Position numbers and translations under genes: made by a program. This document shows, in pieces, positions 1 to 64,000 of a DNA stretch of 64,000 nucleotides. The notes under the pieces are model-generated. The model made no database searches, had not been told where the DNA came from, and saw nothing but the letters and a program-made list of their open reading frames with translations. Position 1 is the first letter of the stretch. Each line of letters begins with the position of its first letter. The DNA lies in the NCBI GenBank assembly GCA_026002995.1, contig BPGK01000001.1, positions 124,001-188,000 of the forward strand, written 5' to 3'. This DNA comes from Gaiellaceae bacterium. Lineage in GTDB: Bacteria; Actinomycetota; Thermoleophilia; Gaiellales; Gaiellaceae.

Positions 1-647
1 AAGACGACGGTGACCGTGGTGATGGACTCGACGTTGTTGACCGCGGTCGGGGCCGCGTAGAGGCCGGCGATCGCCGGGAACGGCGGCTTCGTGCGCGGCT
101 GTCCGCGCTTGCCCTCGAGCGACTCGAGGAGCGCCGTCTCCTCGCCGCAGATGTACGCGCCTGCGCCTCGATGGAGGACGATCGTGACGTCTCCCAGCAG
201 GTCGCCACGCGCGTGCATCTGCTCGAGCGCGGAGCGGAGCACCTCGAACTCGCGCTCGTACTCGCCGCGGATGTAGACGAAGACGTGCTTCGCGGCGATC
301 GCGTGCGCGCCGATCAGGCATCCCTCGAGAAATCGGAACGGGACGCGCAGCATGATCTCGCGGTCCTTGAACGTCCCCGGCTCGGACTCGTCGGCGTTGA
401 CGACGAGGTAGTGCGGCTTCGCGAGCCGATCCGGCTTGGGGACGAACGCCCACTTGCGCCCCGTCGGGAAGAACGCGCCGCCGCGACCGCGGAGGCCCGA
501 GGCCTCGAGCTCCGCGATGACCGCGTCCGGCTCCATCGCCCGTGCCTTGGCGAGCGCGACGAACCCGCCGCGTGCGACGTACTCCTCGAGATCCGTGACC
601 GCGCCGCCGTCGGTGCGCGCGAAGACGAGCTCCGGCCGCTCAGGCAC
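1..647 (-). CDS. nuoF: NADH-quinone oxidoreductase subunit F, N-terminal half (cut by window edge)
   Basis: NuoF carries FMN, binds NADH and passes electrons into the Fe-S chain of complex I on the cytoplasmic side of the membrane. About 215 residues are visible. They contain the FMN loop [13 protein letters not shown] near residue 52, [13 protein letters not shown] near residue 83 and [16 protein letters not shown] near residue 165, all hallmarks of the family. The C-terminal 4Fe-4S domain lies beyond the left edge. The GTG start at 645-647 overlaps the end of nuoE by 8 bases, which implies translational coupling. It is the sixth gene of a nuoABCDEF operon that continues out of the window. 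Confidence 0.96.
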
Positions 648-1110
648 CGCGCAGCTCCTCGACGATGGCGGGGACGTCGTCCTTCGTCACGCGCAGGCGA
701 TGGCGGTTGTCGATTGCGACCACCGTCGCCCACCCGCATCCGCCGAGGCACTCCACGGTGCCGAGCGTGAACGCTCCGTCGGCGGAGGTCGCTCCGGCCT
801 CGACGCCGAGCTCGCGCTCGAACGCCTCGACCACCTGCTGCGCTCCGGCGAGCGCGCAGGAGATGTTCGTGCAGACCTCGACGAGGCGCCGCCCGACGGG
901 CTCGAGTCGGAGCTGGTCGTAGAAGGAGGCGACTGCCACGCAGGTGGCGGGGGTCACCTCGAGCGAGTCGGCGACCTCGCGCAACGCGGCGGGAGGGAGC
1001 CAGCCGCCGTGCTCCTCCTGTGCCAGCCTGAGCGCCGGCAGGATCGCCGACCGGGGATCGGGGTAGACGGCGCGGAGCTCCTGGATGCGGTCGTGGAGGG
1101 TCTCGCTCAC
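640..1110 (-). CDS. nuoE: NADH-quinone oxidoreductase subunit E (2Fe-2S)
   Basis: Thioredoxin-fold 2Fe-2S subunit of the NADH-oxidising arm of complex I; partner of NuoF. The protein is 156 residues, normal for the family. The four cluster ligands are visible as C80/C85 (CTNISC) and C121/C125 (CLGGC). The GTG start at 1108-1110 overlaps the nuoD stop (GTGA), so it is preferred over a longer in-frame reading that runs through nuoD in the wrong frame. Confidence 0.96.
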
Positions 1111-2378
1111 CGATCGACGTCCCCCATGACCGGATCGAGCGACGCCGCGACGGCGACGAGGTCGGCGACGAGGCAGCCCTGGACGGCCGTCGCGGTCGCT
1201 TGCAGCGCGGCGAAGCTCGGCGGCCGGAACTTCACTCGCCACGGCCGCGGCCCGCCGTCGGAGACGAGGTAGCAGCCCGCCTCGCCGCGCGGCGACTCGA
1301 TGACGACGTACACCTCGCCCTCGGGGACGGTGTAGCCCTCCGTGACGATCTTGAAGTGGTGGATGAGCGACTCCATCGAAGTGTGGAGCTCGTGACGCGG
1401 CGGCAAGACGACCTTGCGGTCGTCGGCGATCCACGGCTCGCCCTCGGTCTCGTCGAGCCGGTCGAGGCACTGGCGGACGATGCGCACCGACTGGCGCATC
1501 TCGTCCATGTGCACCTTGTAGCGGTCGTAGACGTCCCCGTTGTAGTAGACCGGCACGTCGAACTCGACCTGGTCGTAGAAGAGGTAGGGCATGTTCTTCC
1601 GCAGATCCCAGTTCACGCCCGAGGCGCGCAGGATCGGTCCCGACTGGCCGAGCGCGATCGCGTCCGCGGCCGAGAGGAGCCCGATTCCCTTCGTCCGCTC
1701 GAGCCAGATCGTCTGACGATCGAGGAGCGCCTCGTACTCGTCCACCGAGCGGGGCATCTGCTCGCAGAAGCGACGCGCCTCCTCCGTGAAGCCGGGCGGG
1801 AGATCCTCGGCGAGGCCACCCACCTGCACGTAGCGGGTGTGGAAGCGCGTGCCGCCCGCGAGCTCGAAGAGGTCGAGGATCGCGTCCCGATCGTCGAACG
1901 CGTACCAGAAGAGCGAGATCGCGCCGATCTCGAGCGCGGAGGTGCCGAGCCAGACGAGGTGTGAGTGGATGCGGTTGAGCTCGGCGAGCGCCATGCGCGC
2001 CCAGATCGCTCGACGCGGTACCTCGATCCCGAGGAGTTTCTCGATTGCGAGCACGTACTCGAGCTCGTTCGAGTGGAAGGAGAGGTAGTCGATCCGCGCC
2101 GGGTAGGTGATCGACTTCCACCACGACTTGTGCTCCATCGTCTTCTCGAAGCCCGTGTGGAGGTACCCAATGACCGCGCGGATGCCGGCGACCTGCTCGC
2201 CGTCGAGGTCGACGACCAAGCGCAGGACGCCGTGCGTCGAGGGGTGGTTCGGCCCGAAGTTGACACGGAGGATGTCCTCCGGATCGTGCTTTGCCGGGTC
2301 GACGTCGAGGATGGTCGGCACGCGGCTCGGGATGCGCGTCCCCTCGTAGATCGCCGCCGAGGGCAGGATCGAGGTCAT
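1107..2378 (-). CDS. nuoD: NADH-quinone oxidoreductase subunit D (49 kDa type)
   Basis: Peripheral-arm subunit that with NuoB forms the quinone-binding pocket of complex I. It has 423 residues. The N-terminal region carries FGPNHPSTHGVLRLVVDLDGE, typical of the family, followed by HTGFEKTMEHKSW and the C-terminal SPRGEAGCYLVSDG block. Unlike E. coli, nuoC and nuoD are separate genes here. The ATG overlaps the nuoC stop by 4 bases (ATGA). Confidence 0.97.
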   Translation of the reverse strand: MTSILPSAAIYEGTRIPSRVPTILDVDPAKHDPEDILRVNFGPNHPSTHGVLRLVVDLDGEQVAGIRAVIGYLHTGFEKTMEHKSWWKSITYPARIDYLSFHSNELEYVLAIEKLLGIEVPRRAIWARMALAELNRIHSHLVWLGTSALEIGAISLFWYAFDDRDAILDLFELAGGTRFHTRYVQVGGLAEDLPPGFTEEARRFCEQMPRSVDEYEALLDRQTIWLERTKGIGLLSAADAIALGQSGPILRASGVNWDLRKNMPYLFYDQVEFDVPVYYNGDVYDRYKVHMDEMRQSVRIVRQCLDRLDETEGEPWIADDRKVVLPPRHELHTSMESLIHHFKIVTEGYTVPEGEVYVVIESPRGEAGCYLVSDGGPRPWRVKFRPPSFAALQATATAVQGCLVADLVAVAASLDPVMGDVDR

Positions 2379-2926
2379 GCCTCCTCCTCGGAGAAGCGAA
2401 CCGGCTCTCCGCCGAGCGGGTAGTCCTTGCGGAGCGGGTGCCCCTCCCAGTCATCGGGCATGAGCAGGCGGACGAGGTTGGGGTGACCCTCGAAGCGAAT
2501 GCCCATGAGGTCCCACGCCTCGCGCTCGAACCAGTCCGCGGCGGGCCAGACGCGGATGACGGAGTCGACCGACTCGCCGTCGTCTAGCCACACCTGCACG
2601 CGAACGCGGGCGGGGTCGTCGGAGATGCGGAGGAGGTGGTAGGAGACCGAGAAGCGCTTCGGCTTCGGGTCGGGGACGCGCGCATGACCTTGGGAGCCCG
2701 GCGCGTTGAGGTCGCGGCCGTCGCTCGTCCCGATGTAGCCGGCGACGCCGGGCTCGCCCCAGCCGAGGTAGTCGGCCGCGGCGATGTCGCTCAGCATGTT
2801 GAAGCCTGCGACGTCACGGAGGTACGTGCACGCCTCGACGATGCGAGCGGGATCGATGACGAGGGTGACCTCCCCGTAGGCCTCGCGCGTCTCCACGAGG
2901 CCGGGGACGCCGGCGTACTCGGTCAT
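2375..2926 (-). CDS. nuoC: NADH-quinone oxidoreductase subunit C
   Basis: 30 kDa-type connecting subunit of the complex I peripheral arm. The C-terminal signature WFEREAWDLMGIRFEGHPNL and the following LLMPDDWEGHPLRKDYPL mark the family. The ATG at 2924-2926 is chosen because a GGGGGGTG stretch lies about 6 bases upstream; a start 17 codons earlier would add an Arg-rich extension with no family support. Protein length is 183 residues. It lies between nuoB (55 bases upstream) and nuoD (4-base overlap). Confidence 0.95.
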   Translation of the reverse strand: MTEYAGVPGLVETREAYGEVTLVIDPARIVEACTYLRDVAGFNMLSDIAAADYLGWGEPGVAGYIGTSDGRDLNAPGSQGHARVPDPKPKRFSVSYHLLRISDDPARVRVQVWLDDGESVDSVIRVWPAADWFEREAWDLMGIRFEGHPNLVRLLMPDDWEGHPLRKDYPLGGEPVRFSEEEA

Positions 2927-2981
2927 CGCTCGCACCCCCCTGGCGTGGAGGCGACACGCCTCGGCTCTGCGGCGCACCGTC

Positions 2982-3584
2982 TCACTCGCCGACTCCCCGG
3001 ATCTCGTACGCCGGCGGGATGCCGGCGCGGATCTTCTCGTGCAGCCGGACGATGCCCTCGATCAGCGCCTCCGGCCGCGGGGGGCACCCGGGAACGTGGA
3101 CGTCGACGGGAATGATCTTGTCCACGCCCTGCAGCGTCGTGTAGTTCGAGAACATCCCGCCCGAGCTCGCGCACGCCCCCATTGCGATCACCCACTTCGG
3201 CTCGAGCATCTGGTCGTACACCTGGCGGATCGCCGGGGCCATCTTGTGCGTGACGCGTCCGGAGACGATGAGCAGGTCGGCTTGGCGCGGCGACGAGCTG
3301 AAGCGCTCCATGCCGAAGCGGGCGATGTCGTAGCGCGAGGAGACGATCGACATCATCTCGATCGCGCAGCAGGCGAGTCCGAACGTGTCCGGCCACATCG
3401 AGCCCGACTGTGCCCACGCGACAGCCTTCTCGACCGTCGTCAGCATGAGCGCATCCTCGACCTTCTCCACCTCGCGCTCGAACACGCCGGGCCCCTTGCC
3501 GGGCCAGAGGATCCGCTCGGACTTCAGTCCCGCTCGCGCGAGGGGCCGGTCGGAGACGATGGGCAGGTCGCGCTTCAGCTCCAC
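2982..3584 (-). CDS. nuoB: NADH-quinone oxidoreductase subunit B (4Fe-4S, N2 cluster)
   Basis: Carries cluster N2, the last Fe-S centre before quinone. With the GTG start at 3582-3584 the protein is 200 residues. The N2 ligands are C72 and C73 (LACCAIEMM), C138 (MGACASSGG) and C167 ([10 protein letters not shown]). The start overlaps the nuoA stop by 10 bases and has AAAGGGTG upstream. Longer in-frame readings through nuoA are shadows. Confidence 0.95.
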
Positions 3585-3940
3585 CGGAGCGCACCCTTTC
3601 GCCAGACGTACACGAAGGCGACCGCGAGTATCCCGATGAAGACGGCGAGCTCCCCGACGCCGAACCAGCCGAGCTCCTCGAGCCGCACCGCGAGCGGGTA
3701 GAGGAAGACGACCTCGATGTCGAAGAGGATGAACAGGATCGCCGTGAGGTAGAAGCTGATCGTGAACCGCCGCTCGCGATCCGGCGGCCCCTCGGAGACG
3801 CCGGACTCGAACGGCAGGAGCTTCTGACGCGTGCGCGCGACCGGGCGCTTCGGGAGTAGGAACGAGAGCGCGATCATCGAGGCGGGGATCGCTGCTGCGA
3901 AGAGCGCGTAGAAGAGGAACGGCAGCCAGTTCGATAGCAC
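3575..3940 (-). CDS. nuoA: NADH-quinone oxidoreductase subunit A
   Basis: Small membrane subunit of complex I with three predicted transmembrane helices (about residues 5-28, 62-85 and 93-113). [12 protein letters not shown] and the [13 protein letters not shown] helix are family hallmarks. It has 121 residues. First gene of the nuo operon; the operon promoter should lie in 3941-4087, shared with the divergent erpA. Confidence 0.96.
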
Positions 3941-4087
3941 GGGTCACCCCCGGGGAGACCTCGGACGTCTGTCTCGCGGCGAAACCTAGCACCCCGGTTT
4001 CGGGCGCACGAAGGGATCGGGAACGCGGCTCGGAATACGCGATGCGAGTGTCACAATGTCGAGTCTGGAGGCGGCGCGTCCGTTCGC

Positions 4088-4099
4088 TACCATGAGCCC
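4088..4099 (+). promoter_or_regulatory. -10-like box directly before erpA (leaderless-type)
   Basis: TACCAT at 4088-4093 is followed by only 6 bases and then the erpA ATG. No Shine-Dalgarno sequence fits between them. This spacing would start transcription at or next to the ATG. The same arrangement recurs at many operon heads in this window. Confidence 0.55.
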
Positions 4100-4519
4100 A
4101 TGGCGACCGTCGAGCATCCCACCGACACCCTCATCACCCTGACGCCCGTCGCGGCGGCGAAGATCAAGGAGCTCCTCGCCGAGGAGCCCGACTCCGAGAC
4201 GCTCGTCCTCCGTGTCGCGATCCAGGGTGGCGGCTGCTCGGGGTTCCAGTACGGGCTCGGCTTCGACTCGGGTCCGGCCGAAGGCGACCTCGAGCTCGAG
4301 CTCGAGGGCATCCCTGTCGTGATCGATCCCTTCAGCGCCCCGTACCTCCGCGGAGCGACGATCGACTACCTCAACACGATCTCCGAGTCGGGCTTCAAGA
4401 TCGACAACCCGAACGCCGTCTCCTCGTGCGGCTGCGGCCACTCCTTCCAGGTCGCCGACGACGAGGAGCTGCCCGAAGGAACGCAGCTCGGCGGCTGCGG
4501 CTCCGGCTGCTCCGCGTAG
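4100..4519 (+). CDS. erpA: Iron-sulfur cluster insertion protein, HesB/IscA/ErpA family
   Basis: A-type carrier that delivers Fe-S clusters to apoproteins. The 139-residue protein has the three conserved cysteines: C46 (GGGCSGF), C110 and C112 (SCGCG). After the standard end of the domain comes a tail of about 25 acidic and glycine-rich residues with two extra cysteines (C133, C137). It stands divergent from nuoA, whose complex needs many Fe-S clusters, so shared demand is plausible. ErpA and IscA cannot be separated with certainty by eye. Confidence 0.9.
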
Positions 4520-4722
4520 GGCGTTCCGGTACCTCGACCACGCCGGCCGCCTGACGTCGCAGAGGCCATGGCCGAGTGGGACAGCACCTCCCTCGACCAA
4601 GCACCTGCTCCAAACACGATTCGTCCAAACGGTGTCTGACACCTTTTCCACCGTTTCCACAGGCGACGCGAGGGCTCGGTTGGGCGACGGGCCCGTTGCG
4701 TCGGCCGCATAGGATCGACTGC
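4520..4722. other. Intergenic region with a GGTGTCTGACACC palindrome
   Basis: A 203-base gap between erpA and fprA. No ORF with coding character was seen. It contains the 13-base palindrome at 4630-4642 and ends with TAGGAT at 4710-4715, 7 bases before the fprA ATG, a leaderless-type promoter. Confidence 0.6.
4630..4642. repeat. GGTGTCTGACACC palindromic repeat, copy 1
   Basis: Perfect 13-base palindrome around a central T/A. The same motif occurs twice more at 36389-36400 (one end base different) and 36475-36487 (perfect). A 13-base palindrome three times in 64 kb, always intergenic, is not expected by chance. Confidence 0.75.
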
Positions 4723-6087
4723 ATGAGCGACCGTCCGCTGCACGTCGCGATCGTCGGCTCGGGGCCAGCGGCGTTCTATGCCGCGGCGCACCTGCTTGCG
4801 AGCGAGAGCCCGCGCGTCGAGGTCGACCTCATCGAGCGCCTGCCGACGCCTTGGGGGCTCGTGCGGCTCGGTGTCGCGCCCGACCATCCACAGCTGAAGA
4901 CGGTCTCAAAGGCATTCGAGAAGATCGCGACGCAGCCGGGGTTTCGCTTCCTCGGCAACGTGGAGGTCGGTCGAGACGTCACGCACGAGGAGGTGGCCGC
5001 GCGGTACGACGCGGTGCTGTACGCGGTCGGCTCGCAGACCGACCGCCGGCTCGGGATCCCTGGGGAGGACCTGCCCGGCTCCTGGCCGGCCACCGCGTTC
5101 GTCGCTTGGTACAACGGGCACCCCGATTTCCAGGATCTCGACCTCGACCTCTCGGCCGAGTGCGCCGTCGTCATCGGAAACGGGAACGTCGCGCTCGACG
5201 TCGCGCGCATGCTCGCGCTGACTCGCGAGGAGCTCGCGCCCACGGATGCCACGGACGCCTCCATCGAGGCGCTCGCCGGGTCATCGATTCGCGAGATCAT
5301 CGTCATCGGGAGACGCGGGCCCGTGCAGGCGGCGTGGACGTCGACGGAGCTCGGCGAGCTCGGCGAGCTCGCGGGCGCGGACGTCGTCGTCGATCCCGCC
5401 GACCTCGAGCTCGACTCGGCGAGCGCCGCGGAGCTCGAGGCGGCGTCGAACGCCGTCCGACGGAACCTCGAGATCCTGCACGGCTTCGCCGAGCACGCTC
5501 GAGCCGGGAAGCCGCGAACGATCCGGCTCCGCTTCCGCCTCTCACCGGTCGCGATCCTCGGGGAGGGTCGCGTCGAGGCGATCGAGCTCGTCCGCAACCG
5601 GCTCGAGCCGGACGGGGCGGGTAGCGTTCGCGCGGTACCCACCGACGAGCGGGAGACGATCCCCTGCGGCCTCGTCTTCCGCAGCGTCGGGTACCGAGGC
5701 GTCGGCATTCCCGGTGTGCCCTACGACGAGCGCTCGGGAACGATCCCGAACGCCGAAGGCCGTGTCCTCGACGAGTCGGGAGCCCCGATCCCCGGCCTCT
5801 ACTGCGCGGGTTGGATCAAGCGCGGACCGACCGGCATCATCGGCACGAACAAGAAGGACGCGACCGAGACGACGGAGCGCCTGCTCGAGGACGCGCGGGA
5901 TGGTCGCCTCCCACCCCGTGCCCACGGCGGAACGATCGACGAGCTCCTCGCGGAGCGCGGGATCGAGGTCGTCACGTACGCCGGGTGGGAGCGTATCGAC
6001 GCCCTCGAGCGTGCGCGGGGCGAGCCGCAGGGCCGCCCACGCGTGAAGCTCTGCACCTGGGACGAGCTCCTGGCCGCCGCCCGCTGA
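4723..6087 (+). CDS. fprA: FprA-type ferredoxin-NADP(+) reductase (adrenodoxin reductase family)
   Basis: FAD flavoprotein moving electrons between NADPH and ferredoxin. The 454-residue protein has an N-terminal FAD motif ([14 protein letters not shown], residues 8-21), the family segment [15 protein letters not shown] near residue 40, an NADP Rossmann motif ([16 protein letters not shown], about residues 149-164) and the C-terminal [18 protein letters not shown] block that closes over the flavin. Length fits FprA. The ATG at 4723 is preferred because the upstream in-frame extension crosses a palindromic repeat and lacks family similarity. Its redox partner is not in the window. Confidence 0.93.
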
Positions 6088-6160
6088 GCGACCGGAGCCC
6101 TCGCTCGGCTACGGGGAAACCACGACGATCGCCTGGACGCCCCCGTTTAGACTCGATCGC

Positions 6161-7489
6161 ATGAACGAGACGACGACATCCACACCGCTCTGGGGCGCCG
6201 AGACGGAGAAGGCGATCGCGAACTTCCCCGTCTCCGGCGAGCCGATCCCCACACCCGTCGCGCGCTGGCTCGGGCGCATCAAGGCCGCCGCCGCTCGTGC
6301 TAACGCCGACCTCGGGCTCCTCGATCGCGATGTGGCGGAGCGTATCGCCGCCGCCGCCGATCGCATCGCCGCCGGCGAGCTCGACGACCAGTTCCCGGTC
6401 GACGTCTTCCAGACGGGATCCGGGACGAGCTCGAACATGAACGCGAACGAGGTCATCGCGACGCTGGCAGGCGAGGACGTCCACCCGAACGACCACGTGA
6501 ACATGGGGCAGTCGTCGAACGACGTCTTCCCGTCCGCGGTGCACCTCGCCGCGCTCGACCAGATCGCGCACGATCTCCTTCCGGCCCTCGAGCGCCTCGC
6601 CGCCTCGCTCGAGCGCAAAGCGTTCGACTTCGCCGACATCGTCAAGTCGGGCCGTACGCACCTGATGGACGCGGTGCCCGTCACGCTCGGGCAGGAGTTC
6701 GGCGGCTACGCCGCGCAGGTGCGGCAGGGGATCGCCCGCCTCGAGGACGCCATGCCGCGGCTCGGCCAGATCCCGCTCGGCGGCACCGCCACCGGAACCG
6801 GGCTCAACACCCACCCGGAGTTCGCCGCGCGCGTGCGCGACTACCTCTCCCGCGAGACGGGGCTCACGATCTCCGCTCCCGTCGATCACTTCGAGGCGCA
6901 GGCGGCGCGCGACGCTCTCGTCGAGTCCTCGGGCGCTCTCAAGGTCGTCGCCGTCTCGCTCACGAAGATCGCGAACGACCTTCGCCTCATGGGCTCAGGC
7001 CCGCGAGCGGGGCTCGCCGAGATCTTCCTCCCGGAGCTCCAGAAGGGGAGCTCGATCATGCCGGGGAAGGTCAACCCCGTCATCCCGGAGGTGGTGACGC
7101 AGGTCTCGGCGCAGGTCATCGGCAACGACGTCGCGATCACCATCGGCGGCATGAACGGGCACTTCGAGCTCAACGTCTACGTCCCGCTCATGGCGCGGAA
7201 CCTCCTCGACTCGATTCGTCTGCTCGCGAGCGCATCGCGACTGCTGGCGGAGCGCTGCGTGGACGGGATCGAGCCGAATCGGGAGCAGCTCGAGCGCTAC
7301 GCCGAGCTCACCCTCTCCGCTGCGACCGCGCTCAACCCGTACATCGGGTACGACAAGGCAACGGAGATCGTGAAGGAGGCGGCAACGTCGGGCCGCTCGC
7401 TCCGTGAGGTCGCGCTCGAGGCGGGCGTGGACGAGAAGGTACTCGACGAGGCGCTCGACTACCACGCGATGGCGAAGCCGCACGGATGA
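6161..7489 (+). CDS. fumC: Fumarate hydratase, class II
   Basis: TCA-cycle enzyme interconverting fumarate and malate; oxygen-stable homotetramer. It has 442 residues with the superfamily signature [11 protein letters not shown] near residue 297, [11 protein letters not shown] near 213, and [13 protein letters not shown] near 88. Aspartase shares the signature, but [13 protein letters not shown] and [14 protein letters not shown] match fumarases. TAGACT sits 7 bases before the ATG (leaderless-type start). Weak hairpins follow in 7490-7560. Confidence 0.95.
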
Positions 7490-7565
7490 CGTTGACGAGG
7501 ACTCTCGTCGGGAGCACACTACGAGCGACCTGCCCGGAGTTCGGGCCCGAGTAAGGGGGAGAGAC

Positions 7566-9731
7566 ATGACGAGGGGGAGACTCGGCGCCGCTTGCCTCCT
7601 GATCGCCGCGGCGCTTCTGAGCGTGGGAGTCAGCGTCGGCCTCGCCGGAGGACGCGCGCTCGACGCGGGCGCGCCCGCGACCGTCGACTACGGGAGCGCG
7701 CTCGTCCTGCTGAAGGGCGATCCGCTCGCGACGTACGAGAAGACGAAGCCGCCGAAAGGGAAGAAGATCGACTTCTCGAGCGCGACGGTGAAGGCCTACC
7801 GTGCGCACCTGAGCGCGCTCCGAAACGACTTCAAGCGCTGGCTGCGCGAGAACGCGAAGGATGCGCGCGTCGTCGGCGAGTTCGACACCATCCTCAACGC
7901 CGTCTCGGTGCAGCTCAACGGGGTCTCGCTCGACACGCTCCGCTCCGCTCCGGGCGTCGTCGCGGCCGAGTACCAGGGCCTGTACCGCCCCGCCGAGCAT
8001 GGGCAAGACCCGGACCTCTCGCTCATCGATGCCTTCAGCGCCTGGGGAGGCGCCTCCCACGCCGAGGGCGCGGCCGCTGCCGGCGCAGCCGTGAAGGTGG
8101 CGATCATCGATAGCGGCATCGACACCTCGCACCCCTGCTTCCAGGACGGGGGCTCGGTCGAGCAAAACGGCGAGACGAACACGAAGGTGCTCGACGCGAA
8201 CGTCTACTTCATGCAGAACAACCGCTTCCGCTTCACGCCGGCCGACGTGAACGGCCACGGGACGCACGTCGCTGGCACCGTCGCCTGCAACTTCAACACG
8301 GCGGCGACGATCGACGGCGTTGCGATCCCGTACGGCGTCTCCGGCGTCGCCCCGGCGGCGAGGCTCGGGAACTTCAACGTCTTCCCGGGGAACGTCGGCA
8401 GCGCGCGCTCCGAGGACATCGTGGACGCACTCGAGGACGCGCTCGAGAAGGGCTACGACGTCGCGAACATGAGCCTCGGGGGCGGCTCCTCCGGGATCAA
8501 GGACCTCCTCAGCATGGCGGTGGACAACGCCGACCGGGCGGGCATGGTCGTCGCCGTCGCGGCCGGGAACTCCGGCCCCGGCCTGAACACCGTCGAGTCC
8601 CCGGGCATGGCGCCGCGGGCGCTGACCGCGGGCGCGGCGAGCGTGGGGCACTTCGTTGGTGCGCCGATGACGGTCGGATCGACGGAGTACGAGCTCGCGA
8701 CCGGCGACTTCGAGACGGTCGAGGACGACCTCACCGCGAATCTCGACGCCGTGACGGATCCGGCCGGCCCCGGCGGGCTCAGCACGGCGTGCACGGCGCT
8801 TCCTGCCGGAAGCCTCGCCGGGGAGATCGCCGTCGTCTCCCGCGGAGACTGCTCGTTCTCGACGAAGATCCGTAACGCGCAGGCAGCGGGCGCGGCCGCG
8901 GTCGTCGTCGTGAACAACGTCCAGGGCGACCCGATCGCGATGGGCCAGGACGGCACGCCGAGCCAGCCGACGGTGCCCGCGTACATGGTCGGGCTCGGTA
9001 GCCGGGCCGCGCTCGTCGCCGCGGACGGCGCGTCGGCGACGATCGACAGCGACCGCTCGTACTTCCTGACCGGCAACGACGACTTCATGGCAGGCTTCTC
9101 CAGCCAGGGGCCGACCGACGTCGACTTCCGGGTGAAGCCGGACGTCGTCGCGCCGGGCGTGAACGTCCTCTCCGCGCAGCCGGCCTCGGCCTGCAAGCTC
9201 CGGCCCTGCTTCGCGTTCTTCCAGGGGACGTCGATGGCGACCCCGCACCTCGCCGGCGCAGCGGCCTTCCTGAAGTCGAAGCACCCGTCCTGGAGCTCGG
9301 CCGAGATCCGCTCGGCGATCGTCAACACCGCGGTCGAGGGTGTCCTGAAGACGTTCAACACGGGCGAGCTGACTTCCAACGTGAACGTCGTCGGCGCCGG
9401 CCGGCTGGATCTCGCCCGTGCGAACGCTGCCAAGGTGGCGCTCGACCCGGTGAGCGTGAGCTTCGGGGCGGTACCCTCGGGCTCCGGCCAGTCGGCGTCG
9501 AAGACGGTGTCGCTCTCGAACCTCGGCGGCTCCGGGCCGTACTCGGCGTCCGTCACGGGCGAGAACTGCGAGCCGCGCGTCGACTTCGAGGCATCCGTGT
9601 CCGGGATGACGGTGACGGTGACCATGCGTTCGCAGAAGTTCCAGGGCGCTGCGCTCTGCCAGGGCATCCTGCGCATCTCGAACCCCGGCGGCGAAGTCGC
9701 GCACGCCGCGGTCTTCGCGCTGATCAAGTAG
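7566..9731 (+). CDS. Secreted S8 family serine peptidase with inserted PA domain
   Basis: Subtilisin-like protease of 721 residues, exported. Order of parts: signal peptide (Arg-rich start then hydrophobic segment, residues 1-28); I9-type propeptide (about 45-135); catalytic domain with D182 (AIIDSGID), H231 (GHGTHVAGT) and S556 (GTSMATPH); a protease-associated (PA) domain inserted between His and Ser (about residues 400-480, containing AVVSRGDCSFSTKIRNA); and a C-terminal beta-rich ASH/Fn3-like domain. AAGGGGGAGAG just upstream is a clear ribosome binding site for the ATG at 7566. The architecture resembles Vpr-type subtilases. Substrate unknown. Confidence 0.93.
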   Translation: MTRGRLGAACLLIAAALLSVGVSVGLAGGRALDAGAPATVDYGSALVLLKGDPLATYEKTKPPKGKKIDFSSATVKAYRAHLSALRNDFKRWLRENAKDARVVGEFDTILNAVSVQLNGVSLDTLRSAPGVVAAEYQGLYRPAEHGQDPDLSLIDAFSAWGGASHAEGAAAAGAAVKVAIIDSGIDTSHPCFQDGGSVEQNGETNTKVLDANVYFMQNNRFRFTPADVNGHGTHVAGTVACNFNTAATIDGVAIPYGVSGVAPAARLGNFNVFPGNVGSARSEDIVDALEDALEKGYDVANMSLGGGSSGIKDLLSMAVDNADRAGMVVAVAAGNSGPGLNTVESPGMAPRALTAGAASVGHFVGAPMTVGSTEYELATGDFETVEDDLTANLDAVTDPAGPGGLSTACTALPAGSLAGEIAVVSRGDCSFSTKIRNAQAAGAAAVVVVNNVQGDPIAMGQDGTPSQPTVPAYMVGLGSRAALVAADGASATIDSDRSYFLTGNDDFMAGFSSQGPTDVDFRVKPDVVAPGVNVLSAQPASACKLRPCFAFFQGTSMATPHLAGAAAFLKSKHPSWSSAEIRSAIVNTAVEGVLKTFNTGELTSNVNVVGAGRLDLARANAAKVALDPVSVSFGAVPSGSGQSASKTVSLSNLGGSGPYSASVTGENCEPRVDFEASVSGMTVTVTMRSQKFQGAALCQGILRISNPGGEVAHAAVFALIK

Positions 9732-9752
9732 CCGAAGAGCGATACGAGCCAG

Positions 9753-9778
9753 GAAGGGCCGCCTGCGGGCGGCCCTTC
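9753..9778 (+). terminator. Terminator hairpin after the secreted subtilase
   Basis: An 11-bp perfect stem (9753-9763 with 9768-9778) closes a TGCG tetraloop, 21 bases after the peptidase stop. There is no long T run, as is common in high-GC actinobacteria. Confidence 0.75.
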
Positions 9779-9785
9779 TCACGTA

Positions 9786-9807
9786 GGGGCGAGGCTCGCC
9801 TCGCCCC
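9786..9807. repeat. GGGGCGAGGC/GCCTCGCCCC intergenic palindrome, copy 1
   Basis: Two perfect 10-base arms with a 2-base centre. It lies between two convergent genes. Related copies occur at 17804-17825, 28535-28564 and 30093-30114. Confidence 0.6.
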
Positions 9808-9827
9808 GCCCCGCCCCGCCTCACCCC

Positions 9828-10748
9828 TCAGTACGCGACCGCGCCGCGGCCGGTCTCGGCCGCGTGGCGCTGCTCGTCCGCCCGGTAGCTCGAGCGCACG
9901 AGCGGGCCTGAGAACACCGAGCCGAAGCCGAGCGCCTCGCCCTGCTCGCGGAAGAATCGGAACTCGTCCGGGTGCACCCAGCGGTCGATCGCGGTGTGCT
10001 TCTCCGACGGGCGCAGGTACTGGCCGATCGTGACGACGTCGACTCCGTGTGCGCGGAGGTCACGCATCGTCTCTACGACTTCCTCGTTCGTCTCCCCGAG
10101 GCCGACGATGATCCCGGACTTCGTCAGCACGTCGTAGTCGGCGAGCTCCTTCACCCGTCGCAGGAGCCAGAGCGCCTTGTCGTAGCTCGCCTTCGCTCCA
10201 CGCATCTGGCGGTGGAGGCGGCGCACCGTCTCGATGTTGTGGCCGAAGACGTCGGGTCGCGCCGCGAGCACGGTTCGCAGCGCCTCCTCCTCGACGCCGA
10301 GGAAGTCGGGGGTGAGGATCTCGACCGTCGCCGCGGGGAGCTTGCGGCGCACCGCACGGATCGTCGCGGCGTAGTGGCCGGCTCCTCGGTCGGGGAGGTC
10401 GTCGCGATCGACCGAGGTGACGACGACGTGAGAGAGCCGCATCTGGGCGGCCGCCTGCGCCAGCCGGAGCGGCTCGAGCGGGTCCGGCATCCCCTCGGGT
10501 CGGCCCGAGGTGACGTCGCAGTAGCGGCAGGCGCGCGTGCAGGTCTCGCCGAGGATCTGGAAGGTCGCCGTCCCCCGTCCCCAGCACTCGCCGATGTTGG
10601 GGCAGTTCGCCTCTTCGCAGATCGTATGCAGCCGTCCCTCGCGGAGGAGGCTGCGCACCTCGAAGTAGCGCGAGTCCGCGCGCGGCGCGCGCACCTTCAT
10701 CCACTCGGGGCGGCGCGCGCGCTCCACGACCGGGAGCGACTTCTGCAT
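9828..10748 (-). CDS. lipA: Lipoyl synthase
   Basis: Radical SAM enzyme inserting two sulfurs into protein-bound octanoyl groups to form lipoyl cofactors. The auxiliary cluster cysteines C44, C49 and C55 and the radical SAM CX3CX2C set C70, C74 and C77 (CTRACRYC) are present, and the C-terminal RSSYRA serine motif that ligates the auxiliary cluster is intact. Length 306. TAGACT lies 7 bases before the ATG. It works with LipB (11523-12248) to lipoylate the E2 proteins encoded at 12657 and 48479. Confidence 0.97.
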   Translation of the reverse strand: MQKSLPVVERARRPEWMKVRAPRADSRYFEVRSLLREGRLHTICEEANCPNIGECWGRGTATFQILGETCTRACRYCDVTSGRPEGMPDPLEPLRLAQAAAQMRLSHVVVTSVDRDDLPDRGAGHYAATIRAVRRKLPAATVEILTPDFLGVEEEALRTVLAARPDVFGHNIETVRRLHRQMRGAKASYDKALWLLRRVKELADYDVLTKSGIIVGLGETNEEVVETMRDLRAHGVDVVTIGQYLRPSEKHTAIDRWVHPDEFRFFREQGEALGFGSVFSGPLVRSSYRADEQRHAAETGRGAVAY

Positions 10749-10758
10749 CGAGGGGAGT

Positions 10759-11169
10759 CTACGGAAGGAGGGTGAACGCCTCGCAGTGCCTCGGGCGAAC
10801 CACCGCGAAGTGGCGGTGGTCGAGGGTCGCGATCGTCGTCCCGCCGAGTCGTTCCGCGACTGCGACGATCGCCGCGTCGACGAACCCGAGAAGCAGGCTC
10901 GCGTATCGGGTCATCAGCTCCTGCGCCCGAGCGTAGTCCGGGAGCCTCATGTCCTCGACGTGCACCGATCCGTCGACGACGCTCCGGAGGAGCGCGTCGG
11001 TCGCGCCTTCTGCTCCCCGGCTTCGGGCGAGGCCGTCGATCTCGACGACGACCGGAGCCGGTACGACGACGTCGTCGCGCGTCCCGAGGAGCCGTGCGCA
11101 CGGCTCGTGGAGCCTGTCGCTTCGCACGAGCGCCGCGTACACGACGCTCGTGTCACAGATGAGCGGCAC
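10759..11169 (-). CDS. vapC: PIN-domain toxin, VapC-like ribonuclease
   Basis: Predicted Mg-dependent RNase toxin, 136 residues. The PIN acidic residues are visible: Asp in PLICDTSVVYA near the N-terminus, Glu in VVVEIDGLA, Asp in LLGFVDAAIV and Asp in IATLDHRHF. The GTG at 11167-11169 is chosen because it places the first Asp at residue 6, as in other VapCs, and overlaps the antitoxin stop by 17 bases. RNA target not predictable from sequence. The stop overlaps the lipA promoter box. Confidence 0.88.
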   Translation of the reverse strand: MPLICDTSVVYAALVRSDRLHEPCARLLGTRDDVVVPAPVVVEIDGLARSRGAEGATDALLRSVVDGSVHVEDMRLPDYARAQELMTRYASLLLGFVDAAIVAVAERLGGTTIATLDHRHFAVVRPRHCEAFTLLP

Positions 11170-11398
11170 CGGAGCGGTAGTACCCGTCGAGGATCTCGTC
11201 CACCCGCTCGGAGGTGTCGCCCGGCCCGTCGTCGGACTCGACCGCACCGATGAAGCTCGGCGGCCGCTTGCGGCGCTGGCATGCGCGCCACTCGAGCGCC
11301 TCGCGGATCACCGCGCCGAGCGAGACCCCCTCCTCCCTGGCGATCGCGCGCAGGCGGTCGAGGAGGTCGTCGGGCGCCATGATCGTAGTGCGGCTCAT
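11153..11398 (-). CDS. vapB: Ribbon-helix-helix antitoxin, VapB-like
   Basis: Predicted DNA-binding antitoxin for the following PIN toxin. From MSRTT the protein is 81 residues: an N-terminal ribbon-helix-helix (about residues 1-42, with TTIMAPDDLLDRLRAIA and SLGAVIREALEW) and an acidic C-terminal tail that would wrap the toxin. Two earlier in-frame ATGs (11405-11407 and 11417-11419) are possible; the shortest is preferred because the first two lie inside a repeated CATAATG element. Autoregulation of the pair is expected from the family. Confidence 0.8.
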   Translation of the reverse strand: MSRTTIMAPDDLLDRLRAIAREEGVSLGAVIREALEWRACQRRKRPPSFIGAVESDDGPGDTSERVDEILDGYYRSGAAHL

Positions 11399-11404
11399 CT
11401 TCGC

Positions 11405-11423
11405 CATTATGGCACTCATTATG
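11405..11423 (-). promoter_or_regulatory. Tandem CATAATG element before vapB (promoter/operator candidate)
   Basis: Read on the minus strand, CATAATG occurs twice with a 12-base period (11423-11417 and 11411-11405). Each CATAAT resembles a -10 box; the second ends 7 bases before the ATG at 11398. Toxin-antitoxin promoters usually overlap antitoxin-bound repeats, so the pair may be both promoter and operator. Confidence 0.45.
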
Positions 11424-11522
11424 TCACCGGATCCGCGCGGCTTCGCTGCGAGACGGTCACGCCCGCTGGCTCTCGATCCGCGCGGCCCCGTGCCGGGTGG
11501 GGTGGGCTCTTCGGCCGACGCC

Positions 11523-12248
11523 TCAGCGCGACGCGAGCGAGGCGTGGATCGGCTGCGGCCACAGTCCGGGGCCCTCGTCGGCGGGGAGCTCCTCGAAGTC
11601 GAGGCCGAAGACCTCCGCGAGTGCCTCGATCGCGGTCGGTCGCACGTCGTCGACCGGGAGCTCCCGGCTGAGCTCCCGCGCCATCGTCGTGAACTGCGCG
11701 TCCTCGAGCCCACAGGCCGTGATCCACTCGGTGAATGGCGCGGGATCGAGATCGACGTTGAGTGCGTAGCCGTGCGTCGTCACCCAGCGGGAGACGTGGA
11801 CGCCGATCGACGCGATCTTCCGTGGCCCCTGACCGCCACTGGGTGGCATCCAAACTCCGGTCAACCCTTCGTAACGGGTTGCCTCGAGGCCGAAGGCCGC
11901 GAGCGTCCGGATGAGCGCTTCCTCGAGGTCGCGCACGTACCGCTTCACGTCCTTACCGTGGTGGCGGAGGTCGAGGATCGGGTAGCAGACGAGCTGCCCG
12001 GGCGCGTGGTAGGTCGACTTCCCTCCACGGTCGGTCTCGTGGATCTCGATCTCGGCCCCCTCGGGGAGGTGGAGCTCGCGGTCGGCTTCCGTGCGACGAC
12101 CCATCGTCACAACCGGCGGGTGCTCGAGGAAGACGACCGTCTCCGGGATCGCACCCTGCGAGACGGCGCCGGCCAGCGAGCGCTGGAGGTCGAGTGCCTC
12201 GGCGTACGGCACGAGCCCGAGGCGGAGCAGGTACGCCCCTCGTCTCAT
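11523..12248 (-). CDS. lipB: Lipoyl(octanoyl) transferase
   Basis: Transfers octanoyl from acyl carrier protein to lipoyl domains, the step before LipA. It has 241 residues with the substrate loop RGGKSTYHAPGQLVCYPIL, the catalytic lysine segment RKIASIGVHVSRWVTTHG and the catalytic Cys in ITACGLED. The ATG overlaps the stop of the upstream GFA gene (ATGA). Its downstream partner lipA is separated from it only by vapBC. Confidence 0.95.
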   Translation of the reverse strand: MRRGAYLLRLGLVPYAEALDLQRSLAGAVSQGAIPETVVFLEHPPVVTMGRRTEADRELHLPEGAEIEIHETDRGGKSTYHAPGQLVCYPILDLRHHGKDVKRYVRDLEEALIRTLAAFGLEATRYEGLTGVWMPPSGGQGPRKIASIGVHVSRWVTTHGYALNVDLDPAPFTEWITACGLEDAQFTTMARELSRELPVDDVRPTAIEALAEVFGLDFEELPADEGPGLWPQPIHASLASR

Positions 12249-12649
12249 GGGAGCGCCTCGTAGCGCTCGGCGCCGTCGTCGGGGAGCACCTCCCACGGCG
12301 CCAGCGAGCGGACGAAGATGTGGCTCTCGAGGCGTCCCCGGTACGGCTCGTCGAGCGCGGGGAGCCGCACGGGGGTCTTCGGGCTCGTGGGCCAGCCGCC
12401 GCCGAAGAGGTTCGTCCCGCAGACCGAGCAGAACGTCTTCGCCGATCCCTCGGAGGGCTGGTACGTCGTGAGCAGCTCCTCGCCGGCGAGGATCCGCACT
12501 GCCTCGGTCGGCACGCGGCCGCTCACCGTGCTTCCTCCGCCCGAGATCTTCTTGCAGCTCTCGCAGTGGCAGGCGCCGACGTGCTCGAAGGGCGCCGTCA
12601 CCTCGAAGCGGACGCCGCCGCAGAGGCACGTGCCGGTCAGGCGCGTCAT
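12245..12649 (-). CDS. GFA / CENP-V family zinc protein
   Basis: 134-residue protein of the glutathione-dependent formaldehyde-activating (GFA) fold. The zinc cysteines appear as CLCGGV near residue 8, CHCESCK near residue 27 and CSVCG near residue 74. The family is widespread and mostly of unknown activity; formaldehyde-glutathione chemistry is unlikely to be its role in an actinobacterium. It is co-transcribed with lipB (4-base overlap) and begins 7 bases after the E2 gene, which suggests operon membership but no proven link to lipoylation. Confidence 0.85.
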   Translation of the reverse strand: MTRLTGTCLCGGVRFEVTAPFEHVGACHCESCKKISGGGSTVSGRVPTEAVRILAGEELLTTYQPSEGSAKTFCSVCGTNLFGGGWPTSPKTPVRLPALDEPYRGRLESHIFVRSLAPWEVLPDDGAERYEALP

Positions 12650-12656
12650 CGCCCCC

Positions 12657-14081
12657 TCAGTACGAGGTCTCGTCCCAGGTCTCTAGCCGCTCGCGCAGGT
12701 CGCGGAGGAAGCGACCGGCGAGCGCGCCGTCGACGAGGCGGTGGTCGTACGTCAGGGTCAGGTTCATGATCGGCCGAATCGCGATCACGTCGTTGCCGAG
12801 CTCGTCCTGCACGACCCAGGGACGCTTGACGAGGGCGTACGTGCCGAGGATCGCGGACTGCGGCTGGCTGATGATCGGCGTCCCGTGGAACGTGCCGTAG
12901 CCACCGGGGTTCGTGATCGTGAACGTGCCCCCCTGCACCTCGTCCGGGAGGAGCTTCTTCTCCCGCGCACGTTGCGCGAGGTCGGCGATCCCCTTGGCGA
13001 TCCCGAGCAGGTTGAGCGTCTCCGCGTTGCGGAGCACCGGCACGATGAGACCCTTGCCGTCCGCGAGCTCGACCGCGAAGCCGAGGTTCACGAAGCGTCG
13101 CGTGACGATCTGCTCGCCTCGGATCTCGCCGTTGATCCAGGGGTAGTCCTTCAGCGTCTCGACGACGGCGCGCGCGACGAACGCGAGGTAGGTCAGGTTG
13201 ACGCCATGATCGCGCTCGAACACGGGCTTGAGCTTCTGTCGCAGCGCGACGACTCGAGACATGTCCACCTCGATCGCGCTCGTGACGTGCGCGGCGGTGT
13301 CGAGCGAGCGCCGCATGTGCTCGGCGATCCCGCGCCGCATCGCGTTCATCGGCTCGAGCGTCTCGCCCGGCGCAGCTTCCGCAGTCCCGGGCGGCGGCGG
13401 GGTCGGGGCGACCGGTGCCGGAGCGACGGCAGCAGGAGGAGCTTGGGCCGGTGGCGGCGCGACCGGCGAGGGTGGAGCTTCGGGCGGAGGTGTCTCCGCG
13501 GGCGCCTCGGGTGGAGCGGCGGCGTGAGCGCGCGAGGCGATGTAGGCGAGGATGTCCTTCTTCGTCACCCGTCCGCCCGTTCCGGTTCCGGGCACGACGG
13601 CGGGGTCGACGCCGTGCTCGGCGGCGATGCGGGCGACGACGGGCGAGACGAACGTCTTGCCGTTCCCGCTCGGCGCGGCCGGGACGGGCTCCGGCTGTAC
13701 GGGCGCGGGAGGAGCTGTCGGTGGCTCGGGCTCCGCTGCAGGCGGCGCGACCGGAGGCATCTCCGCTGCGACTGGCGCGGGCGCTTCGGCGACGGGCTCG
13801 GGCGTTGCGGGAGCAGGCGCCGCCGGCGCTCCGGCCGCTCCGATGCGTGCGATGACCGTGCCGACCTCGACCGTCTCGCCCTCCTGGACGAGGATCTCGG
13901 CGAGGACCCCCTCACCCGGGCTCGGGACTTCGGTGTCGACCTTGTCCGTGGAGATCTCGAGCAGCGGCTCGTCGCGCGCGACGGGGTCGCCCGGCTGCTT
14001 GAGCCACTTCGTGATCGTCCCTTCCGAGACGGAAACGCCCATTTGCGGCATGACCACCTCGATCTGGGTTCCTGTGCTCAC
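12657..14081 (-). CDS. Dihydrolipoamide acyltransferase (E2) of a 2-oxoacid dehydrogenase complex
   Basis: Core subunit of a pyruvate or branched-chain 2-oxoacid dehydrogenase. The 474 residues comprise one lipoyl domain with modified lysine K47 (EISTDKVDTEV), a long Ala/Pro linker (about 85-135), a peripheral-subunit binding domain (FVSPVVARIAAEHGVDP to VTKKDILAYI), a second Ala/Pro linker and the catalytic domain ending TYDHRLVDGALAGRFL with the active-site His. GTG start with AGGAGG 4 bases upstream. Substrate (pyruvate versus branched-chain) is not settled by sequence inspection. Confidence 0.93.
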   Translation of the reverse strand: MSTGTQIEVVMPQMGVSVSEGTITKWLKQPGDPVARDEPLLEISTDKVDTEVPSPGEGVLAEILVQEGETVEVGTVIARIGAAGAPAAPAPATPEPVAEAPAPVAAEMPPVAPPAAEPEPPTAPPAPVQPEPVPAAPSGNGKTFVSPVVARIAAEHGVDPAVVPGTGTGGRVTKKDILAYIASRAHAAAPPEAPAETPPPEAPPSPVAPPPAQAPPAAVAPAPVAPTPPPPGTAEAAPGETLEPMNAMRRGIAEHMRRSLDTAAHVTSAIEVDMSRVVALRQKLKPVFERDHGVNLTYLAFVARAVVETLKDYPWINGEIRGEQIVTRRFVNLGFAVELADGKGLIVPVLRNAETLNLLGIAKGIADLAQRAREKKLLPDEVQGGTFTITNPGGYGTFHGTPIISQPQSAILGTYALVKRPWVVQDELGNDVIAIRPIMNLTLTYDHRLVDGALAGRFLRDLRERLETWDETSY

Positions 14082-14125
14082 GTGTCCTCCTGTGCGGCTC
14101 CGTGTCGGGTCGAGGCCTCTCTCGC

Positions 14126-15100
14126 TCAGTACGCGACCAGCTTCCGCAACGCGTCGACGACGTCCTCGACCTGGGGGATGAACGCCTTCTCGAGCGGCGG
14201 CGAGAAGGGAACGGGCGTGTCGGGCGCCGCGACGCGCACGATCGGAGCATCGAGATCTTCGAAGGCCTTCTCTGCGATCGTCGCGGCGATCTCGGCGCCG
14301 AAGCCCCCGGTCCTGGTGTCCTCGTGGAGGACGAGCACCTTCGAGGTGCGCCGCACGCTCTCGAGGACGCGCTCCTCATCCCAGGGGATGAGCGTGCGCA
14401 GGTCGAGGACCTCGATCTCTGTCCCCTCGGCCGCGAGTCGCTCCGCCGCCTCGGCCGCGGTGTGCACCATCGCACCCCAGGTCACGACGACGGCGTCGTC
14501 GCCCGGACGGTGGACGCGCGCCTGACCGAAGGGGATCGTGTAGCGCTCGTCGGGCACCTGGGCCTTGATGCGCCGGTACAGGTGCTTGTGCTCGAAGAAG
14601 AGCACCGGGTTCGGGTCCTCGATCGACGTCGCGAGTAGGCCCTTGGCGTCCTCGGGCGTAGCCGGACAGACGACTTTGAGCCCGGGGATGTGCGCGAAGG
14701 AGCTCTCGGGGTTCTGCGAGTGGAACGGCCCGCCCGAGAAGCCCCCGCCGGAGGGCAGCCGGAGCACGATCGGGATCGGCGTCCGCGCCCGGAAGAACTG
14801 CTTCGCTGCGACCGTCACCAGCTGATCCCAGGCGCAGGAGACGAAGTCCGCGAACTGCATCTCCGCGACCGGCCGCAGCCCCATGAGCGCCGCGCCGGTC
14901 GCGCCGCCGACGATCGCCGTCTCGGAGAGCGGCGTGTCGATCACGCGCCAGGCGCCGAACTCCTCCTGGAACCCGAGCGTCACCTTGAAGGCGCCGCCGT
15001 AGACGCCGACGTCCTCCCCGAGGACGAACACGCGCGGGTCTCGTCGCATCTCCTGTCGGAGTCCCTCCGAGATCGCCTGGATATAGGTCAGCTCGGCCAT
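14126..15100 (-). CDS. 2-oxoacid dehydrogenase E1 component, beta subunit
   Basis: 324-residue transketolase-like subunit that completes the thiamine diphosphate site with E1 alpha. Hallmarks are VFVLGEDVGVYGGAFKVT, RVIDTPLSETAIVG and the C-terminal VLVLHEDTRTGGFGAEIAA. The ATG lies 2 bases after the E1 alpha stop. The unit E1 alpha-E1 beta-E2 plus lipB/lipA forms a self-contained complex-and-cofactor cluster; E3 is not in the window. Confidence 0.94.
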   Translation of the reverse strand: MAELTYIQAISEGLRQEMRRDPRVFVLGEDVGVYGGAFKVTLGFQEEFGAWRVIDTPLSETAIVGGATGAALMGLRPVAEMQFADFVSCAWDQLVTVAAKQFFRARTPIPIVLRLPSGGGFSGGPFHSQNPESSFAHIPGLKVVCPATPEDAKGLLATSIEDPNPVLFFEHKHLYRRIKAQVPDERYTIPFGQARVHRPGDDAVVVTWGAMVHTAAEAAERLAAEGTEIEVLDLRTLIPWDEERVLESVRRTSKVLVLHEDTRTGGFGAEIAATIAEKAFEDLDAPIVRVAAPDTPVPFSPPLEKAFIPQVEDVVDALRKLVAY

Positions 15101-15102
15101 CG

Positions 15103-16146
15103 CTACTTGTGGTGCGGCGTGTCGAGATCCTCGGGGGAGGCGTAGACGCCCTCGACGAGGGTGGACGGATCCGGGAGCGGCGACTGCTCGGCGCGTTCGA
15201 GCGCGTCGCTCAGGAGCCGCTTGACGGAGGTGGCGATCTCGTCCTCCTCCGCCTCCGTCAGGCCGGCGTGCTCGTAGAGCCAGGTCCGGAAGCGTTCGAT
15301 GGGGTCGTGCTCCGCCCACCGCTCGAAGAGCTCCTTGGGGACGTAGAACGCGTCGTCGTGGACGGCGTGGCCCTCCATCCGCAGCGTGAGGCACTCGAGC
15401 AGCGTCGGCCCTCCGCCGGCGCGTGCCTTCTCGATCGCGCGCCTCGCCTCGCGGTAGACGGCGAGCACGTCGGTGCCGTCGACGACGACACCCTCGAACC
15501 CGTACGCGGCTGCGCGGTCGGCGATGTGCTCGATCGGGTAAGAGAGGTACGTCGGGGTCGAGTAGGCCCACTGGTTGTTGTCGCACACGTAGACGATGGG
15601 GAGCCTGCGCACGCCGGCCAGGTTCATGCTCTCGTGCGTGTCGCCGCGCGCAGCGGCGCCCTCTCCGAACCAGCCGACGGCGACGCGGTGGTCGCCGCGG
15701 ATCTTGAAGGCGAGCGCCATCCCCGTCGCGACGGGGAGCATGGCGGGCAAGTGGCTGACCATCGTGTGCAGCCCGAGCTCCGCGATCGCCATGTGGACGT
15801 TGCCGTCGCGTCCCCGTGTCGGCCCGTCCTCGCGCCCCATGTACTGGGCGAAGATGCGCCACGGCTCGGTGCCCCGCACGACGTGCACGCCCATGTCGCG
15901 GTGGAGCGGAGTTCCGACGTCGTTCGGCCCCATGGCGGTCGCCACCCCGACCGCGGCCGCTTCGTTTCCCCGACCGGTGTAGAAGGAGCCGGGGATCTTC
16001 CCCTGCTTGTAGAGGATGTGGCCCCGCTCCTCGATCCCGCGAGTGATGAGGAGGTTGCGGTAGATGCCGAGCAGGTCCTCGCGGTCGAGGCCCGCTTCCT
16101 TCACCTCCTGCAGCGAGCCCACTGGCTCGGCTTCGCGTACGGCCAT
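15103..16146 (-). CDS. 2-oxoacid dehydrogenase E1 component, alpha subunit
   Basis: Thiamine-diphosphate-binding subunit decarboxylating the 2-oxoacid and passing the acyl group to E2 lipoate. The TPP-binding motif appears as WFGEGAAARGD to VCDNNQWAYST (GEG replaces the usual GDG). LYKQGKIPGSFYTGRGNEA is typical of the family. The ATG at 16144-16146 gives 347 residues; a longer reading would extend into the divergent zinc-ribbon gene. First gene of the operon. Confidence 0.93.
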   Translation of the reverse strand: MAVREAEPVGSLQEVKEAGLDREDLLGIYRNLLITRGIEERGHILYKQGKIPGSFYTGRGNEAAAVGVATAMGPNDVGTPLHRDMGVHVVRGTEPWRIFAQYMGREDGPTRGRDGNVHMAIAELGLHTMVSHLPAMLPVATGMALAFKIRGDHRVAVGWFGEGAAARGDTHESMNLAGVRRLPIVYVCDNNQWAYSTPTYLSYPIEHIADRAAAYGFEGVVVDGTDVLAVYREARRAIEKARAGGGPTLLECLTLRMEGHAVHDDAFYVPKELFERWAEHDPIERFRTWLYEHAGLTEAEEDEIATSVKRLLSDALERAEQSPLPDPSTLVEGVYASPEDLDTPHHK

Positions 16147-16212
16147 GCAGTCGCTCCCGTCGTCCGCTAGGTCCTCCCACTCTAACGGAGGGGTCTGTCT
16201 ACAGTGGGCTCC

Positions 16213-16494
16213 GTGGCCCGGCCCCGACGCACCTGGATCCAGGAGGAGCGCCGCAAGGCGCTCGGGGACTGGGTGTGCTTTTGCCTTCGGTGCGGGCACA
16301 CGCAGCGCTACTTCCTCGACGGCGAGGCGAACCTCCCGCGCTCGTGTCCGACGTGCGGAGGGGAGCTGCGGAACCGCTGCCCGGGCTGTGGCGCGCCGAT
16401 CGCGTCGGCGTTCGCGGTCGCCTGCGAGGAGTGCGGCGCGCCCGTCCGCGCGCCCGAGCTCTTCGGTACCCGCATCCGTCGCCCCGGCCGCTGA
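16213..16494 (+). CDS. Small zinc-ribbon protein
   Basis: 93 residues with four closely spaced cysteine pairs (CFCLRC, CPTC, CPGC, CEEC), indicating two zinc ribbons. No enzymatic domain. GTG at 16213 is preferred over an in-frame GTG at 16204 because TACAGT (16200-16205) sits 7 bases before it, the leaderless-type arrangement seen elsewhere. It is divergent from the E1 alpha operon. Function unknown. Confidence 0.7.
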   Translation: MARPRRTWIQEERRKALGDWVCFCLRCGHTQRYFLDGEANLPRSCPTCGGELRNRCPGCGAPIASAFAVACEECGAPVRAPELFGTRIRRPGR

Positions 16495-16518
16495 GCGGCG
16501 CTGCGGCTCCCCGCGCCG

Positions 16519-16875
16519 TCAGCTGTTGACGATCTGGGAGAAGCGGATCACCGTGACGATGTCGCTCTCCGACACCTCGCGGTTGTAGAGCTGGCTGAGG
16601 AAGTGCTGGAGCTCGTCGACGCGCTTGAGGAGTGGGTTGTCGTGCTCGATCTCACGCGGTGAGAGCTCGCCCAGAGGCTTCACCTCGACCTTGTCGATCA
16701 CGGCGTCGAAGATGCGCTCGCGGTGCCCGTAGCGCGCTCCGCACAGGACTGTGACGATCATCCCCTTGCGGTACTTCGCGGACTTGTCGCCCAGGCGGAT
16801 GGTCGCCGTCTTGCGGCCGGTTCGGAGTTGGTCGGCGACCGCGGGGTTGTAGAAGTTGAGGGCGTAGCTCGGCAC
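16519..16875 (-). CDS. ASCH domain protein
   Basis: 118-residue protein with the ASCH (PUA-like, nucleic-acid-associated) fold: NFYNPAVADQLRTGRKTATIR at the N-terminus, KGMIVTVLCGARYG in the middle and a conserved Glu/Lys strand VIDKVEVKPLGELS. Related proteins include RNA-binding coactivators and N4-acetylcytidine amidohydrolases, but activity cannot be assigned. GTG start at 16873-16875 lies 13 bases after the NUDIX gene stop, so the two are probably one transcript. Confidence 0.8.
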   Translation of the reverse strand: MPSYALNFYNPAVADQLRTGRKTATIRLGDKSAKYRKGMIVTVLCGARYGHRERIFDAVIDKVEVKPLGELSPREIEHDNPLLKRVDELQHFLSQLYNREVSESDIVTVIRFSQIVNS

Positions 16876-16888
16876 GACGCGGCGCGAA

Positions 16889-17338
16889 TCATACGGCGTC
16901 GCGCGAGGGGGCCACGAGCGCGAGCGCTCGCGTGGCCATCTCGCGCTCGCCGCGGTAGGCGAGGAGCCGCGGCGCCTCCTCGAGGGGCAGCCAGCGCGCC
17001 TCGGCCACCTCGAGCTCCATGCCCTCCGGCAGCTCTCCAATGCGGCCGCCGACGGCATACGCGAGGAAGAAGCTCACGATCTTGAAGACGCGCTCGCCCT
17101 CCCACGTGTACGTGTAACGGACGTCGCCGAGCTTCGGGCCGAGCCGGGCGCGCACTCCGGTCTCCTCGTACGCCTCGCGCAGCGCGGTCTCGGCCGGCGT
17201 CTCGTCGGGGTCGACGAGGCCCTTGGGCAGCGTCCAGGTGCCGGGTGGCCGTCCGCGCGGACGGATGACGGCGAGCCAGTGCCGCCCACGCATCCTCCTC
17301 GTGAGCACGACGCCGGCGGAGAGCTCGCGACGCGTCAC
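16889..17338 (-). CDS. NUDIX hydrolase
   Basis: 149-residue hydrolase of nucleoside diphosphate-linked substrates. The Nudix box is complete: [20 protein letters not shown] followed by TGV. Substrate not predictable; MutT-like and Ap4A-hydrolase-like members share this core. GTG start. Upstream lies the groESL promoter region on the other strand, so the promoters are back to back in 17339-17433. Confidence 0.88.
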
Positions 17339-17400
17339 GACTTTGTGCGAGCGACGGCAGCCGCGAGCACGTGATCTGAGCGTGATCGACTCATATCGGC

Positions 17401-17429
17401 TTGGAAATCAGTCGCGGGCCTGCTATCGT
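17401..17429 (+). promoter_or_regulatory. groESL promoter candidate
   Basis: TTGGAA at 17401-17406 and TATCGT at 17424-17429 are separated by 17 bases and lie immediately before the CIRCE element, matching a housekeeping-sigma promoter. Confidence 0.55.
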
Positions 17430-17433
17430 GCTG

Positions 17434-17460
17434 TTGGCACTCTCTGGCATCGAGTGCCAA
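17434..17460 (+). promoter_or_regulatory. CIRCE operator (HrcA binding site)
   Basis: TTGGCACTC, a 9-base spacer, then GAGTGCCAA: the inverted repeat recognised by the HrcA heat-shock repressor. The symmetry extends two bases further on each side. It sits between the groES promoter and the start codon, so groESL should be derepressed on heat shock. hrcA itself is not in the window. Confidence 0.95.
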
Positions 17461-17498
17461 CAGTGTCACAAACTCGGGATTTAGGGAGGTTTCTGCGA

Positions 17499-17804
17499 AT
17501 GGATCTGCAGCCTCTGGGCGACCGCTTGATCGTGGAGGTCCTCGACGAGGAGGAGATGACGGTCAGCGGCATCGTGCTGCCCGACACGGCGAAGGAGAAG
17601 CCGCAGCGCGGCAAGGTCCTCGCTGTCGGCCCCGGCCCTCGCGACGAGGACGGGGAGTACATCAAGATGGACATCGAGGTCGGTGACGAGGTGATCTTCT
17701 CCAAGTACGGAGGGACGGAGGTCAAGATCGGCACCGAGGAGGTACTCATCCTGCGCGAGTCGGACGTCCTGGCCAAGGTCGTCGGCGACCGCGCGGCGGT
17801 CTAG
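17499..17804 (+). CDS. groES: Co-chaperonin GroES
   Basis: 10 kDa lid of the GroEL folding chamber, 101 residues. [17 protein letters not shown] at the N-terminus and the mobile-loop region [16 protein letters not shown] are typical. GGGAGGT at 17484-17490 is the ribosome binding site. Followed after 61 bases by groEL; expression is under the CIRCE element upstream. Confidence 0.98.
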
Positions 17805-17825
17805 GGGCGAGGCTCGTCTCGCCCG
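17804..17825. repeat. GGGGCGAG palindrome, imperfect copy 2
   Basis: GGGGCGAGGC at 17804-17813 with an imperfect right arm to 17825, beginning at the groES stop codon between groES and groEL. In mRNA it could form a hairpin that lowers or uncouples groEL expression. It belongs to the same family as 9786-9807. Confidence 0.45.
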
Positions 17826-17841
17826 TCGGTTCATGACGTAG

Positions 17842-19491
<1,650 letters not shown>

Positions 19492-19507
19492 CCCCCTCCC
19501 TCAAGGG

Positions 19508-19543
19508 AAGACGAAGGGCCGGCGAATGCCGGCCCTTCGTCTT
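19508..19543 (+). terminator. Terminator after groEL
   Basis: A 16-bp perfect stem (19508-19523 with 19528-19543) around a GAAT tetraloop, followed by TTC. It sits between convergent genes and could serve both. Confidence 0.88.
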
Positions 19544-19566
19544 TCGAGGCATCGATTCCGTCGGGC

Positions 19567-20703
19567 TCAGAAGCCGGACACGTCGAGCCGGATGATCGTC
19601 CTCCCGTCCTTGCTCGTGGTGCCCGCGGTGGTCGCCGCGCGCCGAAGCGCCGACTCGACGCTCCCGGGCGAGGCGCCGCTGTTGCCGGAGAGGTAGAGCG
19701 CGCCGCCGCCGCCGACGTGCGGTGAGGCCATCGACGTGCCGCTCATCGTTGTCGTCCCGCCTCCGCGCCGCGTCGACAGGATCGAGACGCCCGGCGCCCA
19801 GAGGTCGACGCAGGCGCCGTAGTTGCTCCACGAAGCCTCGCGGTCGGCGGAGTCAGTGGCGGCGACCGTCATGACGCCGCTGTACGTCCCCGCCCGCGCT
19901 GGCGAGTAGTTGCACGCGTCCGCGCCGCTGTTCCCGGCGGCGACGGCGAAGAAGATGCCGCTGTCGGCCGCCGCCTTCACCGCGTTGTCGAGCGCCGTGC
20001 TCGCGCTTCCGCCGAGACTCATGTTGGCGATCGCGGGCTTGATCGCGTTCGCCCGCACCCAGTCGACGCCCATGATGACGCCCGAGGTGCTGCCGGAGCC
20101 GTTGCAGCCAAGCACCTTGACGCCCGTGATCGGCGCGCCGGGAGCGACTCCGACGACGTCGGAGGTGTTGTCCCTGGCCGCGATCGTGCCCGCGACGTGC
20201 GTTCCGTGGCCGTGGCAGTCCCGGTTCTGGCCGCCCGCGAAGTTCACGTGACGGACGACGTTCAGGTCCGCGTGGCGCGTGTCGACTCCGGTGTCGATGA
20301 CGTACACGTTCACGGTCGAGACCGTTCCGCTCCCGTTGCCCGCGAGCGTCGAGCTGACGTCGGCATCGACCTTGTCGATACCCCATGGCAAGGTCTGCGC
20401 GGAGACCGTCACGAGGGCGTCGGGCTCGATGTAGGCGACGCGCTCGTCGGCGCGCAGCGCCGCGAGGCGTGCCTCCGGGAAGATGCCGGCGTAGCCCTTG
20501 AGCGCGTGCTCGTAGACGTGCGTGATGGTCGCCCCGAAGCGCTTCGCATGCTCTCGAGCGACGGGCGCGGCACGTGACACGGACGGCTCGAGGACGACGA
20601 TGAAGCTCGCGGGCGAGCCTTGTGTTGGGGAGGCCGAGGCCGGGAGCGCGAAGAGAAGGACGGTGAGTGCCAGCACGACTGCGGGCGCGAGGGACCGAAG
20701 CAT
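19567..20703 (-). CDS. Secreted proteinase K-like S8 serine peptidase
   Basis: Extracellular subtilase of 378 residues. Signal peptide about residues 1-25 (cleavage near ASA-SPT), I9 propeptide 33-95 (SFIVVLEP to RVAYIEPD), then a compact catalytic domain with D137 (YVIDTGVD), H166 (HGHGTHVAG), oxyanion N258 (AAGNSG) and S324 (SGTSMASPH). Several cysteines in the mature enzyme suggest disulfides. GAAGGGAG upstream is the ribosome binding site for the ATG at 20703. It lacks the PA domain of the 7566 peptidase. Likely a nutritional protease. Confidence 0.93.
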   Translation of the reverse strand: MLRSLAPAVVLALTVLLFALPASASPTQGSPASFIVVLEPSVSRAAPVAREHAKRFGATITHVYEHALKGYAGIFPEARLAALRADERVAYIEPDALVTVSAQTLPWGIDKVDADVSSTLAGNGSGTVSTVNVYVIDTGVDTRHADLNVVRHVNFAGGQNRDCHGHGTHVAGTIAARDNTSDVVGVAPGAPITGVKVLGCNGSGSTSGVIMGVDWVRANAIKPAIANMSLGGSASTALDNAVKAAADSGIFFAVAAGNSGADACNYSPARAGTYSGVMTVAATDSADREASWSNYGACVDLWAPGVSILSTRRGGGTTTMSGTSMASPHVGGGGALYLSGNSGASPGSVESALRRAATTAGTTSKDGRTIIRLDVSGF

Positions 20704-20956
20704 GAGACTCCCTTCGTGGAGTTGGAGTGCCAGGCAGTGTACGGGCCTCCGCTCCGTCCTCCACCCCCCGAGAGTCGGGATCTTCCACCGAACGAGAGAG
20801 CGGCCGCTGGGGGCGGCCGCTCGGAGGGGGGAAGAACTGGGGAGGATGGGTTGCACAGGTTGTCGGCAGCTCGGCCGTCTCCCTCCTCCCTCGCTCGAGG
20901 GATTTTCGCCTCGCATCGCCCGAGCGCTTCGGGAGGTGACCCCGAGGGTCGGTGGA
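20704..20956. other. Intergenic region with a 10-bp hairpin
   Basis: About 250 bases without coding character. A perfect 10-bp inverted repeat (20798-20807 with 20813-20822, 5-base loop) is the only structure seen. It could end transcription of the leftward gene at 20957-21562, or be part of the peptidase promoter region. Confidence 0.5.
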
Positions 20957-21562
20957 TCAGAACCCGTATCGTTGTTCCAGCCAGGGATCCGCGTCGTTCG
21001 AGTAGCCGTAGCGCTCCCAGAAGCCGGGCCGGTCATCGGCGGTGAGCTCGATCCCTCGCAGCCACTTCGCGCTCTTCCAGAAGTACTTCCCCGGAATCAC
21101 GAGGCGGAGTGGCCAGCCGTGCTCCGGCGTGAGTGGCTCGCCGTCGGCATGGGTAGCGAGGAGCGAGAGCGGATCGCGCAGCGACGAGATCGGGACGTTC
21201 GTCGTGTATCCCTCCTCGGCGTGCGCGACGACGAAGCGAGCCCAGGGCTTCGGTCGTACGAGGGGCTCGAGCGCGCTCCAGTGGACGCCCTCGAAGGTGA
21301 CGTCGAAGCGGCTCCAGCGGGTGACGCAGTGGATGTCCTGCGTATGGCTCGACCTGGGAAGTGCAGAGAACTCCTCCCAGGAGAGTCGGAGCGGAGTCTC
21401 GACCTCGCCTTCGACGAAGAAGTCCCAGGTCGCGAGGTCCGTCTGCGGTACCGAGCCGGCATGGAGCACCGGCCACTTCTCGGTCAGGTACTGGCCCGGC
21501 GGCAAGCGCGCCGGGTCGTACCCGGCCTCGATCACCTTGCGCTCCGCCCTACCCCTGAACAT
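20957..21562 (-). CDS. Sulfite oxidase-fold molybdopterin oxidoreductase (MsrP/YedY-like)
   Basis: 201-residue protein of the oxidoreductase molybdopterin-binding family. C79 in DIHCVTRWSRFDVTFEGV is the cysteine that ligates molybdenum. HGWPLRLVIPGKYFWKSAKW is the conserved C-terminal block. There is no signal peptide and no C-terminal dimerisation domain, so it is probably a cytoplasmic member of the short actinobacterial type. Substrate unknown; methionine-sulfoxide reduction is one possibility. Confidence 0.85.
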   Translation of the reverse strand: MFRGRAERKVIEAGYDPARLPPGQYLTEKWPVLHAGSVPQTDLATWDFFVEGEVETPLRLSWEEFSALPRSSHTQDIHCVTRWSRFDVTFEGVHWSALEPLVRPKPWARFVVAHAEEGYTTNVPISSLRDPLSLLATHADGEPLTPEHGWPLRLVIPGKYFWKSAKWLRGIELTADDRPGFWERYGYSNDADPWLEQRYGF

Positions 21563-21582
21563 GGCTGCAACACTAGCCCGCG

Positions 21583-22389
21583 ATGACAGTCACGGCGTTC
21601 CGCGTCGCCTCGCGTCCACGCGACTTCGTCCGCGTGAGCGGGCCGGATGCCGCGCGGCACCTGCAGGCGATGGTCTCGAACGACGTCGAGCGTCTCGGGC
21701 CGGGGGAGTCCTGCGAGGCGTTGCTCCTCACGCCGAAGGCGCGGGTCATCGCTCCGCTCGTCGTGCTGCGGCGCTCGGTGGACGACTACCTCCTTCTCAC
21801 CGAGCCCGGTCTCGGCGAGCGGGTGCGGGCGACGCTCCTCCGAGCGCGGTTCGCCCTGCGCTGCGAGATCGAGCCGGAGGAGCACACGTCGGTCGTCGTC
21901 CTGGACGAGGCATCCGCGCCACCTGCTCCAGCCTCCGGGGCGATCCCCACACGGGACTACGGAGTACCGGCGGTCGAGGTGCTCGACTCCGGGCTCGAGC
22001 CGACGGTCGGCGACGACGAGCTCGAGCTCTTGCGCATCCGCGCCGGCACGCCTCGCTTCGGCCGCGAGATCGACGATCGTGTCCTCCCCGCCGAAGCCGG
22101 CCTCGAGGAGCGCGCGATCGACTTCGCGAAGGGCTGCTACCCGGGGCAGGAGCCGATCGCCAGGCAGCACTACCGTGGACGTGTGCACCGAACGCTGCGC
22201 GTGCTGGAGGTGGATGGTGACGAGCTCCCCCCGTACGATGCCGAGCTCACGTACGAGGGCAAGGTCGTCGGTCGCGTCACGAGCGCCGCGCGCGACGGCG
22301 ACACGGTCGTAGCGCTCGCGTACGTGCGCGTCGAGGTGCCGAGCGAGGAGACTCTCCGGCTCGGAACGCGGGCAGTGCGCCCGGCATGA
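21583..22389 (+). CDS. ygfZ: Folate-binding protein YgfZ (GcvT-like)
   Basis: Tetrahydrofolate-dependent accessory factor for Fe-S enzyme assembly or repair. The 268-residue protein carries the signature K183-G-C-Y-P-G-Q-E190. It resembles GcvT but is shorter and has the YgfZ cysteine. It starts 20 bases from the divergent molybdenum protein. Its last codons (stop at 22387-22389) overlap the 3-prime end of the tRNA-Arg gene on the other strand by 14 bases. Confidence 0.9.
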   Translation: MTVTAFRVASRPRDFVRVSGPDAARHLQAMVSNDVERLGPGESCEALLLTPKARVIAPLVVLRRSVDDYLLLTEPGLGERVRATLLRARFALRCEIEPEEHTSVVVLDEASAPPAPASGAIPTRDYGVPAVEVLDSGLEPTVGDDELELLRIRAGTPRFGREIDDRVLPAEAGLEERAIDFAKGCYPGQEPIARQHYRGRVHRTLRVLEVDGDELPPYDAELTYEGKVVGRVTSAARDGDTVVALAYVRVEVPSEETLRLGTRAVRPA

Positions 22390-22448
22390 TTCGAACATGC
22401 GACCTCTGCCTCCGCAGGGCAGCGCTCTATCCCCTGAGCTACGGGCGC
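22376..22448 (-). tRNA. tRNA-Arg, anticodon GCG
   Basis: A complete cloverleaf can be drawn on the minus strand: 7-bp acceptor stem GCGCCCG/CGGGCGC, D arm GCTC/GAGC, anticodon stem CTGCC/GGCAG with loop CTGCGGA (anticodon GCG, codon CGC), and T arm GCATG/CATGC with TTCGAAT. Discriminator A; CCA is not encoded. Bacterial tRNA-Arg for CGN boxes usually has ACG read as inosine, so G34 is notable. Confidence 0.92.
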
Positions 22449-22494
22449 CCGAGAGGGCAAGTCTAGCGGCGCGCGGCTCCGCGCCCGACCGGGG

Positions 22495-24189
22495 TCAGCT
22501 CACCGCGGAGCGGTAGCCGGTTGCCGCCGGCCCCGCGAGGCGCGCGCTCATGACGGTCTCCGCGGCCTCTGCGCTCTGTGGATGGCCGGTGACGGCGGCG
22601 AGGAAGTCCTCCCGGTCGAGCGCGTACAGGACGACGGGCGTGCGGGCGGTGACGGTCGCCGTGCGCGGGACGTCCCGCAGGAGCGCGATCTCGCCGAAGG
22701 AGTCGCCTGGCCCGAGCGTCGCGATCGTGGCCCCGCACTGCGAGACCTCGAGCTCACCCTCCGCGAGGATGTAGAAGCGGTCTCCCTCGTCGCCCTCGCG
22801 CACCACGACCGTCCCCGGATCGAGGCGGAGCGGAACGAGCCGGCCGGCGAGGTGTTCGAGCGTCCCGCCCGGCAGGGGAGCGAAGATCGGAACCGATGCC
22901 AGCAGCCTGAGCGCCTCGGTGTCCGGTGCTCTCGCCTCGGCGTCGATGCGGGCGACCGTGGCGCCGAACGCGACGACGAGCGCGGGGAGGAAGAGGCCGG
23001 TCGCGACGAGCGCGGCCTCCACGCCGAGCGCCGAGATGAGCGCAGGCGCGAGCGCGGCGCCGATGCCCATCGACGCCATCCACAGCATCTGGATGACGCC
23101 GAAGACGCGTGCGAGCACCTCGTCGGGAACCGTTCTCTGAACGAGGGTCAGTCCGGAGACGTCCACGAACGCGTTGCCGACGCCGATCACCGCGAGCGCG
23201 AGCAGCGCGATGGCGACCTCGTTCCAGACGCCGATCGCGACGAGGGGCAGCCCGGTCACGAGCAGGCCGACGAGGAAGGCGGGGCTCAACCGGCGCACCC
23301 CCGTCAGCGAGAGCGCGGCGACCGCCCCGGCGAACGCGCCGATGCCGATCGCCGCGTTCAGGTAGCCGACTCCCCCCTCCCCGAGGTCGAGGAGGTCGAT
23401 CGCCATGACGACGATGAGGACCTGGAGCGCGCCGAACATCGCCGTCTGGGCGGTGAGGAGGCCGAGCATCACCCGGAGCGAGCGGTGGCGACCGAGTGTC
23501 GTGAAGCCGGCGAGCCGCTCGGCGGCGATGGTCGTCGCATCGAGCTCTCGTCGCGGCTGTTCCTCGTGCTCGAGCCTGATGAGGGCGAGGAAGACCGAGG
23601 AGACGACGATGAGCGCGGCGGTCGCGGCGAAGACGACGTCCGCGCCGGCGAGCCCGAGGAGGACGCCCGCCAGCGCCGGGCCGGCGAAGACGGCGACGCT
23701 CTCGACGCCGCTGGCGACCGCGTTTGCCGCCGTCAGCTCCTCGGGCGTGCGAGCGAGCGCAGGCGTCAGCGCGGCTTGGGACGAGCGGAATGGTGTCGTC
23801 GCGACGGTCGCGGCGATCGCGAGCCCGTACACGACGAGCGGGTCGGCGGCGAGGAGCACGCCGACCGCTGCGCCCGCGACGAGCACGATGCGCGTGACGT
23901 TCGTCCAGAAGAGGACGCGCTCGCGTGGGTAGCGGTCGCCGAGCATGCCGGCGAAGGGGGAGACGAGGGCGGCCGGGACGAGGCGCGCGAGGAAGACGAG
24001 CCCGACCGCCCTCTCGCCGCCGACGCCGTACGCGTAGACGGAGACGGCGACGAGGAAGGCGTAGTGGCCGACGATCGATGCCGTCCAGGCGAGCTCGAGC
24101 CAGCGCAGACCGGCGTTGCGCCAGACCGCCTCGAACGCGGCGAGCGAGTCCGCTATGCGTCGGCCGAGCCCGCCCATGGCGCGGAGCAT
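22495..24189 (-). CDS. MFS transporter fused to a C-terminal cyclic-nucleotide-binding domain
   Basis: 564-residue fusion from the ATG at 24187-24189 (a second ATG four codons later is equally possible). Residues 1 to about 410 hold 10-12 hydrophobic helices of the major facilitator fold, with the loop-2 motif GMLGDRYPRERV. Residues of about 425-535 form a Crp-type cNMP domain with EGDEGDRFYILAEGELEV and the phosphate-binding cassette FGEIALLRDVPRTATV. The arginine and glutamate of the cassette are present, so nucleotide binding is plausible. Cargo unknown. No terminal DNA-binding domain. Confidence 0.88.
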   Translation of the reverse strand: MLRAMGGLGRRIADSLAAFEAVWRNAGLRWLELAWTASIVGHYAFLVAVSVYAYGVGGERAVGLVFLARLVPAALVSPFAGMLGDRYPRERVLFWTNVTRIVLVAGAAVGVLLAADPLVVYGLAIAATVATTPFRSSQAALTPALARTPEELTAANAVASGVESVAVFAGPALAGVLLGLAGADVVFAATAALIVVSSVFLALIRLEHEEQPRRELDATTIAAERLAGFTTLGRHRSLRVMLGLLTAQTAMFGALQVLIVVMAIDLLDLGEGGVGYLNAAIGIGAFAGAVAALSLTGVRRLSPAFLVGLLVTGLPLVAIGVWNEVAIALLALAVIGVGNAFVDVSGLTLVQRTVPDEVLARVFGVIQMLWMASMGIGAALAPALISALGVEAALVATGLFLPALVVAFGATVARIDAEARAPDTEALRLLASVPIFAPLPGGTLEHLAGRLVPLRLDPGTVVVREGDEGDRFYILAEGELEVSQCGATIATLGPGDSFGEIALLRDVPRTATVTARTPVVLYALDREDFLAAVTGHPQSAEAAETVMSARLAGPAATGYRSAVS

Positions 24190-24292
24190 GGCATCCGATC
24201 TCGCCGAATGAAAGACTCCGGGAAGATTTCCGGAGTCGCGACGGTCTAGGAGAACAAATCGCGCGAGAGCGCCGACCAAGGAGGAGTACGAG
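24190..24292. other. Divergent intergenic region with an 8-bp inverted repeat
   Basis: Between the MFS-cNMP gene and the repeat peptide. GACTCCGG (24214-24221) is inverted at 24230-24237 around an 8-base loop. Possible operator or attenuator; no -35/-10 pair is convincing. Confidence 0.4.
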
Positions 24293-24517
24293 ATGTCGGA
24301 CGAGATCCGCCCAGAGGACGAGGTCGAGGCGCACGGCCCGCTCGGCGCCGGCCCGACCGCCGGCGGCCCGGCGGCAGAGGTCCCGAGCATGGAGGGCCCG
24401 ACTGCCGGGGCGAGCGAGGAGCCAGATGTCGAGGCGCACGGCCCGCTCGGCGCCGGCCCAGCAGCGATGGGCCCGACGGCAGAGGGCCCGACGGCAGAGG
24501 GCCCGGCCGCCGAGTAG
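24293..24517 (+). CDS. Small acidic Gly/Ala/Pro repeat protein
   Basis: 74 residues, unrecognised. It has a strong ribosome binding site (AAGGAGG, 9 bases before the ATG). Two copies of VEAHGPLGAGP (preceded by E or D) start at residues 11 and 46, and GPTAE-type units fill the C-terminus. No cysteine, no membrane segment, no aromatic residue; net negative. The DNA carries a perfect 32-base direct repeat (24323-24354 and 24428-24459) and a 15-base tandem pair at 24469-24498. It is convergent with the GAF/subtilase/sigma operon and shares its terminator. A precursor peptide, scaffold or signalling peptide are all possible; none is supported by a known family. Confidence 0.65.
   Translation: MSDEIRPEDEVEAHGPLGAGPTAGGPAAEVPSMEGPTAGASEEPDVEAHGPLGAGPAAMGPTAEGPTAEGPAAE
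24323..24498 (+). repeat. Internal direct repeats of the small repeat protein gene
   Basis: A perfect 32-base repeat at 24323-24354 and 24428-24459 (105-base period) and two tandem 15-base units at 24469-24483 and 24484-24498. All periods are multiples of three, so the reading frame is preserved and the protein can expand or contract by whole motifs. Confidence 0.8.
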
Positions 24518-24538
24518 CTTCGTCGCTCAGCGAGCTTC

Positions 24539-24566
24539 GAGAGGCCCGGGAGCTCCCGGGCCTCTC
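24539..24566. terminator. Bidirectional terminator
   Basis: A perfect 28-base palindrome, 14-bp arms with no loop, centred between 24552 and 24553. It lies 21 bases after the repeat-protein stop and 8 bases from the GAF gene stop, placed to end both convergent transcripts. Confidence 0.8.
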
Positions 24567-24574
24567 TCGTTGCC

Positions 24575-25219
24575 CTACCGCCCGAGCATCCGGGAGAGCT
24601 CGTGCAGGAGCCGCATGCCCGCCTCGCGGCGCTCGTCCTCGAGCGCGTCGACGGCGGAGGCGAGCTCGGCGACGACGCGCAGGTCTCCGTCGGCTCCGGC
24701 GAGGAGCTTCTCCGCCCTGCGGGCCTTGAGGAGGAGATCGACTGCGATCGCCGCCTGGTTCGCGAAGAGACCGAGGAGCTCCATCTCCTGGAGCGAGAAG
24801 AGCGAGGCCCGCGGGCGGTCGAGCACCGAGAGCACGCCGAGGGCGCGCTCGCCGTGGAGGAGCGGAGCGGCCATGAGCCCCTTCGGCACGTACCCCGTAT
24901 CCCTGGCGACGTCGGCCGCGAAGCGGGGATCCTGGTGCACGTCCTCGACCACGAGCGGCGTGCGCGTGGCGAGCACCCAGCCGGAGATGCCCTTTCCGGC
25001 CGGGTAGCGCATGCCGAGGAGAGAGTCCTCCCCCTCTCCCACGACCGCCTCGAACACGAGCTCGTCCGTCTCCTCGTCGAGCAGGACGATGGACGACGCC
25101 TTCGCGCCGAAGATGGCTCGGGCCACCTCCACGATCGCTCCGAGAAGCGCGCGGAACGTCTCCTCGGAGCCGACGACTCCTGCGGCGACGGCGGCGTGCA
25201 GGTCGTCTCTCGCGGTCAT
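24575..25219 (-). CDS. GAF domain protein
   Basis: 214 residues: one GAF sensor domain (about residues 20-165, with ASSIVLLDEETDELVFEAVVGEGED, GMRYPAGKGISGWVLATRTP and GLMAAPLLHGERALGVLSVLD) and a C-terminal helical segment (about 175-214, Leu/Arg/Glu-rich, perhaps coiled coil). No output domain. GAF domains bind small ligands, nucleotides or redox groups; ligand unknown. The ATG overlaps the subtilase stop (ATGA), so the two proteins are made together and may interact. Confidence 0.87.
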   Translation of the reverse strand: MTARDDLHAAVAAGVVGSEETFRALLGAIVEVARAIFGAKASSIVLLDEETDELVFEAVVGEGEDSLLGMRYPAGKGISGWVLATRTPLVVEDVHQDPRFAADVARDTGYVPKGLMAAPLLHGERALGVLSVLDRPRASLFSLQEMELLGLFANQAAIAVDLLLKARRAEKLLAGADGDLRVVAELASAVDALEDERREAGMRLLHELSRMLGR

Positions 25220-26067
25220 GCGCCACCTCCGACGTTCGTCGCGGTCAGGTAGAGGACGTTCTTGAGCTGGAAGGGCGTCAACTCGGGGTGCTTCGCGAGG
25301 ATGAGCGCGCAGATGCCCGCGATGTGGGGCGTCGCGAAGCTGTTGCCCGACACGGTGAGCGTCCGGCCGTCGCTCCACGGCACCTCGACGTTCACCCCGT
25401 GCGCGAAGATCTCGACCGGCGGGCTCGGGTTGTAGAAGTAGGCGAACGGATCGGGCTCCTCGTGGCTGCCGACGGAGATGACCGAGGAGAAGCGCCAGGG
25501 GTAGCTCTCCACGGGCATGTTGTGGGCGGAGGCCACGATCACGGTACGGCGGAAGTACGCGCTGTCGGCGAGCTCGTGCAGGACGGCGGCGAAGGGCTTC
25601 TTCGTGGTGGAGAGGCTCATGTTGATGACGTCGAACCCCTGCTCGACCGCGTAGCGCAGACCTCCGAGGAGGACGGCGCCGCTGCCCGTGAAGTTCGCTC
25701 CGAGCACACGGACGCTCGAGATGCTGCATTCGGGTGCGAGCCGGCGGACGATTCCGGCACAGGCCGTGCCGTGACCGGAGACGTCACCCTCCGTGTCGTC
25801 GCTCGCAATCACCTCGCCGTCCTCGCCGAGGGAGATGACCACCGCGGTCTCGAGCCCGCCGACGCTCGGGTGGTCGGCCTCGACCCCGGAGTCGAGGATG
25901 CAGACGCGCGCCCCCCTACCCGTCGAGCCGCCCCAGGCCCATTCGCGTGTGACCCGCTCCGGCCAGTCGCCCGGCAGCGCGATTCGGTCGACGGCGTCCT
26001 TGGGGAGGCTCCAGGCGGGGAGGGCCGCCCGGCTCGCGTCCCACCCGTGCGCGACTGCGTCTTCCAC
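25216..26067 (-). CDS. Intracellular S8 family serine peptidase
   Basis: 283-residue subtilase without signal peptide or I9 propeptide. The triad is D59 (CILDSGVE), H99 (SGHGTACAG) and S243 (GNSFATPHIAG), with oxyanion Asn N183 (ASAHNMP). The serine motif GNSFATPH replaces the usual GTSMATPH and His is followed by GTAC rather than GTHV. This resembles subtilases tied to peptide maturation or regulated intracellular proteolysis rather than nutritional enzymes. It is coupled to a GAF protein and lies in an ECF sigma operon. Substrate unknown. Confidence 0.88.
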   Translation of the reverse strand: MEDAVAHGWDASRAALPAWSLPKDAVDRIALPGDWPERVTREWAWGGSTGRGARVCILDSGVEADHPSVGGLETAVVISLGEDGEVIASDDTEGDVSGHGTACAGIVRRLAPECSISSVRVLGANFTGSGAVLLGGLRYAVEQGFDVINMSLSTTKKPFAAVLHELADSAYFRRTVIVASAHNMPVESYPWRFSSVISVGSHEEPDPFAYFYNPSPPVEIFAHGVNVEVPWSDGRTLTVSGNSFATPHIAGICALILAKHPELTPFQLKNVLYLTATNVGGGA

Positions 26068-26100
26068 GGGGTCTGACTCTACGCGGCCGAGAGCTCGGGA

Positions 26101-26358
26101 TCAGCCCGCACCCAAGCGGGCGCGGAGCTCGGCAAGCGTTCGCTCGTCGGTCTCGTAGCCCGCCTGTGCGAGCGCGTCCTCGAGATCCGCGAGGAGCTCC
26201 TCCCGGAAGGCGATGTCGGCCTCGGCGCGCTCGATGATCTCAGCGAGCGTCCGCCGCGCGAACGGCAGCTCCTGCGCCGCCCGCACCCAGCCCTCAGGAG
26301 CCGGGGGCAGGAGGCGCAGGAGCTCCCCCAGCCGTTCGACATCGCGCGTACGCTCCAT
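26101..26358 (-). CDS. 85-residue helical protein directly downstream of an ECF sigma factor
   Basis: Unrecognised. Entirely helical in character and charged (Glu, Arg, Leu-rich), with LLRLLPPAPEGWVRAAQELP near the N-terminus. No zinc-finger cysteines and no membrane segment, so it is not a classical anti-sigma factor. The ATG follows the sigma stop codon with no gap, which implies tight coupling and a possible role as a sigma partner. An overlapping frame (26079-26342) lacks coding character. Confidence 0.7.
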   Translation of the reverse strand: MERTRDVERLGELLRLLPPAPEGWVRAAQELPFARRTLAEIIERAEADIAFREELLADLEDALAQAGYETDERTLAELRARLGAG

Positions 26359-26916
26359 CTACTTCCCAGACACCGCGGGCGGCTTGTTTCTTCCCTCGAA
26401 CTCGAGTCGGAGTTTCGCGAGGCAGCGCGCGATCCTGCTGGCGATCGTGCCGGAGGGGAGGTCGAGCTCCTCGGAGATCGTCCGGTAGCTCTCGTCGCGT
26501 GCGAAGAAGCGGTCGAGGATCTCCTGGCACTGGGGCGAGAGCCTGCGCAGGGCCTCGCGGACCTGGAAGGCCTCGTCGATCTCGGCGAGGTCGCCGGTGG
26601 CGACGTCCGGAGGCGCTTCCAGGGGCTCCTCGGGCCGGCGCCGCGCGATCGTGTCGAGACACACCCGCCGCGTGAGCTGGGCGATCCACGGGCGCAGAGC
26701 GGACTCGTCGCGAAGCGTGCCGAGGCTCGTGTAGACCCGCGTGAAGACGTCCTGGAAGGCGTCCTCGGCCTCCTCCGTGGGAAGGTGGAACCCTCTCGTG
26801 CAGATCGCGTACACGTAGCGCGAGAACCGCTCGACGAGCGCGCTCCAGGCCTCGGCGTCGCCCGCGCGACAGCGCCGGACGAGCTCGGCGTCCGACGGCG
26901 CGGCGCGCATGCTCAT
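26359..26916 (-). CDS. ECF-type RNA polymerase sigma factor
   Basis: 185 residues with region 2 (about residues 8-95, including EEAEDAFQDVFTRVYTSLGTLRD) and region 4 (about 115-172, LRRLSPQCQEILDRFFARDES and IASRIARCLAKL). The ATG overlaps the stop of the cyclodeaminase-like gene (ATGA). It is followed without gap by the 85-residue gene, then the intracellular subtilase and GAF protein. Regulatory input unknown; the GAF protein or subtilase may control it, but this is inference. Confidence 0.92.
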   Translation of the reverse strand: MSMRAAPSDAELVRRCRAGDAEAWSALVERFSRYVYAICTRGFHLPTEEAEDAFQDVFTRVYTSLGTLRDESALRPWIAQLTRRVCLDTIARRRPEEPLEAPPDVATGDLAEIDEAFQVREALRRLSPQCQEILDRFFARDESYRTISEELDLPSGTIASRIARCLAKLRLEFEGRNKPPAVSGK

Positions 26917-27509
26917 CGGCCCGCTTCCGCCGCCTCTTCGGCGGCGTCCGCCGCCGAGCGCGCGCTGGCTCGTGCGCGGGCGAGCCGCGGGTCGTCTCCC
27001 CGAACGGCAAGGTTGACCTCCACGAGGTGCGCGGCGGCGCGCGCGGCGCCCGCAGCCAGCGCCGCTGCGGCCGCGGCGTCGGGTCGGAATGAGCCTTCGC
27101 AGCTATCGGCCGTCGTCGCGGCCAGGGACGCCATGTCGGCTCCGAGCTCGGCGATCGCCAAGGGGGCGGCTGCGGCGCGGGCGAGCTCCTGCTCGAGCAC
27201 GAAGTCGCGGCGCGGATCGCCTCCTGCGCTCCGGCGTGCTCTCTCGAGCGCGGCGAGCGCTCGCTGCCACGCCTCCGCATCGACGTGCGCGAGCTCGAGC
27301 GCGCGCACGCGGACGGCGAGCGCCTGTGCGGCGATGCCGTCGGCCTCGGCCCACGACTCCGTCGAGCAGCGAGCGGCCATGGCGACGACGCTCGCGGCGA
27401 GCGCGACCGTGAGCGCCGCTCCCGTTCCCGCCCCGGGCGCCTCCCCTTCCGCCGCGAGCCGCTCGAGGAGGGTCTCGAGGCGCAGCCCGACGTAGCCGTC
27501 GTCTCGCAC
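26913..27509 (-). CDS. Formiminotransferase-cyclodeaminase-like protein (FTCD_C/FchA fold)
   Basis: 198-residue all-helical, Ala-rich protein. PGAGTGAALTVALAASVVAMAAR near residue 25 is the glycine-rich start of the cyclodeaminase domain, which releases ammonia from formimino-tetrahydrofolate. The domain stands alone, without a formiminotransferase part. First gene of the operon with the ECF sigma factor (4-base overlap); any functional link to the sigma/protease genes is unclear. Confidence 0.8.
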   Translation of the reverse strand: MRDDGYVGLRLETLLERLAAEGEAPGAGTGAALTVALAASVVAMAARCSTESWAEADGIAAQALAVRVRALELAHVDAEAWQRALAALERARRSAGGDPRRDFVLEQELARAAAAPLAIAELGADMASLAATTADSCEGSFRPDAAAAAALAAGAARAAAHLVEVNLAVRGDDPRLARARASARSAADAAEEAAEAGR

Positions 27510-27572
27510 TGGGGCGAGTCTACGACGGCTCGGTCGCAGAGACGACCCGATCGAGGCCTACACTTCGCCGCC

Positions 27573-28502
27573 GTGCCGCTGTACCTGAGCGAGCAGGATG
27601 TCGCCGAGCTGCTGAGCCCCGACGCAGCGGTCGACGTGATCGAGGCCTGCCTCCGACGCATGGCCGCCGGTGCCGTTGACAACGCTCCGCGGCGAAGGCT
27701 GCGCCTCGAGGGCGGGACGTTGGCCGACATGGCCGCGGTCGATCGCGAGCTCGGGCTGGCGGGCGGGAAGCTCTACGCCGCGACGGGAGACGGGGCCGCG
27801 TTCGTCGTCTGTCTCTTCGATGCGGCGACACCCGAGCTCGCATGCGTGCTCGAGGCGGATCACCTCGGTCGCCTGCGCACCGGTGCCGCCAGCGGGGTCG
27901 CCGCTCGGCACCTCGCGCGCGGCGGCGCGCGCTCGCTCGGGGTCATCGGCTGCGGCTACCAGGCCGAGACGCAGATCGCGTGTATCCGGGCAGCGCTTCC
28001 GTCGATCGAGCATGTGGTCGTCTACTGCCGCTCCCGCGAGCGCCTGCTCGCGTTCTGCGAGCGCCATGGGGCCGAGCCCGCCGAGAGTCACCGCGAGGCG
28101 GCGCTGCAAGACGTCGTCGTCACGATCACGACCTCGCGGGACCCGGTCGTGCGCGGGGAGTGGCTGCGCCCAGGCGCGCTCGTGCTCGCCGCGGGCGCGA
28201 ACGTCGTGAGTCGGCGCGAGCTCGACAACGCCGTGCTCGAGCGTGCGACCTTCGTCTGCTGCGACTCGCTCGAGCAGGCGAAGCTCGAGTCCGGAGACCT
28301 CGTCGAGCCCGTAGAAGCCGGCGTCCTCGACTGGCTGGAGGTGCACGAGCTCCAGGAGGTGGTCGCCGGCGAGGTCGTCGGGAGGCACACCGACGAGGAC
28401 ATCGTCGTCTTCAAGTCGAACGGCCTTGCCGCCTGGGACATCGCGATCGCGGCGGAGGCGCTGCGGCGCGCCCGGGAGCGCGGCGTCGGAACCATGCTGT
28501 AG
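27573..28502 (+). CDS. Ornithine cyclodeaminase / mu-crystallin family protein
   Basis: 309-residue NAD(P)-binding protein. RLRTGAASGVAARHLA and the Rossmann segment SLGVIGCGYQAETQIACI are family hallmarks, as is the C-terminal VFKSNGLAAWDIAIA. Members include ornithine cyclodeaminase, alanine dehydrogenase and ketimine reductase; the exact activity is open. GTG start with TACACT 8 bases upstream (leaderless-type). Confidence 0.88.
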   Translation: MPLYLSEQDVAELLSPDAAVDVIEACLRRMAAGAVDNAPRRRLRLEGGTLADMAAVDRELGLAGGKLYAATGDGAAFVVCLFDAATPELACVLEADHLGRLRTGAASGVAARHLARGGARSLGVIGCGYQAETQIACIRAALPSIEHVVVYCRSRERLLAFCERHGAEPAESHREAALQDVVVTITTSRDPVVRGEWLRPGALVLAAGANVVSRRELDNAVLERATFVCCDSLEQAKLESGDLVEPVEAGVLDWLEVHELQEVVAGEVVGRHTDEDIVVFKSNGLAAWDIAIAAEALRRARERGVGTML

Positions 28503-28534
28503 GCCGTTGGCCGCCTGCCCCTCGACCGCCTTGT

Positions 28535-28564
28535 GGGGGCGAGCCGTACCTCGCCCTCGCCCCC
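28535..28564. repeat. GGGGGCGAG/CTCGCCCCC palindrome, copy 3
   Basis: GGGGGCGAG at 28535-28543 can pair with either CTCGCCC at 28550-28556 or CTCGCCCCC at 28556-28564. It lies between convergent genes and may act as a terminator. Confidence 0.5.
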
Positions 28565-28567
28565 GCG

Positions 28568-28909
28568 TCAGCGGTTGAAGAACCAGCGCTCGAGCAAGGG
28601 CAGGATCTCCTTGCGGGTGAAGGGGCGCACCGTCGCGTCCAGCCCGTCCGCCTCGAGCACCTCGACCTCGTCTTCGAGCGCCTCGTTCGCGTGGACGAGG
28701 GCGTCCTCGAGCTCGTAGCCCTCGAAGATCACGTCCTCCGGCCTGGGCTCGTCGGAGTCCCGGAGGTGCGGGTTGACGGAGCGCCCCACGACCCAGAGCG
28801 CTCCCGGTCGGCGCTCGAGCCAGATCACGATCCGCTCCTCGGCGCCCGAGTCGTCGATACCCACGAGCGTGCGTTCCGCGTAGCGAGCTTCGCGCGAGCT
28901 CGTTCTCAT
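28568..28909 (-). CDS. Hypothetical protein, 113 residues
   Basis: Not recognised. Acidic centre with many Glu/Asp (about residues 50-90) and a basic, aromatic C-terminus ending LLERWFFNR. No membrane segment, no signal peptide. Its start is 23 bases from the divergent gene at 28933, and the two -10 boxes overlap (28918-28924), suggesting coordinated control. Confidence 0.65.
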   Translation of the reverse strand: MRTSSREARYAERTLVGIDDSGAEERIVIWLERRPGALWVVGRSVNPHLRDSDEPRPEDVIFEGYELEDALVHANEALEDEVEVLEADGLDATVRPFTRKEILPLLERWFFNR

Positions 28910-28917
28910 AACCAGGG

Positions 28918-28924
28918 ATACAAT
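28918..28924. promoter_or_regulatory. Overlapping divergent -10 boxes
   Basis: TACAAT (28919-28924, plus) and TTGTAT (28923-28918, minus) share nearly the same bases. Each is exactly 8 bases from its start codon (GTG at 28933, ATG at 28909). Both transcripts would be leaderless and their polymerases would exclude each other. Confidence 0.55.
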
Positions 28925-28932
28925 CGCGTCGC

Positions 28933-29196
28933 GTGTCCGCTTTCAAGAACCTCTTCTCCTTCCTCTTCCAGCGGAGCTCGGCCGAGGAGCACGTCGCGCG
29001 GTACGTGATCCGCGAACACGACCGCGGTCGCTCGCTCGACGAGATCCTCCAGGACCGGTACGTCCAGAATCGGCTCTCGCTGGAGCAGCAGCGGCGCCTG
29101 CTCGACCGCCCGGAGATCATCGAGGCGATCTCCGGCGACATGCTCGAGTCCGCTCGCGCGTTGCTCGCCGAGTCCCAGCCGTCGTCGGCGCCGTAG
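28933..29196 (+). CDS. Hypothetical protein, 87 residues
   Basis: Not recognised by function. Helical and charged: EEHVARYVIREHDRGRSLDEIL and LSLEQQRRLLDRPEIIEAI. Amphipathic N-terminus (FKNLFSFLFQRS). No cysteine. GTG start chosen from the TACAAT box 8 bases upstream. It lies between a divergent hypothetical gene and mqnD. Confidence 0.65.
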   Translation: MSAFKNLFSFLFQRSSAEEHVARYVIREHDRGRSLDEILQDRYVQNRLSLEQQRRLLDRPEIIEAISGDMLESARALLAESQPSSAP

Positions 29197-29254
29197 CAGC
29201 TCGCGTCGGTTGTCGGCGGGGTCGTAGCGAGGACGCTGTTACCTTCCCCGGCTC

Positions 29255-30082
29255 GTGCGGATCCGCATTGGTCACAGCCCCGACCCGGACGACGCCTTCA
29301 TGTACTGGGCGCTGACGACCGACCTCGTGGACACGCGAGGCCACGAGTTCGAGCAGGTGCTCGGCGACATCGAGACGCTGAACCAATGGGCGCGGGCGGC
29401 GCGCCTGGAGGTGACCGCGCTCTCGCTCGCCGCGTACCCGTTCGTGCAGGAGGACTACGCTCTCCTCCCTCACGGCGCGAGCATCGGCACCGGGTACGGG
29501 CCGATCGTCGTCGCCCGCGAGCCGCTCTCTCAGGCGGAGCTCGTTCGGAGGGAGATCGTCGTCCCCGGCGCGATGACCACCGCCTTCCTGGCCCTGCGCC
29601 TCGTGCTCCACGACTTCCGCTACCGCGAGCTCCCCTTCGACGAGATCCCCACCGAGATCGCCTCCGGCCGCGCAGAGGTCGGCTTGCTCATCCACGAGGG
29701 CCAGCTCACGTTCGAGGACTACGGGCTCGTGAAGGTGCTCGATCTCGGCGAGTGGTGGATCTTGGAGACCGGGTTGCCACTGCCGCTCGGCGTCAACGTG
29801 ATTCGCCGCGACCTCGGGGAGGACGTCCTGCACGACGTCTCCGAGGTGTTGCGCGAGGCGATCCAGTGTGGCCTCGACCATCGGGCTGAGGCGCTCGAGT
29901 ACGCGCTTCAGTTCGGGCGCGGGATCGACGCGGCGGTCGCCGACCGTTTCATCTCCATGTACGTGAACGAGCTCACGCAGGACTACGGCGACGAGGGCCG
30001 CAAGGCGGTGAGCGAGCTCCTGCGCCGCGGAGAAGGGCTCGGCGCGTTCCCCGCGCCCGTCCGGCTCGACTGGGTGGCGTAG
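29255..30082 (+). CDS. mqnD: 1,4-dihydroxy-6-naphthoate synthase (futalosine pathway)
   Basis: Periplasmic-binding-protein-fold enzyme converting cyclic dehypoxanthine futalosine to 1,4-dihydroxy-6-naphthoate. The 275-residue protein begins with the family signature [24 protein letters not shown] and [21 protein letters not shown] follow. GTG start. It belongs to the same pathway as mqnE (62239) and mqnA (63616) but is 33 kb away from them. Confidence 0.93.
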
Positions 30083-30092
30083 GCGGAGCACG

Positions 30093-30114
30093 GGGGCGGA
30101 GCACGCCTCGCCCC
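30093..30114. repeat. GGGGCGGAGC/GCCTCGCCCC palindrome, copy 4
   Basis: Ten-base arms with one mismatch and a 2-base centre, between mqnD and the thiolase gene. Same family as 9786-9807. Confidence 0.5.
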
Positions 30115-30128
30115 GTACACTGCCGCCA

Positions 30129-31301
30129 GTGTCTCGGGCAGTTGTCGTGTCCGCCGTCCGCACGCCGATCGGCCGCTACGGGGGCGCGCTGGCGGGCGTC
30201 CGTCCCGACGACCTCGCGGCGATCGTCGTCGCGGCGGCCGTCGAGCGGGCGGGGATCGATCCTGCCGCGATCGACGACGTCGTGCTCGGCTGCGCGAACC
30301 AAGCGGGGGAAGACAACCGCAACGTCGCCCGCATGGCCGCGCTCCTCGCGGGGCTCCCGGACACGGTGCCGGGGGTTACGGTCAACCGGCTCTGTGCGTC
30401 CGGTCTCTCCGCGGTCGTCGCCGCGAGCCACGCGATCGTCGCCGGGGACGCCGAGGTCGTGGTCGCGGGTGGGGTCGAGTCGATGAGCCGCGCCCCGCTC
30501 GTCCTGGCGAAGCCGGAGACGGCGTTCCCGCGCGGGAACCAGACCGTGTGGGACACGACGCTCGGCTGGAGGTTTCCGAACCCGCGGCTCGAGGCGCTCT
30601 TCCCGCTCGAGTCGATGGGGGAGACGGGAGAGAACGTCGCGGAGCGCTGGGGTGTCTCGCGCGAGGATCAGGACGCGTTCGCGCTTCGCTCGCAGAAGCG
30701 GTGGGCCGAGGCGCAGGTGGCGGGACGTTTCGACGACGAGCTCGTCCCGGTCGGGGAGGTCGCCACGGACGAGCATCCACGGCCGCAGACGAGCGCGGAG
30801 GCGCTTGCGGCGCTGCGGCCGGCGTTCCGCGAGGGCGGGACCGTGACCGCTGGGAACGCGAGCGGCATCAACGATGGCGCCGCGGCGCTCGTGCTCACGA
30901 GCGAAGAGAGAGCGCGCGAGCTCGGTCTCGAGCCGCTCGGGGCGTTCGTCGCGAGCGCGGCTGCGGGCGTCGATCCCCGTGTGATGGGGATCGGCCCGGT
31001 TCCGGCGGTGCGCAAGCTGCTCGCGCGGACGGGCCTCTCCATCGACGAGATCGACCTCGTCGAGCTGAACGAGGCCTTCGCCTCGCAGAGCCTCGCGGTC
31101 GTGCGCGAGCTCGGCCTCGACGAGGAGAAGGTGAACGTGAACGGCGGCGCGATCGCGCTCGGACACCCGCTCGGGATGAGCGGCGCCCGGCTTGTGGTGA
31201 CGCTTCTCCACGAGCTCCGGCGACGTGGAGGCCGCTACGGGCTCGCGACGCTCTGCGTTGGCGTCGGTCAAGGAGTCGCGGCGCTCTTCGAGCGCGACTA
31301 G
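30129..31301 (+). CDS. Thiolase (acetyl-CoA C-acyltransferase; 3-oxoadipyl-CoA thiolase-like)
   Basis: 390-residue thiolase forming or cleaving 3-ketoacyl-CoA. The acyl-accepting cysteine is C89 ([13 protein letters not shown]), the His motif is [16 protein letters not shown] and the C-terminal Cys motif is LCVGVGQG. The nearby phenylacetate genes make a PaaJ/PcaF role attractive, but general thiolases look alike. TACACT lies 7 bases before the GTG start. The stop overlaps the convergent TauE gene. Confidence 0.9.
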
Positions 31302-32203
31302 CTGGGCTGCTCGGCCACGCGGTGGCCGCGACTCAGCAGGGGCTCGCCGCGCCGGCGAGCGCGACGGACGACGACCGTGACCGCGAGGGCCCAGATCGAG
31401 ACGAGCGCGAGGTAGACAGGCCTGCTGACCGCTCCCGGCGTGTTGTAGACGTCGAACAGCGTCCGCACGTTCGTGAGGAGAATGAGCCCCCCGACCGAGG
31501 CGCCGAGCAGAGCGGGAGTGACGTGCCGGACGAGCCACGCCGCGAGCGGAGCCGCTCCGATGCCACCAAGGAGGAGCGCGATGACGTACTGCCACGCGAT
31601 TCCCTGGTGACCGAGAGCGAGCAGGAATCCGCTGCTCGCAGCGAGCGCGACGAGGAACTCGCTCGTATCGACCGAGCCGATTACCGTGCGCGGCTCGTAC
31701 CTGCCGGTGGCGAGGATCGTCGGCGTCGCGACAGGCCCCCAGCCACCACCACCCGTCGCGTCGATGAAGCCGGCACCCAGGCCGAGGGGGGCGAGGTACC
31801 GGCCGCGCACGTATCGCCGCCCGCGGGGCCTCGGCACGCCGAAGATCGTGAATCGGCAGAGGATGTAGACGCCGAGCGCGAGGAGGATCCCGGACATCCA
31901 CGGGCGCGCGAGCTCGGCGGAGATCGAGCCGAGGACGACGGCGCCGATGAACGCCCCGATCGCTCCGGGAATGCCGATCCGCCGCACGGTTCGCCAATCC
32001 ACGTTCCCGAAGCGCCAGTGCGCGACGCCTGATGCGGCGGTGGTTCCGAGCTCCGCGAGGTGCACGGACGCCGATGCGGTAGCCGGGCTCAGACCGACGG
32101 TGAGGAGGAGGGTGGACGACGTCGCGCCGTAGGCCATGCCGAGCGCGCCGTCGACGAGCTGCGCGAAGAAGCCGACGATGACGAGGACGATGAGGGTCGG
32201 CAC
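31298..32203 (-). CDS. TauE/SafE family sulfite/anion exporter
   Basis: 301-residue integral membrane protein with about eight helices. [16 protein letters not shown] near the N-terminus and [17 protein letters not shown] in the middle are the two repeated family motifs. Members export sulfite, sulfoacetate or related anions; cargo not certain. It stands divergent from an Rrf2 regulator with three cysteines, which suggests Fe-S or redox/sulfur-responsive control. GTG start. Confidence 0.88.
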
Positions 32204-32210
32204 TTACTCG

Positions 32211-32236
32211 ATGATGTTTACTAAATAAGTCATCAT
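32211..32236. promoter_or_regulatory. AT-rich operator candidate between tauE-like and rrf2-like genes
   Basis: An unusually AT-rich 26-base block starting ATGATG and ending CATCAT, with inner ACT/AGT symmetry. It lies just upstream of the exporter start and 63 bases before the Rrf2 gene, a likely binding site for the Rrf2 protein. Confidence 0.5.
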
Positions 32237-32298
32237 TACGAACAATGACAGGCTAGAGCGTCGCGGGTTCGCTGTCAAACGGGGCGTAGGAGGCGAGA

Positions 32299-32754
32299 GT
32301 GTGGGTATCGCGGAAGACCGACTACGCGACGCGGGCGATCTTGGCGCTCGCGCTCGATAACGGCGGCCCGCTCAAGCTCGAGGAGATCGCGCGGCGAACG
32401 GCGGTCCCGCAGTCCGTGCTCGAGCAGGTCATGCCGACCATGCGGACAGCCGGGCTCGTGCGTTCCGAGCGCGGACCGGCAGGTGGGTATCGTCTGAACA
32501 AGGAGCCCGAGGAGATCACGCTCGAGCGGGTTGTGCGGCTCTTCCAGGGTCCCCTGGCACCGATTGGCTGCGCTACGCGCCATCATCCCGAGCCTTGCCC
32601 GATGACGGTCGGCTGCACGATGCGCGAGGTCTGGAAGGAGGTGCGCGACGCGACGATCTCGCTCCTCGGCGGGGTCACGTTCGCCGACCTCGCGGCGCGC
32701 GCTGGCGGGCCGTGGACCGACCCCTCGCTCCTCGCCGAGCCGGCGGACGGCTAG
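32299..32754 (+). CDS. Rrf2 family transcriptional regulator with Fe-S-type cysteines
   Basis: 151-residue winged-helix regulator. The DNA-binding part is residues 1-70 (DYATRAILALAL; SVLEQVMPTMRTAGLVRSERGPAGGY). C91, C100 and C106 form the spaced cysteine triad that in IscR/NsrR/RsrR members binds an Fe-S cluster. AGGAGG lies 8 bases before the GTG. Probably regulates the divergent exporter and itself. Confidence 0.9.
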   Translation: MWVSRKTDYATRAILALALDNGGPLKLEEIARRTAVPQSVLEQVMPTMRTAGLVRSERGPAGGYRLNKEPEEITLERVVRLFQGPLAPIGCATRHHPEPCPMTVGCTMREVWKEVRDATISLLGGVTFADLAARAGGPWTDPSLLAEPADG

Positions 32755-32820
32755 AGCTAGACCCCAGCGCTCCGCGTCGCGACGGATCCTGTTGGCTGAC
32801 GGCGCCGCGGCCGCGCGGTG

Positions 32821-34275
32821 CTAGCGCGAGAGGTCGTCGAGCAGGGCCTTCAGCAACGCGTACACGCGCTGTGTGCCGGTGATGCTCACGCGCTCCCCGG
32901 GAGCGTGCGGGCCGAGGATGGCCGGGCCGAGCGAGATCATCTGCACTCCCGGGAGCTTCTCTCTGATGACTGCACACTCGAGCCCGCCGTGGACGACCTC
33001 GAGGCGCGGCTCGCTCCCGAACAGACGGCGGTACGCGTCCTGTGCGGCGGCGAGCAGGCTCGAGTCGAGATCCGGCTCCCAAGGCCGGTAGGAACGGCGG
33101 CTCTCGACCTCGGCACCGTGCTCTGCGGCGACCCGCTCGAGGGCTGTAACGATGTCTTCGAGGCCGGTCCCCGACGAGCTTCGCGCCATCGAGGCGAGCA
33201 CGAGGGTGCCGTCCTCGGTCCGAGCGACGGTAAGGCTCGTGCTCGTCTCGACGACATCCTCCAGTCCCGCGGCGAACGAGACGACGCCGTTCGGAAGTGC
33301 GCGCAGCAGGCCGAGCGCCCGCGTCGTGGCATCCGCGCTCCCCGCGAGCCCGATGCGCTCGGGCCGGATCGTCGCCGTGAGGGCATCGCTGGAGGCGTGC
33401 TCGTTCCGGAGTCGCGCGAGCTCGTTCGTGATCGCCTCGCGGACTGCGCCCTCGTCACGCGGCGCAAGCGCTAGCTGAGCTCTGGCCTCTCGAGGGATCG
33501 CGTTGCGACTGACGCCCCCGGCGAGCTCGACGAGGCGAATCGGCGCGGTCGCCCGCGCCTGGTCGAGCAGGCGTCCCAGGGCCGTGATCGCGTTCGCCCG
33601 ACCTCGGTGGATGTCGCCGCCCGAGTGTCCGCCGCGCCCGCCGGCGAGCTCGACGACGAGGCCGTGCCCCTCGTGGAGCTCGGTCCGCTCCAGGGGGATT
33701 CGGGCGACGACGTGCGCGCTCCCCGCGCAGCCGACCGTGATCGCGTCGTCGGAGGTTCCGTCGAGGTTCACGAGCAGGCGAGCTGCGAGGAGCGCGGGGT
33801 CGAGGCCCTTCGCGCCCTCGAGCCCCTGCTCCTCGCAGACGGTGAAGAGGAGCTCGAGCGGGCCGTGCTCGACGGACGGGTCCTCGGCGGTCGCGAGCGC
33901 GAGCGCGACGCCGATCCCGTTGTCGGCGCCGAGCGTCGTCCCCTCGGCCGCTAGCCAGTCGTCCTCCCGCACGACGCGGATACGGCCTTCGCGCGCGTCG
34001 TGGGGGCTGAGCGGGTCGCGCTCGCACACCATGTCCAGGTGCGCCTGGAGGCAGACGGTGGGAGCAGACTCGCGTCCGGGGGAGGCCGAGACGCGGACGA
34101 CGACATTGCCGGCGGCGTCGACCGCGACCGGAAAGCTGCGGCCGTGAGCCCAGGCAAGGATGTGGTCGCGGGCCGCAGCTTCCTGCTTCGACGGTCGCGG
34201 GATCGTCGTGAGCTCCAGAAAGCGGCGCCACAGGGCCTCGGGCTCGAGTCGCAGTGTGGACGCCGAGATCGCCAC
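32821..34275 (-). CDS. pepD: Aminoacyl-histidine dipeptidase (M20 family)
   Basis: 484-residue zinc dipeptidase of the PepD/carnosinase type. HLDMVCERD carries the first metal His/Asp, TTLGADNGIGVALA the bridging Asp, and FTVCEEQGLEGAKGLD the catalytic Glu pair. GGRGGHSGGDIHRGRANA is the lid-domain motif. Cytosolic peptide recycling is the expected role. It lies 1 base downstream of the DMT gene, likely co-transcribed. Confidence 0.93.
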   Translation of the reverse strand: MAISASTLRLEPEALWRRFLELTTIPRPSKQEAAARDHILAWAHGRSFPVAVDAAGNVVVRVSASPGRESAPTVCLQAHLDMVCERDPLSPHDAREGRIRVVREDDWLAAEGTTLGADNGIGVALALATAEDPSVEHGPLELLFTVCEEQGLEGAKGLDPALLAARLLVNLDGTSDDAITVGCAGSAHVVARIPLERTELHEGHGLVVELAGGRGGHSGGDIHRGRANAITALGRLLDQARATAPIRLVELAGGVSRNAIPREARAQLALAPRDEGAVREAITNELARLRNEHASSDALTATIRPERIGLAGSADATTRALGLLRALPNGVVSFAAGLEDVVETSTSLTVARTEDGTLVLASMARSSSGTGLEDIVTALERVAAEHGAEVESRRSYRPWEPDLDSSLLAAAQDAYRRLFGSEPRLEVVHGGLECAVIREKLPGVQMISLGPAILGPHAPGERVSITGTQRVYALLKALLDDLSR

Positions 34276-34276
34276 G

Positions 34277-34723
34277 TCAGCGTTTCAGGGTCAACGCCGC
34301 GCCAACGGCCAGGAGCGCGATCCCGGCGACGCGCGGCCACGTCGTGGCGACCCGCTCGACGCCGAACCACCCGAAGCGGTCGATCAGCGACGCGAGCGCG
34401 AACTGCGCGGCGATGAGGAACGCGGTCGTGGCGACGACGCCGATACGGGCGGCGGCGTACGTGATCCCGAGGACGATGACGACACCGAAGATGCCGCCGA
34501 GGAGCTGCCACTTCGGCCCGGCTACCGCATCCGCGAGACCGTCGAGGGAGCGGCGCGCGACGAGGAGGAGAGCGAGGGCGACGAGGCCGCCGATCGCGAC
34601 TGCGGTCGCGACGGCCTCGAGGCTGCCCACGCGCTCTCCGAGGCGTCCCTGTACGGCGACCTGCATCGCGCCGGCGAGCCCCGCGGCGAGCGCGGCGGTG
34701 GCGGCGAGTCCGGTCGAGCTCAT
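34277..34723 (-). CDS. DMT-type membrane protein (YdcZ/DUF606 family)
   Basis: 148 residues with five hydrophobic segments, the size of a half-DMT (YdcZ) protein: LAAGLAGAMQVAVQGRLGERVGS at the start and GIFGVVIVLGITYAAARIGV in the middle fit the family. Such proteins may dimerise to make an exporter. Cargo unknown. First gene of a pair with pepD. Confidence 0.8.
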   Translation of the reverse strand: MSSTGLAATAALAAGLAGAMQVAVQGRLGERVGSLEAVATAVAIGGLVALALLLVARRSLDGLADAVAGPKWQLLGGIFGVVIVLGITYAAARIGVVATTAFLIAAQFALASLIDRFGWFGVERVATTWPRVAGIALLAVGAALTLKR

Positions 34724-34748
34724 GCTCCGGACGCTATACGCTCTCGGC

Positions 34749-35567
34749 GTGACCGAGCCGACGCATCCGCGCCCGCTCGACCCCTCCGAGCTCGGCTTCG
34801 AGACGATCGTCTACGAGAAGGAGCCCCCGCGCGCGACGATCAGGCTCAACCGGCCGGATGTGCTGAACGCCTTCGACTTCCGGATGCTCCGGGAGATCGC
34901 GAGAGCGTGCGAGGACGCGTCCTGGGACGACGACGTGCGGGCGGTCGTCGTGACCGGCACGGGCCGCGCCTTCTGCGTCGGCGCCGACCTGCGCTCGTGG
35001 GAGGAGACGCTTCTCGGCGAGCCGGCCGAGTACTGGAAGTGGTTCGGCGCCTTCAAGGACATGCACGACCGGCTGCGCGAGCTCGGCAAGCCGACGATCG
35101 CGCGCATCAACGGCATCGCGGTCGGCGGGGGAAACGAGCTCCAGATGGCCTGCGACCTCGCGGTCATGGTCGACACTGCCTTCATCCGGCACGTCGGTCT
35201 CGAACACGGCTCGGTGCCTGCCGGCGGCGCGACACAGTGGCTTCAGCTCATGGTCGGCGACCGTCGTGCACGCGAGATCGTCTTCCTCTGCGAGGAGATT
35301 CCGGCTGCGCGGGCGGAGGAGTGGGGGCTCGTCAACGTGGCCGTGCCGGAGAGCGAGCTCGACGCCGTCGTCGACCGCTGGGTGGAGTCGATCGCGCGCA
35401 AGCTCCCTCAGACGACGCGGTACGCAAAGCAGCAGCTCAACGTCTGGCGCGACTTCGCCTGGCACCAGACGGTCGGGCACGCGCGCGACTGGCTCGCGAT
35501 GTCGATGCTGGGCGGCGAGGCCCAGTCCGCCGTCCGGGGGTTCCTCCAGCGGAGCCGGAAGAAGTAG
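34749..35567 (+). CDS. Enoyl-CoA hydratase/isomerase family protein
   Basis: 272-residue crotonase-fold protein. RATIRLNRPDVLNAFDFRM, the oxyanion loops VTGTGRAFCVGADLRSW and NGIAVGGGNELQMACDLAV are visible. Glu of LEHGSVPAGGATQWL occupies the usual catalytic position. Substrate not assigned. GTG start 6 bases after a TACGCT box; it leads a two-gene unit with the next hydratase. Confidence 0.88.
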   Translation: MTEPTHPRPLDPSELGFETIVYEKEPPRATIRLNRPDVLNAFDFRMLREIARACEDASWDDDVRAVVVTGTGRAFCVGADLRSWEETLLGEPAEYWKWFGAFKDMHDRLRELGKPTIARINGIAVGGGNELQMACDLAVMVDTAFIRHVGLEHGSVPAGGATQWLQLMVGDRRAREIVFLCEEIPAARAEEWGLVNVAVPESELDAVVDRWVESIARKLPQTTRYAKQQLNVWRDFAWHQTVGHARDWLAMSMLGGEAQSAVRGFLQRSRKK

Positions 35568-35576
35568 GCTCGAGCC

Positions 35577-36350
35577 ATGTCCAATGTCGTTCTGACCAGG
35601 CGCGAGGGTTCTGTCCTCACGATCACCCTCAATCGGCCCGACGTCTACAACGCGCTCAACCGAGACGTGCACGAGGGGCTTGCGGCGGCGCTCGACGCCG
35701 CGTCCGACCCGGAGGTGCGAGCCGTCGTGCTCACGGGCGCGGGCCGGGGCTTCTGCTCCGGGCAGGATCTGCGTGAGTTCTCGGATCTCTCCGGTGGCGT
35801 CCGCGCGGCGCTCGAGGAGACCTACCACCCGAACGTGCGCGCGATCCGTGCACTCGAGAAGCCGGTGCTCGCGGCGGTCAACGGGGCATGTGCCGGGGCG
35901 GGGCTCTCGCTCGCCCTCGCCTGCGATGTCCGCATCGCGTCGAGCGAGGCGAGCTTCGTGCCCGGCTTCATTGGCATCGGCTTGGTGCCAGACGCCGGGA
36001 GCACGTGGTTCCTCCACCGCCTCCTCGGCTTCTCGCGCGCGTTCGAGTGGATGGTTTCCAACCGGAGGCTGAGCGCCGACGAAGCGCTCATCTGGGGCCT
36101 CGTGTCGGAGGAGGTCCCCGCCGAGCGGTTCGCGCAGCGCGTGGCCGAGCTGGCCGAGTGGTACGCGTCGCTTCCGACGCGCGCGGTGGCGATGACGAAG
36201 CAGCTCTTCGAGCACGCCTACACCGCCTCGCTCGACGAGCAACTCGAGCTCGAGGCTGCGCTTCAGCAAGCGGCGACAGAGACGGAGGACTTCTCCGAGG
36301 GCGTGCAGGCGTTCCTCGAGAAGCGACTTCCTGGCTTCAAGGGTCGCTAG
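35577..36350 (+). CDS. Enoyl-CoA hydratase/isomerase, PaaG-like
   Basis: 257-residue crotonase-fold protein. TLNRPDVYNALNRDVHEGL, GAGRGFCSGQDLREF and FVPGFIGIGLVPDAGSTWFL resemble PaaG, the 1,2-epoxyphenylacetyl-CoA isomerase, and the epoxidase genes paaABCD lie 3.4 kb away. Assignment to PaaG is therefore supported by context but not proven. The start is 9 bases after the preceding hydratase. Confidence 0.85.
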   Translation: MSNVVLTRREGSVLTITLNRPDVYNALNRDVHEGLAAALDAASDPEVRAVVLTGAGRGFCSGQDLREFSDLSGGVRAALEETYHPNVRAIRALEKPVLAAVNGACAGAGLSLALACDVRIASSEASFVPGFIGIGLVPDAGSTWFLHRLLGFSRAFEWMVSNRRLSADEALIWGLVSEEVPAERFAQRVAELAEWYASLPTRAVAMTKQLFEHAYTASLDEQLELEAALQQAATETEDFSEGVQAFLEKRLPGFKGR

Positions 36351-36388
36351 CGGCCGCGTGTTGACGCCGCTCCGTCTACCCCCTATTC

Positions 36389-36400
36389 GGTGTCAGACAC
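36389..36400. repeat. GGTGTCAGACAC repeat, copy 2 (last base changed)
   Basis: Twelve of the 13 bases of the palindrome seen at 4630-4642 (reverse orientation of the centre); followed by T instead of C. Confidence 0.65.
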
Positions 36401-36474
36401 TTGCCGTACCTCGAACGCTCGAACCGCGTCGGTGACGAGACCTGACGCACTCTTTTGTCTCCCGCTTAACATTC

Positions 36475-36487
36475 GGTGTCAGACACC
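36475..36487. repeat. GGTGTCAGACACC repeat, copy 3
   Basis: Perfect 13-base palindrome, 28 bases before the racemase ATG. It contains an in-frame GTG that could be mistaken for the racemase start. Confidence 0.7.
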
Positions 36488-36514
36488 GGGCTTGACGTCA
36501 GAGCCTCGCCACAG

Positions 36515-37492
36515 ATGAGCGACGCGCTCGTGAGGGCGATCGACTACCACACAGGTGGAGAGCCGTTCCGCATCGTCACGGGTGGCGTCGAGCCGCCGCG
36601 AGGCGCGACGATCCTCGACAAGCGCCGCGACGCGCTCGAGCGGCTCGACCACGTCCGGCGGCTCCTCGTCTACGAGCCTCGTGGTCACGCGGACATGTAC
36701 GGCTGCTTCGTGGTCGAGCCGAACGACGACGGCGCCGACCTCGGGGTCGTCTTCTTCCACAACGCCGGCTACTCGACCGCGTGCGGACACGGCACGATCG
36801 CTCTCGTCACCTGGGCGCTCGACGAAGGCATCGTCCCGCGTCGAGAGGGCGAGAATCGCGTCGTCGTCGACGTCCCCTCGGGTCGCCTCGAGACCTGGGC
36901 GCGGGTGGAGGGCGGACGTGTCCGCTCGGTCCGTTTTCGCAACGTCCCTTCGTACGTGTGGGCCGAGGGGCTCGAGGCCGCCGGCCGTCGGGTCGATGTC
37001 GCCTTCGGCGGCGCCTTCTACGCCTCGCTCGAGGAGCGCGTCGAGCGCGCCGAGCTTCCCCGCCTGATCGAGCTCGGACGGGCGATCAAGCGCGCGCTCG
37101 AGGCCGCGCACGAGATCGTCCACCCGCTCGAGCCCGAGCTCCGCGACGTGTACGGCGTGATCTTCTGGCAGGAGGAGGGCGAAGGTCCCCCGCTCACCCA
37201 GCGCAACGTCGCTGTCTTCGCCGACGGCGAGGTCGATCGCTCCCCGTGCGGCAGCGGTACCTCGGCGAGGCTCGCGCTGCTCGACCGCTCCGGCCGGCTC
37301 CCGCGCGGCGAGGAGCTGCGGCACCTGTCCATCGTCGGCTCGGAGTTTCGCGGGCGTGTCGTCGGCGACGCCGAGATCGCAGGGATCCCGGCCGTCGTCA
37401 CCGAGGTCGAAGGGAGCGCCTACTGTACGGGCGAGCACGTCTTCACCCTCGACCCGGACGATCCGCTCGGCGAAGGGTTCCTCCTGCGCTGA
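36515..37492 (+). CDS. Proline racemase family protein (4-hydroxyproline epimerase or proline racemase)
   Basis: 325-residue PLP-independent racemase. Both catalytic cysteines are present: C90 (STACGHGTIAL) and C245 (DRSPCGSGTSARLA), which argues for racemase/epimerase activity rather than the dehydratase branch, where the second is Thr. The ATG at 36515 is chosen because the longer frame begins inside a palindromic repeat. Substrate (proline, 4-hydroxyproline or 3-hydroxyproline) not determined. Confidence 0.9.
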   Translation: MSDALVRAIDYHTGGEPFRIVTGGVEPPRGATILDKRRDALERLDHVRRLLVYEPRGHADMYGCFVVEPNDDGADLGVVFFHNAGYSTACGHGTIALVTWALDEGIVPRREGENRVVVDVPSGRLETWARVEGGRVRSVRFRNVPSYVWAEGLEAAGRRVDVAFGGAFYASLEERVERAELPRLIELGRAIKRALEAAHEIVHPLEPELRDVYGVIFWQEEGEGPPLTQRNVAVFADGEVDRSPCGSGTSARLALLDRSGRLPRGEELRHLSIVGSEFRGRVVGDAEIAGIPAVVTEVEGSAYCTGEHVFTLDPDDPLGEGFLLR

Positions 37493-37496
37493 GCGC

Positions 37497-39128
37497 TCAC
37501 CCAGGCAGTCGCGGGCGGTGGCGCTCGACGATGGCGGCACAGTCCACCCCCGGCGGCAGCGTGCCGTACGCGCGGCCGCCCTCGCCGCCGAGCCGGGCGG
37601 CGCAGAAGGCGTCGGCGACTTCGGGCGGTGCGTGGCGGACGAGCAGCGAGCCCTGCAGGCAGAGCGCGGCCAGCTCGACCACCCTGCGGGCCCGCTGCTC
37701 GAGCCCCTCTGCATCGGCGAGCTCCCGTCGGAGCCGGCGCACCGCGGCATCCAGGTGCGCGTTCGTGCCCTCGGCGAACCCGATCTCGACGAGGAGCGCC
37801 TCCACGCTCTCCGGCTCCTTCGCAGCCGCCCGTAGCAGGTCGAGCGCGTTGACGTTGCCGGCGCCCTCCCAGAGCGAGTTGAGCGGGCTCTCGCGGAAGA
37901 GGCGCGGCAGCACCGACTCCTCGACGTAGCCGTTGCCACCGAGGCACTCGAGCGCCTCGGCGACGACCGCCGGCGTGATCTTGCAGATCCAGTACTTCGA
38001 CACCGTCGTCGCGAGACGTCGGAAGTCATCGTCGCCCTCGTCCACCGCGCGCGCGAGCCGGAGCGCGGTCGCGGTCGCCGCCTCGGAGTCGAGGCAGAGG
38101 TCGGCGAGGACGTTCAGGTGGAGCGGCTGCTCGGCGAGGAGTCGGCCGAAGGCGACCCGGTAGGCGGCGTGGTGCGTCGCCTCTGCGACCGCGCGCCGCA
38201 TGAGCGCCGTCGAGCCGAGCACGCAGTCGAGCCTGGTGTGCACGACCATCTCGATGATCGTCGCCACGCCCCTGCCCTCCTCTCCCACGCGCGTCGCCCA
38301 GGCGCCTGCGAGCTCGATCTCGGCGGAGGCGTTCGAGCGGTTCCCGAGCTTGTCCTTCAACCGGCGCAGGTGGAAGGCGTTCCGGGACCCGTCCGGGAGG
38401 ACGCGGGGGAGCAGGAAGCAGGTCAGCCCGCCGGGTGCGTACGCGAGGACGAGGAATGCGTCGCACATCGGCGCCGAGCAGAACCACTTCTCGCCGGTGA
38501 GGGCGTAGGTACCGTCCTCGAGCGGCTCGGCCCGGGTCTCGTTCGCGCGCACGTCGGAGCCACCCTGGCGCTCGGTCATGGCCATGCCGACGAGGACTCC
38601 CGCCTTCTCCGCGGCGGGCCGGAGCCCCGGCTCGTACGCACGGCTCGTGAGCAGGGGCTCCCACGCGCCCGCGAGGGCGGGCTCGGTGCGGAGGGCGGGT
38701 ACGGCCGCGTACGTCATCGAGAGCGGGCAGCCGACGCCGGCTTCGGCCTGCGAGAGCGTGACGAAGCGCGCGGCGCGGGCGACGTGCGCGCCGGGCTCCG
38801 GGTCGCGCCAGGGGAAGGCGTGCAGGCCGTGCTCGACCCCGATCCGTAAGAGCTCGTGCCAGGCAGGGTGGAACTCGACCTCGTCCACGCGCTCACCGAA
38901 GCGGTCGAACGCGCGCAGCACGGGCGGGTGCTCGTTCGCGAGCCGGCCTAGCTCGAGTGGCACCCCGCCGCAGAGGCGGCCGAAGGCGGCGCACTCTGCC
39001 TCGCGGTCGGCTCCGCCCTCGCGGCGCAGCGCCTCGACGAGCGGGCGGTCCTCGGAGAAGAGGTCGTAGGCCTCGAGGGGAGGCGGTTGGTTCGCGAGCA
39101 GCGCCGAGCTCACGGACCCGGGGTGCAT
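37497..39128 (-). CDS. Acyl-CoA dehydrogenase family protein, AidB-like
   Basis: 543-residue flavoprotein, the length of AidB rather than ordinary acyl-CoA dehydrogenases (about 380). MAMTERQGGSDVRANET, GEKWFCSAPMCDAFLVLA and the C-terminal ECLGGNGYVEESVLPRLFRE are AidB-branch motifs. AidB binds DNA and FAD and is induced by alkylating agents in E. coli; a DNA-protective role here is inference. The ATG at 39126-39128 is 39 bases from the divergent OsmC gene. Confidence 0.88.
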   Translation of the reverse strand: MHPGSVSSALLANQPPPLEAYDLFSEDRPLVEALRREGGADREAECAAFGRLCGGVPLELGRLANEHPPVLRAFDRFGERVDEVEFHPAWHELLRIGVEHGLHAFPWRDPEPGAHVARAARFVTLSQAEAGVGCPLSMTYAAVPALRTEPALAGAWEPLLTSRAYEPGLRPAAEKAGVLVGMAMTERQGGSDVRANETRAEPLEDGTYALTGEKWFCSAPMCDAFLVLAYAPGGLTCFLLPRVLPDGSRNAFHLRRLKDKLGNRSNASAEIELAGAWATRVGEEGRGVATIIEMVVHTRLDCVLGSTALMRRAVAEATHHAAYRVAFGRLLAEQPLHLNVLADLCLDSEAATATALRLARAVDEGDDDFRRLATTVSKYWICKITPAVVAEALECLGGNGYVEESVLPRLFRESPLNSLWEGAGNVNALDLLRAAAKEPESVEALLVEIGFAEGTNAHLDAAVRRLRRELADAEGLEQRARRVVELAALCLQGSLLVRHAPPEVADAFCAARLGGEGGRAYGTLPPGVDCAAIVERHRPRLPG

Positions 39129-39167
39129 CCGATAGGTTGCGTCATCTCGCACGAGGAGGTGGGAGTT

Positions 39168-39692
39168 ATGGGTCGTGATCGCATACGGGACGCCGTTCTC
39201 GTCGCCCGGGAACGGCTCGCTGTGAAGCCCGAGAGCGCGCGCTTCGAGGATACGCCCGTCACCGTGACGTGTGAGGAGGGCCTCCGCTTCCGCGCCATCG
39301 GGCCGGCGGGCGAGGTCTTCCTGACCGCCATGCCCACGTCGGTGGGAGGCGACGGTGTCGCGCCCACTTCGGGGTGGTTCTCTCGGCTTGCGCTCGCGAG
39401 CTGCACCGGCACGGTGATCGCGCTGCGCGCGGCCGAGCTCGGGCGCGAGCTCGACGATCTCGAGGTGACGGTCGAGAGCACGTCGGACGGTCGTGGGCTG
39501 GTCGGAGGGCTCGACGAGCCGGCCCGACCCCTCCATGCCCGGATCCGGATGACCGTCGAGGGAGCGGGGATCGACGACGACGTGCTGACGGATCTCCGGC
39601 ACTGGCTCGATCGCCACTCGCCGGTCCGAGGCACGCTCCGGTTCGAGGTGCCGACGTCCGTGGAGCTCGAGCGCGGTCGGCCCGGCGCGTGA
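39168..39692 (+). CDS. OsmC family protein
   Basis: 174-residue OsmC/Ohr-fold protein, a family of thiol peroxidases. Only one candidate redox cysteine is visible (LALASCTGTVIAL, near residue 81); the first peroxidatic Cys of true Ohr is not evident. GAGGAGG lies about 8 bases before the ATG. Divergent from AidB-like, hinting at a shared stress response. Confidence 0.82.
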   Translation: MGRDRIRDAVLVARERLAVKPESARFEDTPVTVTCEEGLRFRAIGPAGEVFLTAMPTSVGGDGVAPTSGWFSRLALASCTGTVIALRAAELGRELDDLEVTVESTSDGRGLVGGLDEPARPLHARIRMTVEGAGIDDDVLTDLRHWLDRHSPVRGTLRFEVPTSVELERGRPGA

Positions 39693-39758
39693 GGGTCGGC
39701 CGGAGCCGCAGCGGACTGCGGGTGAGAGCGCGCTCCGCCGTCCCTGTCGCCTTCATCG

Positions 39759-40277
39759 TCAGATCGTCTTGAACTGCTCGAACGGCTGACGGCAGCTCTC
39801 GCAGTAGCGGATCGAGCGGCAGGGTGTCGGGCCGAAGAGGTTCTCGAGCCGCGTGTCCGTCGAGCCGCAGTACGGGCAGCGGAACCCCCGCTGGAGCTGG
39901 ACGAGCTCGAGCGTGCCGGACGGCCGCGGCGCAGGCGGGGCGAAGCCGGCCGTGCGGAGCTTCTCGCGACCCTCGGGCGTGATGTCGTCCGTCGACCAGG
40001 AGTCGTCCAGGAGCACGCGCACCTCGGCCTCGACGCCGAGCTCCTCGACCTTCTCCGCGAGCATCCGCTGCATGACCTCGAGCGCGGGACAGCCCATGAA
40101 CGTCGGTGCGAAGTCGACGCGCACGCGATCGCCCTCGATCTCGACGGCCTTGACCACGCCGAGATCGACGAGAGAGACGACGGGGATCTCGGGATCGGGC
40201 ACCTCGCCGAGCGCCCGCCAGACGGCGCGCTCCGTGACCTCGTGGCTCTGAGCCACAGACTCGTCGCGCTCGCTCAC
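39759..40277 (-). CDS. paaD: Phenylacetyl-CoA epoxidase maturation subunit PaaD
   Basis: 172 residues: an N-terminal DUF59/MIP18-like domain (VWRALGEVPDPEIPVVSLVDLGVV) with TFMGCPALEVM, and a C-terminal zinc ribbon (CPYCGSTDT and CESCRQPF). PaaD is thought to help mature the Fe-S or metal site of the epoxidase reductase. GTG start overlaps the paaC stop (GTGA). Last gene of paaABCD; paaE is missing here. Confidence 0.93.
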   Translation of the reverse strand: MSERDESVAQSHEVTERAVWRALGEVPDPEIPVVSLVDLGVVKAVEIEGDRVRVDFAPTFMGCPALEVMQRMLAEKVEELGVEAEVRVLLDDSWSTDDITPEGREKLRTAGFAPPAPRPSGTLELVQLQRGFRCPYCGSTDTRLENLFGPTPCRSIRYCESCRQPFEQFKTI

Positions 40278-40945
40278 CAGCGGGCTCCCGCAGGGGCCGA
40301 GCGGCGAACCATCGTCATCTCGTCCCACAGCTCGACGAGCTCTGGCTCGTGGCGGCCTCGCTCGATCGCCTCGGCGGCCGGAAGCTCCCGACCGAGCCGC
40401 TCCTCCACGCGCCGGCGGAGCTCGGAGCGGAGCCCCTCGTCGAGGACGCCGAGCGCGTAGGGCCAGAGCTCATCGACCGCCTCGAAGAAGCGGCGCCGGC
40501 CTTCCTCGGAGGCGAGCAGCCGGTCGACCCACATCTCTGCGTGCAGTCGGTGGTAGGCCTCCTCGCGATTCATCTTCGCCGCGATCCCTGCGAGCTCGCC
40601 GTCGTCGGAGCCCTTCAGCTCCTCCAGCCGGATCTCGTCCGCCGTCTCGTACAGCCAGCGCCGGGCGATCGTGCGCGCCCACTCCAGGCGCCGGAGCTGG
40701 ACGAGTGGGGCGCAGCGGTACTGCGCGGGCCGGCGGTCGAAAGCGAGCTCGTCGGCGCTCGTCCCGAGCTCGGCCGCTGCGAGCTCGTAGAGCGCCCGCG
40801 CGTGCCCGATCTCGTTCTGCGCGATCGACGAGAGCGCGACGTCCTCCTCCAGGAAGGGGGCGATGCCTGTCCACTCGGAGTCACGCCAGCCGAGGATCAG
40901 CTCGTCGTCGGCGATGGAGAGGAGAAGGTCGGTGCGCGCGCTCAT
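40274..40945 (-). CDS. paaC: 1,2-phenylacetyl-CoA epoxidase subunit PaaC
   Basis: 223-residue structural, catalytically inactive ferritin-fold subunit that pairs with PaaA. LLLSIADDELILGWRDSEWTG and AQNEIGHARALYELAA are typical. It overlaps paaD (4 bases) and paaB (ATGA). Confidence 0.93.
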   Translation of the reverse strand: MSARTDLLLSIADDELILGWRDSEWTGIAPFLEEDVALSSIAQNEIGHARALYELAAAELGTSADELAFDRRPAQYRCAPLVQLRRLEWARTIARRWLYETADEIRLEELKGSDDGELAGIAAKMNREEAYHRLHAEMWVDRLLASEEGRRRFFEAVDELWPYALGVLDEGLRSELRRRVEERLGRELPAAEAIERGRHEPELVELWDEMTMVRRSAPAGARW

Positions 40946-41244
40946 CCTGCTCCTGCGGATGCCGACCGAGCGCTGCTCGCCCGCTCGCGGGCCTCGCGCA
41001 GGCGCTCCCTGATCGAGTAGCCGTCCACGCGGCGGTACTTGAGGTCGAACTCGTCCGGGAAGTCGCCGATCTCGAGCACGGCTTCGCGCGGGACGAGCCA
41101 GAGGGCAGCCGACTCCTGCCGCCGCCCGTACTGCTCGCGGGCGTAGAGCTCGGCGAAGCGCTCGTCCGGGGCGACGATCGAGCCCGCGTGCTGAAGCGGT
41201 TGCCCCTTCCGCTCCTGGCGGAAGACCTCGAAGACCCGCCTCAT
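40942..41244 (-). CDS. paaB: 1,2-phenylacetyl-CoA epoxidase subunit PaaB
   Basis: 100-residue bridging subunit of the PaaABC epoxidase. VFEVFRQERKGQPLQHAGSI and the C-terminal Arg-rich helix match the family, whose usual length is 95-100. The ATG overlaps the paaA stop (ATGA). Confidence 0.93.
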   Translation of the reverse strand: MRRVFEVFRQERKGQPLQHAGSIVAPDERFAELYAREQYGRRQESAALWLVPREAVLEIGDFPDEFDLKYRRVDGYSIRERLREARERASSARSASAGAG

Positions 41245-42143
41245 GCGGCCTCCGCGAGGATCACCCTCTCCACCCAGGCGACGTCTTCTCGGGAGAGGCG
41301 CCGGAACGCGAGCCGCTCGGCGGAGGCAGGCCCGTGGCCGGTGATCACCGCGCGCAGCCTCTCCCAGTCGGGCTCGGTGTAGAGCCAGCGGCCCGTCTCC
41401 TCGTCCTTGCGCAGCGCGGGATCGGGGATTTCCAGGCCCAGCTCGCGGATCTGCGGGACGTAGCCGTCGAGGAACTGCTGGCGTGCGTCCTCGTTCGCCT
41501 GGCTCTTGATCCGCCAGAAGAGCATGGGGTCTTCGTCGGCGGGGATCGGCGTGCCGTGGAAGTGCATGAGCGGCTCCCACCAGCGGTTCAGAGCCTCCTG
41601 CACGAGCTCGAACTGCTCCTGCGTCCCCGTGACGAGGGCGAGGACGACGTCGCGACCGTGGAGGATGTGGAAGGACTCCTCCCAGCAGATCTTCTTCATG
41701 ATCCGCGCGTAGGGCGCGTAGGAGCAGCGGAGCAGCGCCTTCTGGGAGATGATCGCGGCCGCGTCCACGAGCCAGGCGATGACGCCCACGTCGCCCCAGG
41801 TGCGGGTCGGGTAGTGGAAGACGTTGTGGAACTTCGACCGGCCGGAGACGAGGTCGTCCAGGCAGGCCTGCCGCGGCTTGCCGAGATCCTCGACGACGCG
41901 GTAGATGAGCTGCGCGTGGCCGACCTCGTCCTGGATCTTGGCGGTCAGCGCGAGCTTGCGCTGTAAGGTCGGCGCTCGCAGGATCCAGTCCCGCTCCGGG
42001 AGCACGCCCATGAGCTCGGAGTTGGCGTGCATCTCGATGAACTTGATCAGGCGGGCGCGGTACTCGTCCGGCATCCAGTCGGTCGCCTCCACCTGCCCGC
42101 CGGACTGGACGTACTCGACGAACTCCTGTGTTCTCGCGTCCAT
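41241..42143 (-). CDS. paaA: 1,2-phenylacetyl-CoA epoxidase catalytic subunit PaaA
   Basis: Di-iron oxygenase that epoxidises phenylacetyl-CoA. 300 residues. Iron ligands fall in KIQDEVGHAQLIYRV and CWEESFHILHGRDV (EX2H motifs). The ATG at 42141-42143 has GGAGGCAA upstream and is preferred over an in-frame ATG 17 codons earlier that would run into the tetR start. First gene of the operon, divergent from the TetR regulator. Confidence 0.95.
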   Translation of the reverse strand: MDARTQEFVEYVQSGGQVEATDWMPDEYRARLIKFIEMHANSELMGVLPERDWILRAPTLQRKLALTAKIQDEVGHAQLIYRVVEDLGKPRQACLDDLVSGRSKFHNVFHYPTRTWGDVGVIAWLVDAAAIISQKALLRCSYAPYARIMKKICWEESFHILHGRDVVLALVTGTQEQFELVQEALNRWWEPLMHFHGTPIPADEDPMLFWRIKSQANEDARQQFLDGYVPQIRELGLEIPDPALRKDEETGRWLYTEPDWERLRAVITGHGPASAERLAFRRLSREDVAWVERVILAEAA

Positions 42144-42162
42144 CGCCGCGTTGCCTCCCTCC

Positions 42163-42176
42163 CTACCGGTCGTTAG
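42163..42176. promoter_or_regulatory. Operator candidate between paaA and its TetR regulator
   Basis: The 14-base imperfect palindrome CTANCGNNCGNTAG lies between the divergent starts (paaA 42143, tetR 42188). TAGCAT at 42174-42179, 8 bases before the tetR ATG, overlaps its right edge. TetR-family phenylacetate regulators use similar CG-spaced palindromes. Confidence 0.5.
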
Positions 42177-42187
42177 CATCGTAAAGC

Positions 42188-42763
42188 ATGACACAACGCC
42201 GTGCCGAGCTCGCCCGGACGGCCGCGCGGCTCTTCGCCGAGCGGGGCTTCCACGGCACCTCCATGGGCGACCTTGCCGAGGAGATGGGCGTCCAGAAAGC
42301 GTCCCTCTACTCGCTCACCGGCTCGAAGCAAGAGCTCCTGTACGAGGCCGTCCGCGCGGGCGCCGAGGCGTTCCATGCCGCGTTCGACGGCGTCGCCGAG
42401 CGCGCGAGCGCGGTCGAGCGGATCCGGCAGGCGCTTCGCGGGCACCTCCGCGTGGTCGCCGATCAGCTCGCAGTCGCCACCGTCTTCATCCGCGAGTGGC
42501 GCTACCTCGAGGGCGACCTCCGCGACGAGTTCGTCGCCGAGCGGCGCCGGTACGAAGAGCGCTGGCGCGCGCTCTTCCGGGACGGTGTCGAGCGTGGCGA
42601 GCTGCGCACGGACCTCTCGCCCGAGGACGCCGCGCTCCTCGTGCTCTCGGCGGCGAACTGGGCCTATACGTGGCTCACGCCCGAGACCGACACGGACGCC
42701 CTCGCCGATCGCTTCGTCGCCATCCTCGTCGACGGCGTCCGCGGCTACGCGACGCCGGAGTAG
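42188..42763 (+). CDS. TetR family transcriptional regulator, probable paa repressor
   Basis: 191-residue regulator: N-terminal helix-turn-helix (residues 1-48, AARLFAERGFHGTSMGDLAEEMGV) and a C-terminal ligand domain. Being divergent from paaA, it is most likely a PaaR-type repressor relieved by phenylacetyl-CoA, as in related systems (inference). Leaderless-type start. Its 3-prime end overlaps the convergent MEMO gene. Confidence 0.88.
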   Translation: MTQRRAELARTAARLFAERGFHGTSMGDLAEEMGVQKASLYSLTGSKQELLYEAVRAGAEAFHAAFDGVAERASAVERIRQALRGHLRVVADQLAVATVFIREWRYLEGDLRDEFVAERRRYEERWRALFRDGVERGELRTDLSPEDAALLVLSAANWAYTWLTPETDTDALADRFVAILVDGVRGYATPE

Positions 42764-43515
42764 AAGGCGAACGCGCCGTAGCCGACGACGCGCTCACGCT
42801 CGCCCGTGGCATCGGCCGACGTGCGCAGGTCGAGGAGCTCCGCGCGCTGCCCGTGGCGGCGCACGTATTCGATGGCTCCGCGCAGGGCGAAGACGCCGCA
42901 CGCGTCGCCGTCACGGATCGCGTGCGGCTCGAGCCGCAGCAGGGCTGCGGCCGTCTCCCGATCCCGCCTGCGGGCGAACTCGTCCGGGAGGTAGTGGCTG
43001 AGATCCGTCGAGACGACGGGGAAGGCCTCGAGCGCGTCGAGGAGCCGAACGACGTCGCTCGGAACGCAGCTTCCGACCGCGACCGGGAGGATCTCGAGGC
43101 CACGCGCGCTGATCCGTTGCAGGAAGGGGAGCTCGACCTCGAGGGCGTGGTCGCGCTCGTGCGGCGCGTCGTCGATCAGGGCGCCGGCCTCCACGGCACG
43201 CTTGCGGAGCCGGGCCTCCACCCGTACCTCCCCGAGCGGCGTCTCCCAGGCGTCCGCCCCCGAGACGGCGAGGCCGGCGAGGGGGACGAAGTGCGAGGGG
43301 CCGAGCACGACGACCCGGTCGACCTCCGGCGCGAGCGCAAAGGCGCTCGCGGCGACGGAGCCCGAGTACGCGTAGCCGGCATGCGGGGCGACGAGCCCGC
43401 GCACGCTCGGCGTCGGCCGGCGTCTGGCGCGCTCGAGGAGGGCGTCCACGAGCTCGCGGAGCTCGGTCGGCTCCTCCGGGTAGAAGGCCCCGGCTGCGGC
43501 AGGCGCTCGCGTCAT
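42745..43515 (-). CDS. amrB: AmmeMemoRadiSam system protein B (MEMO1 family)
   Basis: 256-residue MEMO-fold protein, related to extradiol dioxygenases and to human MEMO1. VAPHAGYAYSGSVAASAF near residue 42, VVLGPSHF near 68 and VVSTDLSHYLP near 165 supply the histidines and Cys/Asp of the metal pocket. ATGA overlap with the radical SAM gene. Biochemical role not established for bacteria. Confidence 0.92.
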   Translation of the reverse strand: MTRAPAAAGAFYPEEPTELRELVDALLERARRRPTPSVRGLVAPHAGYAYSGSVAASAFALAPEVDRVVVLGPSHFVPLAGLAVSGADAWETPLGEVRVEARLRKRAVEAGALIDDAPHERDHALEVELPFLQRISARGLEILPVAVGSCVPSDVVRLLDALEAFPVVSTDLSHYLPDEFARRRDRETAAALLRLEPHAIRDGDACGVFALRGAIEYVRRHGQRAELLDLRTSADATGERERVVGYGAFAFYSGVA

Positions 43516-44576
43516 GCCGCCACCCGGACGGGGAGCCGTCGCGAGCCCCAGGTCCCGGGGCGCTCCTCGAAGACGCCGGCGCACGGCTCTCCGCAGCGCT
43601 CGCAGCGGCCGTCGACGAGGTGCCAGGCCCCGAGCTCGTACCAGTCGCGCTCGACGAGCGCCGCCCCACAGGCATGGCAGTAGGTCGTCTGGCCCTCCGG
43701 GTCGTGGATGTTGCCCGTGTAGACGTAGCGCAACCCGACCTCGAGCGCGATCGTCCTCGCCCGGGTGAGCGTCTCCGGCGGGGTCGGAGGTCGGTCTTGC
43801 AGCTTCCAGTCGGGGTGGAAGGCGGTGAAGTGGAGCGGTACGTCCGGCCCGAGACGCTCGACGAGCCACTCGGACTCGGCGCGAAGCTCCCGGTCGGAGT
43901 CGTTGAGGCCCGGGATGAGGAGCGTCGTGACCTCCACCCAGACATCCGTCTCGTGCACGAGGTACTCGAGTGTCTCGAGCACGGGCGCGAGGCGACCGGC
44001 GCAGATCTTCTCGTAGAAGTCGTCGGTGAACGCCTTCAGATCCACGTTCGCGGCGTCCATGTGCGAGAAGAGCCCCTCACGGGCTCCGGGGCTCACGTAG
44101 CCGGCCGTCACCGCGACCGCCTTCAGGCCGAGCGCATGGCAGGCCCTCGCCGTGTCGACCGCGTACTCGAGGAAGATGACCGGGTCGTTGTACGTGAAGG
44201 CGACGCTCCGACAGCCCAGTCGCGCCGCCGTCTCCGCGATCGCCTCGGGGGAGGCGGTGTCGGCGAGCGTGTCGAGCTCGCGCGACTTGGAGATGTCCCA
44301 GTTCTGGCAGAACTTGCAGCCGAGGTTGCAACCGGCGGTGCCGAAGGAGAGGACCGGCGTCCCGGGCAGGAAGTGGTTGAGCGGCTTCTTCTCGATCGGA
44401 TCGACGCAGAACCCGCTCGAGCGGCCGTACGTCGTGAGCACGACCTCGCCGCCCTCGCAGGCGCGGACGAAGCAGAATCCGCGCTGTCCCTCTCGAAGCC
44501 GGCACTCGCGCGGGCAGACGTCGCACTGCACGCGCCCGTCGGGCAGCCGGTGCCAGAACGTCGTCGGGTGACTCAC
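43512..44576 (-). CDS. amrS: AmmeMemoRadiSam system radical SAM enzyme
   Basis: 354-residue radical SAM protein. The SAM-cluster motif is C83-X3-C87-X2-C90 (CNLGCKFC). N-terminal cysteines (CDVCPRECRL, residues 18-25) and a C-terminal zinc ribbon (CHACG and CERCGEPC) are extra metal sites. GAGGAGG lies 5 bases before the GTG. Activating-enzyme-like, but its target is unknown. The AMMECR1 component (amrA) is not in this operon. Confidence 0.92.
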   Translation of the reverse strand: MSHPTTFWHRLPDGRVQCDVCPRECRLREGQRGFCFVRACEGGEVVLTTYGRSSGFCVDPIEKKPLNHFLPGTPVLSFGTAGCNLGCKFCQNWDISKSRELDTLADTASPEAIAETAARLGCRSVAFTYNDPVIFLEYAVDTARACHALGLKAVAVTAGYVSPGAREGLFSHMDAANVDLKAFTDDFYEKICAGRLAPVLETLEYLVHETDVWVEVTTLLIPGLNDSDRELRAESEWLVERLGPDVPLHFTAFHPDWKLQDRPPTPPETLTRARTIALEVGLRYVYTGNIHDPEGQTTYCHACGAALVERDWYELGAWHLVDGRCERCGEPCAGVFEERPGTWGSRRLPVRVAA

Positions 44577-44619
44577 GCGAACCTCCTCGTCTCCATGATG
44601 CACCCGTGAGGGCCCGTTC

Positions 44620-45492
44620 GTGACCCGTCTCCTGATCGTGAACCCGTTCGCCTCCGGCGTCGACGAGCACCGTCTCGACGCGGTGCGCGCGGTCCTGCCG
44701 GGCGACACCGAGGTGCGGCTGACGACCTCGCCGGGCGAGGCGACTCGGCTCGCGCGCGAGGCCGGAGACGCGGAGGCGATCTACGTACTCGGCGGCGACG
44801 GCACGTACAACGAGGTGCTGAACGGGATCGAGCGCGACATCCCGCTCGGGTTCCTGCCGGGAGGGGGTACGAGCGTGCTTCCGCGCGCGCTCGGCCTTCC
44901 TCGGAATCCCGTCGAGGCCGCTCGCCGGGTCGCGGCGGGCACGACGCGCCGCGTCGGGCTCGGGCGGGTGAACGGACGACGGTTCGGGTTCAACGCCGGC
45001 CTCGGCCTCGACGCCGAGCTCGTCCGGCGAGTCGATCGCCTCGGCCGGAGCTCCGACGGGAGGCGTCCCGGAGATCTCGCCTTCGCGCGCGAGGCGATCG
45101 CCCTGCTCGTCGAGCGGCACGCGCGCTTCGCGCCGCAGCTCGAGATCGAAGGCTTCGGCCGGGCGGCGTTCGTGCTCGTTGCGAACTGCTCGCCGTATAC
45201 GTACGCGGGGGCGAAGGCGCTCGACCTCGTACCCGGCGCGAGCTTCGACGACGGCCTCGCGTTGCTCGCGCCCGCCGAGCTGCGCGCGCGCGACCTCCCG
45301 CGGCTCCTCCGGCACGGTCTCAGCGGGCGCGGGCTCGAGCGCGCGCCGGGTGTGCACTACGGGCTCGACCTCGATCGGATCGTCGTGCGCTGCGACCGCC
45401 CGCTCCCGCTCCAGGTCGACGGCGAGGACGCGGGCGACGTGACCGAGGCGTGCTACGAGGCCGAGCGCGACGCCGTCACCGTGCTCGTCTGA
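44620..45492 (+). CDS. Diacylglycerol/lipid kinase family protein
   Basis: 290-residue protein of the DAGK catalytic fold. LLIVNPFASG at the start and YVLGGDGTYNEVLNGI (the GGDGT nucleotide motif) followed by FLPGGGTSVLPRALGLP are typical. Phosphorylates a lipid headgroup at the membrane; diacylglycerol and phosphatidylinositol-type substrates are both possible. GTG start. Next gene begins 26 bases later. Confidence 0.88.
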   Translation: MTRLLIVNPFASGVDEHRLDAVRAVLPGDTEVRLTTSPGEATRLAREAGDAEAIYVLGGDGTYNEVLNGIERDIPLGFLPGGGTSVLPRALGLPRNPVEAARRVAAGTTRRVGLGRVNGRRFGFNAGLGLDAELVRRVDRLGRSSDGRRPGDLAFAREAIALLVERHARFAPQLEIEGFGRAAFVLVANCSPYTYAGAKALDLVPGASFDDGLALLAPAELRARDLPRLLRHGLSGRGLERAPGVHYGLDLDRIVVRCDRPLPLQVDGEDAGDVTEACYEAERDAVTVLV

Positions 45493-45517
45493 GCGCCGCG
45501 TCCTACAATCCTCGTCG

Positions 45518-46585
45518 ATGAGCCAGGTCCTCCCGGCCGAGCGCGGCCTGCGCCGCGTCATCGGGGACGGGGCGAGCGTTCCGGACGGCCAGGTCGACGG
45601 TCTCTCGGCCGACGACCTCCTCGCCCTCTACCGCGGCCTCGTCCTCCTGCGCACGTACGACGAGCGCTCGGTCGTCTACCACCGCCAGGGCCGGATCGGG
45701 ACGTACGCGATCTTCTGGAACCACGAGGCGATGCAGGTCGGCTCGGCGTTCGCCCTCGAGCGTCGCGACTGGATCTTCCCGAGCTACCGGGAGTCGGCGA
45801 TCGGGCTCTTGCGCGGGATGCCGGTGGCGACGGTGCTCCAGTGGTGGCGGGGCCACCCGGCCGGGTGGTGGAACCCCCTCGACTGGAACGTCGCCTCGAT
45901 CTGCGTCCCGATCGGGACGCACGTCCCCCACGCCGTCGGCTTCGCTTGGGGCGCGAAGCTCCGCGGCGAGGACCGGGTAGCGCTCGTCATGTTCGGGGAC
46001 GGCGCGACCTCGGAGGGCTCGGTTCACGAGGGGATGACGTTCGCCGGAGTGACGAAGGCGCCGGTGATCCTCTTCTGCAACAACAACCAGTGGGCGATCT
46101 CGACCCCGGTCTCGGAGCAGACGGCTGCCCCCACGCTCGCGGAGAAGGCGATCGGCTACGGGATGCCGGGCGTGCGCGTCGACGGCGGGGACGTGCTCGC
46201 GGTCTACGAGGCGACCCGCGAGGCCGTCGCCCGCGCGCGAGCTGGAGACGGGCCCACGTTCATCGAGGCCGTGACGTACCGCGCGGCGCCGCACGCGACG
46301 GCGGACGACCCCTCTCTCTACATCGACGAGGAGCGGGTCGCCGAGGCGCGCGAGAACGAGTGCGTCGGACGGTTCGCGCGCTACCTCGAGCGCGCCGGGC
46401 TCCTCAGCGAGGACGTAGCGGCGGAGATCAAGGACGACGCGCTCGCGCGCCTGCGGGAGGGGATCGCCGAGGCTGAGGCCGAGCCGCCCGCCGATCCGGC
46501 GCTCGTCTTCGACTACGCGTACGCGAGCCCGCCGCCGGGGCTGGCCGACGACCTGGCCGAGCTGCGGAGGATCCTCGGTCGGTGA
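45518..46585 (+). CDS. 2-oxoacid dehydrogenase E1 alpha (second complex)
   Basis: 355-residue thiamine diphosphate enzyme, paralogous to the protein at 15103-16146. The TPP motif is complete (MFGDGATSEGS to FCNNNQWAIST). HRQGRIGTYAIFWNHEAMQVG resembles pyruvate/branched-chain E1 of Gram-positive type. TACAAT lies 8 bases before the ATG. Heads the operon E1 alpha-E1 beta-acetamidase-E2. Confidence 0.92.
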   Translation: MSQVLPAERGLRRVIGDGASVPDGQVDGLSADDLLALYRGLVLLRTYDERSVVYHRQGRIGTYAIFWNHEAMQVGSAFALERRDWIFPSYRESAIGLLRGMPVATVLQWWRGHPAGWWNPLDWNVASICVPIGTHVPHAVGFAWGAKLRGEDRVALVMFGDGATSEGSVHEGMTFAGVTKAPVILFCNNNQWAISTPVSEQTAAPTLAEKAIGYGMPGVRVDGGDVLAVYEATREAVARARAGDGPTFIEAVTYRAAPHATADDPSLYIDEERVAEARENECVGRFARYLERAGLLSEDVAAEIKDDALARLREGIAEAEAEPPADPALVFDYAYASPPPGLADDLAELRRILGR

Positions 46586-47556
46586 GCGAGCGGTTCCTCG
46601 TCGAGGCGGTGAACGACGCGCTTCACGTCGAGATGGAGCGCGACGCGTCGGTGCTCGTCCTCGGCGAGGACGTGGGCAAGCTCGGGGGCGTCTTCCGTGC
46701 GACCGCCGGCTTGCAGGAGCGGTTCGGGGCGAACCGCTGCATCGATACGCCGCTCGCCGAGGCCGGCATCCTCGGTACCGCCGTCGGACTGTGCATGGCC
46801 GGCTGGCGGCCCGTGGTCGAGATGCAGTACGACGCCTTCAGCTACCCCGCGCTCGACCAGCTCATCACCCACGTCGGCCGCTACCACTGGCGTACGCGGG
46901 GGACGATGACGTTCCCGCTCACGATCCGGATGCCCTACGGTGGGGGCGTCCGGGCGCCCGAGCTCCACGACGACTCGCCGGAGGCGCACTACGTCCACAC
47001 GCCGGGGGTGAAGGTCGCCATCCCCTCGACGCCCGCGGACGCGAAGGGGCTGCTCACAGCGGCGATCCGCGACCCCGACCCGGTCGTCGTCCTCGAGCCG
47101 AAGCTCCACTACCGGACGGCGAAGCAGGAGGTGCCGGACGGCGAGCACGTGGTGCCGCTCGGACAGGCGCGAGTGGCGCGGGAAGGCGTGGACGTCACGC
47201 TCGTCGCCTACGGTGCGATGGTGCCGCTCTGCGAGCGCGCCGCCGATGCGCTCGCGGGAGAGGCGTCCTGCGAGGTGCTCGATCTTCGCTCGCTGAAGCC
47301 GCTCGACGAGGACGCACTCCTCGCCTCGGTGGCAAAGACGGGACGAGCGGTCATCGTGCAGGAGGCCCCGCGCGTCGCCGGGTTCGCGGCCGAGATCGCC
47401 GCCGTCCTCGCCGAGAAGGCCGTCTTCGACCTCCACGGGCCGGTGCTGCGGGTGACCGGCTACGACGTTCCGTACCCGTACTGGCAGCTCGAGGACTACT
47501 ACATGCCCTCCGTCGAGCGCGTCACGGACGCGGTTCGGCGCGTCCTCGCCGCGTAG
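46582..47556 (+). CDS. 2-oxoacid dehydrogenase E1 beta (second complex)
   Basis: 324-residue partner of the preceding E1 alpha. VLVLGEDVGKLGGVFRATAGL, RCIDTPLAEAGILG and VIVQEAPRVAGFAAEIA are family motifs. The GTG start overlaps the E1 alpha stop (GTGA). Confidence 0.93.
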   Translation: MSERFLVEAVNDALHVEMERDASVLVLGEDVGKLGGVFRATAGLQERFGANRCIDTPLAEAGILGTAVGLCMAGWRPVVEMQYDAFSYPALDQLITHVGRYHWRTRGTMTFPLTIRMPYGGGVRAPELHDDSPEAHYVHTPGVKVAIPSTPADAKGLLTAAIRDPDPVVVLEPKLHYRTAKQEVPDGEHVVPLGQARVAREGVDVTLVAYGAMVPLCERAADALAGEASCEVLDLRSLKPLDEDALLASVAKTGRAVIVQEAPRVAGFAAEIAAVLAEKAVFDLHGPVLRVTGYDVPYPYWQLEDYYMPSVERVTDAVRRVLAA

Positions 47557-48476
47557 TGCTGCACGAGATCCCCCTCGAGCGGCGGACGCTGCACGGGCAC
47601 TTCTCGCGCGACCTCGAGCCGATCCTCACGGTCGACTCGGGGGACTCGATCGGCTTCTCGACGCTCGCCTCCGGCTGGTACGCGGGGCGGGGAACGGTGT
47701 TCGAGCCTCGTCATCCGGAGCTCGACGCCGGACACGCGCTCGTTGGCCCGGTCGAGGTTCGCGGCGCCGTAGCAGGCCGGGTGCTCGAGGTGTCGATCGA
47801 CCGGGTCGTTCCCGGTACGTGGGGGTGGAGCGCGGCCGGCGGCCGGCGGACGCCGTTGAACGATCGGCTCCGGCTCTCGGACGGGCGCGGCGTGACCCTC
47901 GACTGGGAGCTCGCCGGCTGGGTCGGACGCGACCAGTACGGCCGCGAGGTGACGCTCCATCCCTTCCTCGGCGTCCTCGGCATGCCGCCGCCGGAGCCGG
48001 GCGTGCACGCAACGCAGCCGCCGCGACGCTGGGGTGGGAATATCGACTGCAAGGAGCTCGTCGAGGGAACGAGGCTCTACCTCCCGATCTCGGTGGACGG
48101 GGCGCTCTTCTCCGCCGGCGACGGTCACGCGGCGCAGGGGGACGGCGAGCTCTCCCAGTTCGCGATCGAGTGTCCGCTCGAGCGTGTGGAGCTGACGTTG
48201 CGCGTCTGCGACGACCTCTCGCTCGCCACGCCGATCGCCTGGACGCCCGAGGCGTGGCTGACCTTCGGCTTCGACGAGGACCTCGACGAAGCGGCGGCGA
48301 TCGCAACCGACGCGATGCTCGAGCTCATGGGACGCGAGCACGGGCTAGGCCGCGTGGACGCGCTCGCGCTCGCAGGCGTTGTCGTCGACCTCCGCGTGAC
48401 GCAGCTCGTCAACGGCGTGCGTGGCGTCCACGCGCTGCTCCCGCACGCGGCCGTTCGCTGGACGAGAATGAGCTGA
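47556..48476 (+). CDS. Acetamidase/formamidase family protein
   Basis: 306-residue amidase of the FmdA_AmdA family, hydrolysing short amides to acid and ammonia. DSGDSIGFSTL near residue 26 and SAGDGHAAQGDGELSQFAIE near 187 carry the metal-binding His and acidic residues. The GTG start shares its first base with the last base of the E1 beta stop codon (TAGTG), so it is tightly embedded between E1 beta and E2. Physiological amide unknown. Confidence 0.88.
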   Translation: MLHEIPLERRTLHGHFSRDLEPILTVDSGDSIGFSTLASGWYAGRGTVFEPRHPELDAGHALVGPVEVRGAVAGRVLEVSIDRVVPGTWGWSAAGGRRTPLNDRLRLSDGRGVTLDWELAGWVGRDQYGREVTLHPFLGVLGMPPPEPGVHATQPPRRWGGNIDCKELVEGTRLYLPISVDGALFSAGDGHAAQGDGELSQFAIECPLERVELTLRVCDDLSLATPIAWTPEAWLTFGFDEDLDEAAAIATDAMLELMGREHGLGRVDALALAGVVVDLRVTQLVNGVRGVHALLPHAAVRWTRMS

Positions 48477-48478
48477 GC

Positions 48479-49585
48479 ATGGCGGTCGCGTTCCGGCTCC
48501 CCGACCTCGGCGAGGGTCTCAGCGAAGGCGAGGTCGCACGCTGGCTCGTGCACGAAGGGCAGGAGGTCTCCGAGGACGACCCGCTCGTCGAGATCCAAAC
48601 CGACAAGGCGACTGTCGAGATCCCATCGCCCTACGCCGGCACGATCCTGCGGATCCTCGTCGCCGAGGGCGAGCTCGCCCCGGTGGGCGCGGAGCTCGTC
48701 CTGATCGGGGATCCCGGCGAGGAGGTGGCTCTCACGGAGGGCGGCGAGAACGGGGGCCGGGCCGCGGCGCACGAGCCGCCCTCGTCGTCGGCTGCCGCGC
48801 CCGAGAGGCGCGTGCGGGCGACGCCGCTCGTGCGCAAGGTCGCGCAGGAGCTCGGAGTAGACCTCTCCTCCGTCGGTGGGACCGGGCCCGGGGGGCGGAT
48901 CACCGAGGAGGACGTGCGCGCGGCCGCGGCAGCGGCGTCTCACGGGGAGGGGCGACGCGAGCCGCTCCGCGGGGTGCGGCGCGTGATCGCCGAGCACATG
49001 GCGCGCGCCCACCGCGAGGTGCCGGCCGTCACCTGGGTCGAGGAGTGCGACTTCACGGAGGTCGAGCGGGAGCGCCTCGTCGCCGTCGTCTTGAAGGCCT
49101 GTGCCGACGCTCTCCCGGCGTTCCCGGAGCTCAACGCGCGCCTCGAAGGGGACGCGATCGTCTACCTCGACCGCTACGACTTCGGAGTCGCCGTCCAGAC
49201 CGAGCAGGGCCTCGTCGTGCCGGTGGTGCGAGGCGTCGACGCGAAGTCGCTCGAGGAGGTCCAGGACGAGGTGGCTCGGCTCGCGGAGGCTGCGCGCGCT
49301 GGCACGCTCCGGCCCGACGAGCTCCGCGGCTCGACGTTCACGGTCACGAGCGCGGGGAAGCTCGCGGGCCTCTTCCAGACGCCGATCGTCAACCACCCGG
49401 AGGTCGCGATCCTCAGCGTCGGGCGGATCGCGCCTCGGCCGGTGGTTCGCGGCGGCGAGATCGTCGTCCGCGAGATGGGCACGGTGGCGGTGACCTTCGA
49501 CCACCGCGTGATCGACGGAGCGCGGGCCGCGTCGTTCGGGCTCGCGGTCATCGCGCGGATCCGGGGCGACGCCTCGGCCATCTAG
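48479..49585 (+). CDS. Dihydrolipoamide acyltransferase E2 (second complex)
   Basis: 368-residue E2 with one lipoyl domain (K43 in EIQTDKATVEIPSP), a peripheral-subunit binding domain (ATPLVRKVAQELGVDLSSV) and a short catalytic domain ending VTFDHRVIDGARAASF. Shorter linkers than the E2 at 12657. Branched-chain-type complexes often have this organisation, but specificity is not proven. The ATG is 2 bases after the acetamidase stop. Confidence 0.92.
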   Translation: MAVAFRLPDLGEGLSEGEVARWLVHEGQEVSEDDPLVEIQTDKATVEIPSPYAGTILRILVAEGELAPVGAELVLIGDPGEEVALTEGGENGGRAAAHEPPSSSAAAPERRVRATPLVRKVAQELGVDLSSVGGTGPGGRITEEDVRAAAAAASHGEGRREPLRGVRRVIAEHMARAHREVPAVTWVEECDFTEVERERLVAVVLKACADALPAFPELNARLEGDAIVYLDRYDFGVAVQTEQGLVVPVVRGVDAKSLEEVQDEVARLAEAARAGTLRPDELRGSTFTVTSAGKLAGLFQTPIVNHPEVAILSVGRIAPRPVVRGGEIVVREMGTVAVTFDHRVIDGARAASFGLAVIARIRGDASAI

Positions 49586-49598
49586 ACTGGCGGCGTCA

Positions 49599-50015
49599 GT
49601 GGGCGACTGGTACTCGATCGGCGTCGCGGTCGGAGTCGGGCTCGGGCTTGGGCTCCTGCTCTCCGGGATCCTGAGCGTGAACCGCGTCGGCACCGGGCTC
49701 GCGCTCGTCGCGAGCGCTGTCCTCGGCGGGGCCCTCGGGCTCGTCGTCGACGACACGGAGGAGATCGTCTCCGGCGCGCTCGGCGGCGCCCTCGGCGCCT
49801 TCGCCGCCGCCGTGGTCGTGCACGGCGCGATGCGACGCGGGGCGACGCGCATGGGCGTCGCGACGTACGTCGGCGCGGTCGGTCTGCTCGTCGTCCTCGT
49901 TGCGTTCGTGCCCGTTGCGGGGTACGTGCTGGCTCTCGCGCTGCCGCTCGCCGCGATCCGGATGCGCGGCCGTCAGGCCGCTCGCTACGCCGGGCTCCGC
50001 ACGCTCGCCAAGTGA
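49599..50015 (+). CDS. Small integral membrane protein, unknown
   Basis: 138 residues with four hydrophobic segments (about 5-25, 30-50, 58-76, 87-115), Gly/Ala/Val-rich, and a basic C-terminus. No family recognised. GTG start. It may be the tail gene of the E2 operon (13 bases after its stop). Confidence 0.65.
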   Translation: MGDWYSIGVAVGVGLGLGLLLSGILSVNRVGTGLALVASAVLGGALGLVVDDTEEIVSGALGGALGAFAAAVVVHGAMRRGATRMGVATYVGAVGLLVVLVAFVPVAGYVLALALPLAAIRMRGRQAARYAGLRTLAK

Positions 50016-50060
50016 GAGCCCCGGAGCACGGCGACGAGCCCGGGGCCGAAGGGCTCGTGC

Positions 50061-50579
50061 GTGACTGACCGAAAGGGGGGAGGCGACGGCGGCGTCTCCG
50101 ACTACCCTGCGATGATCGTGGAGTCCTCCTCGGCTCAGCCCGTCTACGGCGAGTACTCGGTGGCTCGGGTCCGCGCCGGCCTCCGCAAGCGCTCGAACTG
50201 GGAGCAGCTAATGAGGTTCTGCGTGGTCGGCGCGAGCGGCTACGTCGTCAACCTCACGGTCTTCTCCGTGCTCGTCCTCGGGCTCGGCGTCCACTACCTT
50301 CCCGCGGCAGCGTGCTCGTTCCTCGTCGCGGTGACGAACAACTACACGTGGAACCGGCTCTGGACGTTCCGGAGTCAGCGGGGACACGTCGCCTACCAGG
50401 GCGCACGCTTCCTCGTCGTCTCGAGCCTCGCCCTCGGCGCCAACCTCGCGGTGCTCCACGGTCTCGTGCTCGTCGGCCTGGTCGAGGTCGTCGCGCAGGC
50501 GATCGCGATCGTCCTCGTGACACCGGTGAACTTCGTGGGCAACAAGCTCTGGTCGTTCGGGCCGCGCACCATCCGCTGA
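50061..50579 (+). CDS. GtrA family membrane protein
   Basis: 172 residues, four transmembrane helices. MRFCVVGASGYVVNLTVFSVL and FLVAVTNNYTWNRLWTF are GtrA hallmarks; relatives move lipid-linked sugars for cell-surface glycosylation. GTG start at 50061; an ATG at 50112 is an alternative that would remove a poorly conserved N-terminus. The TGA stop overlaps the CTG that appears to start the next gene. Confidence 0.88.
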   Translation: MTDRKGGGDGGVSDYPAMIVESSSAQPVYGEYSVARVRAGLRKRSNWEQLMRFCVVGASGYVVNLTVFSVLVLGLGVHYLPAAACSFLVAVTNNYTWNRLWTFRSQRGHVAYQGARFLVVSSLALGANLAVLHGLVLVGLVEVVAQAIAIVLVTPVNFVGNKLWSFGPRTIR

Positions 50580-52354
50580 GAGCGTCCCTCCTCGCGGCTT
50601 TCGGCGCCGCCCTCGCCGCGCTTCTCCTGGCCGGGCCTGGGCTCGCCCAACGCCCTCTCGCTCCCGACCTCGCCGTCGAGTCGCCGCGGCTCGACGAGGA
50701 GGAGGCGATTCGTGCCGCGCTCGAGCACCCGAAGGTCGCGCGCTGGCTCGCCCGCTACCCGCCCGACCCGACGACGACCGCCACCTTCCGCCATGAGTCG
50801 CGCACGTGGCTCGTGAAGGCGTGGTCGGGCAGGGCCGGGCAGATCGCGCAGGTCGTCGTCGAGGACACGAGCGGCCGGGTTGCGGAGGCGTGGACCGGGC
50901 CTCAGGTCGCCTGGACGATGGCCCGGGGCGCCGACGGGGCCTTCGGGGGGAGGATCCTGCAGCGACCGTCTGTCTGGCTCGCGTTCTGCCTCGTCTTCTT
51001 CCTCGGCCTCGCCGATCTCCGGCGACCGCTGTCCGTGCGCAACCTCGACCTCGTCGCGCTCCTCTCCTTCAGCGTCTCGCTCGCGTTCTTCAACCGCGGC
51101 GAGATCTTCGCCAGCGTACCGCTCGCCTACCCGCCGCTCGTCTACCTGCTCGTCCGAGGGCTCGTCGTCGCCATGCGGGGGCGGGGCGACCCGCTCCGCC
51201 CGGTGTGGCCGACCTGGGTGCTCGCACTCGTCTGCGTCTTCCTGCTCGGTTTCCGCGTCGGCCTGAACGTGGAGGACTCGAGCGTCATCGACGTCGGGCT
51301 CGCGAACGTCGTCGGGGCGAGTCGCATCCTCGACGGACAGATGCCCTACGGACACATGCCGCAGCGCGGCGACCTCGAGCCGTGCGGTCCGAAGGACGCA
51401 GAGGGCAACGTCCGCGAGCGCATCCAGACGAACGGCCGCTGCGAGGCGGCCGTCGAGCGCGGCGACACGTATGGCCCCGTCTCCTACCTCGCCTACGTGC
51501 CCGGCACGGCGCTCTACCCCTGGAGCGGACGGTGGGACTCGCTGCCGGCGGCTCGGCTCACCTCCATCGCGTTCGACCTGCTCGTCGTGCTCGGCCTCGT
51601 GCTCGTCGGACGTCGCTTCGGCGGGAGCAGGCTCGCCTGCCTCCTGGTGTTCGCGTGGGTCGCGTACCCGTTCACCGCGTACACGCTGAACGCGAACACG
51701 AACGACGCCATCATGCCGGCGTTCCTCATGCTCGGGCTCTGGCTCGCCTCCTCGCCCGCTGCCCGGGGTACGGCGGTTGCGCTCGCGGGCTGGGCGAAGT
51801 TCGGCGCCCTCCTCCTCGCTCCGCTCTGGGCCTCCTACCCTCGCCTGGAGGCAAGACGGCTCGGCCGTTTCGCGCTCGCGTTCACGGTCGTCTCCGCGGG
51901 GGCCTTCTCGATCCTCCTGCTCGAGCCCTCGCTCCGGGAGGCCGCGCGCACGTTCTGGGAGCGCACGTTCGGCTTCCAGCTCGAGCGCGACTCCCCGTTC
52001 TCGCTCTGGGGCTGGGGGCAGTACCACGCCGAGGGGATCCCCGACCTCGGGCTCCTCCAGCCCGTGCTCGCCGGCGGCGCCATCGGCCTCGCGCTCGCGG
52101 TGGCCGCCGTCCCCCGGGCGAAAGGCCCTCGCGAGCTCGCCGCCCTCACAGCGGCCGTCCTCCTCGCCTTCCAGCTCGCACTGACCCACTGGTTCTACCT
52201 CTACCTCCCGTGGGTCCTGCCGTTCGTCGCGCTCTGGCTCCTCCTACCCCGGTCGGATCAGTCGACGAGCACGCGGACCGGCTCGATCGAGGAAGCCTTG
52301 CCGGTCGAGGAGTCGCACTCGATCAGCGCGCCTTCGACCCGCACGTCTCCCTGA
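50576..52354 (+). CDS. Large membrane protein with signal sequence (apparent CTG start)
   Basis: 592 residues if read from CTG at 50576. An N-terminal signal-like helix (residues 1-25, ASLLAAFGAALAALLLAG), an extracytoplasmic domain to about residue 115, then about ten hydrophobic helices with loops such as NVVGASRILDGQMPYGHMPQ and NANTNDAIMPAFLMLGLWLA. The topology recalls glycosyltransferase-87/PMT-type enzymes, consistent with the adjacent GtrA gene, but no family motif is certain. No ATG, GTG or TTG occurs in frame before about residue 80. The C-terminal tail overlaps ymdB on the other strand by 97 bases. Confidence 0.75.
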   Translation: MRASLLAAFGAALAALLLAGPGLAQRPLAPDLAVESPRLDEEEAIRAALEHPKVARWLARYPPDPTTTATFRHESRTWLVKAWSGRAGQIAQVVVEDTSGRVAEAWTGPQVAWTMARGADGAFGGRILQRPSVWLAFCLVFFLGLADLRRPLSVRNLDLVALLSFSVSLAFFNRGEIFASVPLAYPPLVYLLVRGLVVAMRGRGDPLRPVWPTWVLALVCVFLLGFRVGLNVEDSSVIDVGLANVVGASRILDGQMPYGHMPQRGDLEPCGPKDAEGNVRERIQTNGRCEAAVERGDTYGPVSYLAYVPGTALYPWSGRWDSLPAARLTSIAFDLLVVLGLVLVGRRFGGSRLACLLVFAWVAYPFTAYTLNANTNDAIMPAFLMLGLWLASSPAARGTAVALAGWAKFGALLLAPLWASYPRLEARRLGRFALAFTVVSAGAFSILLLEPSLREAARTFWERTFGFQLERDSPFSLWGWGQYHAEGIPDLGLLQPVLAGGAIGLALAVAAVPRAKGPRELAALTAAVLLAFQLALTHWFYLYLPWVLPFVALWLLLPRSDQSTSTRTGSIEEALPVEESHSISAPSTRTSP

Positions 52355-53040
52355 GCCGTCTCGAAGCGAACCGGGAGGCCGGTTCGCATGCGCCGGATCG
52401 CGAGGTCGGGCTGGACCCCGATCACCGAGTCGTGCGGCCCCGTCATCCCGGCGTCGGTGATGTACGCCGTGCCCTTCGGGAAGACCCGCGCGTCGGAGGT
52501 CTGGACGTGCGTGTGGGTGCCGACGACCGCCGTCACCCGGCCGTCGAGCCAGTGCGCGAGCGCCACCTTCTCGCTCGTCGCCTCGGCGTGCACGTCGACG
52601 AGCACGACAGGAGTCGCCCGTCGCGCCTCGTCGACGAGCTCGTCGATGACCTCGAACATCGACGTCGCGGGGTGGAGGAAGAGCGACCCGAGCACGTTGA
52701 TGACGGCGAGGCTCGCTCCGTCCTTTGTCGGTATGACCGCGAGCCCGCGCCCCGGCGTCGCGCGGGAGGCGTTCGCCGGTCGGATCACCCGGTCCGAGGC
52801 CTCGAGGTACGGCCCGATCTCCATCCGCCGGAACGCATGGTTGCCGAGGGTGATGGCGTCGACACCGAGTCCGAGCAGCTTGTCGGCGAGGCGTGGCGTG
52901 ATCCCGATCCCGTCGGCGGCGTTCTCGCCGTTGACGACGCACACGTCCACGGCGAGCTCCGCCCGGAGGCGTCCGAGCTCCGCTTCGAGCGCTCTCCGCC
53001 CGGGAGCGCCGACCACGTCTGCGAGGAAGAGGATGCGCAG
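52258..53040 (-). CDS. ymdB: YmdB/TIGR00282 metallophosphoesterase (apparent CTG start)
   Basis: 260-residue di-iron phosphodiesterase. The CTG at 53038-53040 gives RILFLADVVGAPGRR as the N-terminus and reproduces Bacillus YmdB numbering: D8, E39 (NGENAADG), N67 (LGNHAF), with the later metal histidines at H151, H176 and H178. The first GTG (53014-53016) would remove D8, a metal ligand. TAGGCT, 6 bases before the CTG, fits the leaderless rule of this genome. The family acts on cyclic and 2-prime,3-prime nucleotides and affects biofilm genes in Bacillus. Confidence 0.88.
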   Translation of the reverse strand: MRILFLADVVGAPGRRALEAELGRLRAELAVDVCVVNGENAADGIGITPRLADKLLGLGVDAITLGNHAFRRMEIGPYLEASDRVIRPANASRATPGRGLAVIPTKDGASLAVINVLGSLFLHPATSMFEVIDELVDEARRATPVVLVDVHAEATSEKVALAHWLDGRVTAVVGTHTHVQTSDARVFPKGTAYITDAGMTGPHDSVIGVQPDLAIRRMRTGLPVRFETAQGDVRVEGALIECDSSTGKASSIEPVRVLVD

Positions 53041-53049
53041 GGCGTAAGC

Positions 53050-53814
53050 CTACGGGACGAGGAGCGTCGCCGAGGGGAAGACCTGGATCGAGACGTTGTT
53101 TCCGTCGCCCGGGACATAGCGGGCGAGCGCCTGCTCCTCGAGCGCCGCGATGTGCACGACGCGGCCGAGCTTCGAGGAGCCTGCGGCCACGTTGGCCCCG
53201 ACCGTGAGGTTCCGATCCGCGCGGACGTTCGCGAGCGTGACGACGAGCGAGGGCGCCGTCGTCGGTCGAAGCTCGATCTCGGCCCCGACCGTCCGGCCCG
53301 CCAGGATGTGGTCGCGGATCGCGACGACCGTGCCGTCGACCGGCGAGTACACGTCCGCGCCCGGTGGCGCACCGACGTCGAGCGCGCGGAGCGTCCCGCT
53401 CTCGAGCCGGTACCACGGCAGGCCGGTCTTCGTCGAGCCGGTGATCCGTCGCCAGAGGCGGGCCAGAAGCCCCTCGTTCGCCTGGGGGCCCACCGGCTGG
53501 AGGGCGAGCCCCTCGGACGAGCCGTGGAACCCGATTCCCGTCACAGCGCCTTGGGCGATCGGCGACTGGATGCGCACGTTCCCGACGGTCGCGAGCACCT
53601 GTGGGTCCGGGAGCAGCGAGACGACGGGCGGACTCGCCAACGGCCCGGTCGCGACGCGACCCCGACTCGTTCCGTCGAACGCGGTGAGCAGGAGCGTCAC
53701 CGTTGTGAGTGCGGCGAGGACGACCGTGAGCGCGAGCCAGCGCGCGCGTGCCTGTGCCCGCCGCCGGCGCGCCCGCAGCCGGGCGGTGTGTCGCGACCTC
53801 GGCGTGCTCGTCAT
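53050..53814 (-). CDS. Membrane-anchored M23-like protein, probably inactive
   Basis: 254 residues: a very basic N-terminus (about 28 residues), one membrane anchor (about 29-46), and an extracytoplasmic domain with GAPPGADVYSPVDGTVVAI, the fold signature of LytM/M23 endopeptidases. The catalytic HXGXD and HXH motifs are absent, so it is likely a non-catalytic regulator of cell-wall hydrolases. Upstream of ymdB by 9 bases. Assignment is moderate. Confidence 0.6.
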   Translation of the reverse strand: MTSTPRSRHTARLRARRRRAQARARWLALTVVLAALTTVTLLLTAFDGTSRGRVATGPLASPPVVSLLPDPQVLATVGNVRIQSPIAQGAVTGIGFHGSSEGLALQPVGPQANEGLLARLWRRITGSTKTGLPWYRLESGTLRALDVGAPPGADVYSPVDGTVVAIRDHILAGRTVGAEIELRPTTAPSLVVTLANVRADRNLTVGANVAAGSSKLGRVVHIAALEEQALARYVPGDGNNVSIQVFPSATLLVP

Positions 53815-53880
53815 CGAGCTGACCGTAGCAAGGTCGGGCGCAGGTCAGGGGCGTTCGCGCCTGGCTGTACGATCCGGCGC

Positions 53881-55077
53881 ATGGCCGAGCGCGGCCCGAC
53901 GATCCAGATCCCGCGGTGGATCCAGCTCGTCGTCCTCCCCGTCGTTCTCGTCCTCGCCTTCCTCCTCGCGCGGCCGCTCGGCCACGTCCTCTTTCTCTTC
54001 CTGACCGCGTCGGTCATCGCGTTCATGCTCAACCCGCTCGTCCGTGACCTCACGCGGATCAGGCTCCCGCGGGGGCTCGCCGTCGCGGTCGTCTACACGG
54101 TGTTCGTGGCGGCCGTCGCCGCGCTCTTCGTCGCCGTCGGGGTCGTCGCCTACGACCAGGTGCGCAACGCCGCCGAGCGGATCGACGAGTACGTGACCGA
54201 GGAGCGGGGTGCGGCCGGTCTCACCGGGGCCGAGTCGGACCTGGAAGCTCTCCAGAACTGGCTCGACGCCCACGGCTTCGAACGGCTCCAGATCCGCGAG
54301 CAGGTGAGCGAGTGGATCGAGTCGCTCGGCGGCGGCGAGGTATCCGGATACGTGCAGGATGCGCTCTCGTTCGCCCAAGGAGCCGCGTTCGGAGCGGTCT
54401 TCTTCCTCTTTTCGCTGATCCTCGTCATCGTGATCTCGATCTACATGCTCCTCGACATGCCGCGGCTCGAGCGCTCGATCGACGAGCGGTTCCCCCCCCA
54501 CGGCGGCCTGCCGCTGACGCAGCAGATCGAGGGCGCCCTCTGGGGGTACGTGAAGGGGCAGGCGATCCTCTCGACCGTCATCGGCGCAAGCGCGGGCGTC
54601 GGGATGTGGCTGCTCGGGCAGATGGGACTCGTCGAGGGTGCCGCGGAGTACGCGCTCCTCTTCGGCCTCTGGACCGCCTTCATCGAGGTCATCCCGTACA
54701 TCGGCCCCTGGCTCTCCGCGGTGCCGCCCGCGCTCTACGCGCTCTTCACCGATCCGATCAGCGTGATCTGGGTCGTCGCGCTCTTCCTCTTCATCTACCA
54801 GGTCGAGGGCCACGTCGTCGTCCCCAACGTCATGGCGAGCGCGCTCCGCCTGCATCCCCTCCTCGTCATCTTCGGGCTGCTCGCCGGGTTCGAGCTCTAC
54901 GGCGTCGCGGGCGCGCTCGTCGCGCTCCCGACGATGGCCGGCCTGCGCGCGATGTGGGGCTTCTTCGGGGCGCGGCTGCGGCTCGAGCGTTGGGACGAGG
55001 GGGCTCCGGACGTCCCGGTGGAGGTCGAGCTCGAAGGGGCGCCTCCACCGCCGCGGGCGGCGAGTGGCTCCGGGTAG
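53881..55077 (+). CDS. AI-2E family transporter (PerM/TqsA-like)
   Basis: 398-residue membrane protein with about eight helices. VIPYIGPWLSAVPPALYAL and the C-terminal EGHVVVPNVMASALRLHPLLVIFGLLAG segment are the family core. Some members export autoinducer-2, others act as ion/H+ antiporters; cargo not certain. TACGAT lies 7 bases before the ATG. Longer in-frame reading upstream is a shadow of the preceding genes. Confidence 0.9.
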   Translation: MAERGPTIQIPRWIQLVVLPVVLVLAFLLARPLGHVLFLFLTASVIAFMLNPLVRDLTRIRLPRGLAVAVVYTVFVAAVAALFVAVGVVAYDQVRNAAERIDEYVTEERGAAGLTGAESDLEALQNWLDAHGFERLQIREQVSEWIESLGGGEVSGYVQDALSFAQGAAFGAVFFLFSLILVIVISIYMLLDMPRLERSIDERFPPHGGLPLTQQIEGALWGYVKGQAILSTVIGASAGVGMWLLGQMGLVEGAAEYALLFGLWTAFIEVIPYIGPWLSAVPPALYALFTDPISVIWVVALFLFIYQVEGHVVVPNVMASALRLHPLLVIFGLLAGFELYGVAGALVALPTMAGLRAMWGFFGARLRLERWDEGAPDVPVEVELEGAPPPPRAASGSG

Positions 55078-55087
55078 GGTCGCGGCG

Positions 55088-55603
55088 ATGTGGGATGAGC
55101 TCGTCGAGGCCGCGTCGGCCGAGAGCCCGCTCTGGGCGGACGCTCTTCTCCCGTTCGAGCGGCAGCGACGCGAGCCGGTCTTCTCGCGCCTCGCGCCCGA
55201 GCGGCACCGGCTGGGGCTCGAGACGATCTACGAGGGCTACCTCGTCCACTACGGGACGCCGCGGCTCTTCGCCCCCGACGGAGGCGACATCGCACTTCTG
55301 CTCGGCGACTACCTGTACGCGCAGGGTCTCGTGTGGGTCGCGGCGACCGGGGACGTGGCAGCCGTCGCCGATCTCGCCGAGCTCATCTCGCTCTGCGCTC
55401 AGGGGCGTGCGAGCGGCCGAGGTGGCGACGGCGCTGCGTGGGCCGCGACGGCGGCATGCCTCGGCGCCGGCGGGCTCGACACGGCGCGGGACGCGCTGAG
55501 GCTGAACGACGACGCCCGCGAGCTCGAAGCCGTCGCTCGAGCGACGGCGGGCGACGCGGCCGTCGACGCGGCCCTCGCTGCACACGGCTGCCTCGTCGGG
55601 TAG
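55088..55603 (+). CDS. Prenyl-synthase-like protein without DDXXD motifs
   Basis: 171 residues, all helical. LLLGDYLYAQGLVWVAATGDVAAVADLAELI resembles the AGDYLFA region of trans-prenyl diphosphate synthases, but both Asp-rich motifs are missing. Such a protein could be the small, non-catalytic partner of a heterodimeric synthase, like component I of Bacillus heptaprenyl diphosphate synthase. The catalytic synthase at 61340 has both motifs. Inference only. TAGGGT box 7 bases before the ATG. Confidence 0.55.
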   Translation: MWDELVEAASAESPLWADALLPFERQRREPVFSRLAPERHRLGLETIYEGYLVHYGTPRLFAPDGGDIALLLGDYLYAQGLVWVAATGDVAAVADLAELISLCAQGRASGRGGDGAAWAATAACLGAGGLDTARDALRLNDDARELEAVARATAGDAAVDAALAAHGCLVG

Positions 55604-55614
55604 AGTCGCGCTCG

Positions 55615-55776
55615 ATGGTCGCCGCGTTCATCGAGCTTCTCGCAGCGGGTAAGTCCGCGGCCGAGGAAGGCCGCGACATCGTCCTCGTGATGCTCGCCGT
55701 GGGCCTCGTCTTCGTCACCGTGATCCTCGTCGGGGATCTCGGGAAGTGGGCCCGCAAGCGGCGCAAGGCGTCGTAG
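55615..55776 (+). CDS. 53-residue single-pass membrane protein
   Basis: One transmembrane helix (VLVMLAVGLVFVTVILVG, about residues 23-40) flanked by an acidic and a strongly basic end (WARKRRKAS), so N-out/C-in is likely. Position before the UbiD/bc complex genes suggests a small accessory protein. TAGAGT sits 8 bases before the ATG. Function unknown. Confidence 0.6.
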   Translation: MVAAFIELLAAGKSAAEEGRDIVLVMLAVGLVFVTVILVGDLGKWARKRRKAS

Positions 55777-55851
55777 GGCTCGCGGGTCGCGACCAGGCGT
55801 CGCCCGCACCGCCGCCTCCCGTCTCTTCCCCGTACCTAGACTGACGTCGCC

Positions 55852-57309
55852 GTGGCGTCGCCGCCGAAGGATCTTCGCGAGTGGCTCGCGCTCCTCGAGC
55901 GCGAGGGCGAGCTCGTGCGCATCGCCGCCGAGGTCGACCCCGACCTCGAGATCACGGAGATCGTCGACCGCCTCCAGAAGGCGGGCGGCGGGCCCGCGCT
56001 CCTCTTCGAGAGGCCGAAGGGGTCGCGGCACGCGCTCCTCATCAACCAGTTCGGCACCGAGCGGCGCATGTGCCTGGCGTTCGGCGTCGAGCGTCTCGAC
56101 GACGTCGCGGGGAAGCTCGGAGATGTGCTCGAGATGCAGCCGCCAGAGGGACTGCGGGAGAAGGTCCGGGGGCTCCTGAAGCTGAAGTCGATCGCCGACT
56201 CGCGGCCGAAGATCGTCTCCAGGGGCGCCTGTCAGGAGGTCGTGCTCGAGGGCCCGGCCGTCGATCTGGGCGTCCTTCCCGTCCAGCGCTGCTGGCCGGG
56301 CGACCCCGCACCGTTCATCACCCTCCCCGCGGTGATCACGAAGGACCCGAAGACTGGGACCCGCAACGTCGGCATGTACCGGATGCAGGTCATCGACCGC
56401 AGCTCGACGTTCATGCACTGGCAGCTCCACAAGGACGGGCGAGCCGACCTGCTCGCGGCCGAGGACGGCCGCATCCCGGTCGCCGTCGCGATCGGGCTCG
56501 ACCCGATCAGCGCCTACTCCGCGAGCGCCCCGCTCCCGAAGCACCTCGACGAGCTCATGCTCGCCGGCTTCCTGCGCGGCGAGCCGGTCGAGCTCGTTCC
56601 CTGCAAGACCGTCCCCCTCGAGGTGCCCGCGAACGCGGAGATCGTCCTCGAGGGCTGGGTGGCGCGCGACGACGTCGGGATCGAGGGCCCGTTCGGCGAC
56701 CACACGGGCTACTACTCGCACGCCGAGCCGTTCCCGATCTTCCGGATCTCCGCGCTGACGATGCGGCGGGACGCGATCTACCCCTCGATCGTCGTCGGCA
56801 AGCCGCCTGCCGAGGACGCCTGGCTCGGCAAGGCGACGGAGCGGATCTTCCTGCCGGCGATCCGGATGACGATCCCCGAGCTCGTCGACTACGACCTCCC
56901 GGTTGCCGGCGCGTTTCACAACTGCGTCATCGTCTCCATCCGCAAGACCTTCCCCGGGCAGGCGCAGAAGGTGATGCACGCGCTCTGGGGCCTCGGGATG
57001 CTCTCGCTCTCGAAGTCGATCGTGGTCGTTGACGAGCACGTGGACGTGCACGACTACGCGGACGTCTTCTTCCGGGTGACCGCGAACGTCGACCCGAAGC
57101 GCGACGTGCTGATCACGGAGGGCCCCCTCGATCACCTCGACCACGCGCCGGGTCGGCAGTTCTACGGCGGCAAGCTCGGGATCGACGCGACGCACAAGCT
57201 CCCTGAGGAAGACGCGCGGCCCTGGCCGGAGGAGATCGTCATGTCGGACGAGATCCGCGAGCTCGTCACGCGCCGGTGGGCCGAGTACGGTCTCGAACCG
57301 TTGTCCTGA
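55852..57309 (+). CDS. UbiD family decarboxylase (menaquinone-linked)
   Basis: 485-residue prenylated-FMN-dependent decarboxylase. The catalytic ERE-type residues appear in NVGMYRMQVIDRSS (Arg) and LEGWVARDDVGIEGPFGDHTGYYS (Glu pair). With UbiX nearby (60073), MenG and mqn genes, it most probably decarboxylates prenylated 1,4-dihydroxy-6-naphthoate (MqnL-like role; inference). TAGACT 9 bases before the GTG start. Confidence 0.9.
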   Translation: MASPPKDLREWLALLEREGELVRIAAEVDPDLEITEIVDRLQKAGGGPALLFERPKGSRHALLINQFGTERRMCLAFGVERLDDVAGKLGDVLEMQPPEGLREKVRGLLKLKSIADSRPKIVSRGACQEVVLEGPAVDLGVLPVQRCWPGDPAPFITLPAVITKDPKTGTRNVGMYRMQVIDRSSTFMHWQLHKDGRADLLAAEDGRIPVAVAIGLDPISAYSASAPLPKHLDELMLAGFLRGEPVELVPCKTVPLEVPANAEIVLEGWVARDDVGIEGPFGDHTGYYSHAEPFPIFRISALTMRRDAIYPSIVVGKPPAEDAWLGKATERIFLPAIRMTIPELVDYDLPVAGAFHNCVIVSIRKTFPGQAQKVMHALWGLGMLSLSKSIVVVDEHVDVHDYADVFFRVTANVDPKRDVLITEGPLDHLDHAPGRQFYGGKLGIDATHKLPEEDARPWPEEIVMSDEIRELVTRRWAEYGLEPLS

Positions 57310-57363
57310 CGCTCGTCCTTCGAACCGTGCAGAATCCCCCGGGTCGCGACAGGACGCACGTCG

Positions 57364-57369
57364 TTGACA
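57364..57369 (+). promoter_or_regulatory. TTGACA before qcrA
   Basis: A perfect -35 hexamer at 57364-57369 in the 101-base gap between the UbiD-like gene and qcrA. A convincing -10 was not found at the right distance (ATTGAA after 17 bases is weak), so an independent qcr promoter is possible only. Confidence 0.35.
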
Positions 57370-57410
57370 CGAATGAGGGTGGAGCGATTGAATCCCGCGC
57401 AGGGTCCGAT

Positions 57411-58346
57411 TTGAGCGACAACGGCCACGACACCACGCACCTCCCGGGCCCGAGCCTGTGGCCGATCGGCTTCGCGATCGGCATCGGCTGTCTCCTCCTC
57501 GGGCTCGTCATCAGCCTGCTCGTCGCGGCGGTCGGCGCGATCGTGGCGGTCGTCTTCGGGATTCTCTGGGCCCGCGAGGTCACGCGCGAGGTGCGCGGCG
57601 AGGTGCCGGAGATCGAGCCGGAGACGCGCTCGGTCGCGGACGAGCCGGCGGCTGCGCCTGCGCCTACCGCCGAGGAGAAGCCGCTCCCGGCCTACACGCG
57701 CTCGAAGTTCCTGGAGGCCTCGACGATCGGCCTCGGCGCGGCGATCGGTGCCGTCGTCACGGTGCCGGTGCTCGGGTTCGCGGTCCTGCCGCCGTTCACC
57801 GGGGTCGAGGAGCGCGAGGTCGATCTCGGCCCGATCGAGAACTTCCCGGTCGGCACGTACGTCATTGCGAGCTACCTCTCGAATCCCTCCCAGGGCGAGG
57901 TGAGTCGCCGGACCGCCTTTGTCCGCAACAACGGGTTCACGGAGAGCGGCGAGCCGAGCTTCACGATCCTGTATAGCCGCTGCGTCCACCTCGGCTGCCC
58001 CGTGCAGCCGAACGGGCCGATCGACGAGCAGGCGCGGAAGGAGCTCGAGGGCGGCATCGAGCTCCGTCCGGTGCTGGCGCAGTCGTTCGGCTGCCCCTGC
58101 CACGGCGGTCTGTACGACGCGGAGGGCAACCGCCAGGCCGGCCCGCCGGTGCGCTCGATGGATCGCTACTCGTTCTCGATCAAGGACGGCCGCCTCGTCC
58201 TTGGGGAGCTGTACGCGGTCGGCAACGTGAGCGGCACGGGCGCGAACGCCGTGATCACGCGCTACCCGTGGTCGGTGCCGGGCACGCACGTCGACGGGCC
58301 AGAGGCGTGGCTCTACCCGATCGTCCCGAGCCAGGTGACCGGCTGA
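57411..58346 (+). CDS. qcrA: Menaquinol-cytochrome c reductase Rieske iron-sulfur subunit
   Basis: Electron-accepting 2Fe-2S subunit of the bc complex. From TTG at 57411 it has 311 residues: two N-terminal helices (about 13-60), a Tat-like RSKFLEAS stretch before a third helix, then the Rieske domain with C-X-H (SRCVHLGCPV) and C-X2-H (FGCPCHGGLYD) ligands. The start is uncertain: an in-frame GTG at 57327 would add 28 residues. Stop overlaps the qcrB ATG. Confidence 0.9.
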   Translation: MSDNGHDTTHLPGPSLWPIGFAIGIGCLLLGLVISLLVAAVGAIVAVVFGILWAREVTREVRGEVPEIEPETRSVADEPAAAPAPTAEEKPLPAYTRSKFLEASTIGLGAAIGAVVTVPVLGFAVLPPFTGVEEREVDLGPIENFPVGTYVIASYLSNPSQGEVSRRTAFVRNNGFTESGEPSFTILYSRCVHLGCPVQPNGPIDEQARKELEGGIELRPVLAQSFGCPCHGGLYDAEGNRQAGPPVRSMDRYSFSIKDGRLVLGELYAVGNVSGTGANAVITRYPWSVPGTHVDGPEAWLYPIVPSQVTG

Positions 58347-59146
58347 TGGCGACGTCGAAGCGCGCGAGCGTCGTCGAGACTGCGGTCCTTGCTCCGCTCG
58401 ACTGGATCGACGAGCGCACGGGCGCCGTGCGAGGGACGAAGTGGTTCCTGTTCCGGAACGTCCCGCGCGACATCAGCTGGGCGCAGACCCTCGGCTCGGC
58501 CACGCTGACCGCCTTCATCGTCCAGGCGGTCACCGGGGTCATCCTCGCGATGTACTACCAGCCGTCGACCGCGATCGACCCGAACACCGGAAAGCCGGTC
58601 GCCTACTCGTCGATCGAGTTCATCACGAACGACGTGACGCTCGGCTGGCTCGTCCGGGGGATGCACCGCTGGGGTGCGAGTGTCTTCGTCATCCTGCTCT
58701 TCCTGCACATGGGCCGGGTCTTCCTCTTCGGCTCCTACCGCTACCCGCGCGAGCTGACGTGGATCACCGGCGTGTTGCTCCTCGTCACCGGGATGCTGAT
58801 GGGCTTCACCGGGTACCTGCTGCCCTGGGATCAGACGGCGTACTGGGCGACCGTCGTCGGCATCAACCTCAACGGAACGGCCCCGTTCCTCGGGCCCTGG
58901 CTCGCAGAGTTCCTCGCCGGCGGGCCGGAGATCGTCAGCGAGGCGCTGCCCAAGTGGTACGCGCTGCACATGCTCCTCATCCCGGGTGCGCTGATCGGGC
59001 TGATCGTCGTGCATATCTACCTCGTCACGCGGCTCGGTGTGACCTCGCCGCCGTGGTCGAGCGAGATGGCCGGCCGCGAGCGTGCGGCGAGCGAGCCCGC
59101 TGCGGCGCGCACGGGCCTCGTTCGGAAGAGCGGAGGTGCGAGCTGA
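58346..59146 (+). CDS. qcrB: Cytochrome b6-type subunit of the menaquinol-cytochrome c reductase
   Basis: 266-residue N-terminal cytochrome b with four transmembrane helices. RNVPRDISWAQTLGSATL, MHRWGASVFVILLFLHMGR (heme His) and HMLLIPGALIGLIVVHIYLV (second His pair) are visible. The b subunit is split as in Bacillus, with the C-terminal half in the next gene. The ATG overlaps the qcrA stop (TGATG) and the stop overlaps qcrC in the same way. Confidence 0.94.
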   Translation: MATSKRASVVETAVLAPLDWIDERTGAVRGTKWFLFRNVPRDISWAQTLGSATLTAFIVQAVTGVILAMYYQPSTAIDPNTGKPVAYSSIEFITNDVTLGWLVRGMHRWGASVFVILLFLHMGRVFLFGSYRYPRELTWITGVLLLVTGMLMGFTGYLLPWDQTAYWATVVGINLNGTAPFLGPWLAEFLAGGPEIVSEALPKWYALHMLLIPGALIGLIVVHIYLVTRLGVTSPPWSSEMAGRERAASEPAAARTGLVRKSGGAS

Positions 59147-59964
59147 TGGCCCGCGACCGGGGCGAGCTCAACCGCGAGGGCTTTGCCCGCTACAAGGACG
59201 ACGTCCGCAAGGAGGGCAAGCCCTTCTTCCCGTACGGGCTCTTCCACGACACGGTCATGTCGCTCGTGGTCGTCGGCGTCATCGTCGCGCTGGCGATCAT
59301 CTGGTACGTCGACGCCGACGGGACGGAGGCGGGGATCCTCGGCCCCTGGTACGCGCCGCCGGCCGAGCCGGGGACGACGGAGTTCATCCCGCGGCCCGAC
59401 TGGTACTTCTACTTCCTCTTCTACCTCCTGCGGATCTTCAAGTGGCCGGAGTCGGTGTTCATCGCCACCGTCGGGATCCCGACCATCTGCCTCATCCTCC
59501 TCATCGGGCTGCCGTTCTACGATCGCCGGCGGGAGCGCCACCCCCTGCGCCGGCCGGTCGCGATGACGGCGGCGCTCCTCACGGTCGTCGCGATGGGGGT
59601 CTTGACCTGGAAGGGAGCGACGGCGCGGGAGGCGCTCGGCTCCGAGCTCGTCCTCGCCGTGCCCGAGTGGGCGGAGCGGCAGGGCTTCGCGGACAACGCC
59701 GAGGCGGTGAGGGGGGCCGAGCTCTTCGCGCAGTCGGGATGCATGAACTGCCACGTCTACCTCGGTGAGGGGAACGCGAACCTCGGGGCGCCAGACCTCT
59801 CCGCGATCGGGGAGACGAACGACGCGACGTACTTCGTCCAGTACCTCACGAACCCGGCTGCGTTCGGAAACAACGTGATGGGCTCGTACGCGTACCTCGG
59901 CGAAGAGAACCTCGCGGCGCTCGGCGAGTTCCTCGCTTCGTCGAAAGGCCCGGCGGGCGATTGA
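59146..59964 (+). CDS. qcrC: Subunit IV-cytochrome c fusion of the menaquinol-cytochrome c reductase
   Basis: 272 residues: the C-terminal half of cytochrome b (three helices, with RPDWYFYFLFYLLRIF as the PEWY-like quinol-oxidation motif) fused to a C-terminal c-type cytochrome. The heme motif is C199-M-N-C202-H203, and M245 is a likely axial ligand. The same fusion is known from Bacillus QcrC. Followed directly by a large palindrome. Confidence 0.94.
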   Translation: MARDRGELNREGFARYKDDVRKEGKPFFPYGLFHDTVMSLVVVGVIVALAIIWYVDADGTEAGILGPWYAPPAEPGTTEFIPRPDWYFYFLFYLLRIFKWPESVFIATVGIPTICLILLIGLPFYDRRRERHPLRRPVAMTAALLTVVAMGVLTWKGATAREALGSELVLAVPEWAERQGFADNAEAVRGAELFAQSGCMNCHVYLGEGNANLGAPDLSAIGETNDATYFVQYLTNPAAFGNNVMGSYAYLGEENLAALGEFLASSKGPAGD

Positions 59965-59965
59965 T

Positions 59966-60023
59966 GGGGGTCAGGTCTTCCATGTTCCACCTCGCGAGGT
60001 GGAACATGGAAGACCTGACCCCC
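59966..60023. repeat. 58-base perfect palindrome after qcrC
   Basis: Two 29-base perfect arms (59966-59994 and 59995-60023) with no loop. Contains GGGGTCAGGTCTTCC at the outer ends. It starts 1 base after the qcrC stop. Length and perfection exceed a normal terminator and suggest a mobile or transposase-recognised repeat, though it may also terminate qcrABC. Confidence 0.9.
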
Positions 60024-60054
60024 GCGACCCTGGAAGACCTGACCCCCGCGACCC
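60007..60054. repeat. Tandem 24-base direct repeat overlapping the palindrome
   Basis: The 24-base unit beginning TGGAAGACCTGACCCCC at 60007-60030 is repeated exactly at 60031-60054. The first copy is the outer part of the palindrome right arm, so the element looks like a palindrome with one half-unit duplicated. Confidence 0.88.
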
Positions 60055-60072
60055 CCGCGTTACGCTTGCCGC

Positions 60073-60663
60073 GTGCGAGTCTTCCTCGGGATCACCGGAG
60101 CGTCGGGCGCTCCGTACGCGCAGCGTCTCCTCCACGCGCTCGTCGAGGCGGGGTGCGAGGTCGGCCTCACCGTGTCGGGCGCCGGGATCCAGGTGCTCGC
60201 GACGGAGCTGTACGACGATCCGCGGCTCCCCCGCGACGAGGTGCTGCGGCGGCTCGTCGGCGATGCGGGCGACCAGGTCGCCGTCTACGGGGAGGGCGAC
60301 TTCTCGAGCCCGTTCGCGAGCGGCTCCGCGAAGGTCGACGCCTACGTGATCTGCCCCTGCTCGATGGCGACGGTGGGGACGCTCGCCTCGGGCGCGATGC
60401 AGAACCTCATCCACCGTGCGGCGTCGGTCGCGATCAAGGAGCGCCGGAAGCTCGTGCTGGTTCCGCGTGAGACCCCGCTCTCGTCGATCCACCTGCGCGG
60501 GCTCGCGACGTTGAACGAGGCCGGAGCGGTGATCCTCTTCGCCGCGCCCGGCTTCTACCACGGTGCGAAGACGATCGACGACCTCGTGGACTTCGTCGTC
60601 GCCCGCTGTCTCGACCACCTCGGGATCGACAACGAGCTGATCTCCCGCTGGGGCACGACGTGA
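60073..60663 (+). CDS. ubiX: Flavin prenyltransferase UbiX
   Basis: 196-residue enzyme making prenylated FMN for UbiD-type decarboxylases. FLGITGASGAPYAQRLL at the start, CPCSMATVGTLASGA and LVPRETPLSSIHLRGL are family motifs. TACGCT lies 6 bases before the GTG. Its product serves the UbiD-like enzyme at 55852. Confidence 0.95.
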   Translation: MRVFLGITGASGAPYAQRLLHALVEAGCEVGLTVSGAGIQVLATELYDDPRLPRDEVLRRLVGDAGDQVAVYGEGDFSSPFASGSAKVDAYVICPCSMATVGTLASGAMQNLIHRAASVAIKERRKLVLVPRETPLSSIHLRGLATLNEAGAVILFAAPGFYHGAKTIDDLVDFVVARCLDHLGIDNELISRWGTT

Positions 60664-61343
60664 GCTACGAGTCGGGCACCCTCGAGCCGCAGGCGGTGCG
60701 GGGCATGTTCGACCGGATCGCAGCGGTCTACGACTCGATGAACCGGGTGATGACTCTCGGCCTCGACGTCCGCTGGCGGCGGCTCGCCGTGCGCGAGGTG
60801 GTGTGGCCCGGCGATCGGGTGCTCGACGTCTGCTGCGGCACTGGAGACTTCGCCGTCGAGGCCGAGCGGCGCGGGGGCCGCGTCGTCGGCCTCGACTTCT
60901 CCGAGCGCATGCTCGAGCGAGCGCGGCGCAAGTCGGGGACGATCGAGTGGGTGCGCGGCGACGCCCTCGACCTTCCTTTCGCGGACGGCTCGTTCGACGT
61001 CGCGACCGTGGGCTTCGGCGTCCGGAACCTCGCGAGCCTCGAGCGCGGGCTCGCCGAGCTTGCCCGCGTCCTCCGTCCCGGAGGTCGCGTCGCAGTCCTC
61101 GAGATCACGCGTCCAAGCGGTCCGTTGCGCCCCTTCTTCCGCCTGTGGCTCGACGTGCTCGTCCCGCTCGCCGGCCGGGCTCTGCCCGGCGGCAAGGCGT
61201 ACACGTACTTGCCGGCGAGCGTTCGCCGCTTCCCAGGGCCCGACGATCTCTCGGTGTTGCTCGAGAGAGCGGGGTTCCGCACCGTCGTGTACCGCAGGCT
61301 CGGCGGCGGGATCGTCGCCCTCCACGTTGGAGAGCGCGCGTGA
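60660..61343 (+). CDS. menG: Demethylmenaquinone methyltransferase
   Basis: 227-residue SAM methyltransferase of the UbiE/MenG type. VRGMFDRIAAVYDSMNRVMTLG at the N-terminus, VLDVCCGTGDFAVEAERRG for SAM binding and TVGFGVRNLASLERGLAE are signatures. It methylates demethylmenaquinone in the final step. The GTG start overlaps the ubiX stop (GTGA). Confidence 0.94.
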   Translation: MSYESGTLEPQAVRGMFDRIAAVYDSMNRVMTLGLDVRWRRLAVREVVWPGDRVLDVCCGTGDFAVEAERRGGRVVGLDFSERMLERARRKSGTIEWVRGDALDLPFADGSFDVATVGFGVRNLASLERGLAELARVLRPGGRVAVLEITRPSGPLRPFFRLWLDVLVPLAGRALPGGKAYTYLPASVRRFPGPDDLSVLLERAGFRTVVYRRLGGGIVALHVGERA

Positions 61344-62242
61344 GCGCGCTTGACACGGTTCGCGCCGCAGAGGGGCTCGATGCCTACCTCCGGGAGGTGG
61401 AGGCGCGTCTCGACGAGGTCGTGGCGAGGTACCCGGGGCTCGTCGCTCACGTCGGTCGCAGCGCGCTCCGCGCGGGGGGAAAGCGGCTGCGTCCGGCGCT
61501 CGCGTTCCTCTCGAGTCCCGTCGACGCCGATCCGCCCCTCGCGGGCGGGGTCGCGGTCGAGCTCGTGCACATGGCGACGCTCGTCCACGACGACCTCATC
61601 GACGGAGCCACCGTTCGCCGTGGGCACGCCGCCGCGTGGCGTGAGCACGGGCCGGAGGCTGCCAAGGCGGCCGGCGACTACCTCTTCGCCTGCGCGTTCT
61701 CGATCCTCGCCGAGGCTGGTGATCCCGTACTCGTCTCCGTGCTCGCGGACGCGGCGCTCTCCCTCGCTCGAGGGGAGGCGATGCAACGGCTGCAACGGCA
61801 CGACCCCGATACGACGATCGACGCATACCTCGAGCGCTGCGCGCTCAAGACGGGCAAGCTCTTCGAGGCGGCGTGCATCTTCGGGGGCGGGAGCGCCGAG
61901 TACGGGCTCAACCTCGGGATCGCCTTCCAGATCGCCGACGACGTGCTCGACTGCGCCGGCGAGACGATCGAGACGGGCAAGGTTCCGGGGACCGATCTGC
62001 GGGAGGGGACGCCGACGCTACCGCTGCTCCTCGCGGCGCGCGAGGACGAGGTGGTGCGTGCCGCGTTGGCCGGGGGCCCGAAGGACGGCGTGCTCGTCCG
62101 GGTGGCGGCGACGGGCGCGTTGGAGCGCTCCCGGGAGATGGCCCTCCTCTACGCTTCGAAGGCGAGAGCCGGCCTCGACGGCGCGGAGCGACGCGCGGAG
62201 CTCGAGGCGCTCGCCGAGGCAGTCGTGGAAAGGAGCTTCTGA
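61340..62242 (+). CDS. Polyprenyl diphosphate synthase
   Basis: 300-residue trans-prenyl synthase that makes the menaquinone side chain. First Asp motif VHDDLIDGATVRRG, second FQIADDVLD. SALRAGGKRLRPAL upstream binds the substrate. Chain length cannot be read reliably from sequence. GTG start overlaps the menG stop (GTGA). Confidence 0.92.
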   Translation: MSALDTVRAAEGLDAYLREVEARLDEVVARYPGLVAHVGRSALRAGGKRLRPALAFLSSPVDADPPLAGGVAVELVHMATLVHDDLIDGATVRRGHAAAWREHGPEAAKAAGDYLFACAFSILAEAGDPVLVSVLADAALSLARGEAMQRLQRHDPDTTIDAYLERCALKTGKLFEAACIFGGGSAEYGLNLGIAFQIADDVLDCAGETIETGKVPGTDLREGTPTLPLLLAAREDEVVRAALAGGPKDGVLVRVAATGALERSREMALLYASKARAGLDGAERRAELEALAEAVVERSF

Positions 62243-63348
62243 TCGCGGTCGTCGCCCCGAGAACGCTCGAGCCCATCCGGGAGAAGGTGGTCGCCGGCGA
62301 GCGCCTGGACTTCGACGACGGCGTCGCGCTCCTCGAGACGGACGACGTACTCGCCCTCGGAGAGCTCGCCGACCTCGCCCGCCGCCTTCGCGGCGGGACG
62401 GACGAGGTCTACTTCGTTCAGAACCTCTACGTCAGCCAGACGAACGTCTGCCGCGTCAAGTGCAAGTTCTGTGCCTTCGCCGCCACGCGGAAGCAGCCAC
62501 ACGCGTACACCCTCACGACCGAGGAGCTCGTGGAGGACGTCCTTCGCCAGCGCGAGGTGACCGGGTTCACCGAGCTGCACATGGTGAACGGCGAGAACCC
62601 CCACGTGGACTTCGCCTTCTACAGGGACACGATCGCGGCCCTCCACGCCGCGCTCCCCGACGTGCATCTCAAGTGCTACACCGCCTCGGAGATCCACCAC
62701 ATGACGACGCTCTCGGGGCTGACGCACGAGGAGGTGCTTCGCGAGCTCCGGGACGCCGGGCTCGGCTCGCTCCCGGGCGGCGGCGCCGAGATCTTCGCCG
62801 ACCGCGTCCGGCGGATCATCGCCCCGGGCAAGGAGCCGGCCGAGATCTGGTTCCACGTCCACGACACCGCGCACCGACTCGGGATCCCCACGCACTGCAC
62901 GATGCTCTACGGGCACGTCGAGACGTACGAGGAGCGGGTCGACCACATCCTCCGGCTTCGCGAGCAGCAGGACCGGACGGGGGGCTTCCTCGCCTTCATC
63001 CCGCTCGCCTTCCACCCCGAGAACACGGTGTTCGAGCGGCGGGGGTGGCGTCACACGACGGGCGTCGACGATCTGAAGATGCTCGCCTTCTCGCGCCTGA
63101 TGCTCGACAACGTCGACCACATCAAGGCCTACTGGATCATGATGGGGATGCCGCTCGCGGCGATCGCGCTCCACTTCGGCGCGGACGACGTCCAAGGGAC
63201 GGTCGTACGCGAGGAGATCTTCCACGCCGCCGGTGCGCGTACCGAGACCGAGCAGAAGATCGAGCAGCTCGTCCGCTTCGTGCGGGAGGCGGGGCGCATC
63301 CCGGTGCAACGCGACACGCTCTACAACGAGCTCCGGCGATGGGAGTGA
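62239..63348 (+). CDS. mqnE: Aminodeoxyfutalosine synthase (apparent CTG start)
   Basis: 369-residue radical SAM enzyme of the futalosine pathway. The cluster motif is CRVKCKFC; GGGAEIFADRVRRIIAP and HIKAYWIMMG, followed by FGADDVQGTVVREEIFHAAGA, favour MqnE over MqnC. Read from CTG at 62239 the N-terminus is like other MqnE proteins (IREKVVAGERLDFDDG). The CTG overlaps the TGA of the preceding gene (CTGA) and is preceded by AAAGGAG. The next usable start (GTG near 62287) would cut into the conserved N-terminal helix. Confidence 0.9.
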   Translation: MIAVVAPRTLEPIREKVVAGERLDFDDGVALLETDDVLALGELADLARRLRGGTDEVYFVQNLYVSQTNVCRVKCKFCAFAATRKQPHAYTLTTEELVEDVLRQREVTGFTELHMVNGENPHVDFAFYRDTIAALHAALPDVHLKCYTASEIHHMTTLSGLTHEEVLRELRDAGLGSLPGGGAEIFADRVRRIIAPGKEPAEIWFHVHDTAHRLGIPTHCTMLYGHVETYEERVDHILRLREQQDRTGGFLAFIPLAFHPENTVFERRGWRHTTGVDDLKMLAFSRLMLDNVDHIKAYWIMMGMPLAAIALHFGADDVQGTVVREEIFHAAGARTETEQKIEQLVRFVREAGRIPVQRDTLYNELRRWE

Positions 63349-63352
63349 GCGC

Positions 63353-63619
63353 GTGAGCCGCGAGGGCGCGCAGCGGCGGGCCGCCTCCGAGGCGCCGACG
63401 GGCGGGACGCCGGTCTGGGTCTGGCTCGTGTACGGCCTCGGCATCCTCTCGGCGACGATCCTCGTCGTCTCGGGCCTGTTCGTCCTCGGTGCCTACCTCG
63501 GCTCGGAAGACGGAACCGTGACGACGAACGTCTCGGTGCCTGCGCTCGTCCTCTGGAGCATCCTCGCGCTCGTGGCGTTCGTTGTTCGGCTGCGGCGGCG
63601 CCGGAGGCGGCCTCGGTGA
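63353..63619 (+). CDS. 88-residue membrane protein
   Basis: Two hydrophobic helices (about residues 22-48 and 62-78) and a very basic C-terminus (RLRRRRRRPR). Not recognised. GTG start 4 bases after the mqnE stop; its stop overlaps the mqnA GTG. Possibly unrelated to the quinone pathway despite its place in the operon. Confidence 0.65.
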   Translation: MSREGAQRRAASEAPTGGTPVWVWLVYGLGILSATILVVSGLFVLGAYLGSEDGTVTTNVSVPALVLWSILALVAFVVRLRRRRRRPR

Positions 63620-64000
63620 TCCGGCTCGGCCGCATCTCGTATGTGAACATGGCGCCCGTCTTCCACAAGCTGGAGGCGGACGTCGAGGAGGTGCTCGGCG
63701 TACCGACCGAGCTCAACCGAATGCTCCTCGACGGCGAGATCGACATCGCGCCGATCTCCTCGATCGAGTACGCGCGAAACGCGGAGCGTCTGCGCATCCT
63801 CCCGCGGGTCTGCGTCTCGTCCGAGGGGGCGGTGGACTCGATCCAGCTCGTCACGCGGCTTCCGCTCGGGCAAGTGCGCACGGTAGCCGTGACGCCGGAG
63901 AGCGCGACGTCGGTCGTTCTCGTCCAGATCCTGCTCCCCAGGGCCGAGATCGTGCCGCTCGGCCTCGAGGCCGACGCGACGCTCCTCATCGGCGACGCCG
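63616..64000 (+). CDS. mqnA: Chorismate dehydratase, N-terminal part (cut by window edge)
   Basis: First enzyme of the futalosine pathway, dehydrating chorismate to 3-enolpyruvylbenzoate. About 128 residues are visible: IRLGRISYVNMAPVFHKLE at the start, LDGEIDIAPISSIEYARN and CVSSEGAVDSIQLVT are typical of the fold. GTG start overlaps the preceding stop (GTGA). The protein continues past the right edge. Confidence 0.93.
   Translation, partial: MIRLGRISYVNMAPVFHKLEADVEEVLGVPTELNRMLLDGEIDIAPISSIEYARNAERLRILPRVCVSSEGAVDSIQLVTRLPLGQVRTVAVTPESATSVVLVQILLPRAEIVPLGLEADATLLIGDA

Follow-up and report, generated by a model that had tools for sequence, protein, structure and literature searches.

A 64-kb stretch of the genome of a Gaiellaceae bacterium, referred to here as the window, encodes what we judge, with a probability of roughly two in three, to be a compact peptide-maturation system, in which an ECF sigma factor controls a repeat-containing precursor peptide (REP) and an S8 subtilase-GAF pair that processes it, with export of the products and feedback by an 85-residue protein (p85). 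In the proposed mechanism, the sigma factor would read the promoter GGGAAGA-N16-[N]GTCT, turning on REP and p85-S8-GAF together. The cytoplasmic S8 and its obligate GAF partner would then cut REP after the histidine in each (D/E)VE(A/G)H motif, stripping the acidic leader and spacers to leave short, species-specific core peptides. These peptides would be exported by an MFS transporter whose cyclic-nucleotide domain may act as a gate, while p85, which resembles an NHLP leader and would be expressed from a sigma-type promoter behind the sigma gene, would feed back on the sigma factor. The computed basis comprises linkage, co-occurrence, a promoter pair that is unique genome-wide, precursor architecture and the RiPP context of related loci. 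The suggestion in the initial annotation that the repeat peptide may be a target of regulated proteolysis or of peptide maturation is well supported by the conserved linkage, common promoter and RiPP-type relatives.

On the minus strand of the window lie genes for a FTCD_C/cyclodeaminase-cyclohydrolase-like protein (positions 26913-27509; PF04961, 2.1e-20), the ECF sigma factor (26359-26916; TIGR02937, 1.6e-24, with PF04542 and PF08281), p85 (26101-26358), S8 (25216-26067; PF00082, 1.9e-30) and the GAF-domain protein (24575-25219; PF01590, 1.5e-19), joined in that order by an ATGA overlap, 0 bases, 33 bases and a second ATGA overlap. The 74-residue REP is encoded on the plus strand (24293-24517) and converges on the GAF gene across a gap of 57 bases, which contains a hairpin with a perfect 12-bp stem (24539-24566, assigned to no strand; fold z-scores of -2.6 on the plus and -3.8 on the minus strand). 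This hairpin, which has no strong T run, is probably the terminator common to both genes that was proposed earlier. The gene positions and spacings given in the initial annotation all match the window sequence and the listed genes are real; its outline of the system left out the two ECF-type promoters and the MFS transporter gene (22495-24189, minus strand), which is divergent from REP and encodes a C-terminal cyclic-nucleotide-binding domain (MFS-cNMP). Translation of the MFS gene is assumed to start at the first ATG that does not encroach on the REP promoter, and the protein is a candidate exporter of the core peptides.

REP is matched by no Pfam or NCBIfam model. Its sequence architecture is that of a ribosomal precursor with leader and core, as in RiPP clusters, and reads as an acidic leader, (D/E)VE(A/G)H, a core, an acidic spacer, a second (D/E)VE(A/G)H and core, and a stop codon; in the window, both motifs are (D/E)VEAH and each is followed by a GPLGAG... 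core. Further single genome matches to the VEAH DNA pattern fall in unrelated frames. Peptides of the same architecture adjoin S8-GAF in nearly all Thermoleophilia loci, with cores that are repeated inside one precursor and different between species. Over the four positions that follow the motif, copies in the same precursor share 60% identity, compared with 19% for the spacer, and shuffling segments between precursors brings the post-motif identity to 12% (maximum 20% in 2000 shuffles). Several precursors stop straight after a core of 3-6 residues (VDAVE, RHKL, VKAGR, RMK). Core composition varies strongly (GPTAE, GNTD, AENVA, RHRM), and given this spread one common activity is hard to see; the peptides might serve as a signal or an antagonist. 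A graspetide, built on repeats of Thr/Ser with Glu/Asp, was considered and dropped, as several cores have no Thr or Ser and the neighbourhood contains no conserved ATP-grasp gene.

S8 is a Peptidase S8 family member, with a Peptidase_S8 domain above cut-off and a complete Asp-His-Ser triad plus oxyanion Asn, all four residues (D59, H99, N183 and S243) being invariant across 23 homologues, and its single-chain predicted structure has a pTM of 0.83. The triad surroundings GNSFATPH and SGHGTACAG are present as previously noted, and the reported lack of signal peptide and propeptide fits the sequence: inspection by eye revealed no evident signal peptide, and Pfam finds the catalytic domain alone (residues 50-280). 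Searching the PDB with the S8 sequence returned only general subtilisins. The GAF gene lies directly downstream of S8 in 78 of the 78 loci with enough sequence (75 strictly, 3 overlapping), and the GAF protein is likely to take part in REP processing. Motif and linkage together favor S8-GAF acting as an S8-type RiPP leader protease that probably cuts REP after the motif histidine, which is the predicted site.

The sigma factor contains regions 2 and 4 and no region 3, which places it among ECF sigma factors. The promoter GGGAAGA-N16-[N]GTCT is found upstream of REP (GGGAAGA TTTCCGGAGTCGCGAC GGTCTAG; 24220-24249, plus strand, 43 nt upstream of the start codon) and immediately upstream of p85, within the 3′ end of the sigma gene (26366-26395, minus strand). 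A position weight matrix trained on other genera only ranks these sites first (27.5 bits) and second (18.6 bits) in the window, with the next match at 14.3 bits, and genome-wide scans for promoter and motif, done by pattern, place the only two promoter matches in the 2.62-Mb genome at REP and p85 (control 0). The spacer is exactly 16 nt long in the promoters of nearly all REP genes and of the p85 genes. Seven nucleotides separate the end of the p85 site from the p85 ATG, which predicts a leaderless p85-S8-GAF transcript. Its position within the sigma gene could reflect mere conservation of sigma coding sequence, an explanation ruled out by two rearranged loci: an insertion in locus L039 splits sigma from p85, leaving the promoter next to p85 but now in non-coding DNA, and the p85 gene of Miltoncostaea oceani has been relocated behind GAF with the same promoter site retained. 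The site follows p85 in both: the DNA itself, and not its coding content, is conserved. In a held-out test, a promoter search of further loci found REP genes beside unlinked S8 genes (L186, L188, L190 and L195, the peptide of the last having been seen earlier in L114) and also in L241 and L242. With only two matches genome-wide, the sigma factor very probably drives both REP and p85-S8-GAF, a pairing of sigma factor and promoter that we base on their co-inheritance.

p85 is predicted to form three helices (residues 2-16, 22-65 and 72-83), and its C-terminal half resembles NHLP leaders and nitrile hydratase alpha. Both curated family cut-offs are missed, with scores of 29.9 bits against 48 for PF14407 (7e-7) and 29.6 against 40 for NF038399 (5.3e-7). 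A profile search of the PDB gave nitrile hydratase alpha (1.4e-4) and the NHLP leader 8tb1 (0.0023), and a fold search of the PDB gave no significant match. No core peptide follows the leader-like domain, with which p85 ends. The initial annotation described the sigma factor as having no recognisable anti-sigma gene; the factor is not simply bare, as p85, which a sigma-type promoter of its own precedes, adjoins it nearly always in Thermoleophilia. p85 may regulate the sigma factor, and gene order and promoter are compatible with an anti-sigma role. With p85 as the anti-sigma factor, S8-GAF could instead serve the sigma circuit as a regulatory protease: once GAF sensed a ligand, S8 would degrade p85, or an inhibitor resembling REP, and so release the sigma factor, and REP would be a regulator or decoy rather than a source of secreted peptides. 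The placement of p85 right behind sigma in almost every genome, under its own sigma-type promoter, is what a negative-feedback anti-sigma factor would show, and sigma-p85 persists alongside S8 even when unlinked. However, (D/E)VE(A/G)H is missing from p85 in nearly all genomes, leaving the earlier idea that S8 cuts the 85-residue protein unsupported, the REP cores are hypervariable, unlike a regulator, and related S8-GAF pairs in Streptomyces and others occur without sigma and p85, beside RiPP-type precursors and maturases. We regard this regulatory reading as unlikely.

In Streptomyces and other genera, S8-GAF pairs lie in RiPP-type clusters, where precursors with the same motif adjoin them; the PEVEAHSVLDLQ precursors are an example from Streptomyces. 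Among 45 loci from Streptomyces, Kitasatospora and others, 31 contain [DE]V[EVQ][AG]H in a small ORF, the best result of 120 permuted motifs (median 2), and about one-third of the Streptomyces-type loci have no motif peptide within the DNA examined. Radical-SAM, ATP-grasp and sactipeptide-type domains are encoded alongside S8-GAF in these actinomycetes. Such maturases, together with the NHLP-like leader domain in p85, would suit full RiPP precursors that, before S8 cuts, receive their core modifications from an enzyme whose gene lies elsewhere in the genome, making this an ordinary cluster with a scattered maturase. Against this, the neighbourhood of the Thermoleophilia loci holds no conserved maturase, in which they differ from ordinary RiPP clusters, and REP cores contain no Cys and no constant modifiable residue. 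We consider modification by a distant enzyme improbable.

Across Thermoleophilia, the ECF sigma factor travels with p85 and S8 travels with GAF. Sigma is upstream of p85 in all 32 of the relatives' loci fetched around p85. In 299 genomes of the class, p85 and S8 occur together in 47, singly in 6 and 4, and neither is found in 242 (Fisher p = 3e-43, where related genomes are not independent). The two pairs also co-occur in genomes where they are unlinked, so the pairings that the initial annotation proposed to search for hold up, as does their co-occurrence, on which it had staked its reading of the operon. Counting against the link between sigma factor and promoter, five genomes with S8 have no detectable sigma and p85 (G012, G032, G037, G249 and G267); most are incomplete, and G012 still has a REP gene with its promoter. 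The MFS-cNMP gene adjoins REP divergently in nearly every linked locus and keeps this position in L069 and L070, where the pair has moved. The cyclodeaminase-like gene is a frequent companion only, near sigma-p85 in about two-thirds of loci and in varying order. Although this gene moves and is absent in some loci, a chance operon of unrelated genes, with REP a disordered acidic protein unconnected to the protease, is contradicted by the co-occurrence, genome-unique promoter pair, motif enrichment and linkage, and is highly improbable; the arrangement is not chance.

Little-studied soil and water bacteria appear to produce short peptides that change rapidly out of a repeat precursor. A bolder reading, which we offer tentatively and would bet against, likens the system in bacteria to the multi-copy precursors of peptide pheromones: unmodified, species-specific peptides would be cut in the cell by S8-GAF and exported, with the precursor and protease operon as the only genome targets of an ECF sigma factor partnered by a RiPP leader put to a new use. 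Under the proposed system, the S8-GAF pair that adjoins RiPP-type genes in Streptomyces and many further actinomycetes gains a testable function, and the proposed cut site, if true, would allow leader removal in the laboratory for peptides of many cryptic clusters. It also exposes a hypervariable peptide family in the mostly uncultured Thermoleophilia, together with its predicted production machinery of sigma factor, promoter and protease. Miltoncostaea oceani, from marine sediment, is in culture and has a related locus, which opens its sigma factor, protease and p85 to study; the stretch of its DNA that was read contains no repeat peptide.

The open-access literature, to which our search was confined, yielded no description of the motif or system and nothing direct on S8-GAF in RiPP clusters. 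Known proteases offer partial parallels. (D/E)VE(A/G)H resembles the sites of PatA, which cuts at G(L/V)E(A/P)S, ElxP, which cuts at (D/E)(L/V)xxQ, and AmyP, which needs (T/S/A)EVE (PMC10885120). Cyanobactin precursors likewise carry several hypervariable cores, each preceded by a four- or five-residue recognition sequence, and are processed by a subtilisin-like protease, PatA, which cuts after its motif (PMC4663559, PMC10885120). Unlike cyanobactin clusters, the REP locus has no heterocyclase and no PatG-type macrocyclase, as no second S8 is conserved in the cluster, and REP contains no AYDG-like signal; S8 itself differs from PatA in having no DUF domain, a GAF partner and ECF-type promoter control. 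The lanthipeptide leader proteases AmyP and ElxP also recognize acidic-aliphatic motifs, that of ElxP, a cytoplasmic enzyme, showing the same -5/-4 pattern as (D/E)VxxH (PMC10885120), whereas the REP locus has no lanthionine synthetase and adds a multi-copy precursor and a GAF partner. For p85, the nearest families are NHLP, Os1348 and Frankia_peptide leaders, which weakly match its C-terminal half; p85 differs from them in its sub-cut-off scores, its conserved N-terminal half (LPPAPEAWVRAAQELP) and its missing core. StsA-related and aroma-sacti radical-SAM clusters of actinomycetes (NF045559, NF045560) have the same S8-GAF pair in their neighbourhood and short precursors with a terminal (D/E)V(E/Q)(A/G)H and short tail, and there radical-SAM enzymes and a cyclase-TPR regulator replace sigma, p85 and MFS-cNMP. 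Control of a ribosomal peptide cluster by an ECF sigma factor is likewise found in the actinomycete lantibiotic clusters with MibX/MibW and PspX/PspW, where the partners of MibX and PspX are co-encoded anti-sigma factors (PMC3933326), whereas the putative partner here is p85, a soluble, NHLP-like protein of 85 residues.

The gene list of the initial annotation was borne out, including the overlaps and gaps it described. The minus strand carries genes for a cyclodeaminase-like protein (PF04961), for an ECF sigma factor (26359-26916), for an 85-residue protein (p85, 26101-26358), for a 283-residue subtilase (S8, 25216-26067) and for a GAF-domain protein (GAF, 24575-25219). The repeat-peptide gene (REP, 24293-24517, plus strand) encodes 74 residues (MSDEIRPEDEVEAHGPLGAGPTAGGPAAEVPSMEGPTAGASEEPDVEAHGPLGAGPAAMGPTAEGPTAEGPAAE) and is convergent with GAF, with a strong hairpin in the stretch between them. 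Its divergent neighbour, a minus-strand gene for an MFS transporter that carries a cyclic-nucleotide-binding domain at its C-terminus (MFS, 22495-24189), is the sixth member of the gene set. Peptidase_S8 also matches twice elsewhere in the window, at 8082-9347 (plus) and 19618-20313 (minus); the frames there are far longer (785 and 509 amino acids), and neither is of the S8-GAF type. The whole genome, a single contig of 2.62 Mb, contains nine Peptidase_S8 matches.

We consider it very likely (probability of about 0.9) that one regulon joins REP with p85, S8 and GAF. Nearly all REP genes read are preceded by GGGAAGAt, a spacer of exactly 16 nucleotides and [CG]GTC(T/A/C)nG. The GGGAA...CGTC form is typical of ECF promoters. 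At most p85 genes a site of this type, usually within the 3′ end of the sigma gene, ends 5-8 nt ahead of the start codon, and a leaderless transcript is therefore predicted. Six p85 sites outside the search pattern have, when their sequence is read, an identical -35 with a slightly altered -10 or a start codon too near the -10. When both strands of the 64-kb window were scanned with a weight matrix from 51 sites of other genera, the REP site came out on top (27.5 bits), followed by the p85 site (18.6) and then by a score of 14.3; in the whole genome, GGGAAGA-N17-GTCTRG matches exactly these two sites, and its reversed control none. At loci outside the matrix training, REP genes were found by reading downstream of the site; these held-out loci include four with S8 unlinked from sigma-p85. 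One of the peptides, that of L195, had previously been seen in L114.

The overlap of the p85 site with the coding sequence of sigma raised the question whether protein constraint could account for the site. This explanation is countered by L039, where an insertion separates sigma from p85 and the site remains with p85 in non-coding DNA, and by Miltoncostaea oceani, where p85 lies behind GAF and has the site there. From co-inheritance we infer that the window's sigma factor reads the REP and p85 sites. In some genomes the same ECF-type promoter also stands before a third small gene, which encodes a basic protein of ~60 residues (MYYSPHTHLAIAHERHEDMLREARKRQLARL...). The promoter copies are at L091:906-934 (minus), L045:8658-8686, L048:7550-7578, L236:660-688 and L190:2339-2367 (all plus); in several genomes the promoter is only ~5 nt from the start codon.

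Those relatives of the locus that carry a name are Thermoleophilia/Gaiellaceae MAGs. Strong p85 matches came from 33 of 81 genomes, counting that of the window. Sigma is immediately 5′ of p85 in 32/32 relatives' loci fetched, and S8 immediately 5′ of GAF in every one having S8 and sequence past it, two additional S8 genes that reach the contig end being excluded. The gene order sigma, p85, (cyclodeaminase-like), S8, GAF, REP (opposite strand), MFS recurs across the family and in a second family of the same taxonomic order; in L069 and L070 the REP-MFS pair is relocated ahead of S8, its divergent layout retained. The co-occurrence of the subtilase-GAF and sigma-p85 pairs in relatives, on which the initial annotation had staked the operon, was found: among 299 genomes of the class, 47 contain p85 and S8, 6 only p85, 4 only S8 and 242 neither. 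Most of the relatives are MAGs, and genomes that are related do not count as independent. In several genomes the two pairs are on separate contigs.

Forty distinct precursors, collected with at least two motifs (single-copy forms uncounted) and de-duplicated by sequence, some contigs having entered twice via two collections, share a common plan: a short acidic leader, the motif (D/E)VE(A/G)H, a core, an acidic spacer, a second motif, a core and the stop. The four post-motif residues are 60% identical between copies within a precursor versus 12% with segments shuffled across precursors (at most 20% in any of 2000 shuffles); in the spacer the figure is 19%. The final copy often stops right past a very short core (VDAVE, VKAGR, RHKL, RMK, VNLG). 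Members of the window's genus have unrelated cores (GPTAE, GNTD, EPAGT and AENVA repeats), whereas their S8 identity is 74-85%. REP has no match among Pfam or NCBIfam models, and no motif-bearing repeat peptide was found within the 18.8 kb read of Miltoncostaea oceani (L230), where an MBL-fold hydrolase gene (L230:10875-11681) lies between p85 and MFS. S8 probably cleaves REP at the motif; the odds are even that GAF is a required subunit or sensor, and MFS is tentatively a candidate exporter. The peptides might serve as a signal, as an antagonist or in some other way.

The p85 protein is helical by prediction (pLDDT 89) and has no core; its C-terminal half gives weak, consistent matches, below NHLP cut-offs, to NHLP leaders and the nitrile hydratase alpha N-terminus, and a fold search returned no match. 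Where its gene lies, and the promoter it has, would fit a feedback role on sigma; this role is conjectural and the least supported step. DVVAH or SVVAH near the C-terminus of 3/33 p85 proteins (L065, L069, L070) may be a chance occurrence. At L124:2349-2579 (minus), a weakly matching Frankia_peptide/LigA-like leader domain stands ahead of DLVVAH and a short tail; such a protein may connect the p85-type domain with motif-bearing precursors.

A genome-contig scan returned hundreds of S8 relatives, and among the best 80, which include Streptomyces, Kitasatospora, Streptosporangiaceae, Rhodococcus and others, GAF is directly 3′ of S8 in 78/78 with enough sequence. At 45 non-Thermoleophilia loci, [DE]V[EVQ][AG]H occurs in a small frame in 31, top of 120 motif permutations (median 2). 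The small proteins include PEVEAHSVLDLQ-type peptides, aroma-sacti/StsA-related proteins with PDVEAHMIGGLLF-style ends, and one precursor with six DVVAH...WCFSNSG repeats (L143:853-1356, minus, Kitasatospora sp. MAP5-34; DVVAH...PWCFSNSGNTDL units), which adjoins a radical-SAM enzyme and S8-GAF and looks like a multi-core RiPP precursor. Encoded beside these small proteins are, among others, radical-SAM enzymes, a relative of ATP-grasp peptide maturases and a large adenylate-cyclase/TPR protein; the S8-GAF pair thus accompanies RiPP-type clusters. Motif-like stretches also occur in S8 itself, at the very N-terminus in the window's genus (DAVAHG, DVSAHG, EVAAHS; window 26011-26067) and near it in Miltoncostaea oceani (AEVEAHAA, L230 around 9040), where S8 might cut or inhibit itself.

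Lantibiotic clusters under ECF control are already known (MibX, PspX; PMC3933326); the present combination of parts was not found in the open-access literature. A search of the Thermoleophilia neighbourhood for a modification enzyme found none, so the locus is not classed as a RiPP cluster; a cyanobactin identity was rejected. Among known S8 RiPP proteases, PatA cleaves after G(L/V)E(A/P)S, the ElxP site is (D/E)(L/V)xxQ and AmyP requires (T/S/A)EVE (PMC10885120), sites comparable to the REP motif. Position by position, (D/E)V-E-(A/G)-H fits the pattern of ElxP, with His replacing Gln, and a cut after His is therefore predicted. Like the REP family, cyanobactin precursors carry several hypervariable cores, with recognition sequences on their flanks (PMC4663559). 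In the way it works, we liken the locus to a peptide precursor with multiple cores that is served by an S8 leader protease.
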